From Dehalococcoidia bacterium (lineage in GTDB: Bacteria; Chloroflexota; Dehalococcoidia; GIF9; AB-539-J10): a DNA stretch of 44,187 nucleotides. This document shows positions 1-44,187 of the stretch, piece by piece (the first letter of the stretch is position 1; each line of letters opens with the position of its first letter). Both the position numbers and the translations under genes were made by a program. Location: assembly GCA_021157895.1 (NCBI GenBank), contig JAGGVQ010000015.1, positions 1 through 44,187 on the forward strand. Reading direction: 5' to 3'. The notes beneath the pieces are model-generated. The model was given only the letters and a program-made list of their open reading frames with translations. It was not told where the DNA came from and did not search any database.

Positions 1-1
1 G

Positions 2-112
2 ATCAGCATGTCACGGAAGGGAAATCCCTATGATAACGCTACCATGGAAAGCTTTTTCAAGACGCTGAAATACGAGGAGGGGTACCTATGTGTGTTGGTG
101 GGATACGATTAG
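2..112 (+). pseudogene. IS3-family transposase orfB, 5' fragment with catalytic Glu
   Basis: Reading from base 2 gives a 36-residue open stretch to a TAG at 110-112. It contains SRKGNPYDNATMESFFKTLK, the conserved block around the third acidic residue (the Glu of MES) of the IS3-family DDE integrase core. The homology stops at about base 92, after the codons for YLC; the remaining residues and the stop come from the inserted DNA. The matching continuation is found at 1797. Family assignment is secure from the motif; the upstream part of the gene is not in the window. Confidence 0.85.
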
Positions 113-136
113 GTCAGTAGGTTATTGTTCAGGGAT

Positions 137-164
137 AATGTCAGTTAATGAAAGAGCTGACATT
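137..164 (+). promoter_or_regulatory. Hairpin that places the transposase start codon in its loop
   Basis: AATGTCAG (137-144) and CTGACATT (157-164) form a perfect 8-bp stem with a 12-nt loop that contains the ATG at 148. The left arm is also the inner part of the terminal inverted repeat. Such structures in other insertion sequences reduce translation from transcripts entering from outside; that role is inferred here from position alone. Confidence 0.5.
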
Positions 165-1734
165 GACTGCAAAAGAACAGAATAGGTTACAAACTCTAAA
201 TGGGGTATTGGAAAGACACTGGCCCATGCGAGAGGCGGCCAAAGTAATGGGAGTGAGTGAACGCCATGGATGGCGAATACTAGCAGCGTATCGAAAGGAG
301 GGCGCTGCTGCTCTGGCCCATGGCAATCGTGGCCGCGCACCAGCTAACGCCACGCCTTTAGCCATCCGCCAGCAGGTCCTTGCCATGGCCAAAGGACGCT
401 ATAGCGGGGTCAATCATACCCATCTAGCCGAACTTCTGGCTGAGCGGGAGGGGATAACGATTTCCCGCTCGACTTTACGGCGGGTTTTAACAGAAGCTGG
501 CCTGCCCAGTCCTCGATGCGGTAAGACTCCACGTCATCGATATCGGCGCCAGCGGATGCCTCAAGAAGGGATGTTATTGCAACTGGATGGCAGTCATCAC
601 TGTTGGTTGGAGGATCGAGGGCCGTGGCTGACCCTATTCCTGGCGATAGATGATGCCACAGGAACAGTCCCATATGCTCTTTTTGGGGAACGAGAGAATA
701 CACTGGGCTATTTTGAGCTCCTGAAAGTAATCATTGACCGGTGTGGGATACCCCTCGGTGTGTACACTGACCGACACTCTATCTTCCAGGTGGAGCGAGG
801 CCCGAATAATGGTACCGTCCCTCTCACCCAGTTTGGGCGCGCTCTAAGGGAACTGGGTATCACTCATGTGTTAGCTCATAGCCCGGAGGCAAAAGGACGG
901 GTAGAACGCGCCAACGGCACGTTTCAGGACCGTTTGGTGTCGGAACCACGGCTTAGCGGGGCCAGCAATATCACGGAAGCTAACTTGGTCTTGTGGAATT
1001 TCCTGCCCCGTTTTAACGAGCGCTTCGGCGTGCCAGCAACTCAATCAGGGCAAGCATACCGTCCAATAAGCTTAGAGACGGACACTGATGGTATCCTTTG
1101 TCTCAAGGAACGACGTCGCGTCGCTAGAGACAACACAGTGCAATATCGACAGCGGACGCTTCAACTCTTTCCCAATGCTGATAAGACTAGCTACGCTGGT
1201 GCCTACGTCGAGATACAAGAACGTCTGGATGGACAGATACTAGCTTGTTATCAGGGGAAAATTCTTACTCCACAGGATGCACCACGCCTGGCGGCGACAC
1301 TTCGCACTCAGGCAAACGACATCCCTGACTATCCTGCTTTGTGGAAAGAGCCACCACCTCCGAAACCAGCCAGAATCAGGAAATGGCGTAAGCGAAATCC
1401 TAAGTGGGTTGGTCCCCTTGCAGGTGACGGGAATTGGTATGAAGACCCGGTGAGGAAGAACAAACACAGAGATCTGACGCGGGCTGGAATGGAACGAGCG
1501 AGGCAGGCGGGTAAACAAATTGGCGTAATCCCAGTGGAAGAGCGGGAGGGATTTGCTGAAAGATTTGCTCCGATTCTCGCTCAGCTCGAACAGAAGACCA
1601 TAACTCGCCGGCAGGCTGCTAAGGAATTAAGCGTCTCCGGCCCCACATTAAAGCGTATCCTAGGCGACCACTTGGCCTCCGCCACACAGCAAGCACTTGT
1701 CGCAGATGGGGAACGAACCGCCTTAGTTGTTTGA
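148..1734 (+). CDS. ISNCY-family DDE transposase, full length
   Basis: A 528-residue transposase. Residues about 1-60 form an N-terminal helix-turn-helix segment (GVSERHGWRIL), followed by a second DNA-binding region with TISRSTLRRVL. The integrase core follows: D147 in LQLDGSHHCW, D208 in GVYTDRHSIF and E253 in KGRVERANGTFQDRLV are the probable catalytic triad. The C-terminal part has basic clusters near residue 400 and another HTH-like stretch near 500. The length is normal for the IS1202/ISNCY type and no frameshift is seen. There is no clear Shine-Dalgarno sequence before the ATG, and the start sits in the loop of a terminal hairpin, which suggests low expression. It may still be active. 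Confidence 0.88.
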   Translation: MKELTLTAKEQNRLQTLNGVLERHWPMREAAKVMGVSERHGWRILAAYRKEGAAALAHGNRGRAPANATPLAIRQQVLAMAKGRYSGVNHTHLAELLAEREGITISRSTLRRVLTEAGLPSPRCGKTPRHRYRRQRMPQEGMLLQLDGSHHCWLEDRGPWLTLFLAIDDATGTVPYALFGERENTLGYFELLKVIIDRCGIPLGVYTDRHSIFQVERGPNNGTVPLTQFGRALRELGITHVLAHSPEAKGRVERANGTFQDRLVSEPRLSGASNITEANLVLWNFLPRFNERFGVPATQSGQAYRPISLETDTDGILCLKERRRVARDNTVQYRQRTLQLFPNADKTSYAGAYVEIQERLDGQILACYQGKILTPQDAPRLAATLRTQANDIPDYPALWKEPPPPKPARIRKWRKRNPKWVGPLAGDGNWYEDPVRKNKHRDLTRAGMERARQAGKQIGVIPVEEREGFAERFAPILAQLEQKTITRRQAAKELSVSGPTLKRILGDHLASATQQALVADGERTALVV

Positions 1735-1796
1735 AAGGAGTCGGACTGACAAAATCGCTGAACATTAAACCCTGACATTTTCCCTTGACAACAACA

Positions 1797-1960
1797 TATG
1801 TGAGTATAAAACGCTAGCCGATGTGATGAATAGGCTCCCTTATTTTATCGAAGAGGTTTATAATCTCAAAAGGCTTCACTCAGCACTGGGTTATCGGCCT
1901 CCTGATGAGTTCGAGGAATTATTGGTTATGAAAGAAAACAGAAAGGAGGAATCCCACTAG
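1797..1960 (+). pseudogene. IS3-family transposase orfB, 3' fragment
   Basis: The reading frame that begins with the Cys codon at 1799 gives CEYKTLADVMNRL and then LKRLHSALGYRPPDEFEE, the typical C-terminal end of IS3-family orfB proteins, stopping with TAG at 1958-1960. It joins directly with the fragment ending near base 92 if the inserted element and one TATGTG copy are removed. Bases 1823-1943 are identical to the reverse complement of the last 121 bases of the window. Confidence 0.85.
1823..1943 (+). repeat. 121-bp inverted duplication, left copy
   Basis: This stretch of IS3 orfB matches the reverse complement of 44067-44187 at every base. The match ends at 1943, where the next base is A here and C in the other copy; on the other side it is limited by the window edge. 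The two copies face each other across about 42 kb. Confidence 0.95.
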
Positions 1961-2027
1961 ATCCTCCTGCCCCTTTCTGCCCAATAATAGGGGTGCAGTC
2001 CATAGTGTTAGTAGAATAGAGGTAAAG

Positions 2028-2903
2028 ATGAAAATACATAAAACTTTAAAACAAGAAGGGCGAAGCTTGTCCTTCGAATTCTTTGTCCCGAGAGATGGTC
2101 AGGGAGAAGCAGGATTAGACAAAGCCATCGCGACGCTAGGGAAATTTCAACCCACATTTGTTTCCATTACTCAGCAAAGCTCTGTTCCCAACAGTTTAGA
2201 AAGTACCAAGCGGGTGGTGATTTATATCAAGGACAATACCTTGTTAGAGCCCATGCCTCACCTCACCTGTGTGGAGCAAAATGAATCCCAACTCAGAGAA
2301 ACTCTGGAGAATTACCGTGCCCTTGGTATTGAAAATATTCTGGCTCTTAGAGGAGACCCTTATCCTAAGGCAGGGGAATTCTGCCCTCCTGCAGGTGGAT
2401 TTCGTCATGCTAAGAGTTTGGTTAAGCTTGCGTCGTCAATAGGGGGATTCTCTGTTGGCGTAGCAGTATATCCCGAGGGACACACTGAATCTCCGAACTT
2501 GGATATGGATATGAGCTATGTCAAGGAGAAGGTTGATGCTGGCTCTGATTTTGCCATTACCCAGATGTTCTTTCAAAATAGTTATTTCTATGATTTCATG
2601 GAGAGAGTTCGAAGTAAAAACATCAAGATACCCATTATCGCGGGAATAATGCCTGCTGTCCCCATTAGCAGGGTCAAGAGATTCAGCCAGAGATGTGGTG
2701 TTACTCTCCCCGAGAATGTGGCGCGTAGTATGGAGCAAGCCGGTAATTCTAAGGAGGATGCTGAGAAGGTAGCTATAGAACTTGCCATAAGGCAATGTGA
2801 AGACTTATTACATAATGGCATTCGCTATTTTCATTTTTTCACCATGAATCAAAGCGATGTGGTGGTAAAGATACTGAATAACCTTAGTGCAATAACTGAT
2901 TAA
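2028..2903 (+). CDS. metF: Methylenetetrahydrofolate reductase (MetF family)
   Basis: A 291-residue TIM-barrel flavoprotein of the MetF family, which reduces 5,10-methylene-THF to 5-methyl-THF for methionine synthesis or C1 metabolism. Recognisable segments are SFEFFVPRDG near residue 16, with the conserved Glu; FVSITQQSS; HLTCVEQN; NILALRGDPYP near residue 108, the FAD/folate region; and ITQMFFQNSYFYDF near residue 180. The length is normal. The start ATG at 2028 has GAGGT 5 to 10 bases upstream. The IS3 right end lies just 25 bp upstream, so the original promoter and any upstream operon partner have been replaced. The cofactor partner cannot be told from the sequence. Confidence 0.92.
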   Translation: MKIHKTLKQEGRSLSFEFFVPRDGQGEAGLDKAIATLGKFQPTFVSITQQSSVPNSLESTKRVVIYIKDNTLLEPMPHLTCVEQNESQLRETLENYRALGIENILALRGDPYPKAGEFCPPAGGFRHAKSLVKLASSIGGFSVGVAVYPEGHTESPNLDMDMSYVKEKVDAGSDFAITQMFFQNSYFYDFMERVRSKNIKIPIIAGIMPAVPISRVKRFSQRCGVTLPENVARSMEQAGNSKEDAEKVAIELAIRQCEDLLHNGIRYFHFFTMNQSDVVVKILNNLSAITD

Positions 2904-3054
2904 TATACTATGTTCTGGGAGAATGTTATAGAAGCTAGCATCTGGTTTGTTCTGGGAAATGTCTATTAGATACTTCCTTGGTTGTAAGGATCATTTTGGA
3001 ATAGAGAATCGAGGAGATGTATGAGAGGGTAACCTTGTGGATGAAGCAGGAATA

Positions 3055-3087
3055 GCAAGATCCCAAAGGGTTCCTTTGGGATCTTGC
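3055..3087. terminator. Strong hairpin between metF and the tRNA cluster
   Basis: A perfect 15-bp stem (3055-3069 with 3073-3087) with a 3-nt loop. It lies about 40 nt past the 3' end of the last tRNA of the minus-strand cluster and about 150 nt past metF, where two transcripts converge. There is no long T run on either side, so it is either a weak intrinsic terminator or an RNA-stabilising 3' hairpin. Confidence 0.55.
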
Positions 3088-3127
3088 CTTAAATGATAAC
3101 CACCATAGTTGGTGGATTACTATCTGG

Positions 3128-3199
3128 CTCCTCGGGCAGGACTCGAACCTGCAACCAAGCGGTTAACAGCCGCCTACTCTACCATTGAGCTACCGAGGA
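3128..3199 (-). tRNA. tRNA-Asn (GTT)
   Basis: A full cloverleaf on the minus strand: acceptor arm TCCTCGG paired with CCGAGGA, a TTCGAGT T loop, and anticodon loop CTGTTAA giving GTT. It is last in the five-tRNA cluster. CCA is not encoded. Confidence 0.95.
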
Positions 3200-3207
3200 A
3201 TATAATG

Positions 3208-3278
3208 CTGCCGAGCCTGGATTCGAACCAGGGCTAAGGGATCCAAAGTCCCCCGTGCTACCACTACACAACTCGGCA
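3208..3278 (-). tRNA. tRNA-Gln (TTG)
   Basis: Cloverleaf with acceptor TGCCGAG/CTCGGCA and discriminator G. The anticodon stem GGGGA/TCCCT encloses the loop CTTTGGA, giving anticodon TTG. It lies 8 bp upstream of tRNA-Asn in the direction of transcription. Confidence 0.94.
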
Positions 3279-3290
3279 TCACTCTTATCA

Positions 3291-3375
3291 TGCCGAAGGT
3301 CGGATTCGAACCGACACGGGAGCTGTCCCCCAACAGTTTTTGAGACTGCCGCGTCTACCATTCCGCCACTCCGGC
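3291..3375 (-). tRNA. tRNA-Leu (CAA)
   Basis: An 85-nt class II tRNA with a long variable arm. The acceptor GCCGGAG pairs with CTTCGGC and the discriminator is A. The anticodon stem GCAGT/ACTGT holds the loop CTCAAAA, so the anticodon is CAA, reading UUG. Confidence 0.95.
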
Positions 3376-3378
3376 GCA

Positions 3379-3453
3379 TGGAGCGGAAGACGGGATTCGA
3401 ACCCGCGACCTCCTCCTTGGCAAGGAGGCGTTCTACCACTGAACTACTTCCGC
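3379..3453 (-). tRNA. tRNA-Gly (GCC)
   Basis: Acceptor GCGGAAG pairs with CTTCCGC, the discriminator is T, and CCA is encoded (complement of 3379-3381). The anticodon stem CCTCC/GGAGG encloses TTGCCAA, anticodon GCC. Confidence 0.95.
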
Positions 3454-3456
3454 CAA

Positions 3457-3529
<73 letters not shown>

Positions 3530-3537
3530 GCGTGTGA

Positions 3538-3566
3538 AATCTATCATAGCATCAGCTTCAGGTCAA
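3538..3566 (-). promoter_or_regulatory. Promoter of the five-tRNA cluster
   Basis: On the minus strand, TTGACC (3566-3561) and TAGATT (3543-3538) are separated by 17 bp. Transcription would begin about 3531, just before the 5' end of tRNA-Phe at 3529. The spacing and the match to sigma-70-type boxes are good. Confidence 0.65.
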
Positions 3567-3648
3567 TTAGCAGAACCACAGAATACGGCAAGCTCTACAG
3601 CTGGACATATTATAAGATGTGCCTGCAGTAGGGCATGACAGATAAAAA

Positions 3649-4044
3649 TCATGTCTTAGCCCTAGGGGCAGTCCACTGTATTTTTTTTCCTCCTACGCCA
3701 AACAACATTTTAATACCCAGCCTATTACAAACTTCACTTTCCAGTATGGTGTCAGGTGTCTTATCTCCGCCATTAGCGAATATATCAGGCTTGAGTACTT
3801 CGAGTGTTTTGCATACAGACTCATCTTCATCGACTGCTATGACAACCCTGCTTACGTTTTTGAGAGATTCAAGAATCTCCTTTCTCTCTTCCTGAGGCAT
3901 AAATATATAACCCTTTTGCCGTAACAAAAAGTGATCATTATTTAGGATAACAATCACTTTACCATATTTAGCTGCTTCGTTTATCATCTGTATATGACCA
4001 ATGTGGAGAGGATCAAATCCTCCACTAACAGCTACAATCTTCAC
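3649..4044 (-). CDS. Small cytidylyltransferase-fold nucleotidyltransferase (RfaE-C/TagD type)
   Basis: A 131-residue single-domain nucleotidyltransferase. SGGFDPLHIGH at residues 7-17 is the HxGH nucleotide-binding motif of the cytidylyltransferase superfamily. VIVILNND and FMPQEERKEIL are also typical of the glycerol-3-phosphate cytidylyltransferase / ADP-heptose synthase C-terminal group. Such enzymes join CMP or AMP to a phosphorylated sugar or alcohol; the substrate cannot be fixed from sequence. The start is GTG at 4044-4042 with a strong AAGGAGGG 7 nt upstream. It appears to be a single-gene unit; about 245 bp separate it from the upstream pyrE, in which I see no further gene. Confidence 0.85.
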   Translation of the reverse strand: MKIVAVSGGFDPLHIGHIQMINEAAKYGKVIVILNNDHFLLRQKGYIFMPQEERKEILESLKNVSRVVIAVDEDESVCKTLEVLKPDIFANGGDKTPDTILESEVCNRLGIKMLFGVGGKKIQWTAPRAKT

Positions 4045-4289
4045 TGCTTATCCCTCCTTTCATATGTGGTCTTCGATTTCTCGTGTCTGTCATAGTGATA
4101 CAATTCACGTCTGATATTCTTATAGCTAAGGTTTTGTTTAATTATACTCTTACACCTTAATAAATATGAAATTTGTATAAAGCGACGATTAGCCGTTGTA
4201 TAAATTCAGGCAGCTGGGTTCTTGGTAGGATGAGTTGAATGCATGTTAATCTGATTACCAGTGTTTAGAGTGTTTAGTGGTGTATGCTT

Positions 4290-4859
4290 TTAGTTTTGAC
4301 TACCAAGTCTGGTCAGGGGAATGTTGGCAGCACACAAGGGACAGTCCTGAGGAGAATAAACTGTAGTGGGTGCCTGCAAGCAACTGAAGAGGGGAGCGCT
4401 AAAATCTAGCTCTTTTTCTGAGCTACGATTAACAAGTACTCCGATACCTACAACTATGCCGCCAAGTTGATTCACTACTCTAATTGTTTCCTTGACTGAA
4501 CTACCTGTAGTTAATATGTCGTCAACGATGAGTGTCCGCTCGCCGATCGCAATATTGAAGTCGCGCCGCAGTGTTCTTTCTCCCCCTTGCTTTTCGGCAA
4601 AGATGCCCCTCACGCCAAGCTGGCGAGCAGTTTCAAAACTAAGAATGATGCCACCAGTAGTTGGACCAATAACGAGGTCTATGTGGTGTTTCTTGAAATG
4701 TTGAGTGATAAGATGACATAACTTCTTGGTATAATCTGGATATTGCAGGATGCGGAATTTTTCCCAGTACACATCTGAGTGCAAACCTGAAGAAAGTAGG
4801 AAGTGCCCTTGTTTTACCGCTCCAGCTGCTTTGAACAGTTCGAATACATTGTTGCTCAA
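4290..4859 (-). CDS. pyrE: Orotate phosphoribosyltransferase
   Basis: A 189-residue enzyme that makes OMP from orotate and PRPP in pyrimidine synthesis. The PRPP-binding loop TLIVDDILTTGSSVKETI is complete near residues 108-125. GPTTGGIILSFETARQLG and FAEKQGGERTLRR provide the orotate and pyrophosphate contact regions of the family. The C-terminus has CPLCAANIPL, a small CxxC segment also seen in longer bacterial PyrE forms. The gene begins 3 bp after the lepB stop, so the two are almost certainly cotranscribed. Confidence 0.93.
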   Translation of the reverse strand: MSNNVFELFKAAGAVKQGHFLLSSGLHSDVYWEKFRILQYPDYTKKLCHLITQHFKKHHIDLVIGPTTGGIILSFETARQLGVRGIFAEKQGGERTLRRDFNIAIGERTLIVDDILTTGSSVKETIRVVNQLGGIVVGIGVLVNRSSEKELDFSAPLFSCLQAPTTVYSPQDCPLCAANIPLTRLGSQN

Positions 4860-4862
4860 TTG

Positions 4863-5432
4863 TTACCTCCTGCCGGGGGATAAAGAGATGTTGTCGATTT
4901 GCTGATTACAACTCGCATAGCTATATCCATGTATGATTCCCCATCTGTCTGCTGGCCAATAGATAAGGTAAGCTTTACCCACTATTTTCTCCCGTGGCAC
5001 TGTCCATCCTGTATGGGAATCATTGCTGTGATTGCGATTGTCCCCAAGCACAAAGTACTCATCTTCAGGGATTTGTTTGAGAGGCATAGTGTAGTATGGA
5101 GGCTCATTGACGTATTTTTCCTCCAGAGGAATGCCATTGATGAAAACCTTGTTATTCTTGATCTCCACTGTTTCTTGGGGTAGCCCGATAATTCGTTTAA
5201 TGAAAGGGTTATTTGAACTGAGTTCCTCTGGGGGTTGAAATACTATAACATCGCCGCGCTTGGGTTCTGAGAAAAAATAGCTTGCTTTATTTACCACGAC
5301 CCAATCACCATCTTGGATATTGGGAACCATGCAACAATATTCTACAGTATAACCTTGCATGGTAACTCTCAGTAGAGTAAATATAGCCAAAGCTATGAGT
5401 ATGGTTATACCGACGTCGCGGAGGATCCTCAT
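4863..5432 (-). CDS. lepB: Signal peptidase I with Cys in place of the catalytic Ser
   Basis: A 189-residue S26-family protein. Residues about 7-24 form one N-terminal membrane segment. KRGDVIVFQPP, FIKRIIGLPQETVEI with K79 as the general base, and GDNRNHSNDSHTGW are the conserved boxes C to E, so the fold is clear. In box B the family pattern SMxPT is CMVPN here: the nucleophile position is C34 (TGC at 5333-5331) and C33 stands before it. In E. coli LepB a Ser-to-Cys nucleophile is, to my knowledge, still partly active, so this could be a thiol variant or a degenerate paralogue. It leads a lepB-pyrE operon; no strong Shine-Dalgarno sequence precedes the ATG. Confidence 0.88.
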   Translation of the reverse strand: MRILRDVGITILIALAIFTLLRVTMQGYTVEYCCMVPNIQDGDWVVVNKASYFFSEPKRGDVIVFQPPEELSSNNPFIKRIIGLPQETVEIKNNKVFINGIPLEEKYVNEPPYYTMPLKQIPEDEYFVLGDNRNHSNDSHTGWTVPREKIVGKAYLIYWPADRWGIIHGYSYASCNQQIDNISLSPGRR

Positions 5433-5562
5433 AACTGGAAGTTATTTTATCACCACGCATAAACCTAAATCTAATATGCTTCGTTATATCGTGTAAGTAA
5501 ATAAATTGGAGGCTCGAGCAGTTCTTAAAAAAATATATCATGAAATATAAGGAGTGTGTTAT

Positions 5563-6306
5563 ATGCGAAAAGTTTGGTGGTTAATTCCTTCACTGGTGGT
5601 AGTCTTGGCGCTGGTAGCAGTTGGCTGTGCCTCCCAAAATCATGAGCTTGCTTATTCTTCCAGCCAGTCTTCGCAGCAAAACACGGGGATATGGGTTACT
5701 GGTACGGGGACGTCCATGGCAGTTCCTGATATTGCCAAAATTACCCTGGGTATTGAGGCTCAAGCTGAAACAGTGGCTAGTGCTCAGACTATGGCGACTG
5801 AAGCTATGGACAAAGTCATGCAAGCGCTACAGGCTGATGGGGTGGCCGAGAAAGATATCCAGACACAGAGGTATAGTATTTGTCCTGTAATAAAGTGGAA
5901 TGGGGGCGAGCAGACAACCACCGGCTACAGAGTTAGTAATATGGTGCTGGTTAAACTGCGAGATCTTGATAATGCTGGATCTGTGATAGATGATGTTGTT
6001 GATGCTGGGGGTGACCTTATTCGAATTCAGGGCATAACTTTTGCGGTAGACAACCCCATGCCATATTATGAGGCCGCCAGGGTTAAGGCAGTGCAAGATG
6101 CGTATGCCAAGGCAATACAACTGGCTGATACATCTGGCGTTCAGTTGGGGAAGCCTAGCTATATTTCAGACAGCTCTATCTACTGGCCATACAGGAATGA
6201 TTTTTGGGGATATAAGGATCAGGGAGCTTCTATGCCTGAAACTGCTATTAGCCCAGGAGAATTAGAGGTTTCAGTCAGTGTGCAAATAGTTTATACCATT
6301 CTCTAG
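5563..6306 (+). CDS. SIMPL-domain (DUF541) lipoprotein
   Basis: A 247-residue exported protein. The N-terminus is basic, then hydrophobic, then has a lipobox ending AVGC, so it should be lipid-anchored outside the cytoplasmic membrane. From about residue 45 the SIMPL domain begins: VTGTGTSMAVPDIAKITLGI, then AMDKVMQALQADGVAEKDIQT and EVSVSVQIVY at the C-terminus. The domain family is widespread and its biochemical function is poorly known. I chose the ATG at 5563 because AAGGAG ends 8 nt before it; an in-frame GTG at 5554 overlaps that site and is unlikely. It is divergent from lepB. Confidence 0.88.
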   Translation: MRKVWWLIPSLVVVLALVAVGCASQNHELAYSSSQSSQQNTGIWVTGTGTSMAVPDIAKITLGIEAQAETVASAQTMATEAMDKVMQALQADGVAEKDIQTQRYSICPVIKWNGGEQTTTGYRVSNMVLVKLRDLDNAGSVIDDVVDAGGDLIRIQGITFAVDNPMPYYEAARVKAVQDAYAKAIQLADTSGVQLGKPSYISDSSIYWPYRNDFWGYKDQGASMPETAISPGELEVSVSVQIVYTIL

Positions 6307-6362
6307 CATGAAGAATATATCAGCTTGTCTCAGGTTTTTCCTGGTGCTAATATCTGAGTGCC

Positions 6363-6435
6363 GGGCCGCTAGCTCAACTGGTAGAGCAGCTGACTCTTAA
6401 TCAGCAGGTTCAGGGTTCGAGTCCCTGGCGGCTCA
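6363..6435 (+). tRNA. tRNA-Lys (CTT)
   Basis: Acceptor GGGCCGC pairs with GCGGCTC, discriminator A. The anticodon stem GCTGA/TCAGC encloses CTCTTAA, anticodon CTT. Its 3' part has been used as an integration site, judging by the integrase remnant reading into it from the opposite strand. Confidence 0.95.
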
Positions 6436-6629
6436 TATTCAAATTCCGGCTTTTTTGCCAATTTTTGGCTGTCGTCAAGTCCTTTTGATAACAGTTTGCT
6501 AACATCTGGCCCTAGCATTTTATTGAAATTTTCGGCAGCAGTTCTCTACAGCTCTGCTACTACATTGTTGTAAGTATCAAGAGTGTGGGCAGCGCTGGCA
6601 TACCCCAGCCTTCTAGCTACTTCTTCGAA
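6369..6629 (-). pseudogene. C-terminal remnant of a tyrosine integrase at tRNA-Lys
   Basis: On the minus strand an 87-codon frame reads EEVARRLGYASAAHTLDTY and then NNVVAEL, the standard end of a phage-type tyrosine recombinase with its nucleophilic Tyr in LDTY. A TAG interrupts it where relatives usually have Gln, then the frame continues TAAENFNKMLGP, again family-like. The frame runs through the whole 3' part of tRNA-Lys in antisense and stops at 6371-6369. Upstream, homology ends at the pdxT stop codon, so about three quarters of the gene are deleted. Family assignment is by motif recognition. Confidence 0.72.
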
Positions 6630-7204
6630 GCGGCGGAGGTGACAATTTTTAAGAAATAGCCATGTAGCCTTGGATCTCCAGTTAGCTCAGGGTGAAAAGC
6701 AGTGACCAGCAACCTCCCCTGCCTGGCAGCTACGGGAGTGCCATCTGGTAATCTGGCTAGAATTTCTACCTTCTGGCTTGCGCTTTCAATAAAGGGGGCG
6801 CGGATAAAAACAGCGGGAAACGGTTTGTTTCCTAAGGCAGGGATTGATAATTCAGTCTCAAAACTGTCTGTCTGTCTCCCGAATGCGTTACGCCTGACTG
6901 TCATATCCATGAGGGCCAGAGTCTCTGTATCGAGATTAGAGATCTTCTTGGCAAGCAGGATCATCCCGGCACATGTGCCCCAGATGGGCGCGCCCCCCTT
7001 GGCTATTTCTCGCAGGGGTTGGGTGAGGTTAAAACTTTGCATCAGATTGAGCATAGCGGAACTTTCTCCCCCGGGGATAATAAAACCATCTTTTCCATCA
7101 AGCTCATCGGGCAAGCGAATGGGAGAAGCCTCTGCCCCCAGTTGTTGCATGATATGGATATGTTCCAAGAATGCTCCTTGCAAAGCAAGCACTCCTATTT
7201 TCAT
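6617..7204 (-). CDS. pdxT: Pyridoxal 5'-phosphate synthase glutaminase subunit
   Basis: A 195-residue class I glutamine amidotransferase that supplies ammonia to PdxS in PLP synthesis. LALQGAFLEHIHI at the N-terminus, IPGGESSAMLNL, the nucleophile C78 in GTCAGM, and the dyad H171/E173 in FHPELTGD are all present. It overlaps the nadE stop as ATGA. No pdxS gene is in the window, which is unusual because the two are often adjacent. The last few residues abut the integrase scar: normal PdxT sequence ends about YFLKIV and the final SAASKK may derive from the junction. Confidence 0.93.
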   Translation of the reverse strand: MKIGVLALQGAFLEHIHIMQQLGAEASPIRLPDELDGKDGFIIPGGESSAMLNLMQSFNLTQPLREIAKGGAPIWGTCAGMILLAKKISNLDTETLALMDMTVRRNAFGRQTDSFETELSIPALGNKPFPAVFIRAPFIESASQKVEILARLPDGTPVAARQGRLLVTAFHPELTGDPRLHGYFLKIVTSAASKK

Positions 7205-8943
7205 GTCTCAGCCGACTCTTTGAACCGGTTTGTGATGGGAAGCCTTCTGTCTCGGCCGAATGCTCTTGGTGTTATTTTGACTCCTGGTGGTGCCTGACGG
7301 CGCTTGTACTCACTCGTATCTACCAGCCGAGCGACTCTCCTGACTGTCTTTTCATCGATTCCCATAGCGATGATCTGTTCCACGCTTTTGTTTTCCTCGA
7401 CATAAGCCATTAGGATGGGATCGAGGAGGTTATATGGAGGCAACGTGTCGATATCCTGTTGCTCGGGTCTTAGCTCGGCGGAGGGTGCTTTATTTATGAT
7501 AGTGGAAGGAATGAGTTCTGAGCCCTCTACTGAGTTTCGGTATCTGGCTAGTTTGTAAACTGTAGTCTTGAACACATCTTTTATAACCGCGAATCCACCC
7601 ACCATGTCACCGTATAGAGTGGTATAGCCGGTGGCTATCTCGCTTTTGTTGCCTGTGGCAAGAACAAGCCAGCCGAATTTATTTGACAGTGCCATCAGAA
7701 TATTGCCTCTGATACGGGCTTGAATGTTCTCCTCGGTCACATTAGGCTTGATCCCTTTAAAAGGTGCCGCAAGCATTTCCAGATAGGCTTGAAAGGCCTT
7801 CTCAATTGGGATGGTCATGAGCTTAATGCCCAGGTTGCGGGCCAGGAGCTCGGCATCGGATATGCTACTGGGAGAAGAATATCTCGAAGGCATCGCTACC
7901 CCAACTACATTTGAGAACCCCAGAGCATCAACTGCGATGGATGCTACTAGGCCTGAATCGATTCCGCCGGAGAGGCCAATCAGCACTTTTTCAAAGCCAT
8001 TTTTATTTACATAATCTCGTGTGCCTAACACCAACGCGGCATAGATATCACCGGGAACATCGCACATCTGGGTTTGTCTTTGTGGGAGCGATGGTTTTGG
8101 GGCGATGTGTGGTTTTTCAGATACCGCTATTTTTGTTGTGTGCCATCGTTGTTCTTCCAGCAGTGCTTTCTTCCTCCACTTGGGATCATGAAGGCGCGCG
8201 CGAAAGACCGCCTCTATATCAAGATCGGCTACTATCAGGTCTTCTTCGAATTGTTTACCCTTGGCTAACAATCGTCCCTTCTCGTCCAATATCATGCTAT
8301 TGCCATCAAAAACCAGTTCATCCTGTCCACCTACCAGGTTGTTATGAGCTACTAAGGCGACATTATCTGAGGCACGGGTACTCAGCATTCTCTCTCTGAA
8401 ATTCCGTTTGCCCGAATGATATGGTGAAGCGCTTATGTTCACTATGACCCCGGCCCCAGAGTAGGCTTGCGTGGTAGTTGGGCCTGCTTCATACCAGATG
8501 TCCTCGCAGATGTTAACGCCTACGCCTATGCCGGCTATGATATACACGGGGCATTCACTACCAGCTTTGAAGTAGCGGTTCTCATCGAAGACCCCATAGT
8601 CGGGAAGATATATTTTGTGGTATATGCCAGCTATCTTCCCATCGTGGATTACGGCGGCGGCATTGTAGATGTCACTTCGGGCATCAACAAAGCCAACCAC
8701 GATGGCAAGCCCAGAGGAGCTATCAACTATCTTGCCTAGAGATCGCAGGTTTTCATCTATAAACTGTGGTCTGAGCAGGAGGTCCTCCGGCGGGTAACCG
8801 CAGATCGCAAGTTCCGGGAATATGAGCAGATCAACTCCCATGGGTCTTGCCTCGGCAATTGTCTTCAGAATCTTCTGGACGTTGCCCGCAAAGTCGCCTA
8901 CGATAGTATTGATCTGAGCCATACCAATTCGCAGTCCGCACAT
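7201..8943 (-). CDS. nadE: Glutamine-hydrolysing NAD+ synthetase
   Basis: A 580-residue two-domain enzyme. The N-terminal nitrilase-like glutaminase has Glu in FPELAICGYP, Lys in YHKIYLPDYGVFDE and Cys in GVNICEDIW. The C-terminal synthetase has GLSGGIDSGLVASI as its ATP pyrophosphatase loop, then LATGNKSEIATGY and GGFAVIKDVFKT. Ammonia is channelled to deamido-NAD. The open frame extends 35 codons further upstream into glnA, but ATG at 8943 is preceded by GGGGGA and is followed at once by the family start CGLRIGMAQIN. It is 41 bp downstream of glnA and overlaps pdxT. Confidence 0.94.
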   Translation of the reverse strand: MCGLRIGMAQINTIVGDFAGNVQKILKTIAEARPMGVDLLIFPELAICGYPPEDLLLRPQFIDENLRSLGKIVDSSSGLAIVVGFVDARSDIYNAAAVIHDGKIAGIYHKIYLPDYGVFDENRYFKAGSECPVYIIAGIGVGVNICEDIWYEAGPTTTQAYSGAGVIVNISASPYHSGKRNFRERMLSTRASDNVALVAHNNLVGGQDELVFDGNSMILDEKGRLLAKGKQFEEDLIVADLDIEAVFRARLHDPKWRKKALLEEQRWHTTKIAVSEKPHIAPKPSLPQRQTQMCDVPGDIYAALVLGTRDYVNKNGFEKVLIGLSGGIDSGLVASIAVDALGFSNVVGVAMPSRYSSPSSISDAELLARNLGIKLMTIPIEKAFQAYLEMLAAPFKGIKPNVTEENIQARIRGNILMALSNKFGWLVLATGNKSEIATGYTTLYGDMVGGFAVIKDVFKTTVYKLARYRNSVEGSELIPSTIINKAPSAELRPEQQDIDTLPPYNLLDPILMAYVEENKSVEQIIAMGIDEKTVRRVARLVDTSEYKRRQAPPGVKITPRAFGRDRRLPITNRFKESAET

Positions 8944-8984
8944 ATGATCCCCCAGGATACAGAATACAACAGACTGTATGGTAC

Positions 8985-10328
8985 TTACAAGATTGACAGG
9001 TATCTCTTGAGCTCGTAATCGGTCACCTGAGTTCGGTACATATCCCACTCGATCTTCTTATTCTTGATGAAAGCATCGAAAACATGATTGCCGAGGGCTT
9101 TTCGCACGAGCTCTTTTTTTTCAGTGACCTGGATAGCTTCCCATAGGCTAGCAGGTAGGGTTCCTATTCCTCTTTGCTTCCTTTCCTCCTCGCTCATTGC
9201 GTACACATTTTTCTCTACTGGCTCAGGCACCTCGTATTTCCTTTCAATTCCTTCCAAACCAGCTGCCAGCATTGCACTAAATGTAAGGTATGGATTGCAG
9301 GCGGGATCGGCAGATCTAAACTCCACCCGAGTGGCAGTTTCCTTTCCTGGTTTGTATTCCGGCACTCTGATCAGGTCTGCCCGGTTCCTTCGTGCCCAAG
9401 ATAGATATACAGGTGCCTCATACCCCGGGACCAAGCGCTTGTAGGAATTGACCCACTGGTTACAGACCAGGGTAATCTCCTGTGCATGTTTCAGAAGCCC
9501 TGCAATATAGAATTTAGCCTCTTCTGAAAGGTTGAACTGATCATCCTTGGCAAAAAAGGCATTCCGGTCATCTCTGAATAGTGACTGGTGCACGTGCATT
9601 CCGCTGCCGTTTACACCGAATATAGGTTTAGGCATAAATGTGGCGTAGACTCCGTGTTTCAAGGCTATTTGCTTAACTACTAGGCGGTAGGTCATTACAT
9701 TGTCAGCCATAGTCAGGGCATCAGTGTATCTCATGTCTATCTCATGCTGGCTAGGAGCGACCTCATGGTGGGAATATTCGATGCCGATCCCCATTTTTTC
9801 TAAGGTGAGCACTGTCTCTCTCTTCAGGTCAGAAGCCATATCAAGAGGGGTTAAATCGAAATAACTCCCCTCGTCCAGTGGCTCAGTGCCATTTGAGTCT
9901 CGAAAATAGAAATACTCGAGCTCAGGTCCTACGTAGAAGGTGTAGCCGAGGTCGGCTGCTCGCTTCAGGTTTTTTTTTAGGATATATCTGGGGTCGCCTT
10001 CGAAGGGTTCACCCCCTGGCTTCAAAATGTCACAGAATATCCTGGCTACAGTGTGATGTTCTGTGGGGAACCATGGAAGTAACTGGAAGGTATTGGTGTC
10101 GGGCATAGCTATCATATCGCTTTCGTCTATGCGTGCAAAACCCTCGATGGATGAGCCGTCAAACCCCATTCCCTCTTTCAGTGCCCTCTCAAGTTCTGTA
10201 TTGGTGATAGTGAAGCTTTTGAGTACACCCAATATGTCGGTGAACCATAGTCTGATGAATTTCACGTTATGCTCTTTTACCATCTGGAGAACATATTCGC
10301 GAGATTTGTCTTTTTCTTTAGTAGTCAT
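8985..10328 (-). CDS. glnA: Glutamine synthetase, type I
   Basis: A 447-residue GS I enzyme of the short alpha-type length, assimilating ammonia into glutamine. GMGFDGSSIEGF near residues 53-64 holds the Asp loop; GPELEYFYF, SHHEVAPSQHEIDMRY, GSGMHVHQSLF and ACNPYLTFSAMLAAGLEGIE are the metal, glutamate and ATP regions. I do not see the longer insertions of the adenylylated beta type. A Shine-Dalgarno sequence GAGGGAGAT precedes the ATG. It heads glnA-nadE-pdxT and lies downstream of nrpR-hisF-glutamate-synthase-like gene on the same strand, fitting nitrogen control. Confidence 0.96.
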   Translation of the reverse strand: MTTKEKDKSREYVLQMVKEHNVKFIRLWFTDILGVLKSFTITNTELERALKEGMGFDGSSIEGFARIDESDMIAMPDTNTFQLLPWFPTEHHTVARIFCDILKPGGEPFEGDPRYILKKNLKRAADLGYTFYVGPELEYFYFRDSNGTEPLDEGSYFDLTPLDMASDLKRETVLTLEKMGIGIEYSHHEVAPSQHEIDMRYTDALTMADNVMTYRLVVKQIALKHGVYATFMPKPIFGVNGSGMHVHQSLFRDDRNAFFAKDDQFNLSEEAKFYIAGLLKHAQEITLVCNQWVNSYKRLVPGYEAPVYLSWARRNRADLIRVPEYKPGKETATRVEFRSADPACNPYLTFSAMLAAGLEGIERKYEVPEPVEKNVYAMSEEERKQRGIGTLPASLWEAIQVTEKKELVRKALGNHVFDAFIKNKKIEWDMYRTQVTDYELKRYLSIL

Positions 10329-10714
10329 TGGTTATCTCCCTCAACATAATTGTTGTCATCATAGCACAAATCAGAACCAGATTTAGTAAGCTTACTATAT
10401 TCTGTCTTCCCATCCCCCCTGAGTTTTTTGTAAGGCTTCTCATCATTATATCTTCTGTGGGATAGTTAAGCATCTTACTGTTGAAACCTACGCTGTCTCT
10501 TGGGAAATCGAGAAGCATAATACTGGTGCTATGGTATTCTGGCCGGAGGAGAGCCAGAGGAATATAGCAGGGCCACCGTTTCCTATTACCTGCTCAGGTC
10601 GTATCTAGGGATAGGAAGTATTCAGGGCCTCCTAAAAGAAAAATAGCATTACCAAATGGGCTTCACTTTGCAGAACTTATTGTTGCCTCCTGTTGGTTTT
10701 ATTGGCCTCTTTTC
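10329..10714 (-). other. 386-bp gap before glnA: candidate leader and promoters
   Basis: No gene is supported here. On the minus strand an extended -10 (TGC then TATGAT, 10366-10358) lies about 30 nt before the glnA start, with no good -35. Just upstream of it, 10384-10397 is the perfect 14-bp palindrome TAGTAAGCTTACTA, suitable for a dimeric regulator. Another TATAAT is at 10450-10445. Around 10530-10620 there are short nested stems (ACCTGAGCAGGT, TGGC/GCCA), but I cannot match them to a known riboswitch. I did not find a GGNA-N6-TNCC site. Confidence 0.45.
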
Positions 10715-12283
10715 TTATCCCAGGATTTGCTCAATCTCCTTCTTGTCTGTTTCCATTATGTATGGGATACCCGAAACATCTGCAGCTTCTCGGGTTAGGG
10801 CAAATATGTCGTTCCTATCTAGCAAGTTGAGAACAAATTTCCGTTCCCCTGCCATGAGTTGTTTCAGTCCGATTGCAAGCCTATCATAGTAGGAATATAC
10901 CCCTATTGCTGCAGGGGGGATACGTCTGAAGGCTTCCTCTCCATATTCTTCCTTGAGTTCTGCTGCATTGATGAAAGTCTTGAACAGCGCATCATCGTAT
11001 TCTGCTCCCTCGCCATATTTTTTCCTAAGCAGCCTAGCCTGTGTTTTTCCAACCATGGCGGCAGTTAAGGTGGAGCGCCCCATGCACACTGCCTTTACAT
11101 GAGGTGCCCCCAGAGCCAGTGCTTTAAATATTTGATCCTCTAGTGCGATTCCTCCTGCTATGGCGCAACTAGGAATAAATTCTCCTTTCTCTGCCAGCCT
11201 GCTGAGGAATTTGTACAGGAGGCTTTCTAAGTATACTGTAGGAATTCCCCACTCATTCATCATGCGCCAAGGGCTCATGCCCGTACCACCACCAGCTCCA
11301 TCTACGGTGAGCAAGTCTATTTTTGCCTCTGAGGCAAACTTCACCGCCCGGGCTAGATCTGCTGGTCGATAAGCTCCTGTTTTCAATGTGATGTATTTGG
11401 CACCTATTTTTCTTAGCCGCTCTACTTCTTTGAGGAATGTTTCCTCTTCTACCATGCCCAGACGAGAATGACGCTCAAACTCTTTTATGGCTCCAGCGTT
11501 GTACGCTGCCTGAGCTGATGGGCTTTCCGGATCAGGTATAACAATGTAGCCCCTTTTCTTGAGTTCCATGGCTCTTTCTAAGGAGGGCAACTTGACTTCT
11601 CCGCCGATGTCCTTGGCCCCTTGCCCCCATTTTAGCTCGATGCCTTGAATTTTTAGTTTCTCCACAGCGTACTCAGGAACGCCAATCCTGGTATCTTCCA
11701 CATTGGCTTGGACCAGCATAGCGCCATAGCCGTTGTACCAATCTTTATAAATCTCTACTCTTCTTGCCAACTCTGGTGATTTCACCACCTTGCCACTTTT
11801 AAATTCGGCATTGGGGTCCATGCCACAGACATTTTCACCGCATACAAGTACAGCGCCAGTCATAGCAATGGCGATAGCAGTCCCTTCCCAATTAATTCGG
11901 GCAATCTCTGTAGACCCCAGTGCGCCAGTGAAGAAGGGAACTTTCATATTGATCTTATTTCTTCCGGCTCCTATTTGAGTGGAAACATCTACGTTTTGAA
12001 ACAGGGCCTTATCTGAATCTGCCTCGATTCCTGCGGCTCCAACACAGCTCCCCTGAATGTTGAAGTGAGAGAAATCGACGGGATAGTCTTTTTCCGATCC
12101 AGCCATAGTTTTGCCGAAAGGCTGAGGATACATAACCTCTTTTCCCCTGATGGCGGATTTTCCCACCTCACATGTTCCTGGACAGCCATCCTCACAGACT
12201 ACACATAAGCCTGAACTTGGTGAAGCCGCTACCCTGTTTCTAGTGCCTGTCGCGGCACTGGCATTAGGTTTGCTTAAAGACAT
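10715..12283 (-). CDS. FMN-binding glutamate-synthase-like protein (archaeal-type GltB core)
   Basis: A 522-residue protein. Residues 27-38 are CVVCEDGCPGTC (CX2CX3CX3C), a likely Fe-S or metal site. From about residue 75 it follows the glutamate synthase alpha/beta barrel: KVPFFTGALGSTEIARINWEG, LKWGQGAKDIGGEVKLPS, TVDGAGGGTGMSPW and CAIAGGIALEDQIFKALALGA, which is the FMN-phosphate region. It lacks the N-terminal glutaminase domain and the C-terminal GXGXG helix of classical GltB, and no gltD follows. Conversion of 2-oxoglutarate plus ammonia or glutamine to glutamate is plausible but unproven. It is 24 bp downstream of hisF. Confidence 0.85.
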   Translation of the reverse strand: MSLSKPNASAATGTRNRVAASPSSGLCVVCEDGCPGTCEVGKSAIRGKEVMYPQPFGKTMAGSEKDYPVDFSHFNIQGSCVGAAGIEADSDKALFQNVDVSTQIGAGRNKINMKVPFFTGALGSTEIARINWEGTAIAIAMTGAVLVCGENVCGMDPNAEFKSGKVVKSPELARRVEIYKDWYNGYGAMLVQANVEDTRIGVPEYAVEKLKIQGIELKWGQGAKDIGGEVKLPSLERAMELKKRGYIVIPDPESPSAQAAYNAGAIKEFERHSRLGMVEEETFLKEVERLRKIGAKYITLKTGAYRPADLARAVKFASEAKIDLLTVDGAGGGTGMSPWRMMNEWGIPTVYLESLLYKFLSRLAEKGEFIPSCAIAGGIALEDQIFKALALGAPHVKAVCMGRSTLTAAMVGKTQARLLRKKYGEGAEYDDALFKTFINAAELKEEYGEEAFRRIPPAAIGVYSYYDRLAIGLKQLMAGERKFVLNLLDRNDIFALTREAADVSGIPYIMETDKKEIEQILG

Positions 12284-12307
12284 TGTTTTCCCTCCTTATA
12301 ATATTAT

Positions 12308-13078
12308 TTATGCCTTTACTTGTATTCCTTTTTCCTTCAGATATCTTTTAGCTTCTGGTATAGATATCTCCCCGAAGTGGAAAATTGATGCTGCCAGCAC
12401 TGCAGAGGCCTTGCCTTTAATTATGGCATCATAGAGATGTTCCAGTTTCCCTGCTCCTCCGGAAGCAGTAACTGGAATGTTGACTGCCTCGGCTGTGGCT
12501 CGTGTCATTTCCAGATCGTATCCTTCTCTTGTCCCATCGACATCTTTGCTGGTGAGCAAAATCTCTCCTGCGCCCAATTTCTCTACCTTCCTTGACCAGT
12601 CGACGATATCCATGCCTGTTGCGCTGTTTCCTCCTTTGATTATCACCTCTAGTCTGGGAAACTTGTTTCCTAGTGTATTCTTGCGACCATCGATAGCAAC
12701 GATTATTCTGTTCTTACCAAATTTTCTGGAGGCCTGTGATATAAGCTCGGGGCTTTCAACTGCAGCGGTATTGATTGATACCTTATCTACGCCGAGGTCG
12801 AATAAGGCTTGCATGTCTTCAATAGTGCTGATGCCACCACCTACGGAGAAGGGGATAGTGACTACTTGTTGTACCCTTTTGACCCATTCCAATCTGGTTT
12901 TCCGGTTTTCCACAGTGGCAGTAATATCAAGAAACACCAGCTCATCAGCGCCATCATGACAGTATGTCTTGGCTGCCTCTACTGGATCTCGGGCATCTCT
13001 TAAGGCTACGAATTTTACACCTTTCACCACCTTTCCATCCTTAATATCAAGACAGGGGATTATTTTGACTGGGTCCAT
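12308..13078 (-). CDS. hisF: Imidazole glycerol phosphate synthase cyclase subunit
   Basis: A 256-residue TIM barrel. IIPCLDIKDGKVVKGVKF at the N-terminus carries the first catalytic Asp; VAIDGRKN near residue 130 carries the second; PFSVGGGIST and VTASGGAGKLEHL are the two phosphate-binding loops. It uses ammonia from HisH to form IGP and AICAR. No hisH is present here, and hisA-hisI lie 25 kb away on the same strand, so hisF has been recruited into the nitrogen island between nrpR (27 bp upstream) and the glutamate-synthase-like gene. Confidence 0.95.
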   Translation of the reverse strand: MDPVKIIPCLDIKDGKVVKGVKFVALRDARDPVEAAKTYCHDGADELVFLDITATVENRKTRLEWVKRVQQVVTIPFSVGGGISTIEDMQALFDLGVDKVSINTAAVESPELISQASRKFGKNRIIVAIDGRKNTLGNKFPRLEVIIKGGNSATGMDIVDWSRKVEKLGAGEILLTSKDVDGTREGYDLEMTRATAEAVNIPVTASGGAGKLEHLYDAIIKGKASAVLAASIFHFGEISIPEAKRYLKEKGIQVKA

Positions 13079-13105
13079 GTATTTTTCCTCCTTACACTGG
13101 AAATT

Positions 13106-14101
13106 TCATAGCTCATCGAACTTTACTAGACTCTGATATTTCATTACAGCGTGCATGGCGTAGTTTTCTACATCTATGCCTGATTCAACCGCGGCAGCCA
13201 CTGGGTTGAGTCCGCTAGTAAATATCATGCCTGACCTGTTGGTCTCTACAGGAGTTTCGCATACAGGTTTGCTTGTTTCCCCAATAATGATAGGACCTTT
13301 AATACCGATGTTATTAAACCTGGCAGCAATTTCCTCTACCTCATCATGGCAGAAGGAGGGTATTTCGCGGAAGCTGGCTAATACTTTTCCCTCGCCATCT
13401 TTCGCCACTTTGCCTGCACTGGTCATCTTGCTGGCGATAAATATTTCTGATGGGTCCAGCGAAGAGCCTGAATAATATATGAGGTTGATGAATCTTATGG
13501 GTTTATAGTCCTTGAATTGTAGTATGCCCGCGAACTTGGAATATATAGGGATCCCTCTTTTTGCTAGTACTCCATTGACTATTATGCTGCAAACGCTGGC
13601 GAATCCCGTCTTGCCTTGTGGTATAGTTATGCCCCCTAGGCTTTCGCCTTGATGAGCTATGGATACCAGATCGCTAACACAGAGACCAGCTTGAAATACA
13701 GGTTTCATTGCCATAATCGCTTGATTGAATTTGTCCTCGGGGAAAAGCGAAATGTTCATTGGCACAATGCCTTTGCGCTTATCTATATCGAACTTTGTTT
13801 GGTAGGCGAGGAACTCTATTCTGGAGGCGATAAGGCCAATCTTGTCGCTAACCAACGCACTCTGTAGCTCTTCAATGCCAGCCTGTGTTATCAACCTGCC
13901 GTCTCTGCCTGCACTCTGAGTAAACCCACGCTCATCCATTATTTTGAGGTGATATCTGACAGCGCGTTCGCTTAGCTGGATGCCATATTCTTGTAGTTGG
14001 TGAGACACAATTCTGGCACCAAGAGGTTCATCAGACTGGCTTAGAACCTTTAGGATAGATATAACCTTGCGTTCTACCTCTTGAGGGGATTGCAGTAACA
14101 C
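13106..14101 (-). CDS. nrpR: NrpR-type nitrogen regulator (winged helix plus DUF128 domain)
   Basis: A 331-residue predicted repressor. Residues about 9-75 form a winged helix (VISILKVLSQSDEPLGARIV, LSERAVRYHLKIMDERG). The remaining 250 residues are one NrpR regulatory (DUF128) domain, with GITIPQGKTGFASVCSIIVN and ETPVETNRSGMIFTSGLNPVAA. In methanogens NrpR represses nif and glnA and is released by 2-oxoglutarate. Here it is the first gene of nrpR-hisF-glutamate-synthase-like, followed by glnA-nadE-pdxT, so a similar role is likely. The start is GTG at 14101 with only a weak AGAAG upstream; a strong promoter lies at 14178-14151. Confidence 0.85.
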   Translation of the reverse strand: MLLQSPQEVERKVISILKVLSQSDEPLGARIVSHQLQEYGIQLSERAVRYHLKIMDERGFTQSAGRDGRLITQAGIEELQSALVSDKIGLIASRIEFLAYQTKFDIDKRKGIVPMNISLFPEDKFNQAIMAMKPVFQAGLCVSDLVSIAHQGESLGGITIPQGKTGFASVCSIIVNGVLAKRGIPIYSKFAGILQFKDYKPIRFINLIYYSGSSLDPSEIFIASKMTSAGKVAKDGEGKVLASFREIPSFCHDEVEEIAARFNNIGIKGPIIIGETSKPVCETPVETNRSGMIFTSGLNPVAAAVESGIDVENYAMHAVMKYQSLVKFDEL

Positions 14102-14131
14102 TTATCTTCTTTAAATCTGTTAGCGACCGTA

Positions 14132-14145
14132 GGCAACCTTTTGCC
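14132..14145. promoter_or_regulatory. Candidate NrpR operator
   Basis: GGCAACCTTTTGCC, a 5-bp inverted repeat (GGCAA/TTGCC) with a 4-bp spacer and 14 bp in all. It lies 5 bp downstream of the -10 box, over the expected transcription start. Archaeal NrpR sites are GGAA-N6-TTCC, also 14 bp; this one reads GGCA-N6-TGCC, one change per half-site. Assignment is inferred from geometry and position. Confidence 0.5.
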
Positions 14146-14150
14146 GTATT

Positions 14151-14178
14151 ATTTTACATATTTACATTGATTTGTCAA
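14151..14178 (-). promoter_or_regulatory. Promoter of the nrpR operon
   Basis: On the minus strand TTGACA (14178-14173) and TAAAAT (14156-14151) are 16 bp apart, close to the sigma-70 consensus. The expected start near 14144 falls in the inverted repeat. The leader to the GTG at 14101 would be about 43 nt. Confidence 0.7.
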
Positions 14179-14419
14179 GTATGCTACGGAAATATATGTA
14201 TATAAATAGCCTATTTTGCATGGCTACAGGCGAAAAATAACTATAGGGTATTTTAGATTGATATGGGGATTTTATAGAACACGGCAGAATTTTCTAGCAG
14301 ATGGGCATTATTTTTTCTTGGTTCGTTTGTGCTAAGTATCGGCGATTTATACCGTAGGATGATATTTTGTCATTGCGGTTGGAAGAGTAAAAAATAGTAT
14401 AAGGGCGCAATGCTAGTGG

Positions 14420-15283
14420 CTAGCTAGAGCTAGCAGAATGCTCCTGTTTTGGTGCCAGCCCGGCAGTTATTCTATCGATGATGATTGCCAGCAATACGAT
14501 GGAAATGCCTGCTTCAAAACCTCTACCGATGTCAATGCGGTTGATGGCCAACAGTACTTCTAATCCCAATCCCCTGGCCCCAATCATGGAGGCAATGACC
14601 ACCATTGATAAGGCCATCATTGTAGTTTGATTGATGCCTACCATTATTGAGGGGATGGCCAGGGGCAGCTGAACCTCCATAAGTGTTTGTCTTGGCGTAG
14701 CACCAAAGGATCGGGATGCCTCAATAACATCTGGCGATACTTGCCTGATGCCAACATTTGTTAACCTGATGACGGGAGGTACAGCATATATAATGGTAGC
14801 AAATACTGCAGGAACTTTTCCTAATCCAAAAAGCATCAGCGCAGGAATCAAATAGACGAAGCTGGGCATGGTCTGCATAGCATCTAGTATTGGCCTGATA
14901 ATAGTTTCCACTAGGTTGCTGCGGGCCATCGCTATCCCTGTTGGAATGCCGATAAGCAGGGATATTATTACAGCAGCAATGACGATAGCCAAAGTCATCA
15001 TAGCCAGGTCCCAGTAGCCGAAGCTGCCGATTAGAACTAAGAATCCTGCCATGAGTAATCCTGCCCACCACCGATGCGTCGCGCGCCATGCGACTATGCC
15101 TACTAATACAATCACCAGTGTCCAGGGTAGCCATAGAAGAAATTTCTCAATATATAGAAGCATAAACAGAATAGCATCACCAATAACGTCGAATACACCA
15201 CTGAAGACGCGCAATATCCAATCCATAGCGGCATCAGTCCATTCAGCTAGGGGCACATGTATAAATGCAGGAAATTCAATCAC
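14420..15283 (-). CDS. proW: Glycine betaine/proline ABC transporter permease
   Basis: A 287-residue inner-membrane permease with about six or seven hydrophobic segments. MTLAIVIAAVIISLLIGIPTG starts the binding-protein-dependent transport domain, and the EAA loop is EASRSFGATPRQTLMEVQLPLAIPSIMVG near residues 195-223. It would form the channel for compatible solutes such as glycine betaine or proline betaine. It overlaps the proV stop by 8 bp, and all three transporter genes form one operon in the order binding protein, ATPase, permease. Confidence 0.92.
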   Translation of the reverse strand: MIEFPAFIHVPLAEWTDAAMDWILRVFSGVFDVIGDAILFMLLYIEKFLLWLPWTLVIVLVGIVAWRATHRWWAGLLMAGFLVLIGSFGYWDLAMMTLAIVIAAVIISLLIGIPTGIAMARSNLVETIIRPILDAMQTMPSFVYLIPALMLFGLGKVPAVFATIIYAVPPVIRLTNVGIRQVSPDVIEASRSFGATPRQTLMEVQLPLAIPSIMVGINQTTMMALSMVVIASMIGARGLGLEVLLAINRIDIGRGFEAGISIVLLAIIIDRITAGLAPKQEHSASSS

Positions 15284-16508
15284 CGAGTTCTGTCTCCTTA
15301 TCCTGAATCATGCTTCCTAATATCGTACTGGTGTGAATCTCTCCCAGAAATTTCCCGTCATCATCAACAACGGGAATAGGGTGTCTGGTTGATACCGCCA
15401 GCGGGAACAGGTCTTCCACTATGGTGTCTGAAGTACACCTGAGTAGATCGGGTTCCAGCGCGTTCATGATGGATTTGCCACCACCCTTAATTATTTCCAG
15501 CAGTCGCTCAACAGTTACCAATCCGCGGAATTTGCTTCCCCTCCCCAGGACAAAAGCATTGTCCAGTTCAGTACTCTCAAGTATATGTATGGCGGTCTTG
15601 GGTCCTTGCCACTCATAAAGTAATACGTTGGGTTGCTCCATGATACGTTTAGCCGTGAGGACTTTGGCAGGTGATGCGTCCTGGACAAACTCGCGAACAT
15701 AACCATCACTGGGAGCGGTTATCACTTCTTCAGGGTCACCGATTTGAATTATTTCACCATCCTTCATGATAGCAATACGATTTCCTAATTTAAGAGCCTC
15801 GTGGAGATCATGAGTTACAAATAGGATAGTTTTATGAACCTTTTCCTGGATGTCCAGCAACTCATCCTGCATTTGGCGGCGAATCAGGGGGTCCAACCCA
15901 CTGAAAGGTTCATCCATAATCAACATCTCAGGATCAGTTGACAGAGCTCGTGCAATACCCACACGTTGCTGCATACCGCCGCTGAGTGCGGAGGGGAGAT
16001 AACTCTCCCATCCCTTGAGCCCAACTAGTTCGATCATCTCCTGTGCTTTGGCCTCACGTTTACTCTTGGCCATTCCTCTGATCTTGAGCCCATAGGCAAC
16101 ATTCTGGAGAATGTTGCGATGTGGAAGCAAACCAAAATATTGAAACACCATACTGATGGTGTGCCGGCGCAGCTCAGTAAGTTGCTGTGCCGTGCAGTCA
16201 CAGACATTCTCTCCATTGATGAGTATTTTGCCAGCTGTAGGCTCGATAAGGCGTAGGATGCACCTGACCAAGGTGGACTTTCCGCTGCCGGATAGACCCA
16301 TCAGCACGAAAATTTCTCCACGATGTACCTGAAAAGACACATCTTTTATTGCCAGCACACAACCGGTTTTTTCCAGTATGTCAGTTTTGCCATCAAACTG
16401 TGTGTCAGAATCGAGAACCTTCTCAACATTATCTCCGAAGATCTTCCAGAGATTGTTTACCTCAATGCTGATTTCCTCATTCTGCAGGTAGATATTATTA
16501 ATTGCCAA
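15276..16508 (-). CDS. proV: Glycine betaine/proline ABC transporter ATPase
   Basis: A 410-residue ATPase. The Walker A motif is GLSGSGKST near residues 71-79, the signature is LSGGMQQR and Walker B is MLIMDEPFSGLDP, followed by the switch His in FVTHDLHEAL. The C-terminal 130 residues form a CBS-domain pair, beginning near AKRIMEQPNVLLY and ending GEIHTSTILGSM. CBS domains in OpuA-type ATPases sense ionic strength, so transport is probably gated by osmotic stress. It lies 30 bp after the binding-protein gene. Confidence 0.94.
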   Translation of the reverse strand: MAINNIYLQNEEISIEVNNLWKIFGDNVEKVLDSDTQFDGKTDILEKTGCVLAIKDVSFQVHRGEIFVLMGLSGSGKSTLVRCILRLIEPTAGKILINGENVCDCTAQQLTELRRHTISMVFQYFGLLPHRNILQNVAYGLKIRGMAKSKREAKAQEMIELVGLKGWESYLPSALSGGMQQRVGIARALSTDPEMLIMDEPFSGLDPLIRRQMQDELLDIQEKVHKTILFVTHDLHEALKLGNRIAIMKDGEIIQIGDPEEVITAPSDGYVREFVQDASPAKVLTAKRIMEQPNVLLYEWQGPKTAIHILESTELDNAFVLGRGSKFRGLVTVERLLEIIKGGGKSIMNALEPDLLRCTSDTIVEDLFPLAVSTRHPIPVVDDDGKFLGEIHTSTILGSMIQDKETELGD

Positions 16509-16538
16509 TTTAGGTCTCTTTGTTGCTGATATTAGTAC

Positions 16539-17573
16539 CTACGGCAGTGCATCTTTGACTTTAGCCGCTACATCTGCCGGCACCCATGACGTCCATACAG
16601 TCTCATACTCCTGGAGGAAATAGATGGCAGCAGCTTCAACATCGGCATCTTCTGTATTCATGTAGGCTAAAACAGCATTTGCTTGTGCAGTCGTGGTTTC
16701 ATAGTTGGTGAGAAACTCTATTACTGCCGGGTCTGCACTATCCTTCCATTCGGCGTTAACTATGATGTTTACATTGTTGGAAGGATAAGCACAGGCACGA
16801 GTTGTTTCCCATATAGTTTCATTGTATGCGGGTTCCTCCAGCTTCGTCATGTCAAGCTGACCTAGAACCCATGTCGGTTCCCAGTAGTATCCGAGCCAGG
16901 GCTCGCCTTTCTGGTAGGCAGCAACCATAGAGCCGGCCAGGGCTGCGCCTGAGCCAGTTGGAAAGTCGGTATAATACTCGGTTAACCCGTATTCCTTAAG
17001 TTTCACTGTATTAATACCGGTGCATTCCCATCCGGGAGCGCTATTGTAAAAACGCCCCTTGTCAGGGGTTTCCGGATCCTGGAAGAGCTGCCAGTACTGG
17101 GGCAGGGCAGCTACCGATGTCAGGTTGGGAGCTATAGGCTCTATTCCTCGTTCGGGGTCTCCCTTGACCATGTAAGTAGGTACAAGCCATCCCTGCCAGT
17201 TGTCATTGTAGTTTGTTCCTAAATCAACCACATCACCGGCAGCGATGTGGGTATCATAAGCCTCTTGTTGGTTCTCTACCCAGCACTCCATGTTTATATC
17301 TACATCGCCTTGAGCCAGGCCTTCAAACAGAGGGATGGTATCACCAGGAATAAAGGATTCCTGCTCATCTATTGTCAGGCCGTAACCATGTTCTAGGATA
17401 AAGGCAGCGATGCGGTTATGTGCACGTGCGCTATCCCAACCAAGATCGGCAAAACGTACAGGCTGCGCAGGGGCTTGCTCTTGGGATCCACAACCAGCAA
17501 GTGGCACCAGGACAAAAGCGGCTGCTAGGATAAACATCAATGGTTTACTGAATAACCCGTGGCTTTTTATCAT
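16539..17573 (-). CDS. proX: Glycine betaine-type substrate-binding lipoprotein
   Basis: A 344-residue OpuAC-family protein. The signal sequence ends in a lipobox LAGC at residues 25-28, so it is anchored on the outside of the membrane. The ligand region includes ADLGWDSARAHNRIAAFILE, INMECWVENQQ, PGWECTGIN and GYYWEPTWVLGQL, rich in Trp as expected for a betaine-binding aromatic cage. The exact ligand, glycine betaine, proline betaine or choline, is not fixed. AAGGAGGT lies 9 nt before the ATG. It is the first gene of the transporter operon. Confidence 0.92.
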   Translation of the reverse strand: MIKSHGLFSKPLMFILAAAFVLVPLAGCGSQEQAPAQPVRFADLGWDSARAHNRIAAFILEHGYGLTIDEQESFIPGDTIPLFEGLAQGDVDINMECWVENQQEAYDTHIAAGDVVDLGTNYNDNWQGWLVPTYMVKGDPERGIEPIAPNLTSVAALPQYWQLFQDPETPDKGRFYNSAPGWECTGINTVKLKEYGLTEYYTDFPTGSGAALAGSMVAAYQKGEPWLGYYWEPTWVLGQLDMTKLEEPAYNETIWETTRACAYPSNNVNIIVNAEWKDSADPAVIEFLTNYETTTAQANAVLAYMNTEDADVEAAAIYFLQEYETVWTSWVPADVAAKVKDALP

Positions 17574-17866
17574 TAATTCATTACCTCCTTGTTGACAAAA
17601 GTTTCTACCCGCAGAATGAGGGATTCAAAAAATCCCTGAGCGAATCTCAGTGGATGAGAAATTGCATTCAGTAGAAGTAACCTGTGCTGGAGGGGGCTTG
17701 AATGATACTCTTTGAAAAATTAGTAGTTGATAATCCGAGGGAGAGAGACAAAAATCTGGACCTGAACTGATACCACTTCGCTATTTTACTAACTTTTATA
17801 TTTCTGACACTCCTTTCGATATTTACCAGTCTGGTTATACTATCAAAAGTAACTCAAGGCTGCTTC

Positions 17867-17896
17867 ATTCTAAGAAATATGGACCCTCTTTGTCAA
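17867..17896 (-). promoter_or_regulatory. Promoter of the betaine transporter operon
   Basis: TTGACA (17896-17891) and TAGAAT (17872-17867) on the minus strand, 18 bp apart. It gives a long leader of about 290 nt before proX. Confidence 0.6.
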
Positions 17897-17966
17897 GACA
17901 TTGTTGGAGTAGCCCCTTATGTTTCAGGGCTCTCCCTTCGTAAGTTAAGACAAGCTTTGTTGCCCC

Positions 17967-17995
17967 TTGTCCATATTTAGTGGGCAAGGTAAAAT
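17967..17995 (+). promoter_or_regulatory. Promoter of dut-thyX
   Basis: TTGTCC (17967-17972) and TAAAAT (17990-17995) with a 17-bp spacer. Transcription from about 18002 leaves a leader of about 34 nt to the ATG at 18036, supporting that start. Confidence 0.6.
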
Positions 17996-18035
17996 CACAA
18001 TGTGTGAATAGGGGTATATTAGTTAAGGTTTAGAG

Positions 18036-18506
18036 ATGAGCCGGAAGGTTAGTGAAAGTAGCGATAGGGTAGTAATGAAAGTAAAAAAGCTGTATTCTGA
18101 TGCCTGCTTGCCACGGCGTGCCTCCGCGGGTTCCTCTGGATTAGACCTGTTTGCTTACATTAAAGATGAGAGCCGCAGTGTACAACTACAGAGAAAGCCA
18201 ACATTGATTGGTACCGGAATAGCTATTGAGGTGCCTCGAGGTTATGATGTCCAAATACGGCCACGGTCAGGTTTATCGGCAAGGGGAATTGTGACTGCCT
18301 TCGGTACTATAGACAGCGATTATCGCGGGGAGTTAAAGGTTACCTTGTATACCTTGGGGAATGATGCTACTTTTGTTATCAAGCACGGGGATAGGATAGC
18401 ACAGCTCGTGATAAGCAAGTTGGCTGATCTATCCATTGCAGAGGTTGAGAAGCTGTCATTGACGGCGAGAGATGGAGGGGGGCATGGTTCTACTGGCTTG
18501 GTTTAA
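18036..18506 (+). CDS. dut: dUTP diphosphatase
   Basis: A 156-residue trimeric-type dUTPase, hydrolysing dUTP to dUMP. The motifs appear in order: SSGLDLFA (1), RPRSGLSARG (2), GTIDSDYRGELKV (3), GDRIAQLVI (4) and a glycine-rich tail DGGGHGSTG (5). Motif 5 normally ends with Phe-Gly in a flexible arm; here STGLV ends the protein with Leu in place of Gly or Phe, a short variant. The first 13 residues may be an extension, since an in-frame ATG at 18075 is closer to the usual start. It supplies dUMP to ThyX, encoded 13 bp downstream. Confidence 0.93.
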   Translation: MSRKVSESSDRVVMKVKKLYSDACLPRRASAGSSGLDLFAYIKDESRSVQLQRKPTLIGTGIAIEVPRGYDVQIRPRSGLSARGIVTAFGTIDSDYRGELKVTLYTLGNDATFVIKHGDRIAQLVISKLADLSIAEVEKLSLTARDGGGHGSTGLV

Positions 18507-18519
18507 GAGAAGATAGAAA

Positions 18520-19110
18520 ATGGCGGAGATATATGATATAGAGGTTAAATTGTTGTCATCCACCCCAGATGCTGATAATTTGATAGAGACTGCTGGAAGA
18601 TTATGCTGGGATACCCAAGGTAAAACAGGAACCGTGCCTGATCGAATCCAGAAGTGGATTAGGATAGGGCATGTATCAATGATTGAGCATGCCAGTGCCA
18701 CATTTTATATCAGAGCTAGCCGTGTTCTGACACACGAGCTTATCAGACATCGCTTGGCAAGCTATAACCAGAGGAGCCAGCGCTATGTTAGAGAGCTGGA
18801 GGCTCAATACATTGAGCCTCCGGAGATCAGGGATAACAACGCTGCTCATGATGATTTTCAGCGTGTTATGGAGGCCTGCTGGGCGACATATAGGCAGTTA
18901 CTGAGCAAAGGGATTAAGCCCGAGTTGGCTCGTTATGTTCTTCCCAATGCCTGCGAGACCCAGATAATATGTACGTGGAATTTCCGCGAGATCAGGCATA
19001 TTATCCAACTGCGTACATCGCAGCAGGCGTTGCCTGAGATGAGAGCTGTTGCTGGCCATATACGTGATATTATGAAACAGCTAGCGCCTCAGGTATTTGC
19101 AGACCTGTGA
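18520..19110 (+). CDS. thyX: Flavin-dependent thymidylate synthase
   Basis: A 196-residue ThyX enzyme that methylates dUMP using methylene-THF and FAD. The signature RHRLASYNQRSQRY near residues 67-80 fits RHRX7S. GHVSMIEHASATFYI, ARYVLPNACETQIICTWNFRE and FLIQLRTSQQAL-like segments (here HIIQLRTSQQAL) complete the family pattern. The length is slightly shorter than average. It forms an operon with dut, a functional pair that makes dTMP. Confidence 0.95.
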   Translation: MAEIYDIEVKLLSSTPDADNLIETAGRLCWDTQGKTGTVPDRIQKWIRIGHVSMIEHASATFYIRASRVLTHELIRHRLASYNQRSQRYVRELEAQYIEPPEIRDNNAAHDDFQRVMEACWATYRQLLSKGIKPELARYVLPNACETQIICTWNFREIRHIIQLRTSQQALPEMRAVAGHIRDIMKQLAPQVFADL

Positions 19111-19262
19111 TTATTAGGATGAACAGTAATTACAGCATAGCCTATGTTTCCACATGGTCTTTCCCACTGATGGCAATTACGAGCGATAGGCTAAAATCCC
19201 TGTTATTTTTAGCTCTGTTTTAGCAGGTTTTCCTAATACTACAATTGAGGGAATAATAAGTC

Positions 19263-20243
19263 ATGCCAGCTAACTTGCCCCCGCAGTACTTCGAGGCTGA
19301 GAAGCAATACAGGATGGCCAAGGGCCCCGAGGATAAGATCGAGGCCTTGCAATTAATGCTTGCCATCATGCCCCGGCACAAGGGGACAGACAAACTTCAT
19401 GCTGGCCTGCGAAGGAAGATTGCCAAGCTTTCCAGCGAAGCGGAAAAAAAGTCTGCTACTGCTAGAAGGGCGGGGTTTTATGTTGCTCGAGAAGGAGCCG
19501 GGCAGGTGATCTTGCTGGGACCAACCAACACCGGAAAGTCACAGTTGTTAACCATGCTTACCGAGGCGACTCCTGAGATAGCTGCTTACCCATTTACCAG
19601 CACAAGGCCTTTGCTTGGTATGATGAGATTTGAAAATATCCAAATTCAGTTGGTAGATACTCCTCCCATAGAATATAGAGAGGCACAAACTTTATTGAAC
19701 AATGCCTTTCGAGGTGCAGATATTATTGCTATTGTAGTGAGCCTAGAGATAGATGTAGGTGGTCAAGTGGAGCGGGTTTTACAGAGCCTGCGGCAAGTGA
19801 GGATAGAACATTTATTGCCTGATGACAGAGATCTGCCACTAGGTGCTTATGCCAAGAAGATGTTAATTGTTGGTAATAAAAAGGATTTGCCCGGTTCGGA
19901 TGGAATATGGCAACACGCAGTTAAGAGATACAGCACCTCGTTTCCCATGATTGCTGTTTCAGCGCAAGACGGTACTGGATTGGAGGAGTTCAAGAGAAAG
20001 ATTTTCCAAGAGATAGATATTATCCGCGTGTATACTAAAGTTCCGGGGGAGAAGGCTGATCTCACTGATCCCGTAATTTTGAGGAGCGGTAGCAATGTTA
20101 TGGATGCTGCTGAATCTATTCACAAGGATTTTCAGGCCAAATTAAAATATGCTGTAGCTTGGGGGGCAGGCAAATTTAACGGACAGCGGGTTAGTAGAAA
20201 TCAGGTGCTACAGGATGGAGATATTGTAGAGTTTCACATATAA
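19263..20243 (+). CDS. OBG/DRG-like GTPase with C-terminal TGS domain
   Basis: A 326-residue P-loop GTPase. The G1 motif is GPTNTGKS near residue 83, switch I is about YPFTSTRP, G3 is DTPP, G4 is NKKD and G5 is SAQDG. The last 70 residues are a TGS domain (GSNVMDAAESIHKDFQAKL, then NRQVLQDGDIVEFHI-like end, here NQVLQDGDIVEFHI). The N-terminal 65 residues are a helical, charged extension. It resembles DRG/YchF relatives that act on ribosomes or RNA. It is a single-gene unit, about 150 bp after thyX; its cellular role is not known to me. Confidence 0.82.
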   Translation: MPANLPPQYFEAEKQYRMAKGPEDKIEALQLMLAIMPRHKGTDKLHAGLRRKIAKLSSEAEKKSATARRAGFYVAREGAGQVILLGPTNTGKSQLLTMLTEATPEIAAYPFTSTRPLLGMMRFENIQIQLVDTPPIEYREAQTLLNNAFRGADIIAIVVSLEIDVGGQVERVLQSLRQVRIEHLLPDDRDLPLGAYAKKMLIVGNKKDLPGSDGIWQHAVKRYSTSFPMIAVSAQDGTGLEEFKRKIFQEIDIIRVYTKVPGEKADLTDPVILRSGSNVMDAAESIHKDFQAKLKYAVAWGAGKFNGQRVSRNQVLQDGDIVEFHI

Positions 20244-20393
20244 TGCTGTACCTAGCATTGTAAGTGTAGGTTATTATCTTTTTCCTATCTGGATGTAGTA
20301 TTGTGAAACTGTCAGGGGGTTCCCTGAGTGCTGATCTATCGAGCTTGTTACAGCAACTCTTCGGGTGTTTGGTAGAAGTGTAACACTATAATG

Positions 20394-21299
20394 CTAGTAG
20401 AGGTATATTAGTGCAATCCCTCCGACGATCATAGCTATAGATATACTTCTTAACACAATAGTTTCTCTCTTCATGTGCCATTCCATCAGAATGGGAGAGA
20501 CCCGGCTAATGATGATGACATATATGAAAACAAATGCTGGCATTGTACTGGCAATTGCGGAAACTAAGGATACAAATCCGCGATCCATAGCCCAGAAGAA
20601 GAGCACCATGCTCAACAAGACTAATGTCTCGTTGCCAGCAAGAAGACTCATAGTAACTACGGGGCGTTTAAGATGGCCAAGCTCCCGAAAAATCTTGAAA
20701 CGCAGGAAGAGCAGGAAGAAAGTTCCAGCCATACAAAAGGTTGTGATGGTGTACAAATTCCAGGGGGAGATATAGTCCAGAGCGAATTTGCCTGCTATGT
20801 TGGCGACAGCTATAAGCAGACTGGCTATAATGAGTAGGGGAAATGTTTTTCCTGGTCTGGCTTTTGGAAGGCCTCTATCTATGTTGCTGAAGATTAACAT
20901 TGCCCCTGCTGTGGTGATCAGAATGGCTATCCACTGTACGCCTCTCAGGATTTCTCCCAAGATTGGGATAGCGAAGATTGCAACGAAGATGGGGTAAATA
21001 TTAGTGACAGGCACTATTTTGGAAACCTCATTGTTCTGCAAGGCTCGCAGAATTATGATTATGGCTATTGTGCGAGAGATGCCAGATGCCAGCGCTACGC
21101 TTATTTGCCCGGAGCTCAGATTTGCTGGTGGTGGGTAGAGCAGGAAAATGACCAGGCCACCAATTAAATTTGCTATACCTACAGGGACGAGATAGGAACC
21201 AAGACTTGGCATACGCTTGGATAGGAGATGGCTGTCAATAATATTTATCAACCCCAGTGTCGCTGCACTTAATATCGCTGCACCGAGCCAAGACATCAT
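20394..21299 (-). CDS. EamA/DMT-family transporter
   Basis: A 301-residue membrane protein with about ten hydrophobic helices in two EamA repeats. The first repeat includes SVALASGISRTIAIIIILRAL and VPVTNIYPIFVAIFAI; the second includes LVSAIASTMPAFVFIYVIIISR, each with the Pro in the fourth helix typical of drug/metabolite transporters. The substrate is unknown. It sits alone on the minus strand, convergent with the GTPase gene. Confidence 0.85.
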   Translation of the reverse strand: MMSWLGAAILSAATLGLINIIDSHLLSKRMPSLGSYLVPVGIANLIGGLVIFLLYPPPANLSSGQISVALASGISRTIAIIIILRALQNNEVSKIVPVTNIYPIFVAIFAIPILGEILRGVQWIAILITTAGAMLIFSNIDRGLPKARPGKTFPLLIIASLLIAVANIAGKFALDYISPWNLYTITTFCMAGTFFLLFLRFKIFRELGHLKRPVVTMSLLAGNETLVLLSMVLFFWAMDRGFVSLVSAIASTMPAFVFIYVIIISRVSPILMEWHMKRETIVLRSISIAMIVGGIALIYLY

Positions 21300-21364
21300 T
21301 TACTTACTTTTCCATCTTGTGTGTACTTGAAGTGAGAGACAACATTGATGTGATTTCCCCTGCA

Positions 21365-22123
21365 TTAAATTCGACTCAATAGCTTGTCATATTTATCCAT
21401 TCTTATCATATCCCCTTCACGTTGAATCAGCCATGTCATCCAGCATATCTCGATAGACCTGCACCCTGATATTTTTGCCATATAGTGGATGGTATTGACC
21501 AGATCCATGTCATCAGTAGTGGGAAGGTTCGATCCAGCGCTGTTAAGAATTTCCTTGACTACTCTCCTCACTATCTTATCAGGCATTGCGGTATCTACCC
21601 CTCCCATCATTCGAAGGTATTGAAATGTTGTGATACCTATCCCGGTAATTTTGCCGACAGGATCATCTCTCCAATGTTCTAGGCTAGAGTTCTTTGCCCA
21701 GTGCCTCAGAGTAGCTTTATCATTATTCAGGTGTTGGGCGAGTCCGTAGAGATGAAGATAAGCTGCTATTTCCTTTGCTGCCTGCCATGATCTGCGATTT
21801 TTCCATACGCATTCAACATTATTAAGCCTGACCGCGCCGAGGTCTTTGAGAGTTTTAATCTGTCCAGTGGCCACAAATTTATCCTCGAACTTCACGACGT
21901 GAGGAACTACGGATGTAAAATAGTTAAGGCCAATAGAAGTGAATGCTGCATCTACAACCATGAGGACTACATTACTGTTCCACCTATCGGTTTTTAGACA
22001 TCGCTCACAGTATTCACGCAGGCCTCTTGTCCGTGACATATATCGACGTATTGTTTGAGACAGATGTCTATCGCTACTGGATAAAGTAATATCTAGTTTG
22101 TGCGATTGAATAGGCATCATCAT
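21365..22123 (-). CDS. HhH-GPD-like protein, possible DNA glycosylase relative
   Basis: A 252-residue protein that I do not recognise as a named family. Residues about 150-185 read VGKITGIGITTFQYLRMMGG then VDTAMPDKIVRRVVKE. This resembles a helix-hairpin-helix followed by the Gly/Pro-Asp loop of HhH-GPD DNA glycosylases, with the Asp of MPDK as candidate catalytic residue. The N-terminal half has CERCLK and helical content but no membrane segments. The expected catalytic Lys of bifunctional enzymes is not evident in the hairpin. A base-excision role is a hypothesis; a catalytically inactive HhH protein is possible. Confidence 0.5.
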   Translation of the reverse strand: MMMPIQSHKLDITLSSSDRHLSQTIRRYMSRTRGLREYCERCLKTDRWNSNVVLMVVDAAFTSIGLNYFTSVVPHVVKFEDKFVATGQIKTLKDLGAVRLNNVECVWKNRRSWQAAKEIAAYLHLYGLAQHLNNDKATLRHWAKNSSLEHWRDDPVGKITGIGITTFQYLRMMGGVDTAMPDKIVRRVVKEILNSAGSNLPTTDDMDLVNTIHYMAKISGCRSIEICWMTWLIQREGDMIRMDKYDKLLSRI

Positions 22124-22178
22124 ATATCCATGTTACTGCAACAGGTAGAGTAATTTCCACGCAGAGGATAATAAATAG

Positions 22179-22252
22179 CGTCCCTGGAGGGATTCGAACC
22201 CACGACCCGCTGCTTAGAAGGCAGCCGCTCTATCCTGCTGAGCTACAGGGAC
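22179..22252 (-). tRNA. tRNA-Arg (TCT)
   Basis: Acceptor GTCCCTG/CAGGGAC, discriminator G. The anticodon stem GCTGC/GCAGC holds CTTCTAA, anticodon TCT, reading AGA and AGG. Confidence 0.95.
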
Positions 22253-22349
22253 ATCATAGCAACTATATCACAATACCAGATTTAAACGAGTACGGTAGCA
22301 AGTAATGAGATATTATATTGTATGGAGATGATTGTGGGACAAGGCGTTA

Positions 22350-22559
22350 CTAGTTACTGGAGTTTTTAACTTTGCCTGGGGATTTCGCATGATCTGTGAT
22401 ATAGAACCCCGGCCCCCTGAACAAGACTGGCACGGGGGAAAAAAGCCGATAGGCCATCTCTTGGCATTCAGGACAGCTAACTGTTGGTGCTGCATTGAAA
22501 CTTTGTTTTAGTTCAAAGCGCAAATTACAGTGTGAACATTGATATTGGTAAATAGGCAT
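22350..22559 (-). CDS. FmdB-type zinc-ribbon protein
   Basis: A 69-residue protein with MPIYQYQCSHCNLRFELKQS at the N-terminus and CPECQ at residues 34-38, i.e. CX2C-N22-CX2C, the FmdB regulatory-protein zinc ribbon. GGAGG lies 7 nt before the ATG. The family is common and of unknown or regulatory function. It follows another small zinc protein by 13 bp on the same strand, so the two are probably cotranscribed. Confidence 0.85.
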   Translation of the reverse strand: MPIYQYQCSHCNLRFELKQSFNAAPTVSCPECQEMAYRLFSPVPVLFRGPGFYITDHAKSPGKVKNSSN

Positions 22560-22572
22560 ATATTTCCTCCAC

Positions 22573-22794
22573 TTACGGCATTGCCGAGTCTAGATTCTTG
22601 ATTTCACCTTCCTCAGAAGGTTGTTCCTGCACTTTAAATTCACCATTTAAGTTTATTGCTCCAATTTCAAATGCAGGATTATGTGCCTGCAATACGTGCT
22701 TTTCCCAGCAATAGGCATGGACAAAAGCTCCGCAAGAACAATGGAAAACAACCCTGTCGAAACGCAATGGTTTTCCACATACACTACAATTCAT
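22573..22794 (-). CDS. Small RING-like zinc-binding protein
   Basis: A 73-residue protein with MNCSVCGKPLRFDRVVFHCS, then CGAFVHAYCWEKHVLQAH: a series of Cys and His (C3, C6, C19, C21, H26, C29, H33) that fits a cross-brace zinc finger. The C-terminal 30 residues are acidic and probably unstructured. GGAGG precedes the ATG at proper distance. I do not know its function; it precedes the FmdB-type gene by 13 bp. Confidence 0.68.
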   Translation of the reverse strand: MNCSVCGKPLRFDRVVFHCSCGAFVHAYCWEKHVLQAHNPAFEIGAINLNGEFKVQEQPSEEGEIKNLDSAMP

Positions 22795-22880
22795 CTAATA
22801 ACCTCCGTTTTTTGGCACTCCGAATGCCCGAGTGCTAAGTATATCTACATTATGCCAGGATATCAACTCCCAGTCATGTT

Positions 22881-22910
22881 TTGACAGCTTTGCTGCTTAG
22901 CCTTTACTAT
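22881..22910 (+). promoter_or_regulatory. Promoter of the polyprenyl synthase-pgk-tpiA-miaA run
   Basis: TTGACA (22881-22886) and TACTAT (22905-22910) are 18 bp apart. The expected start at 22917-22918 is only one or two bases before the first ATG at 22919, so the first gene is either leaderless or starts at a later ATG. Confidence 0.65.
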
Positions 22911-22918
22911 AAGGGATT

Positions 22919-23956
22919 ATGAATGCAATGCTCAGCATGCCTGATTTCTTCAACTCCTATAAAGACGAGATAGAGCATGAGTTGCAGAAGATTATTTCGG
23001 ATAGTGCTGGATTTCCCTATAATATGCTGCGCTATCATATGGGGTGGCAGGATATGCAGGGGTATTATAATTCGCACAGGTCTAGCAAATTCATCCGTCC
23101 AATCATTTGCCTCCTGAGCTATCAGGCTACAGGGCATCTATATTCGCAAATATTGCCCGCCGCCGCCGCTTTGGAACTTATTCACAACTTCTCCCTGATC
23201 CATGATGATATTGAGGACGCCAGCGCTGAACGTCATAACCGGCCATCGCTATGGCAACAATGGGGACAGCCACAGGCGATAAATGCCGGTGATGCCATGT
23301 TTGCCCTAGCTTATATAGCACTGCTTAAACTAAGGCAAAGCAAAGTAACTGAGGGTAAAATTCTCGAAGCGGCCCAGATGTTGAGTAGGGCTTGTCTGGA
23401 TCTCTGTGAAGGACAAGCCTTAGATATTGCATATGAAAACCAGCTGGATGTTACAATTGAAGACTATCTCGATATGGTGACCAAGAAAACAGCAGCTTTG
23501 GTTGCAACCTCAAGTGCCTTGGGTTCATATTTAGGCAATGCAGATGATAAGATAGTGAACTGCTTCTATCAATTTGGCAAAGAGATGGGGCTAGCTTTCC
23601 AAATCGTAGATGATATTCTGGGTATATGGGGGGTGGAGGAGAATACTGGGAAACCCACAAAAAATGACATCTTGCAGAAAAAGAAAACCTTGCCTGTCAT
23701 TTATGGACTAAGGTGCAGTAAAGTTGAAGAAAGGGAAACACTTGTAAAGCTTTATTCACAGAGGTTTATGCACGACAGTGATGTAGCACAGGTATTGGTG
23801 GCACTAGATCGCTTGGGGGCCAAGAATTACTCCTATAAATTGGCTCAGCATTATTACCATCAAGCTTTGGCTCATCTTGATATCATTGAATATAAGCTAG
23901 GGCAGCAATCTTACTTAAGAGATATGGCATGCTTTTTAACAAAACGGAACAACTAA
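22919..23956 (+). CDS. Polyprenyl diphosphate synthase
   Basis: A 345-residue trans-prenyltransferase that condenses IPP with an allylic diphosphate. The first aspartate-rich motif is LIHDDIEDASAERHNRPS near residue 97, the second FQIVDDILGIWGVEENTGKP near residue 225; DDILG is a recognised variant of the second motif. Basic residues for diphosphate binding occur at SSKFIRP. Product chain length cannot be decided reliably; the small residues before the first motif suggest at least geranylgeranyl length. In-frame ATGs at 22919, 22928 and 22937 are possible starts. Its stop overlaps the pgk ribosome-binding site. Confidence 0.88.
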   Translation: MNAMLSMPDFFNSYKDEIEHELQKIISDSAGFPYNMLRYHMGWQDMQGYYNSHRSSKFIRPIICLLSYQATGHLYSQILPAAAALELIHNFSLIHDDIEDASAERHNRPSLWQQWGQPQAINAGDAMFALAYIALLKLRQSKVTEGKILEAAQMLSRACLDLCEGQALDIAYENQLDVTIEDYLDMVTKKTAALVATSSALGSYLGNADDKIVNCFYQFGKEMGLAFQIVDDILGIWGVEENTGKPTKNDILQKKKTLPVIYGLRCSKVEERETLVKLYSQRFMHDSDVAQVLVALDRLGAKNYSYKLAQHYYHQALAHLDIIEYKLGQQSYLRDMACFLTKRNN

Positions 23957-23962
23957 GGAGAA

Positions 23963-25156
23963 ATGATGGAGAAGAAAACCGTTAGAGATATAGATGTTAC
24001 AGGGAAGAGGGTCCTGGTAAGAGTTGACTTTAATATTCCTCTGGATGGTGAAACTAGGGCTATCCTCAGCGATAGCCGCATTAGGGCTTCTCTCCCTACC
24101 ATTCAATACCTTATTGACCATAGGGCCAGGATTATCTTATGTTCACACCTGGGTCGGCCTGGGGGAAGAGTGGATGAGCAATTACGCATGAGGCCTGTAG
24201 CAGAACGGTTATCACAACTATTAGGGGTGCCTGTGCAAGTAGCCAGTGATTGCGTTGGCAAGGAAGTAAGAAATAAGGTGAGGTTATTGGGAGAGGGAGA
24301 GATATTGCTCTTGGAAAACCTGAGATTCTATCCTGAGGAAGAAGCCAATGATCATCATTTTGCTCAAGAGCTAGCTAGTCTAGCCGATATCTATGTTGAT
24401 AATGCATTTGGCACTGCCCACCGTGCTCATGCCTCGACAGTAGGGGTGACCAAGTATCTTCCTGCCGTAGCCGGTTTCCTGATTCAAAAAGAGGTGGACT
24501 GTATACAAGAACTTTTGTCTGAACCAGCACACCCTTTTGCTTGCCTGCTAGGCGGAGCTAAGATAAATGACAAAATAAGATTAATACGCAATATTATGCA
24601 GGTAGTAGATGTTTTGCTTATTGGTGGGGCTATGGCAACTACATTCTTAAAAGCACAAGGCTTCTCCGTAGGACAATCGCTCGTGGATAATGGTAGTTTA
24701 GGTTTAGCCCGAGAATTGTTGCAAGAGACAAAGGATAATGGTATTCGATTATTGTTACCAGTCGATGAAGTTGTGGTTGATAAGGTTGAAAAGAATGCCC
24801 CAAGCAAAGTTATTACTATCAGCTGCATGCCATTTGAAGGCTATATCGTTGATATTGGACCTCAAACATGCCAACTTTTTTGCAATGAGTTGAAGAAAAG
24901 TCGCAGTGTTATGTGGAATGGCCCTATGGGAATCTCTGAGATTGCAGATTTTGCTAAGGGCACTAGATGTATTGCTACTTGCTTGTCCAATATTGATGCT
25001 ATAACTGTCATTGGTGGGGGATCTAGCGCTGAAGCAGTCGAGGAAATGGGACTAACAGAACGGATGACCCATGTTTCTACTGGAGGTGGTGCCAGTCTTG
25101 AGTTGTTGAAAGGTTGTTCTTTACCCGCAGTACAAGTGCTGCAAGACAAAGATTAG
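23963..25156 (+). CDS. pgk: Phosphoglycerate kinase
   Basis: A 397-residue glycolytic/gluconeogenic kinase. VRVDFNIPLDG, CSHLGRPGG and FGTAHRAHAS form the N-domain substrate site; LLGGAKINDKI and MWNGPMGISEI the C-domain. The nucleotide loop reads GGGSSAEAVEEMG; most enzymes have GGGD, where the Asp helps bind Mg-nucleotide, so Ser stands in that place. I believe GGGS occurs in other Chloroflexota. STGGGASLELLKG closes the protein. AAGGAG precedes the ATG at 23963. It is followed 18 bp later by tpiA. Confidence 0.95.
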   Translation: MMEKKTVRDIDVTGKRVLVRVDFNIPLDGETRAILSDSRIRASLPTIQYLIDHRARIILCSHLGRPGGRVDEQLRMRPVAERLSQLLGVPVQVASDCVGKEVRNKVRLLGEGEILLLENLRFYPEEEANDHHFAQELASLADIYVDNAFGTAHRAHASTVGVTKYLPAVAGFLIQKEVDCIQELLSEPAHPFACLLGGAKINDKIRLIRNIMQVVDVLLIGGAMATTFLKAQGFSVGQSLVDNGSLGLARELLQETKDNGIRLLLPVDEVVVDKVEKNAPSKVITISCMPFEGYIVDIGPQTCQLFCNELKKSRSVMWNGPMGISEIADFAKGTRCIATCLSNIDAITVIGGGSSAEAVEEMGLTERMTHVSTGGGASLELLKGCSLPAVQVLQDKD

Positions 25157-25174
25157 GGGGAGAATATAGAAGAG

Positions 25175-25945
25175 ATGAGAATGCCAATTATCGCTGGTAA
25201 CTGGAAAATGTACACTACTCCAGCAGAGGCAAGGAAATTAGTATTAGATATGTTACCCGCACTGGACAAAGTAGAGGGAGTAGATAAGTTATTATGCCCA
25301 CCATTTGTTTCTTTGCTTTTGCTGAAGGAGTTGTTAAAGGATACATCTATTCGCCTTGGTGCTCAAAATATGTATTTTGAAGTTAAGGGTGCTTATACCG
25401 GTGAGATATCCCCTTTGATGTTAGTAGAGCTATGTCACTTTGTGATCTTGGGACATTCCGAGCGGCGGTGGTATTTTGGTGAAAACGATAGGTTAATCAA
25501 TAATAAAATTAAGTCTGCCTTATCTCATAAGCTCATACCAATATTATGTGTTGGGGAAAGGCTGAGGGAGAGGGAATCTGGTAGGGCACAAGAGGTTATC
25601 AGTAATCAGCTATATGCAGGGTTAAGCGATGTAGCCACATCCAGTGAAATAGTGATTGCATATGAACCGGTTTGGGCAATTGGCACTGGTAAAGCGGCTA
25701 CCAGTAAACAGGCAGCAGACACTATCAAGTTTATTCGCGATACGCTGGCTAGTATCTGGGATGGCAGAAGGGCACAAGAGATACGCATTCTTTATGGGGG
25801 TAGTGTCACTGGAGAGAATATTACTGAGCTTGTGTCACAGTCAGAAATCGATGGTGCTTTGGTAGGAGGGGCTAGTCTCAGGCCTGAAGAATTTGTCAGC
25901 ATTGTTAGCCAAGCTGCAAAAATCAAAGGCAAGTCGATTATCTGA
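25175..25945 (+). CDS. tpiA: Triosephosphate isomerase
   Basis: A 256-residue TIM barrel converting DHAP and GAP. Catalytic residues are visible: Lys in GNWKMYT near residue 12, His in LGHSERR near residue 98, Glu in AYEPVWAIGTGKA near residue 168; the phosphate loop is ILYGGSVTGENI and GALVGGASL. The length is standard. There is a second in-frame ATG two codons downstream. It lies between pgk and miaA in the same run. Confidence 0.96.
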   Translation: MRMPIIAGNWKMYTTPAEARKLVLDMLPALDKVEGVDKLLCPPFVSLLLLKELLKDTSIRLGAQNMYFEVKGAYTGEISPLMLVELCHFVILGHSERRWYFGENDRLINNKIKSALSHKLIPILCVGERLRERESGRAQEVISNQLYAGLSDVATSSEIVIAYEPVWAIGTGKAATSKQAADTIKFIRDTLASIWDGRRAQEIRILYGGSVTGENITELVSQSEIDGALVGGASLRPEEFVSIVSQAAKIKGKSII

Positions 25946-25958
25946 ATAGGGATACATA

Positions 25959-26909
25959 GTGTATATTAGTTCCCAGGCATATCTAAGTGCCAGAAGCCAG
26001 AAGAGGCTTATTGCTATAGTTGGCCCCACAGCAACAGGAAAAAGTAATCTTGCCCTCAGCATCGCTCATGAATTTGGGGCAGAGGTGGTTAATGCTGATA
26101 GTCGCCAAGTCTACAGATACATGGATATAGGAACTGATAAACCATCCCTGATGTCAAGGGCGCAGGTTCCTCATCATCTTATTGATATTGTCGATCCCGA
26201 TGAGAACTTTAATCTGGCAAAATATAAAAATCTAGCTACCAAAACTATTGATGTAATTATCAAAAGAGGGAAGTTGCCGCTACTGGTGGGGGGGAGTGGG
26301 CTTTATGTATGGTCTGTGTTAGAGGGGTGGAATATACCTGAGGTAGCACCTAATTATCCCCTGAGACATGCTCTAGAGAGTAGAGCGGCTAATGAAGGGA
26401 TTCAGTCTCTTTATAAAGAGCTTCAAGGCATTGATCCTCTCGCCGCAAGTAGGATAAATCCTGCCAATGTACGTCGCCTTGTTCGAGCTTTGGAAATATA
26501 CGAGATGACAGGGCATATTCCTTCGCAGCTGCAGCGCAAAACAGCGCCTGATTTATTTACATACATAATTGGATTGAATATGGAAAGAGGGGATTTATAT
26601 AGAAGGATCGATGAACGTATCGACATCATGATGCAAAAAGGACTGATAGATGAAACAAAAAAGTTGTTTGAGCGAGGATATAATTCAAGATTATCTTCTA
26701 TGTCTGGGATAGGATATAAGCAGATAGGCGAATTTTTGGAGGGACATATTGACTTACCCTCAGCTGTTGCAAAGATTAAGCGTGACACCCGTCGTCTGGC
26801 ACGGCATCAATGTGCCTGGTTTCGCCTTGGAGATGATAGAATTCACTGGATTGTTGAGGGCAATGCGGAAGATGAAGCTAAGACGATGATAAGGAATTTT
26901 GTACTATGA
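25959..26909 (+). CDS. miaA: tRNA dimethylallyltransferase
   Basis: A 316-residue enzyme that adds dimethylallyl to A37 of tRNAs reading UNN codons. The P-loop is GPTATGKS near residue 23, followed by VNADSRQVYRYMDIGTDKPS; LLVGGSGLYVWSVLEGW and GIGYKQIGEFLEG are family blocks. The start is GTG at 25959, 13 bp after the tpiA stop. It ends in an ATGA overlap with dapF, implying translational coupling. Confidence 0.94.
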   Translation: MYISSQAYLSARSQKRLIAIVGPTATGKSNLALSIAHEFGAEVVNADSRQVYRYMDIGTDKPSLMSRAQVPHHLIDIVDPDENFNLAKYKNLATKTIDVIIKRGKLPLLVGGSGLYVWSVLEGWNIPEVAPNYPLRHALESRAANEGIQSLYKELQGIDPLAASRINPANVRRLVRALEIYEMTGHIPSQLQRKTAPDLFTYIIGLNMERGDLYRRIDERIDIMMQKGLIDETKKLFERGYNSRLSSMSGIGYKQIGEFLEGHIDLPSAVAKIKRDTRRLARHQCAWFRLGDDRIHWIVEGNAEDEAKTMIRNFVL

Positions 26910-27748
26910 AATTTTTCAAATTACAAGCTACAGGAAACGACTTCATTGTGGTAGATGCCAGGAATGAATATCATAATTGGCCCAGGTTATCTCAACTTAT
27001 GTGTCGGTACCACTTTGGTATTGGTGCTGATGGCGTGATACTGGTACAGAATTCTCCAAGTGCTGATCTGAAAATGTCCATCTTCAACTCTGATGGTTCC
27101 AAGGCTGAAGTATGTGGCAACGGACTGAGATGTCTGGCTAAGTATGCCATCGAGCATCAGGTAGTTGATACAACAAATATATCTGTAGAAACATTATCAG
27201 GGGTTAAAAGAGTTAAAGCCCATCTTTCAGGACAACAGGTTACATCTGTTGAAGTCGAAATGGGGCTTCCTGTGTTTACTGCTGAAGATATTCCTGTCGA
27301 TATCAAAACCGGTAAAGTCCCTCTATTAGAGTATCCATTGGATGTGGAAAAAGGTGAATTGACTATATCTGTTGTGTCTATGGGCAACCCGCATGCAGTT
27401 CACTTTCTATCAGGAGAAATAGCTACATTTCCACTTGATAAAGTGGGGCCACAGGTAGAAAGACATGTGGTATTTCCGCAAAGGACAAATTTTGAGATTG
27501 CTAAAGTTATAAGTCGCAAGAGAATTAAGGCCAGAGTATGGGAAAGGGGAGTGGGGGAAACCCTTGCTTGTGGCAGCGGCGCCTGTGCTATAGTTGTAGC
27601 TGCTCGAATATTGGGATATATAGATGATGTAGTTGACATAATACTTCCAGGAGGAACGCTGACCATCAGGTGGGATGGCCAGGGCAGTGTTTCTCTAACT
27701 GGTCCGGTAGAGGATGTGTTTACTGGTGAGTGGCCTAGTCTAGAGTAA
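26906..27748 (+). CDS. dapF: Diaminopimelate epimerase
   Basis: A 280-residue epimerase of LL- to meso-diaminopimelate, for lysine and peptidoglycan precursor. The two catalytic Cys lie in EVCGNGLRCLAKY near residue 73 and ETLACGSGACAIVVA near residue 218. FKLQATGNDFIVVDAR and ADGVILV are the expected N-terminal blocks. The ATG overlaps the miaA stop. The next gene, dapL, makes its substrate. Confidence 0.96.
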   Translation: MKFFKLQATGNDFIVVDARNEYHNWPRLSQLMCRYHFGIGADGVILVQNSPSADLKMSIFNSDGSKAEVCGNGLRCLAKYAIEHQVVDTTNISVETLSGVKRVKAHLSGQQVTSVEVEMGLPVFTAEDIPVDIKTGKVPLLEYPLDVEKGELTISVVSMGNPHAVHFLSGEIATFPLDKVGPQVERHVVFPQRTNFEIAKVISRKRIKARVWERGVGETLACGSGACAIVVAARILGYIDDVVDIILPGGTLTIRWDGQGSVSLTGPVEDVFTGEWPSLE

Positions 27749-27833
27749 ATCAGGGCAAAGGCGTCTTTACTATAACAGGTGAATTGGTTAGGCATGTGTG
27801 TCTTAGTTACATTTTCTGGACAAGGAGGACAAT

Positions 27834-29006
27834 ATGCAGTTCGCTGATAGACTTAATCGATTGCCTCCCTATCTTTTTGTTGGCATCAACCAAAGGATTG
27901 CTGAACTGCGATCCCAGGGTCAAGATATCATAAGTTTTGCTATAGGAGATCCTGATTTACCAACACCTGTAGGTATCATTAAACATCTATGCTGTGCAGC
28001 TCAAGATCCTGCTAATCATAAGTATCCTGAGACCAAAGGGCTACCTCAACTCCGGCAGGCAATTGCTGGTTGGTATGCCCGGCGTTTCGGGGTTCTCCTG
28101 GATCCTGATACAGAAGTATTGCCACTCATTGGCTCCAAAGAGGGAATAGGACATATCGCGTTGTGTTTTGTTGAGCCCGGTGACATTGCACTGGTGCCTG
28201 ATCCAGGTTATCCTCCATTTTCCTTGGGGGTTATTATAGCTGGAGGCGAATTGTATTCCATGCCTCTCTATGAATGGAATGATTTCTTACCAGATTTTAA
28301 TACTATTCCTGAGCAGATAGTCAATAAAGCGAAATTCATGTGGTTGAATTATCCCAATAATCCTACTGGAGCTATAGCAGATGTTGGATTCTTTGCTAGA
28401 GCAATTAAATTTGCCAAGGAACACAACATTGCTATTTGTCATGATGCAGCTTATTCCGAGATCTCCTTCAATAGTTATAAGCCTCCGAGCTTTTTAAATG
28501 CGCTGGGCGCTAAAGAAGTTGGAGTAGAATTTCACTCTCTGTCCAAAACCTACAATATGACAGGATGGAGAATAGGCATGGTGGTAGGTAATAGCAAGAT
28601 TATAGAAGCGCTATTTCATGTTAAGTCCAATTTGGATTCAGGAATTCCTCAGGCAATTCAGGAAGCTGCAATTGAAGCTTTATCCGGATTTTCTCCTGAC
28701 TACGCCATAGCACGCAATGTAATATTGCAGCGGAGACGAGACGAATTAGTACACGCGCTGGCTGCAATTGGGATTGAGGCTCGAGTACCCAAGGCTACTT
28801 TTTATATCTGGGCTAAGGTTCCTTTGGGGTATCACTCTGTGGACTTTGCTACGAAATTGCTTGATGAGGTTGGTATTGCTGTTACTCCAGGCATTGGTTA
28901 TGGAAAATGTGGAGATGACTATATCCGATTTTCCCTGACCATTCCTGATGAGCGCTTGGAACAAGGCGTGACTCGTTTATCACACTGGCATTGGAGGAAG
29001 AAATAA
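27834..29006 (+). CDS. dapL: LL-diaminopimelate aminotransferase (DapL type)
   Basis: A 390-residue class I PLP aminotransferase. IISFAIGDPDLPTP, ETKGLPQLRQAIAGWY, NYPNNPTG, HDAAYSEISF and HSLSKTYNMTGWRIG, with the PLP Lys in SLSK, match the DapL2-like group, which converts tetrahydrodipicolinate directly to LL-DAP. The neighbouring dapF supports this over other aspartate-aminotransferase-like roles. AAGGAGGA precedes the ATG. Its final codons overlap the hflX reading frame. Confidence 0.9.
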   Translation: MQFADRLNRLPPYLFVGINQRIAELRSQGQDIISFAIGDPDLPTPVGIIKHLCCAAQDPANHKYPETKGLPQLRQAIAGWYARRFGVLLDPDTEVLPLIGSKEGIGHIALCFVEPGDIALVPDPGYPPFSLGVIIAGGELYSMPLYEWNDFLPDFNTIPEQIVNKAKFMWLNYPNNPTGAIADVGFFARAIKFAKEHNIAICHDAAYSEISFNSYKPPSFLNALGAKEVGVEFHSLSKTYNMTGWRIGMVVGNSKIIEALFHVKSNLDSGIPQAIQEAAIEALSGFSPDYAIARNVILQRRRDELVHALAAIGIEARVPKATFYIWAKVPLGYHSVDFATKLLDEVGIAVTPGIGYGKCGDDYIRFSLTIPDERLEQGVTRLSHWHWRKK

Positions 29007-30163
29007 AACGCAACCTCTTTTCTACACAACCCGAAGTAGAAAAAGTATTCTTGGTTGCTGTAGAGAGCAAGTCGTTAGAGGATGATTGGACAACAGATGA
29101 TTCCTTGCAGGAGCTATCTCGTTTAGTTCAAACGGCTGGTGCTAAAGTAGCAGGAGCACTTACTCAAAAATGTGATAGACCCCTGCAAGATTGCTATATC
29201 GGCAGGGGGAAGATTGCCGAGTTGGTTAGCCTGAGACAACAAACTCAATATAATACAGTGATCTTTGATGATGAATTGTCGCCGAGGCAGCAAAGGAACC
29301 TCGAGGAAGTATTGCAAGTCAAGGTTGTTGATCGCACAGCGCTTATTTTAGATATCTTCGCCAAGAAAGCTACAACCCGTGAAGGCCAACTTCAGGTTGA
29401 TCTGGCACAGCACCAGTATATATTGCCCAGACTAGTAGGGCAGTGGGGGCACTTGGAACGGTTGGGAGGGGGAATTGGTACCAGGGGTCCTGGAGAGTCG
29501 CAACTGGAGACTGACCGACGTTTGATTCATAAACGTATCGGCAAACTCAAACAACAGATAGAACATGTGCGGCAACACCGTGCTCTCTACAGAAAACAAC
29601 GTAGAAGATCAGGCATACCGGTTGTAGCCCTGGTTGGTTATACTAATGCAGGTAAAAGCACCTTATTTAATGTTCTGAGTAAAGATACTGTTACTGTGGA
29701 AGATAAGCTATTTTCCACCCTTGACCCCGTTACTCGCAAGTTGAGCCTGCCTGATGGCGGTAGCTTCTTGATCACGGACACAGTTGGTTTTATTCATAAG
29801 TTGCCCACCTCGATCATTGCTGCTTTTCGAGCTACCTTGGAGGAAATTAGTGCAGCTAACTTATTGTTGCACATAGTTGACATAACGTCTAAGAGTGCTG
29901 CCAATCAATGTCGTACGGTGGAGGAGACTCTCGGTAGCCTGAACTGCGAGCATACGCCTGTACTTATGGTACTGAATAAGATAGATCTGGTTCTAGATAG
30001 TGAAGCAGAAGTAAATTCTCTAGCCGCTACTCCTTTCTCCTGGAGAAATATTATGTTGCCTGATAGAGATACGGTTATGATATCTGCTGCAAAGAAATGG
30101 GGGATAAAAACTCTTCTGGATAAGATAGCTTCCCGCTTGATAATACCTGCTGGGGACAAATAA
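28991..30163 (+). CDS. hflX: GTPase HflX, unusual start
   Basis: A 390-codon frame from TTG at 28991. The N-terminal domain has CYIGRGKIAEL and VIFDDELSPRQQRNLEE; GGGIGTRGPGESQLETDRR precedes the G domain with G1 GYTNAGKST, G3 DTVGF and G4 NKID. HflX binds the 50S subunit and rescues or splits stalled ribosomes. The start is unclear. GGAGG at 28993-28997 is ideally placed not for TTG but for ATA at 29003, which overlaps the dapL stop as ATAA; there is no ATG nearby in frame. Confidence 0.9.
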   Translation: MEEEIKRNLFSTQPEVEKVFLVAVESKSLEDDWTTDDSLQELSRLVQTAGAKVAGALTQKCDRPLQDCYIGRGKIAELVSLRQQTQYNTVIFDDELSPRQQRNLEEVLQVKVVDRTALILDIFAKKATTREGQLQVDLAQHQYILPRLVGQWGHLERLGGGIGTRGPGESQLETDRRLIHKRIGKLKQQIEHVRQHRALYRKQRRRSGIPVVALVGYTNAGKSTLFNVLSKDTVTVEDKLFSTLDPVTRKLSLPDGGSFLITDTVGFIHKLPTSIIAAFRATLEEISAANLLLHIVDITSKSAANQCRTVEETLGSLNCEHTPVLMVLNKIDLVLDSEAEVNSLAATPFSWRNIMLPDRDTVMISAAKKWGIKTLLDKIASRLIIPAGDK

Positions 30164-30182
30164 GAGGTGTTGGGAGGAAAAT

Positions 30183-31340
30183 ATGGATTATGTTCGCACA
30201 CTAAAAGATATTATTTCTATAGATACATCCAAGCCATCAGGGGCAAATTGTGGAAGGGCAATTGATTATCTTCGGCCATTATTTGCTCAGATAGGCTTTA
30301 CAACTGAAGCGGTTCATATTCCTAAAGAATATGCTGAAGGGAAGCAGGGCAGAGTTGCCTTGCTCTGCCACCGTAGGCAACAAAATAAACCTCGGCTGAT
30401 TTTCTATTCTCACATTGATGTAGTTCCAGCTGAGGGGTGGAACGCTTTCGCTCCGTGGGTGGAGGATAGGAGGATCTTCGGAAGGGGGGCTTCCGATATG
30501 AAAGGTGCAATAGTAGCATTACTCTTAGGGTTAGAATCCCTTCAAGGAAAACCTCTACAGTATGATATTTCTGTTATGGTAACCACTGATGAGGAAGTAG
30601 GACAGGCAAACCAAATCCGCTATCTAAGACAGTTTTTGGAGCCTGTTTCTGGGGCTTCTCTGTTCAGCCTTGATTCTGGTTTTGGCTATGTCACTATAGC
30701 TAATCTGGGTGTCCTGCAAGCAGATATTGTAGTGAGAGGGAAATCTGTGCATTCAGGGTTAGCCCACTTGGGAAAGAACGCTGTGGAACAAGCAAATATC
30801 TTAGTGCAAAGGCTCTTAGAGTTAAAAAGAATTGTGGTTCAGAGAAAATCTTGCATCATGGTACACCCTGACACGGGTCTTAATACTATGGAAGCCAGAC
30901 TGAATATAAATAAGATAGTTGGTGGTTTACAAATTAACGTTGTGCCAGAGAGATGCGCAATTTCCTTGGACAGGAGGTTAATTCCCGAGGAAAATATTGA
31001 GAATGCGGAGAAGGAATTGATGGATACGTTGTCCTCAGTTGAAGGGGTGGACTGGGAGATTGAAAGGATATTCAGGGTTCCTACTGTTCCTCCATGCCAG
31101 GGGCCGGTAGTGGATAAGTTATCAGAAATAATTAAAGGGGTCACGGGTCATAGTGGTAAGTTTGGCGAGATGGTTTCAGGTGACATGCCATATATTGCTA
31201 CTGCCGAATGGGGAGCGAGAGAATTTGGTCTGGGTACCATACGGGCTGAGTGTAACATTCATGGCAAATATGAATTTGTTTATCAGGATGATATTGAGAA
31301 TCTGGCTCGGATAATCACCATGTTTCTATTGTCTCGGTGA
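30183..31340 (+). CDS. M20-family metallopeptidase (ArgE/DapE/ACY1-like)
   Basis: A 385-residue zinc amidohydrolase. Metal ligands are in YSHIDVVPAEGW (His, Asp), GRGASDMKGAI (Asp) and TTDEEVGQ (catalytic Glu plus ligand Glu); the last ligand His is in ECNIHGKYEF near the C-terminus. The lid or dimerisation domain spans about residues 175-295. Family members remove acyl groups from amino acids or cleave dipeptides. The location after dapF-dapL suggests, but does not prove, a DapE-like activity; with DapL present a desuccinylase is not needed. GGGAGG precedes the ATG. Confidence 0.86.
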   Translation: MDYVRTLKDIISIDTSKPSGANCGRAIDYLRPLFAQIGFTTEAVHIPKEYAEGKQGRVALLCHRRQQNKPRLIFYSHIDVVPAEGWNAFAPWVEDRRIFGRGASDMKGAIVALLLGLESLQGKPLQYDISVMVTTDEEVGQANQIRYLRQFLEPVSGASLFSLDSGFGYVTIANLGVLQADIVVRGKSVHSGLAHLGKNAVEQANILVQRLLELKRIVVQRKSCIMVHPDTGLNTMEARLNINKIVGGLQINVVPERCAISLDRRLIPEENIENAEKELMDTLSSVEGVDWEIERIFRVPTVPPCQGPVVDKLSEIIKGVTGHSGKFGEMVSGDMPYIATAEWGAREFGLGTIRAECNIHGKYEFVYQDDIENLARIITMFLLSR

Positions 31341-31353
31341 TAGAGGACGGACT

Positions 31354-32460
31354 ATGACAATAGCAATACTATATAGAGACGAACTGCGTGAATATGATTT
31401 TGGGTCAGGTCATCCATTCCGTGGTGACCGTTATGAGATATTTCCCGAGTTTCTTAAGAAGATGCTTCCTGACGCTGGTACTTATGTGGTGTTGAAATCA
31501 GATTGGGCACGGGATGAGGATTTACGGTTAATTTGTAGTCAGGATTATATAAATTTCACAAAGGGTTATTTCGAAGCTGCCAGCTTGGGTTTAAGCTATC
31601 CGGGCATATTCTCAGCGTATCACTCAGGAGATAATAAACCACAGGGCAGGCCAGGGAGATTGGAAGAAGCAGCCAGGCTAATGATTGGTCAAGCAAAACA
31701 AGCAGTTGACATAATCCAAAGTGGGGAATACGACAAGGCATTTTGCATTGGCGGGAATATGCACCATGCTAAACCGAGCTATGGAGAAGGTTTCTGTCTG
31801 TATAATGATAATGCTTTTGCTGCTAAGTATTTGATAGACAGGTATGGTTTGGAAAAGATAATAGTCCTAGATACTGATGCCCACCAGGGAAACGGAACAT
31901 GCGAGTATTTTTACTCTGACCCCAGAGTCCTATTTATCGACCTGCATCAGGATCCCAGGACATTATATCCGGGCACAGGGTTTGCCGATGAAATTGGTGA
32001 AGGAGAGGGACTCGGGTTTACTATCAATGTTCCTATGCCAGTCTACGCTGGCTATGACTCTTACAGATTAGTTCTTGATGAGATAGTGCTGCCCGTGAGT
32101 CAAGAATTTCAGCCACAGATAATTATCAGGAATGGGGGCTCTGATCCTCATTTCGCTGATGGATTGACTAGCCTAGGACTCCCTGTCAGAGGATTCAGCA
32201 TGATTGGAGAGAAAGTTAGGGATATAGCTGAACTATGTCGTGGTAAGCAAATCGATTTCATTGGCTCTGGATATAATAGGGAGGCACTTCCCTATGCTTG
32301 GATGGCTTTAATATCAGGGTCGTCTGGGTTTGGCCTCAAATTAACTGACCCTTTTCCAGTTCCACAAAGATTTCAGACGGATCAGGTTCTCGAAAATACA
32401 AGAGGAGTTATCAAGCAAGTCAAGGACAACCTACGTCCTTTTTGGAAGTGTTTTGCCTAG
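31354..32460 (+). CDS. Histone-deacetylase-fold amidohydrolase
   Basis: A 368-residue arginase/deacetylase-superfamily enzyme. GNMHHAKPSYGEGFCLYNDN holds the paired active-site His residues; VLDTDAHQGNG has the zinc ligands Asp and His; the third ligand Asp is in NGGSDPHFAD. The transition-state Tyr is likely in SGYNREALPYAW, in place of the usual GGY. Bacterial homologues act on acetylated polyamines or small molecules such as acetoin precursors; the substrate is unknown. It follows the M20 gene by 13 bp and may share its pathway. Confidence 0.86.
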   Translation: MTIAILYRDELREYDFGSGHPFRGDRYEIFPEFLKKMLPDAGTYVVLKSDWARDEDLRLICSQDYINFTKGYFEAASLGLSYPGIFSAYHSGDNKPQGRPGRLEEAARLMIGQAKQAVDIIQSGEYDKAFCIGGNMHHAKPSYGEGFCLYNDNAFAAKYLIDRYGLEKIIVLDTDAHQGNGTCEYFYSDPRVLFIDLHQDPRTLYPGTGFADEIGEGEGLGFTINVPMPVYAGYDSYRLVLDEIVLPVSQEFQPQIIIRNGGSDPHFADGLTSLGLPVRGFSMIGEKVRDIAELCRGKQIDFIGSGYNREALPYAWMALISGSSGFGLKLTDPFPVPQRFQTDQVLENTRGVIKQVKDNLRPFWKCFA

Positions 32461-32613
32461 TTTGTTTCTTTTACCAAACAAGGTGGCTCTGCAAGAAAAC
32501 AGAATTACTTGACATAACACAGAATGTGTATGGAATGTTACAAATAGTTCTGGCAGGGCTGAGGATTACAAATTATAATTATAAGGGGAGACAATCTGAG
32601 GAAGGGAAAAGAA

Positions 32614-32910
32614 ATGGCAATAGCTGAAATTAGCATCATTCCTTTGGGAACGAAGACCTCTTCAGTAGGTAAATATGTGGCTCAAGCGATTAAAATCTTA
32701 CAGAGCGAGAGAAATATCAAATATGAGCTCTCTTCGATGGGAACCACTATAGAGGGCGATTTAGATGATATTTTAAGGATAGCCAGAGCAATGCATGAGG
32801 GGATCTTTGCTATGGGAGTTACACGAGTGGTAACAACGGTAAAAATTGATGAGCGTAGAGACAAGGAGATAAGTATTAAGAGTAAGTTGGCTGCAATTAC
32901 TGGCGAGTAG
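32614..32910 (+). CDS. MTH1187-family thiamine-binding protein (DUF77)
   Basis: A 98-residue ferredoxin-fold protein. AEISIIPLGTKTSSVGKYVA at the start and YELSSMGTTIEGDLDDILRI are characteristic of the MTH1187/YkoF-like family, some of which bind thiamine or its hydroxymethylpyrimidine moiety. Members form tetramers. The Shine-Dalgarno sequence GAAGGGA precedes the ATG. No thiamine genes or TPP riboswitch are in the vicinity, so its ligand here is only inferred. Confidence 0.85.
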   Translation: MAIAEISIIPLGTKTSSVGKYVAQAIKILQSERNIKYELSSMGTTIEGDLDDILRIARAMHEGIFAMGVTRVVTTVKIDERRDKEISIKSKLAAITGE

Positions 32911-32943
32911 TGATAAATACCATAGGTTACAGTAACAAAATAA

Positions 32944-33591
32944 ATGCAGGTTACCATTGTATATGATAATGAAGTTCTCCGGGATGAACTGATATCGGGC
33001 TGGGGTTTTTCTGCTCTGATACAGGGTGAAGGGATTCCAACAATGTTATTTGATACGGGGGGCGATAGCTTTACTTTGCTACATAATATGGCAGAATTAG
33101 GTATTGATTCTGAAAAACTGGAAGTAGTGGTAATTTCTCATCCTCATAGCGATCACACTGGTGGCCTTTCTGAGATTCTTCGGCGTAACCCTTCAACCGA
33201 GCTATATGTGACTAAATCATTTCGAGAGAAGGGTGTGGGAGGAAAAATAACTGTAGTGGATAAAGCAACTGAGATCTGTAAAGATATTTTCTCTACAGGA
33301 GAATTATCAGGCATGGAGCAATCCCTTGTGCTCAGGTCAGATTATGGGGTTTTTGTACTTACAGGATGTTCTCATCCAGGTCCTGCAAGAATACTATCAG
33401 CTGCCTCTAAATTCGGTAAGCTCTATGGTATCGCTGGAGGGTTTGGTCACCACGATCCCAAGCAATTTCGGAGCTTTCCTGCCCTATCACTTATATATCC
33501 CTGTCATTGCTCTGCGTATAAGCGAGAGATGATAAAGATGTTCCCAGATAAGGTAGTGGAATGTGGTGTGGGGTTGAGAATTAACTTATAG
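32944..33591 (+). CDS. Metallo-beta-lactamase-fold hydrolase
   Basis: A 215-residue MBL-fold protein. The metal motif is VISHPHSDHTGGL near residue 61; other ligands are expected in VLTGCSHPGPARI and YPCHCSAYKREM. This pattern is of the group annotated as 7,8-dihydropterin-6-methyl-4-(beta-D-ribofuranosyl)-aminobenzene 5'-phosphate synthase, but that activity is established only in archaea. The ATG at 32944 lacks an obvious ribosome-binding site; a leader of 33 bp separates it from the MTH1187 gene. Confidence 0.83.
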   Translation: MQVTIVYDNEVLRDELISGWGFSALIQGEGIPTMLFDTGGDSFTLLHNMAELGIDSEKLEVVVISHPHSDHTGGLSEILRRNPSTELYVTKSFREKGVGGKITVVDKATEICKDIFSTGELSGMEQSLVLRSDYGVFVLTGCSHPGPARILSAASKFGKLYGIAGGFGHHDPKQFRSFPALSLIYPCHCSAYKREMIKMFPDKVVECGVGLRINL

Positions 33592-34275
33592 TTAGTAATC
33601 TCTCTCCCCAAATATCCTTGTTCCTATTCTAACCATGTTAGCCCCTTCCTCTATAGCTATTTTGTAAGAGTTGCTCATGCCCATTGAGAGATACTTCATC
33701 TCCACGTTAGGCAGGTTGAGCTTTTTAAGCTGCTCGAATATCCTCCGTGTTTCTTTAAAATAAGGTCTCGAATCCTCGGGGTCTCCAAATCGCGGGCCCA
33801 TGGTCATGAGACCTTTAATCTTCAAATTTTTAAGAAACGCGAGTCTCTTTATAAGCGGCCCCACATTCTGGGGTAATACCCCCGATTTTTGTACCTCTCG
33901 ACCACTATTGATTTCAACAAGTACAGGCATTACTTTATTAATCTGTGCGCACCTCTGGTCGATTTCTTTGGCTATTTCCCAGGAATCAACTGTTTCTATC
34001 ATGTCAAACATTTCTACTATAGACTTTCGCACATTATGTTTTTGCATGGTGCCTATGAAATGCCACTGTGTCTCTCTATCTATACTTGTGTAAGCTTGTT
34101 TTGCTTCATTAATATAGTTTTGTCCGATAATTTTCACTCCGGCTTGAATCGCCTGAGATATCTCTTGAGGAGTTCTCTTTTTTACTGCAGCTACTAAGTT
34201 AACTCCATCAGGAAGTTCCGCCAGTATAGCTTTTACATTATCCTTAATCATGTCTATTGATATTGTAGCAGACAC
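33592..34275 (-). CDS. YggS-family PLP homeostasis protein
   Basis: A 227-residue fold-type III PLP-binding protein (PLPBP). The PLP Lys is in VAAVKKRTPQEI; IIGQNYINEAKQ, WHFIGTMQKHNVRK, IETVDSWEIA, PVLVEINSGREVQKSGV, KGLMTMGPRFGD and YLSMGMSNSYKIAIEEGANMVRIGTRIFG are all family blocks. It is thought to buffer PLP and affect amino acid pools. The start is GTG at 34275, immediately next to the -35 box of the divergent recombinase promoter. No catalytic reaction is assigned. Confidence 0.93.
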   Translation of the reverse strand: MSATISIDMIKDNVKAILAELPDGVNLVAAVKKRTPQEISQAIQAGVKIIGQNYINEAKQAYTSIDRETQWHFIGTMQKHNVRKSIVEMFDMIETVDSWEIAKEIDQRCAQINKVMPVLVEINSGREVQKSGVLPQNVGPLIKRLAFLKNLKIKGLMTMGPRFGDPEDSRPYFKETRRIFEQLKKLNLPNVEMKYLSMGMSNSYKIAIEEGANMVRIGTRIFGERDY

Positions 34276-34306
34276 TTGACAAACATATGGTTTGACTGAG
34301 TATAAT
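34276..34306 (+). promoter_or_regulatory. Promoter of the Xer-type recombinase
   Basis: TTGACA (34276-34281) and TATAAT (34301-34306), 19 bp apart. The inverted repeat GACTGAG (34294-34300) / CTCAGTC (34317-34323) brackets the -10 box and start point, an operator-like arrangement. Confidence 0.6.
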
Positions 34307-34339
34307 ATCCCTTACACTCAGTCGAGGATAAAAACAACT

Positions 34340-35284
34340 ATGTTGCGATACATTGATGATTTCTTGCTTAACCTGCAGGCTAATAAGTACTCCCCAGAGA
34401 CAGTCTATAGTTATGAGAGAGATCTAACTATTTTTACTACTTTCCTGCAAGAAAGTAGTGTTAAATTTGAAAATCTTAGCAAGCGAGACATAATTTACTA
34501 TAAAGCATATTTGGCCTCCAGAGATCGCAAGACAGCCAACCTAAGCCCTCATGGAGGCAAAGAGCTCAATCCCCGATCCATAAACCACATACTTTCTGCC
34601 CTACGCTCCTATTTGCGATATCTAATTGAAATGGACCGTCCTTGTCCATTGCCCCCAGAGGCTGTTAAGCTTGCCAAGGCAGGCCACAGTCACCCTCAGG
34701 TTGCTGAACTTAATCAATTGCATCAACTCATTGAATCTCCAACACACATGGAATCAAAACCCAGTATAGCCTTAAGAAATCGGGCTATATTAGAAGTGCT
34801 GTTTGCCACTGGCATGAGAATCTCAGAATTATGCAATCTCAATCGAAGTCAAATTGATGAGAGTGGGCGAATCTTTATTACTGGTAAGGGGAGAAAACAA
34901 CGTTTTGTTTACTTGACTCCCCGGGCTAGGCAACATCTTAATGCTTATTTGGCTACTCGACATGATAATTGTCCTGCCTTGTTTATTCCTTACGCTGGTA
35001 GGAATGTGTTAAAACGAGGAAGGAGGATCTCTACTAACTATGTGCAGGAAAGGATTAAGCGATATAGAGAGAAGCTAAAGATAAATGTGCCTACCTCAGC
35101 ACATTCCCTGAGGCATGGTTTTGCCACTTACTTGGCTGAGCGCGGGGCTAACCCTGCGGCTCTACAAATTCTCCTAGGACATGAATCTCTTAACACCACT
35201 ACGCGATATGTTCATACCTCAGACAAATATGCGGAGGAGACACATCACAAGTTTCATCCCCTCGCTCAGCCAGAGGATGTTTAG
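34340..35284 (+). CDS. Xer-type tyrosine recombinase
   Basis: A 314-residue recombinase. The N-terminal SAM-like domain spans about residues 1-85 (YIDDFLLNLQANKYSPETVY). The catalytic residues are Arg in TGMRISELCNL, Lys in GKGRKQR, HxxR in SAHSLRHGFATYLAE, His in LLGHESLNTTT and Tyr in TRYVHTSDKY. It probably resolves chromosome dimers or acts in site-specific recombination. An upstream ATG at 34292 is in frame, but it lies in the promoter just before the -10 box; ATG at 34340 with GAGGA upstream fits better. Confidence 0.9.
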   Translation: MLRYIDDFLLNLQANKYSPETVYSYERDLTIFTTFLQESSVKFENLSKRDIIYYKAYLASRDRKTANLSPHGGKELNPRSINHILSALRSYLRYLIEMDRPCPLPPEAVKLAKAGHSHPQVAELNQLHQLIESPTHMESKPSIALRNRAILEVLFATGMRISELCNLNRSQIDESGRIFITGKGRKQRFVYLTPRARQHLNAYLATRHDNCPALFIPYAGRNVLKRGRRISTNYVQERIKRYREKLKINVPTSAHSLRHGFATYLAERGANPAALQILLGHESLNTTTRYVHTSDKYAEETHHKFHPLAQPEDV

Positions 35285-35320
35285 TATTATGTCAAGCTAA
35301 TCTGTCGACTAAAAGAAAAG

Positions 35321-35998
35321 ATGATGAACAAATATCTTAAGCCCACATGGGAAATTGATTGTACAAGGAAGGTAGTTAGGGAAACAGCTCAAGAGCTAGT
35401 TAAAGGCCAAAACGATGTTAGTGAACAAGCTAAACAACTTTTCTACTTTGTGCGCGACAAAATTCGATATAACATGTACGTCCCTTTCTATTTCATAGTC
35501 CAGGGTCATGGAGAAGCGGTGCCAGCAAGCATATTGTTGGAGTGGCGTGAGGCTCAATGTGCTCAAAAGGCAGTTCTTCTTGCTGCCCTAGCTCGAGCTG
35601 TGGGAATTCCTACTAGATTGAGATTTGCTGACATTCGCAATCATCTCCTCCCTCAAAAGGCACTTGATGTACTAGGCACTGATCTACTGACATATCACGG
35701 CTATAATGAATTGTATATCAACGAGCAATGGATTAAGGTTACCCCTGCGTTTGACCTAACAATGTGCCGGAGAAATCGGATTATCCCTGTAGAGTTTGAT
35801 GGAAGACATCATGCTACATTCCACTCACATAACCAGGATGGCAAGTTGCATATTGAATACATACTGGACCATGGATGTCGCGATCACCTACCGCTGCAAG
35901 AGATATTGAATGCATGGCAACACACCTATGGGCCTGCGTATGTAGCACAAGTTGGGACGCAACCAAAAAGTAAACTACCTCTCAAATGGGCCCGGTAG
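35321..35998 (+). CDS. Transglutaminase-like (cysteine-protease fold) protein
   Basis: A 225-residue protein with the transglutaminase core: AQCAQKAVLLAALARAVGIP contains the Cys nucleophile near residue 87, YHGYNELYINEQWIKV the His near residue 127 and TPAFDL the Asp. Such enzymes cleave or join amide bonds; the substrate is unknown. No signal peptide is visible, so it is probably cytoplasmic. The last four codons and the stop overlap the 3' end of tRNA-Met on the other strand by 12 bp. A-rich leader with weak ribosome-binding site. Confidence 0.83.
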   Translation: MMNKYLKPTWEIDCTRKVVRETAQELVKGQNDVSEQAKQLFYFVRDKIRYNMYVPFYFIVQGHGEAVPASILLEWREAQCAQKAVLLAALARAVGIPTRLRFADIRNHLLPQKALDVLGTDLLTYHGYNELYINEQWIKVTPAFDLTMCRRNRIIPVEFDGRHHATFHSHNQDGKLHIEYILDHGCRDHLPLQEILNAWQHTYGPAYVAQVGTQPKSKLPLKWAR

Positions 35999-36058
35999 GG
36001 TTCGAACCTACGACCAACCGGTTATGAGCCGGCCGCTCTGCCACTGAGCTACGAGCCC
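35987..36058 (-). tRNA. tRNA with CAT anticodon (elongator Met or Ile)
   Basis: Acceptor GGGCTCG/CGGGCCC, discriminator A, anticodon stem GCCGG/CCGGT with loop CTCATAA. The G1-C72 pair excludes an initiator. It may be elongator Met, or Ile with lysidine-modified CAT, the substrate of the TilS encoded at 41973. Confidence 0.93.
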
Positions 36059-36059
36059 A

Positions 36060-36134
36060 TGGAGCGGGAGACGGGATTCGAACCCGCGACACCCTGCTTG
36101 GAAGGCAGGAACTCTACCGCTGAGTTACTCCCGC
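36060..36134 (-). tRNA. tRNA-Gly (TCC)
   Basis: Acceptor GCGGGAG/CTCCCGC, discriminator T, encoded CCA (complement of 36060-36062). The anticodon stem CCTGC/GCAGG holds CTTCCAA, anticodon TCC. Confidence 0.95.
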
Positions 36135-36277
36135 TTTTACTTGCCAGTTTAGCAAGCACATTACAACGGGTCAAACCTCTTAGCATCGCTAAGCAACAGT
36201 TCAGGTTTCCTTTTTGAGTTCTCTCTGGGTAATGTTGTTGTTGCTATGAAATTCTGTGATATAACCATCCATTATGT

Positions 36278-36315
36278 CTTCAAGCGGCAGATAGGAATTT
36301 ATCTGCCGCTTGAAG
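36278..36315. repeat. Perfect 16-bp inverted repeat (hairpin)
   Basis: A 16-bp perfect stem, 36278-36293 with 36300-36315, and a 6-nt loop. It lies 23 bp past the stop of the crotonase gene (minus strand). No T run follows on either strand. It may protect or end the crotonase transcript, or be a dispersed repeat; no second copy was seen in the window. Confidence 0.75.
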
Positions 36316-36337
36316 TGGACACAAATAGATATGTCAG

Positions 36338-37120
36338 TTATTTCCCTGTAAATGTAGGCCTTCTCTTCTCTAAAAACGCTGATACACCTTCGGTAAGATC
36401 ACTCGTGCTCCAACATAGAGATTGGCATTCAATCTCCAGAACCTTGGCATCATCTAAGGCCATATCCTGTCCGTAAGTGATAGCATGTTTGGCCATCTTT
36501 AACGCAAACGGTGGTTTTTTAGCCAGCATCTCAGCAAATTTTCTCACCTCAGCCATAAGCGTTGCTGCAGGAAACAGTTTGTTTACCAATCCTATTTCAT
36601 AAGCACGCTGTGCTGTAACATTACGAGCGCTGTAAATTATCTCTTTAGCTATGCCTGTGCCAACTAAGCGAGGTAACCTTTGCGTTCCTCCTCCACCAGG
36701 AATCAGTCCGAGGCCAGTCTCAGGTTGTCCAAACACAGAGTTATCAGATGCAAATCTAATATCACAACTCATAGCTAACTCTTGGCCACCACCCAAGCAA
36801 AAACCCTGTATGGCAGCAATCGTTGGTTTTGGCATGACTTCCAAGCTTCTGAAGACACGATGGAACTGGTCCATGAGTAACATTACTTCGCGGGGGCTCT
36901 TGTCTTTAAACTCAGTGATATCGGCCCCAGCAACAAAAGACTTCCCGCCAGCACCAGTGATAATAACAACCCTGATGTTATCATCAATCTCACATTTGGC
37001 CCTAACATCATCAAGTTCGTCTAATGTCGCAGCATTAAGAGCATTGAGGGCCTTAGGACGATTGATAGTGACTGTAGCAACACTACCTTCCACATCGAAC
37101 AATAGATTTTTGTACGCCAT
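36338..37120 (-). CDS. Enoyl-CoA hydratase/isomerase (crotonase) family protein
   Basis: A 260-residue crotonase. FVAGADITEFKDKS near residue 63 and FCLGGGQELAMSCDIRFAS near residue 107 build the oxyanion hole; GQPETGLGLIPGGGGTQRLPR carries the second acidic residue. Both Glu positions of true hydratases (QEL and PET) are present, so hydration of trans-2-enoyl-CoA is likely, as in butyryl- or crotonyl-CoA metabolism. AAAGGGGGA precedes the ATG. It is transcribed alone from an extended -10 promoter near 37190. Confidence 0.92.
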   Translation of the reverse strand: MAYKNLLFDVEGSVATVTINRPKALNALNAATLDELDDVRAKCEIDDNIRVVIITGAGGKSFVAGADITEFKDKSPREVMLLMDQFHRVFRSLEVMPKPTIAAIQGFCLGGGQELAMSCDIRFASDNSVFGQPETGLGLIPGGGGTQRLPRLVGTGIAKEIIYSARNVTAQRAYEIGLVNKLFPAATLMAEVRKFAEMLAKKPPFALKMAKHAITYGQDMALDDAKVLEIECQSLCWSTSDLTEGVSAFLEKRRPTFTGK

Positions 37121-37185
37121 AACAAATCCCCCTTTTTATTAATTTGAGAAGAACAACTGCAGGCTCAATTATTCGACTCAGCCTT

Positions 37186-37194
37186 ATTATAGCA
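37186..37194 (-). promoter_or_regulatory. Extended -10 of the crotonase gene
   Basis: On the minus strand TGC followed at once by TATAAT (37191-37186), about 66 nt before the ATG. No convincing -35 box is seen, as usual for extended -10 promoters. Confidence 0.5.
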
Positions 37195-37312
37195 CAAGAT
37201 GGCACAGAAAATTGAAAAGCAATGTTATTCACGTAACATTTCTGATAGTATATTTGTTTGACACTGGGAAGCTATAATGATAAGGTTTATCTTCTTTCCC
37301 GGAGGTGTTGAG

Positions 37313-37633
37313 ATTTACGCAATTGTTGAAACAGGTGGTAAGCAATATAAGGTTACTCCAGAGCAAAAGGTGAGGGTTGATGGGCTAGATGTCTCTAGTG
37401 GCGAGACAATCGAGTTAGATCGCGTGCTGTTAATTGAAAGCGCTGGTAATACAATTATAGGAACTCCAACTATTGCAAGGGCTAAAGTTATCGCGACATC
37501 GCTGGGTGAGATTAAGGGCGATAAGCTCATAGTGTTTAAGTATAAATCTAAGGTTAGATATCGCAGAAAGTTAGGGCATCACCAGACTTATACAAGCCTG
37601 ATGATAAATAAGATTGTTAAGCCGGAGTCTTAA
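37313..37633 (+). CDS. rplU: Ribosomal protein L21, probable ATT start
   Basis: A 106-residue L21. The protein begins at the codon before [17 protein letters not shown], where relatives have Met; here the codon is ATT (37313-37315). GGAGGT at 37301-37306 is 6 bp upstream, an ideal distance. The only in-frame ATG, at 37277, overlaps a TATAAT (37273-37278) and would add 12 residues never seen in L21. [20 protein letters not shown] is the conserved C-terminal RNA-binding part. It is followed 2 bp later by rpmA. Confidence 0.9.
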
Positions 37634-37635
37634 AT

Positions 37636-37887
37636 ATGGCGCATAAAAAAGGTGGGGGTAGTACTAGGTGTGGACGCGATAGTCAGTCAAAGCGCCTGGG
37701 TGTTAAGAAGTATGGAGGGGAAAAAGTTCGTGCCGGGAATATTCTGGTTAGACAACGTGGTACACGTATTATGCCTGGGAATAACGTAGGTCTAGGCAGA
37801 GACTATACTATCTATTCCTTAGTAGATGGTGAGGTCAAATATGAATCTGCTACTCAGCATAAGAAAAAGGTTAGTGTAATTCAATGA
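37636..37887 (+). CDS. rpmA: Ribosomal protein L27
   Basis: An 83-residue L27: [20 protein letters not shown] at the N-terminus, which reaches the peptidyl-transferase centre, then [21 protein letters not shown] and [14 protein letters not shown]. Usual sequences have RNGRDS where this has RCGRDS. There is no N-terminal propeptide of the Firmicutes type. It overlaps rpmE by 4 bp. Confidence 0.97.
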
Positions 37888-38090
37888 AGTCAAAGATTCA
37901 CCCTAAATACTATGATGATGCTCAGGTAACCTGCTTATGCGGTAATACCTTTGTTACTGGCTCAACTAAGCCCGAAATTAGAGTGGAGGTTTGTAGCAGG
38001 TGTCATCCTTTCTATACTGGAGAACACAGGATAGTGGACACCCTAGGCCGGGTTGAGCGCTTTAAGAAACGTTACCAGATGAAGAGCTAG
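37884..38090 (+). CDS. rpmE: Ribosomal protein L31, zinc-binding type
   Basis: A 68-residue L31 with [37 protein letters not shown] and a basic C-terminus. The four Cys (CLC and CSRC) mark the zinc-containing C+ form. The start ATG overlaps the rpmA stop. This rplU-rpmA-rpmE order is a compact ribosomal operon. Confidence 0.96.
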
Positions 38091-38111
38091 CATCCCTAGT
38101 CCCAATGGCTA

Positions 38112-38140
38112 AACCTGATACATCCAGCTTGAGTCAGGTT
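38112..38140. terminator. Possible bidirectional terminator between rpmE and hisI
   Basis: AACCTGA (38112-38118) pairs with TCAGGTT (38134-38140) across a 15-nt loop; CACTTTTAATTT follows on the plus strand. It lies between convergent rpmE and hisI. The stem is short, so confidence is moderate. Confidence 0.45.
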
Positions 38141-38150
38141 CACTTTTAAT

Positions 38151-38477
38151 TTAAGAGTAATCTTCCTTGGTTAGCTGTTGGAAGAAGCAAGTTCTGTGAC
38201 CTGTATGACATACTGGACCTGTAGGTTCAGCTTGAACTAGTAATGTATCACTATCACAATCTTTAATGATGGACCTCAACCTAAGGAAATTCCCTGAAGT
38301 TTCCCCTTTATGCCAAAGCACTTGTCTACTGCGACTATAGAACCAAACATCCCCACTGCTGATCGTTAGATTGAGAGCCTCTTGATTCATATAGCCCAAC
38401 ATAAGCATTTCGCCATTCCTGGCATCTTGGATAACTGCAGGAATTAAGCCTCTGTCATCAAACTGTAGCACTTTCAT
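38151..38477 (-). CDS. hisI: Phosphoribosyl-AMP cyclohydrolase
   Basis: A 108-residue HisI without a HisE fusion. LMLGYMNQEALNLTISSGDVWFYSRSRQVLWHKGETSGN is the catalytic core (not quoted in one run in relatives), and DCDSDTLLVQ plus CHTGHRTCFF carry the Asp and Cys metal ligands. It opens the purine ring in histidine synthesis. It overlaps hisA by one base (TAATG). Confidence 0.95.
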   Translation of the reverse strand: MKVLQFDDRGLIPAVIQDARNGEMLMLGYMNQEALNLTISSGDVWFYSRSRQVLWHKGETSGNFLRLRSIIKDCDSDTLLVQAEPTGPVCHTGHRTCFFQQLTKEDYS

Positions 38478-39193
38478 TAACCTCCATTATTAGCGATAGC
38501 TTGACTGAGATTGATATCACCGGTGTAAAGAGCCCTGCCGATAATTGCCCCGTCTACTCCCATTCTCTTAAGCTTATTTAGATGTTCTATTGTTGAAATG
38601 CCTCCCGCGGCGATAATAGCAACACCGAGGCGCGAAACAAGCATTTGCACTGCATCGAAATTTGGTTCAGTTAATGTCCCATCTTTTCGGATATCGGTAT
38701 AGATGAAGCGTTTAACTCCAAAGCCTAGCATTCTCTGAGCCTCTCTCATAATATTAATGTCTGTGTCAACTTGCCACCCGTGGATAGCAATTTTACCATG
38801 TCTTGCATCCAGTCCAACTACTATGGATTCACCAAACTGATGGCACAAGCTTTGCACTAAGTTCGGTTTCTCTATGGCAATCGTACCGAGAATCACCCGA
38901 TTTATGCCTGCATGCAGTAATTGCTCCACGACACTTTGCTTTCTGATGCCACCTCCCACTTCAACCAGCAGTCCGCTTGTTTTTATAATCTGTTTAATGA
39001 CACTGATATTTTTTGGTTTCCCTGTAGCTGCTCCATCCAGATCAATTATATGAAGCCATCTTGCTCCTGCTGAGCGCCATTTTAGTGCTACTGATACTGG
39101 ATCTGTATCAAAAATAGTTTGTTGGCTATAATCTCCCTGGTATAACCTGACACACTTTCCGTCTTTGATATCAATAGCTGGTATAATTTCCAC
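38477..39193 (-). CDS. hisA: Phosphoribosylformimino-AICAR-P isomerase
   Basis: A 238-residue TIM barrel related to HisF. PAIDIKDGKCVRLYQGDY has the first catalytic Asp; VEVGGGIRK and IAAGGISTIEHL are the phosphate loops; FIYTDIRKDGTLTEPN carries the second Asp. It isomerises ProFAR to PRFAR. hisA-hisI are together here, while hisF is in the nitrogen island. Confidence 0.95.
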   Translation of the reverse strand: MEIIPAIDIKDGKCVRLYQGDYSQQTIFDTDPVSVALKWRSAGARWLHIIDLDGAATGKPKNISVIKQIIKTSGLLVEVGGGIRKQSVVEQLLHAGINRVILGTIAIEKPNLVQSLCHQFGESIVVGLDARHGKIAIHGWQVDTDINIMREAQRMLGFGVKRFIYTDIRKDGTLTEPNFDAVQMLVSRLGVAIIAAGGISTIEHLNKLKRMGVDGAIIGRALYTGDINLSQAIANNGG

Positions 39194-39240
39194 TATCTGT
39201 TGTCCTGACTAATTCTGAGAATATCATAGCATGGTTAGTT

Positions 39241-40938
39241 CTATGGCTTGTTTTTAACACAGATGTTTCTTTGTTGAGCAACAATGTTTTCTATTGTGGC
39301 TATAGGTATATTTAAGAAACATAAGACATGGCGGGCAATTTCAATACTAGCCTCCGTTTCAGGCCAAACTACTTCAGAAACATTCTTTCTTTGTAAAGAC
39401 TCAAGCTCGGAGGTACTGTGAGCTCGAGCAATTATATCGAGGCTGGGGTTTATCCTCCGTGCATAGTCGAGTGCGAGTCTTATCGCAATAGGATCATGAA
39501 TAGCAAGTACCAATACCTCCGCGTTATGTATTCCAGCCTCAGTCAACACCATAATATTGCCAGCGTCCCCGTAAACACAGGGGATGCCTTGCGCCCTGAG
39601 GTCAAAGATAATCTTGGGATCAAGTTCAACAACCACATACAAAATGTTTAACTCTCCTAATATGTGAGCTACGTTGTGGCCTACACGACCATGTCCGCAG
39701 ACAATCACATGTTTGCTAAACTTCATGCCTTTCTTCTTAACCTGTTCTTGAAACTTCCCAGTGATTTGTATTTGCTCTCTCCTCTTAGTACATATCCTGG
39801 ATAGCAAAGTGAACAGCATAGGTGTAAAAACTATAGTTATGACAGCACTGCCCAGTATCGTTGAGTATATGTCTCCTGTTATTACTCCAGCATCCAGGCA
39901 CAGTTGGGCCAATACGAAGCTGAACTCACCAATCTGCACCAACCCGATCCCCACAAGGAATGGTGTCTTTCCCCTATACCCGAAAGCTCTAGTCAATCCT
40001 GCAGAAATAATGAATTTAACTACAATAATTGCTCCACTCAAGATCAACAATGTTACAATGTGACTTGCTAAAAAATGTAGATCTATTAGCATTCCCACTG
40101 AGACAAAGAAGAGTGCTGCGAATAAGTCGCGCAGGGGAACCATATCTCCCAGTGCCTGATGTGCAAAATCTGATTCGCTAACCATCAAACCGATCACAAA
40201 AGCACCTAATGCAGCAGATAACCCAAAATAATATGCGCCAAAGGCTCCTCCTAAACATAAGGCTGAGATGGAGAGGATAAATAACTCCCGAGATTGGTGT
40301 AGTGCTACCCTCCTGAGCAAACGAGGAATAAACCAAATGCCAGCAATGATAACTATGGCAATGAATATTCCTGCTTTAAGAAATGCTATGCCTATAATGG
40401 GTAATAGTCCTCCTTCCTCGATTCCCAGAGTCGGTAATATAAACATGGCAAAAGCAGCAACAACATCCTGTAACAACAAGATACCTATCATCACCTTCCC
40501 ATGCACTGAGTTGGCTTCACCCTTGTCGATCAACATTCCAATAACTACCATAGTGCTACTAAAGGCAAGAAGACTACCAAAAACAACAGCTTGATTAATT
40601 GTTTGCTTCAGCAATAATATGCCAATAAATGTTCCCAGAATGGTAGTGACTGTTACCTGAGCGAGGCCACCAAAAATAGCAACTCCTCGGACTCTTTTCA
40701 ATTCCTTAAAGGAAAACTCGATTCCCAGTGTGAAAAGGAGCAAAACCACTCCAATGGTAGCCAGAGTTTGAATACTGCCAGTATCTTGAATCAACCCTAG
40801 AAGGTATGGCCCAATAGCAATTCCTGCAATAAGATAACCTAGGATAGAGGGTTGCTTTAACAGCTTGGCAACTACACCTCCTATAAGTGCAGCTCCGAAG
40901 GCTATAGCTAGACTGAGTATCAGTCCGATTTCTTCCAT
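39241..40938 (-). CDS. KefB/CPA2-type cation:proton antiporter with RCK domain
   Basis: A 565-residue membrane protein. About 12 hydrophobic helices span residues 1-375, beginning LILSLAIAFGAALIGGVVAK, with FTLGIEFSFKELK and LGAFVIGLMVSESDFAHQ as CPA2 blocks. A TrkA-N (RCK) domain follows: VIVCGHGRVGHNVAHIL, the nucleotide fold, then VVVELDPKI and CVYGDAG. It exchanges K+ or Na+ for H+, gated by nucleotide. I prefer the ATG at 40938, which has AAAGGA upstream; a TTG start at 40974 is possible. Confidence 0.9.
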   Translation of the reverse strand: MEEIGLILSLAIAFGAALIGGVVAKLLKQPSILGYLIAGIAIGPYLLGLIQDTGSIQTLATIGVVLLLFTLGIEFSFKELKRVRGVAIFGGLAQVTVTTILGTFIGILLLKQTINQAVVFGSLLAFSSTMVVIGMLIDKGEANSVHGKVMIGILLLQDVVAAFAMFILPTLGIEEGGLLPIIGIAFLKAGIFIAIVIIAGIWFIPRLLRRVALHQSRELFILSISALCLGGAFGAYYFGLSAALGAFVIGLMVSESDFAHQALGDMVPLRDLFAALFFVSVGMLIDLHFLASHIVTLLILSGAIIVVKFIISAGLTRAFGYRGKTPFLVGIGLVQIGEFSFVLAQLCLDAGVITGDIYSTILGSAVITIVFTPMLFTLLSRICTKRREQIQITGKFQEQVKKKGMKFSKHVIVCGHGRVGHNVAHILGELNILYVVVELDPKIIFDLRAQGIPCVYGDAGNIMVLTEAGIHNAEVLVLAIHDPIAIRLALDYARRINPSLDIIARAHSTSELESLQRKNVSEVVWPETEASIEIARHVLCFLNIPIATIENIVAQQRNICVKNKP

Positions 40939-40991
40939 TGGTTTATTATCCTTTTGAAATTTGTACCTAAACAAGATAGGGCTATATAGCT

Positions 40992-41654
40992 CTAGACATC
41001 ATGATGTAATTCCCTTTTAGGGAGAGCTAGAATCTCAGTTAACGATCTAGCTTGCTTCACAGTATATGGCCCAATTCTTAAGCGGCGTACTTCTAGAACT
41101 GTGCTTCCAACCCTCAGACTTTGACCAATGTCATGAACAAGGCTTCGAACATAAAACCCTGAGGATACATCACAGGTCAGGGTAAAATAGGGAAATTGGA
41201 ACTCATCCAGTGTTAACAAGTAAATGCTCACTCTATGGGGAGGAAGATCTGTGTGTACTCGCTGTCTGGCTAATTGATAAGCTCTCTGTCCCTTTATCTT
41301 CTTGCTTGAAAAAGAAGGAGGAGTTTGCCAAATGTCACCGTGGAATTCCACCAACACGTGTTCCATTGAGTCGCGGCTGATGATTTTGTCGTTTCGGTTT
41401 AAAATTGTTCCTTCGGAATCAAAGGTATTGGTCTCTATCCCTAAAATCCCCCTGACTTCATAAGTTTTATCCAATTTGACAAATGATGAGACCTCTTTCG
41501 TACGTTTACCGGTAAGTATAATGAGCAGTCCCGTAGCAAGCGGATCTAGTGTACCTGTATGGCCCGCCTTCACTTGAAATTGCCTGCTGATTCTTTTCAC
41601 CACATGGAAGGATGTAATTCCTCTCGGTTTGTCTACATATATAATAGTATTCAC
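40992..41654 (-). CDS. truB: tRNA pseudouridine(55) synthase
   Basis: A 220-residue TruB enzyme. YVDKPRGITSFHVVKRI, then GHTGTLDPLATGLLIILTGKRTK with the catalytic Asp in TLDPLA near residue 38, and TYEVRGILGIETNTFD. CDVSSGFYVRSLVHDIG is the second family block. The protein is shorter than E. coli TruB because it has no large C-terminal PUA domain. The start is GTG at 41654, with weak ribosome-binding signals. It lies 64 bp after the Smr gene and 17 bp before the last codons of the antiporter leader. Confidence 0.93.
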   Translation of the reverse strand: MNTIIYVDKPRGITSFHVVKRISRQFQVKAGHTGTLDPLATGLLIILTGKRTKEVSSFVKLDKTYEVRGILGIETNTFDSEGTILNRNDKIISRDSMEHVLVEFHGDIWQTPPSFSSKKIKGQRAYQLARQRVHTDLPPHRVSIYLLTLDEFQFPYFTLTCDVSSGFYVRSLVHDIGQSLRVGSTVLEVRRLRIGPYTVKQARSLTEILALPKRELHHDV

Positions 41655-41718
41655 AATTGAATGAAATCTAGCCTATGGGGATTTTACAATATTGACTATT
41701 TTCCCAGGAGAGAGTAGG

Positions 41719-41976
41719 TTAGTAGCTATATAATTCAACAATGGTAACACCATAATCACCGTCACCGTAATCAGCAAGGTGAAAGGATTTTACCAAAGAA
41801 TGCTTGGACAGCACCTCATGTACTGCTCGACGTAATTTCCCCCCGCCCTTACCATGGATGATACGTACCGTAGGCAAATGTGTCATAAAGGCATCATCAA
41901 TATATTTATCAAGCTTATATAAAGCATCCTCCACTGTGAGGTGTCGGATCATTAATTGCGCATCGACTGTTTTCAT
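41719..41976 (-). CDS. Stand-alone Smr domain protein
   Basis: An 85-residue Smr domain: LTVEDALYKLDKYIDDAFMT, RIIHGKGGGKLRRAVHEVL and a C-terminal DYGDGDYGVTIVEL. This is the nuclease-like domain normally at the C-terminus of MutS2; here it stands alone. The DxRG motif of the N-terminal end is MIRH instead, and HGKG is intact. Its ATG overlaps the tilS stop, so the two are translationally coupled. It could act on branched DNA or on ribosome collisions. Confidence 0.82.
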   Translation of the reverse strand: MKTVDAQLMIRHLTVEDALYKLDKYIDDAFMTHLPTVRIIHGKGGGKLRRAVHEVLSKHSLVKSFHLADYGDGDYGVTIVELYSY

Positions 41977-43436
41977 GGAAGTTCAACAAACTCCAAGTGC
42001 AAAATTTGTTTCGTGTTCTCAGTAATTTTCATTCTATCGTCGATTCTCCATCCTGCTACCCAAACAATTTGTTGAGGAGAACAAACTATAGGGATATGCT
42101 TTCTCCAGTGGGAGGGAATTTTAGCATCAACCATAAAATCTTGTAGCTTCTTGGATGTACTCATTCCTAATGGGTGAAATCTGTCACCTCGGTGGCGTTG
42201 GCGGACAAGCAGCTTTGTTCCTGTCCGATCCATATCAAGATTGGCTATATAAGCATTGTCACTCTTATGAGAAACATACTGCCGTGGTAATAATTTTGCC
42301 ACTATTTTCCACCCCGAGAATGAAGTTTCCCCGGGAACCCGAAGGGAAATTGTGCCACTCCACGGGGGGAAAGTATATGCGGGAAATGAGAGTGGAGACT
42401 TCTTTGCTATAACAGCTATAGCGAGCTCAGTATACCCGTTCCAACAAACAACATTATGAGGCAAGAGAACGACTTTGTTTACTGGTTTGGTTTGCAAATT
42501 AATTACTTTCTCGATGTGAATTGACTCAATATCTTTTACATAATCTAAAACCTTACCTATTGCCAACCTGAGCAGTTGTTTTTGTAAAGCTAAAGGTAAT
42601 ATATGAAACCTTTCTTTGTTTAGATAAATGGCATCGCTATTTTGCCTTCCTACCTTGCTCCACAATATACATGCTTGATGTTCCAAGAATGAGGTTTCCT
42701 CTTCGGCAATTTTAGAAAGACGGATTAGTGATTGGTCTATTCTGGGGTTATATTCCCGGAGTAAAGGTAAAAGTTCAAGACGACAGCGATTGCGCAAGAA
42801 GGACACGGAGAAATTAGAAGAATCAATTCGGGGTTTCAGTTGCTGCTCATGACAATATGCCAAGGTTTGTTCTCTTGTCACATTAAGGAGAGGCCTTACT
42901 ACCATTAAATGATTCTTTCTTATTTTGGGTAATGTTATCCTTGCTTCGTATACCATTGGCGCAGAAGGCTTGATCCCAACCAAACCAGAAACACCTGAGC
43001 CTCTTAATATATGCATCAAAATAGTCTCTACCTGATCATTCTTAGTATGCCCGATGGCCACCTTGTTGGCCCCCACCTCACCGGCTACCCTGGCAAGAAA
43101 ATTATACCTCAGTTTTCGTGATGCTTCCTCAATGGAGCAACCTCTTGCCTTCTTATAAGCACTGACATTTGCTTCCTCCGTAGTGATGGGAATGCCGAAT
43201 TGATTAGCCAGACTTGTGACATATAGAGCATCATTCTGAGATTCTTCGCCTCGCAGTAAGTGATTCAGATGGGCGATGTGAAGTCTTATGTCGAGTTTCT
43301 GCCGAAATTTGGCTAGGATATGAAGCAAACATATGGAATCAGCTCCGCCTGACACACCGATAACTACTATTTCGCCCGGTAAAATTAATTTATGTTGGTG
43401 AATAAACTTTATTATTTCAGATTGCGTATCATTCAT
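41973..43436 (-). CDS. tilS: tRNA(Ile)-lysidine synthetase
   Basis: A 487-residue TilS that converts C34 of tRNA-Ile(CAT) to lysidine. The PP-loop GVSGGADSICLLHIL is near residue 28; HIAHLNHLLRGEESQNDA and IGHTKNDQVETILMHILRGSG follow. The C-terminal TilS domain spans about residues 390-485 with FHPLGMSTSKKLQDFM. I chose ATG at 43436, which begins MNDTQSE; an upstream in-frame start at 43478 would overlap the phosphatase gene. A possible substrate tRNA is at 35987. Confidence 0.93.
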   Translation of the reverse strand: MNDTQSEIIKFIHQHKLILPGEIVVIGVSGGADSICLLHILAKFRQKLDIRLHIAHLNHLLRGEESQNDALYVTSLANQFGIPITTEEANVSAYKKARGCSIEEASRKLRYNFLARVAGEVGANKVAIGHTKNDQVETILMHILRGSGVSGLVGIKPSAPMVYEARITLPKIRKNHLMVVRPLLNVTREQTLAYCHEQQLKPRIDSSNFSVSFLRNRCRLELLPLLREYNPRIDQSLIRLSKIAEEETSFLEHQACILWSKVGRQNSDAIYLNKERFHILPLALQKQLLRLAIGKVLDYVKDIESIHIEKVINLQTKPVNKVVLLPHNVVCWNGYTELAIAVIAKKSPLSFPAYTFPPWSGTISLRVPGETSFSGWKIVAKLLPRQYVSHKSDNAYIANLDMDRTGTKLLVRQRHRGDRFHPLGMSTSKKLQDFMVDAKIPSHWRKHIPIVCSPQQIVWVAGWRIDDRMKITENTKQILHLEFVELP

Positions 43437-43446
43437 TGAATTCACT

Positions 43447-44064
43447 TCATGTTGTTGTGTGAGGAAATACAAACACACTATTAAAAGTTAGTAGCCTGTT
43501 TCCCTGGTTTGCTACTTCAATAATGCTTATACTCCCAGGATCAAGCTTGAATTTCATAAGATGTTCCACAGATAAACCTAAGGATTTCAAGATGATAGCC
43601 ATGATTACAAAGTAATGACTGACAATTACTGTAATTCCATTGACATTCTTGCTTATTTGGGTCTCTACAGCTTTCCATGCCCTTGTCTGCAATTCACTAA
43701 AGCTTTCACCTCCAGGCAGTGGTTCCATGTCCCCACGTTGCCACCAGTTCATTAGAAATTTACTGAACGTTGTGTGTAAGTTAGGAAGAAATAAACTTTC
43801 TAGCTCTCCAAAAGCAATTTCCTTAAGCCTATTATCTATATTGACAGACAAATTGTGATGTTGGGCTATCATTTGTGCTGTATTCAGTGCTCGTTTCAAC
43901 GGACTAGATGTTATGGCGACAATATCTGTATCCCTCAAGTATAATGCTATGCTTTTAGCTTGTTTTATTCCAAGATTGTTTAACCCAATATCGCTATCGC
44001 AACCCTGTACCCTCTGCTTCTCATTCCAAAAAGTTTCACCATGCCTAACTAGAATAAGCTTCAC
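43447..44064 (-). CDS. Histidine phosphatase (phosphoglycerate-mutase-like)
   Basis: A 205-residue histidine phosphatase. LILVRHGETFWN at the N-terminus is the catalytic His loop; ITSSPLKRALNTAQ and EIAFGELE give the second Arg and the proton donor Glu, and IVSHYFVIMAIIL gives the second His. It may be a cobalamin alpha-ribazole phosphatase or a broad phosphatase; no cob genes are nearby. The natural start is probably GTG at 44064. Open frame continues upstream without a stop through the IS3 fragment to the window edge, giving a possible in-frame fusion of 246 codons. Its stop lies 10 bp before tilS. Confidence 0.87.
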   Translation of the reverse strand: MKLILVRHGETFWNEKQRVQGCDSDIGLNNLGIKQAKSIALYLRDTDIVAITSSPLKRALNTAQMIAQHHNLSVNIDNRLKEIAFGELESLFLPNLHTTFSKFLMNWWQRGDMEPLPGGESFSELQTRAWKAVETQISKNVNGITVIVSHYFVIMAIILKSLGLSVEHLMKFKLDPGSISIIEVANQGNRLLTFNSVFVFPHTTT

Positions 44065-44066
44065 AG

Positions 44067-44187
44067 TTCTGTTTTCTTTCATAACCAATAATTCCTCGAA
44101 CTCATCAGGAGGCCGATAACCCAGTGCTGAGTGAAGCCTTTTGAGATTATAAACCTCTTCGATAAAATAAGGGAGCCTATTCATCAC
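44067..44187 (-). pseudogene. IS3 orfB fragment abutting the phosphatase gene
   Basis: On the minus strand it encodes MNRLPYFIEEVYNLKRLHSA and LGYRPPDEFEELLVMKENR, the same C-terminal IS3 sequence as at 1823-1943. It ends six codons before the transposase stop and continues in frame into the phosphatase. The IS3 right inverted repeat present at 1991-2002 is missing here. It may be a true relic or the trace of an assembly join at a repeated sequence. Confidence 0.85.
44067..44187 (-). repeat. 121-bp inverted duplication, right copy
   Basis: Identical over 121 bases to the reverse complement of 1823-1943. The match begins exactly at the window edge, so the true repeat may be longer. It would let homologous recombination invert the segment between. 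Confidence 0.95.

Follow-up and report, generated by a model that had tools for sequence, protein, structure and literature searches.

The window, that is, the whole stretch of DNA that was analysed (44,187 nucleotides of contig JAGGVQ010000015.1 from a Dehalococcoidia bacterium), carries a run of genes headed by nrpR, with a promoter and an inverted repeat (dyad) immediately upstream. The features are listed in the order of transcription.

14173–14178, minus strand: −35 hexamer TTGACA (promoter scan)
14151–14156, minus strand: −10 hexamer TAAAAT, after a 16-nt spacer from the −35 (sequence reading and promoter scan)
14132–14145, minus strand: predicted NrpR operator GGCAAAAGGTTGCC, GGCA-N6-TGCC with 5-bp arms GGCAA/TTGCC (sequence, conservation, position weight matrix [PWM])
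13106–14101, minus strand: nrpR, 331 aa, GTG start, HTH_12 (residues 14–79) and one NRD domain (residues 88–325)
12308–13078, minus strand: hisF, second gene of the predicted operon (TIGR00735, 335 bits, over the cut-off)
10715–12283, minus strand: gene for a gltB-like protein, a partial match to the glutamate synthase conserved region (PF01645, residues 277–397 only)
8985–10328, minus strand: glnA, type I glutamine synthetase (TIGR00653, 548 bits, over the cut-off)
7201–9048, minus strand: nadE, glutamine-dependent NAD+ synthase (profile matches)
6617–7204, minus strand: pdxT, glutamine amidotransferase, probable last gene of the run (PF01174, 198 bits)

The nrpR product has the architecture that we take as defining NrpR, an N-terminal HTH_12 winged helix (PF08461, 77 bits; cut-off 21.4) and at least one NRD domain (PF01995, NRD1_2, 265.5 bits; cut-off 25); it is the single PF01995 match in its assembly (737 kb, 68% complete), and the sole solved relative found for it is MJ0159 (3nek, E 6e-23). 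The gltB-like protein has no NCBIfam match. The relatives that we refer to as named loci were the 80 best among 452 in GTDB genomes, not a random sample; they are mostly from Dehalococcoidia, with some from Syntrophaceae/Smithella and other Deltaproteobacteria. Of 75 sources, namely the window and 74 named loci, 45 contain the hisF cluster and 41 the gltB-like cluster. The controlled unit is likely nrpR-hisF-gltB-like-glnA-nadE; we infer its co-transcription, operons being read here from gene order only. Elsewhere the nrpR run continues with either the gltB-like gene or a glutamate dehydrogenase gene (cluster in 24 of the 75 sources), the two occurring together only in L035 and L092 among the gene spans listed for named loci L032–L111.

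The locus of a same-genus genome (G014, L200) differs from the window in several respects. Its nrpR (from about codon 20–30) and hisF are approximately 65% identical to those of the window (window positions 12290–14000), whereas the promoter side is approximately 87% and the gltB-like gene approximately 95–97% identical; judged from this pattern, the nrpR-hisF pair may have been swapped in place for a homologous pair with the operator retained. Between its gltB-like gene and glnA, G014 carries a 4Fe-4S-hisH-oxidoreductase-gltB1-hisF-gltB2-gltB3-regulator-amtB-glnK block that is absent between these genes in the window (10329–10714); the window's assembly, 68% complete, contains no match to amtB or, up to E 1e-20, to the 4Fe-4S protein. 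A weak C-terminal NrpR match with three stops (E 2e-6) lies between gltB3 and the regulator in G014 (C155:18247-18453) and is perhaps a decayed second nrpR.

The promoter TTGACA-N16-TAAAAT has 11 of 12 consensus letters and ranks best among the 10 promoter-like sites that a promoter scan finds in positions 12500–17000 (8.2 expected). Five nucleotides (AATAC, 14150–14146, minus strand) separate the −10 hexamer from GGCAAAAGGTTGCC, which reads GGCAACCTTTTGCC on the plus strand and ends 30 nt before the nrpR GTG at 14101; because the dyad begins 5 nt past the −10, it covers the expected transcription start. A preliminary description had noted a near-consensus promoter with a dyad at the expected start, and both sequence reading and the scan confirm it. 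It had also likened the dyad to the archaeal GGAA-N6-TTCC with one change in each half, and the spacing is indeed the same: 14 bp, with half-sites of the forms GGNA and TNCC 6 apart (4-6-4), located in the promoter of the nitrogen-assimilation genes nrpR-hisF-gltB-like-glnA-nadE. The third arm letter in the window (C/G) matches neither published archaeal operator (A/T or T/A); since this letter differs between the two archaea, we do not treat it as defining.

The palindrome GGCAA-N4-TTGCC occurs once in the window (0.04 expected), and 4 of 100 shuffles of the window contain it at least once. GGNAAAMRGTTNCC has one perfect match in the window's own assembly, which is the nrpR site. From the window alone, then, the site is unusual but not conclusive; that it is more than chance follows from comparison with relatives.

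NrpR was found in 31 of the 52 genomes of the family. For the comparison we counted 92 non-redundant loci (109 minus 15 near-identical duplicates and 2 with short upstream DNA), without using L031, whose NrpR is interrupted by stops, or the additional NrpR found in G012. The preliminary description had staked its reading on conservation of the repeat upstream of orthologous nrpR genes, and this is what we find: 61 of the 92 loci have GGNA-N6-TNCC in the 120 nt that precede the NrpR match, compared with on average 2.2 and at most 6 in 200 dinucleotide shuffles. Across all tiles of these loci, 340 of 6697 contain the pattern. Where a locus has two dyads, as a few do, the one most similar to the consensus was used, a choice that tilts the result slightly towards conservation there. 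The 61 sites served to build a PWM, which makes their scores in-sample, and its nulls are single-letter shuffles; the window dyad, itself among the 61, scores 26.2, where the 99% shuffle level is 4.7.

In 9 of the 31 loci without a strict dyad, a degenerate copy exceeds this 99% level (scores 12.6–22.9), some of these sites scoring under the highest of 1840 shuffles (14.4). In 8 more of the 31 (L039, L042, L045, L046, L053, L021, L023 and L024), other genes of the same-strand run come before nrpR, and the site is found ahead of the leading gene (in L045 it falls within an over-extended hisF frame); because of these, the dyad, as read from its positions, associates with the promoter and not with nrpR per se. 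In L044 the site is approximately 180 nt before nrpR. This leaves 13 of the 92 loci with no site either at nrpR or ahead of the run that contains it. No strict intergenic dyad precedes the run of nrpR in L020 (19 kb searched) or in L025, L026, L029 and L030; L090, the nrpR locus of G018, has a weak site only (PWM 3.5); and in L022, L027, L028, L091, L101, L104 and L110 the run begins beyond the examined DNA or at the edge of a contig. Gene maps were examined for 12 chosen loci of 74. In L025, L026, L029 and L030 an opposite-strand glutamate dehydrogenase gene bounds the nrpR run, so nrpR does not look autoregulated there; in L025, L026 and L029 the head of a nearby glutamate synthase (GOGAT) operon has the site, and the glutamate dehydrogenase gene separates it from nrpR. 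One locus, L071, has two perfect dyads in tandem before a single nrpR (at −87 and −65 from the match), and its assembly holds a second nrpR locus, L084.

The aligned consensus of the 61 sites is (C/A)GG(C/A/T)AAAC(G/A)GTT(G/T/A)CC(T/G)A(T/C)TNCC. The search pattern proposed earlier, GGCA-N6-TGCC, was therefore right in that the repeat recurs at nrpR but too narrow in its letters, the consensus of the dyad in these bacteria being GG(C/A/T)AAAC(G/A)GTT(G/T/A)CC. The arms covary: at 36 of the 61 sites letter 3 is the complement of letter 12 (permutation mean 21.9, p 2.5e-4), and at 39 the outer letter 0 is that of letter 15 (permutation mean 25.8, p 1.5e-4), in tests that ignore the relatedness of the loci; for the 36 sites with symmetric arms, one complementary pair must have been exchanged for another at least 9 times on the NrpR tree, and the other 25 sites have asymmetric arms. 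In G014, both arms have changed together relative to the window (GGC..GCC to GGT..ACC) within a stretch of which 75 of 89 letters are identical (approximately 84%, the site counted in).

Many of the sites in relatives are longer than the window's. A third half-site, TNCC, is found at exactly positions 18–21, that is, 7 bp beyond the second, in 32 of the 61 loci, whereas each of the other offsets between 15 and 30 has it in 0 to 2 loci; the mirror GGNA at −7 is found in 9. Taken with the core letters (G or A at position 8; G at position 9 in 84% of the 61 loci), the third TNCC completes a further dyad, (A/G)GTT-N6-TNCC, offset by 7 bp from the first, so the third half-site in these relatives probably makes an overlapping second operator. 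Overlapping NrpR operators reportedly act at glnK1 of Methanococcus maripaludis (Lie et al. 2010), where two dimers could bind; the likeness lies in the third half-site, and the difference is that the bacterial overlapping form is located at nrpR promoters. The window's own site lacks it (GGTC, not TNCC, at positions 18–21), and we read that site as a simple predicted operator without a third half-site.

A sigma-70 promoter with at least 9 of 12 consensus letters is located just upstream of the dyad in 49 of the 61 loci (single-letter shuffles: mean 3.1, maximum 7); the promoter of G014, for example, is TTGATA-N16-TAAAAT. The gap from the −10 to the dyad is 0–5 nt in 35 of these 49, whereas the distance from the dyad to the start of the NrpR match is spread from −29 to −105. 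The tight first distance and the loose second one imply that the operator is tied to the start of transcription, not of translation, as would be expected for a repressor that blocks initiation.

The dyad also recurs away from nrpR. GGHAAAMRGTTDCC has 52 perfect matches in the 52 genomes of the family, compared with 16 for the reversed control pattern; 12 are nrpR promoters and 4 are heads of split-GOGAT operons (G011, G013, G023 and G042). Within contig reach, this operon begins with genes for a 4Fe-4S protein and HisH, after which come the components of a split glutamate synthase of archaeal type, along with another hisF; in G023 and G042 its promoter faces an amtB gene. Among the other 36 matches, one (G019) is clearly intergenic, without an adjoining nitrogen gene, and the remainder fall within called ORFs, of which some are short (62–189 aa) and possibly spurious. 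At the GOGAT heads, a site exceeds the 99% shuffle level of 4.1 in 14 of 16 NrpR-bearing genomes, two of the scores (12.1 and 13.5) being under the highest of 950 shuffles (14.0); it is absent from the GOGAT heads of NrpR-bearing G018 and G036 (the latter with NrpR fragments only). The split glutamate synthase operon is a second predicted target. The main evidence against an exclusive link with NrpR is the GOGAT-head dyad in genomes that lack NrpR: G013 has a strong site (PWM 17.4), and G050 and G051 have GGCA-N6-TGCC with a different core (PWM −0.2 and −2.5).

For the window's genome we claim no wider regulon, because matches to GGNAAAMRGTTNCC with at most one mismatch do not exceed the control in its assembly (15 versus 15). 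GGAAACTTGTTTCC, an exact archaeal-type GGAA-N6-TTCC at 12657–12670, lies inside hisF; GGAA-N6-TTCC occurs 3 times in the window (0.92 expected), a count that 7 of 100 shuffles reach, and we treat this site as a chance occurrence.

Alternatively, the dyad could be the operator of a different regulator, e.g., the OmpR-type winged-helix protein (PF00486) that many relatives encode beside gltB3 in the GOGAT operon. G050 and G051, with the dyad and no NrpR, encode a 50%-identical relative of this protein. However, G000 has no match to it and carries a perfect operator at nrpR, as do G024–G027, G029, G033, G034 and G037, for which the best matches listed are 28–41% identical (all nine assemblies are incomplete); identities of at least 45% are found only in genomes other than these nine. 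In a tally of nine genomes (G000 and those of L092, L095, L103, L105–L108 and L111), the best match is 33–36% identical in seven and absent in two. Both published NrpR operators, moreover, occur exactly among the bacterial sites. We therefore consider an OmpR-type binder improbable for the nrpR site; at the GOGAT heads of G050 and G051 the case against it is less clear.

The repeat might instead act in RNA, as a leader, attenuator or terminator hairpin, since GGCAA/TTGCC could fold into a 5-bp stem with a 4-nt loop and a scan lists the dyad as terminator-like on the plus strand; that scan, however, finds 4 terminator-like sites where 3.9 are expected, and a transcript that starts within the dyad would miss part of the stem. 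The tight link to the −10, with its loose counterpart toward the NrpR match, and the third half-site, a direct repeat of TNCC 7 bp on that a hairpin leaves unexplained, make this reading very unlikely. Less probable still is a chance palindrome in an AT-rich promoter: a few shuffles of the window do produce one, but conservation in 61 of the 92 loci and the covariation of the arms lead us to reject it. The dyad is, in our judgement, very probably the operator of the NrpR encoded just downstream, which is predicted to autorepress its operon; the earlier suggestion of a candidate NrpR operator thus gains support from conserved sequence, position and arm covariation across relatives.

In M. maripaludis, the NrpR operator GGAAN6TTCC is located upstream of nif, glnK-amtB, glnA and other genes, and the same 2009 paper places NrpR in certain Bacteria as well (PMC2723118). 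The bacterial protein belongs to the same family and its predicted sites have the same 4-6-4 dyad, 11 of the 61 being exactly GGAA-N6-TTCC; glnA and glnK-amtB among the archaeal targets resemble the bacterial nitrogen targets. M. maripaludis NrpR has two NRD domains; the bacterial case differs in having one, as well as a sigma-70 promoter and an operator before nrpR itself, and the window has GGCA/TGCC instead of GGAA/TTCC. A potential operator for NrpRI of Methanosarcina mazei is GGTA-N6-TACC (PMC3177094). Exactly this sequence is found at 8 of the 61 bacterial sites, including that of G014. Methanosarcina uses NrpRI with NrpRII, the latter reportedly mediating contacts to general transcription factors, whereas we propose that one protein acts at a bacterial promoter. 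Expression of archaeal nrpR is stated by one source not to be regulated by nitrogen supply (PMC9765008), so autorepression in bacteria would differ from the archaeal case. Partial literature searches, covering few subscription journals, found no report of an operator of a bacterial NrpR by title or abstract start; the kind of system is known, and what appears new within these searches is an operator for a bacterial NrpR, together with its promoter geometry, its autoregulation and its extended form.

Binding by NrpR, repression and release by 2-oxoglutarate are each what we infer for the window. NrpR would grip the two half-sites via its winged helix and, the dyad being located 5 nt past the sigma-70 −10 and over the expected start, the bound protein should exclude RNA polymerase or block initiation. 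Repression would cover nrpR itself together with hisF, the gltB-like gene, glnA and nadE. With a shortage of nitrogen, 2-oxoglutarate would bind the NRD domain and the repressor would be released; for archaeal NrpR, 2-oxoglutarate is described as lowering operator affinity and so releasing the repressor (PMC11957540, PMC4902934).

In a broader reading that we somewhat favour, NrpR and its operator code form a nitrogen switch that crosses domains. In Dehalococcoidia and Syntrophaceae-type bacteria it would be mostly an autorepressor at a sigma-70 promoter, often with three half-sites (two overlapping dyads), that adjusts glutamine synthetase and glutamate synthase, and in some genomes also ammonium transport, according to 2-oxoglutarate; the half-site code would be readable between bacteria and methanogens, with the third arm letter drifting, often as compensated pairs. 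NrpR is known mainly as a nitrogen repressor of methanogens; if our assignment is right, bacterial NrpR gains a defined operator, a promoter geometry, a small regulon and autoregulation, and the operator code has been kept across domains. The assignment also proposes how the largely uncultured Dehalococcoidia and syntrophs control ammonium assimilation.
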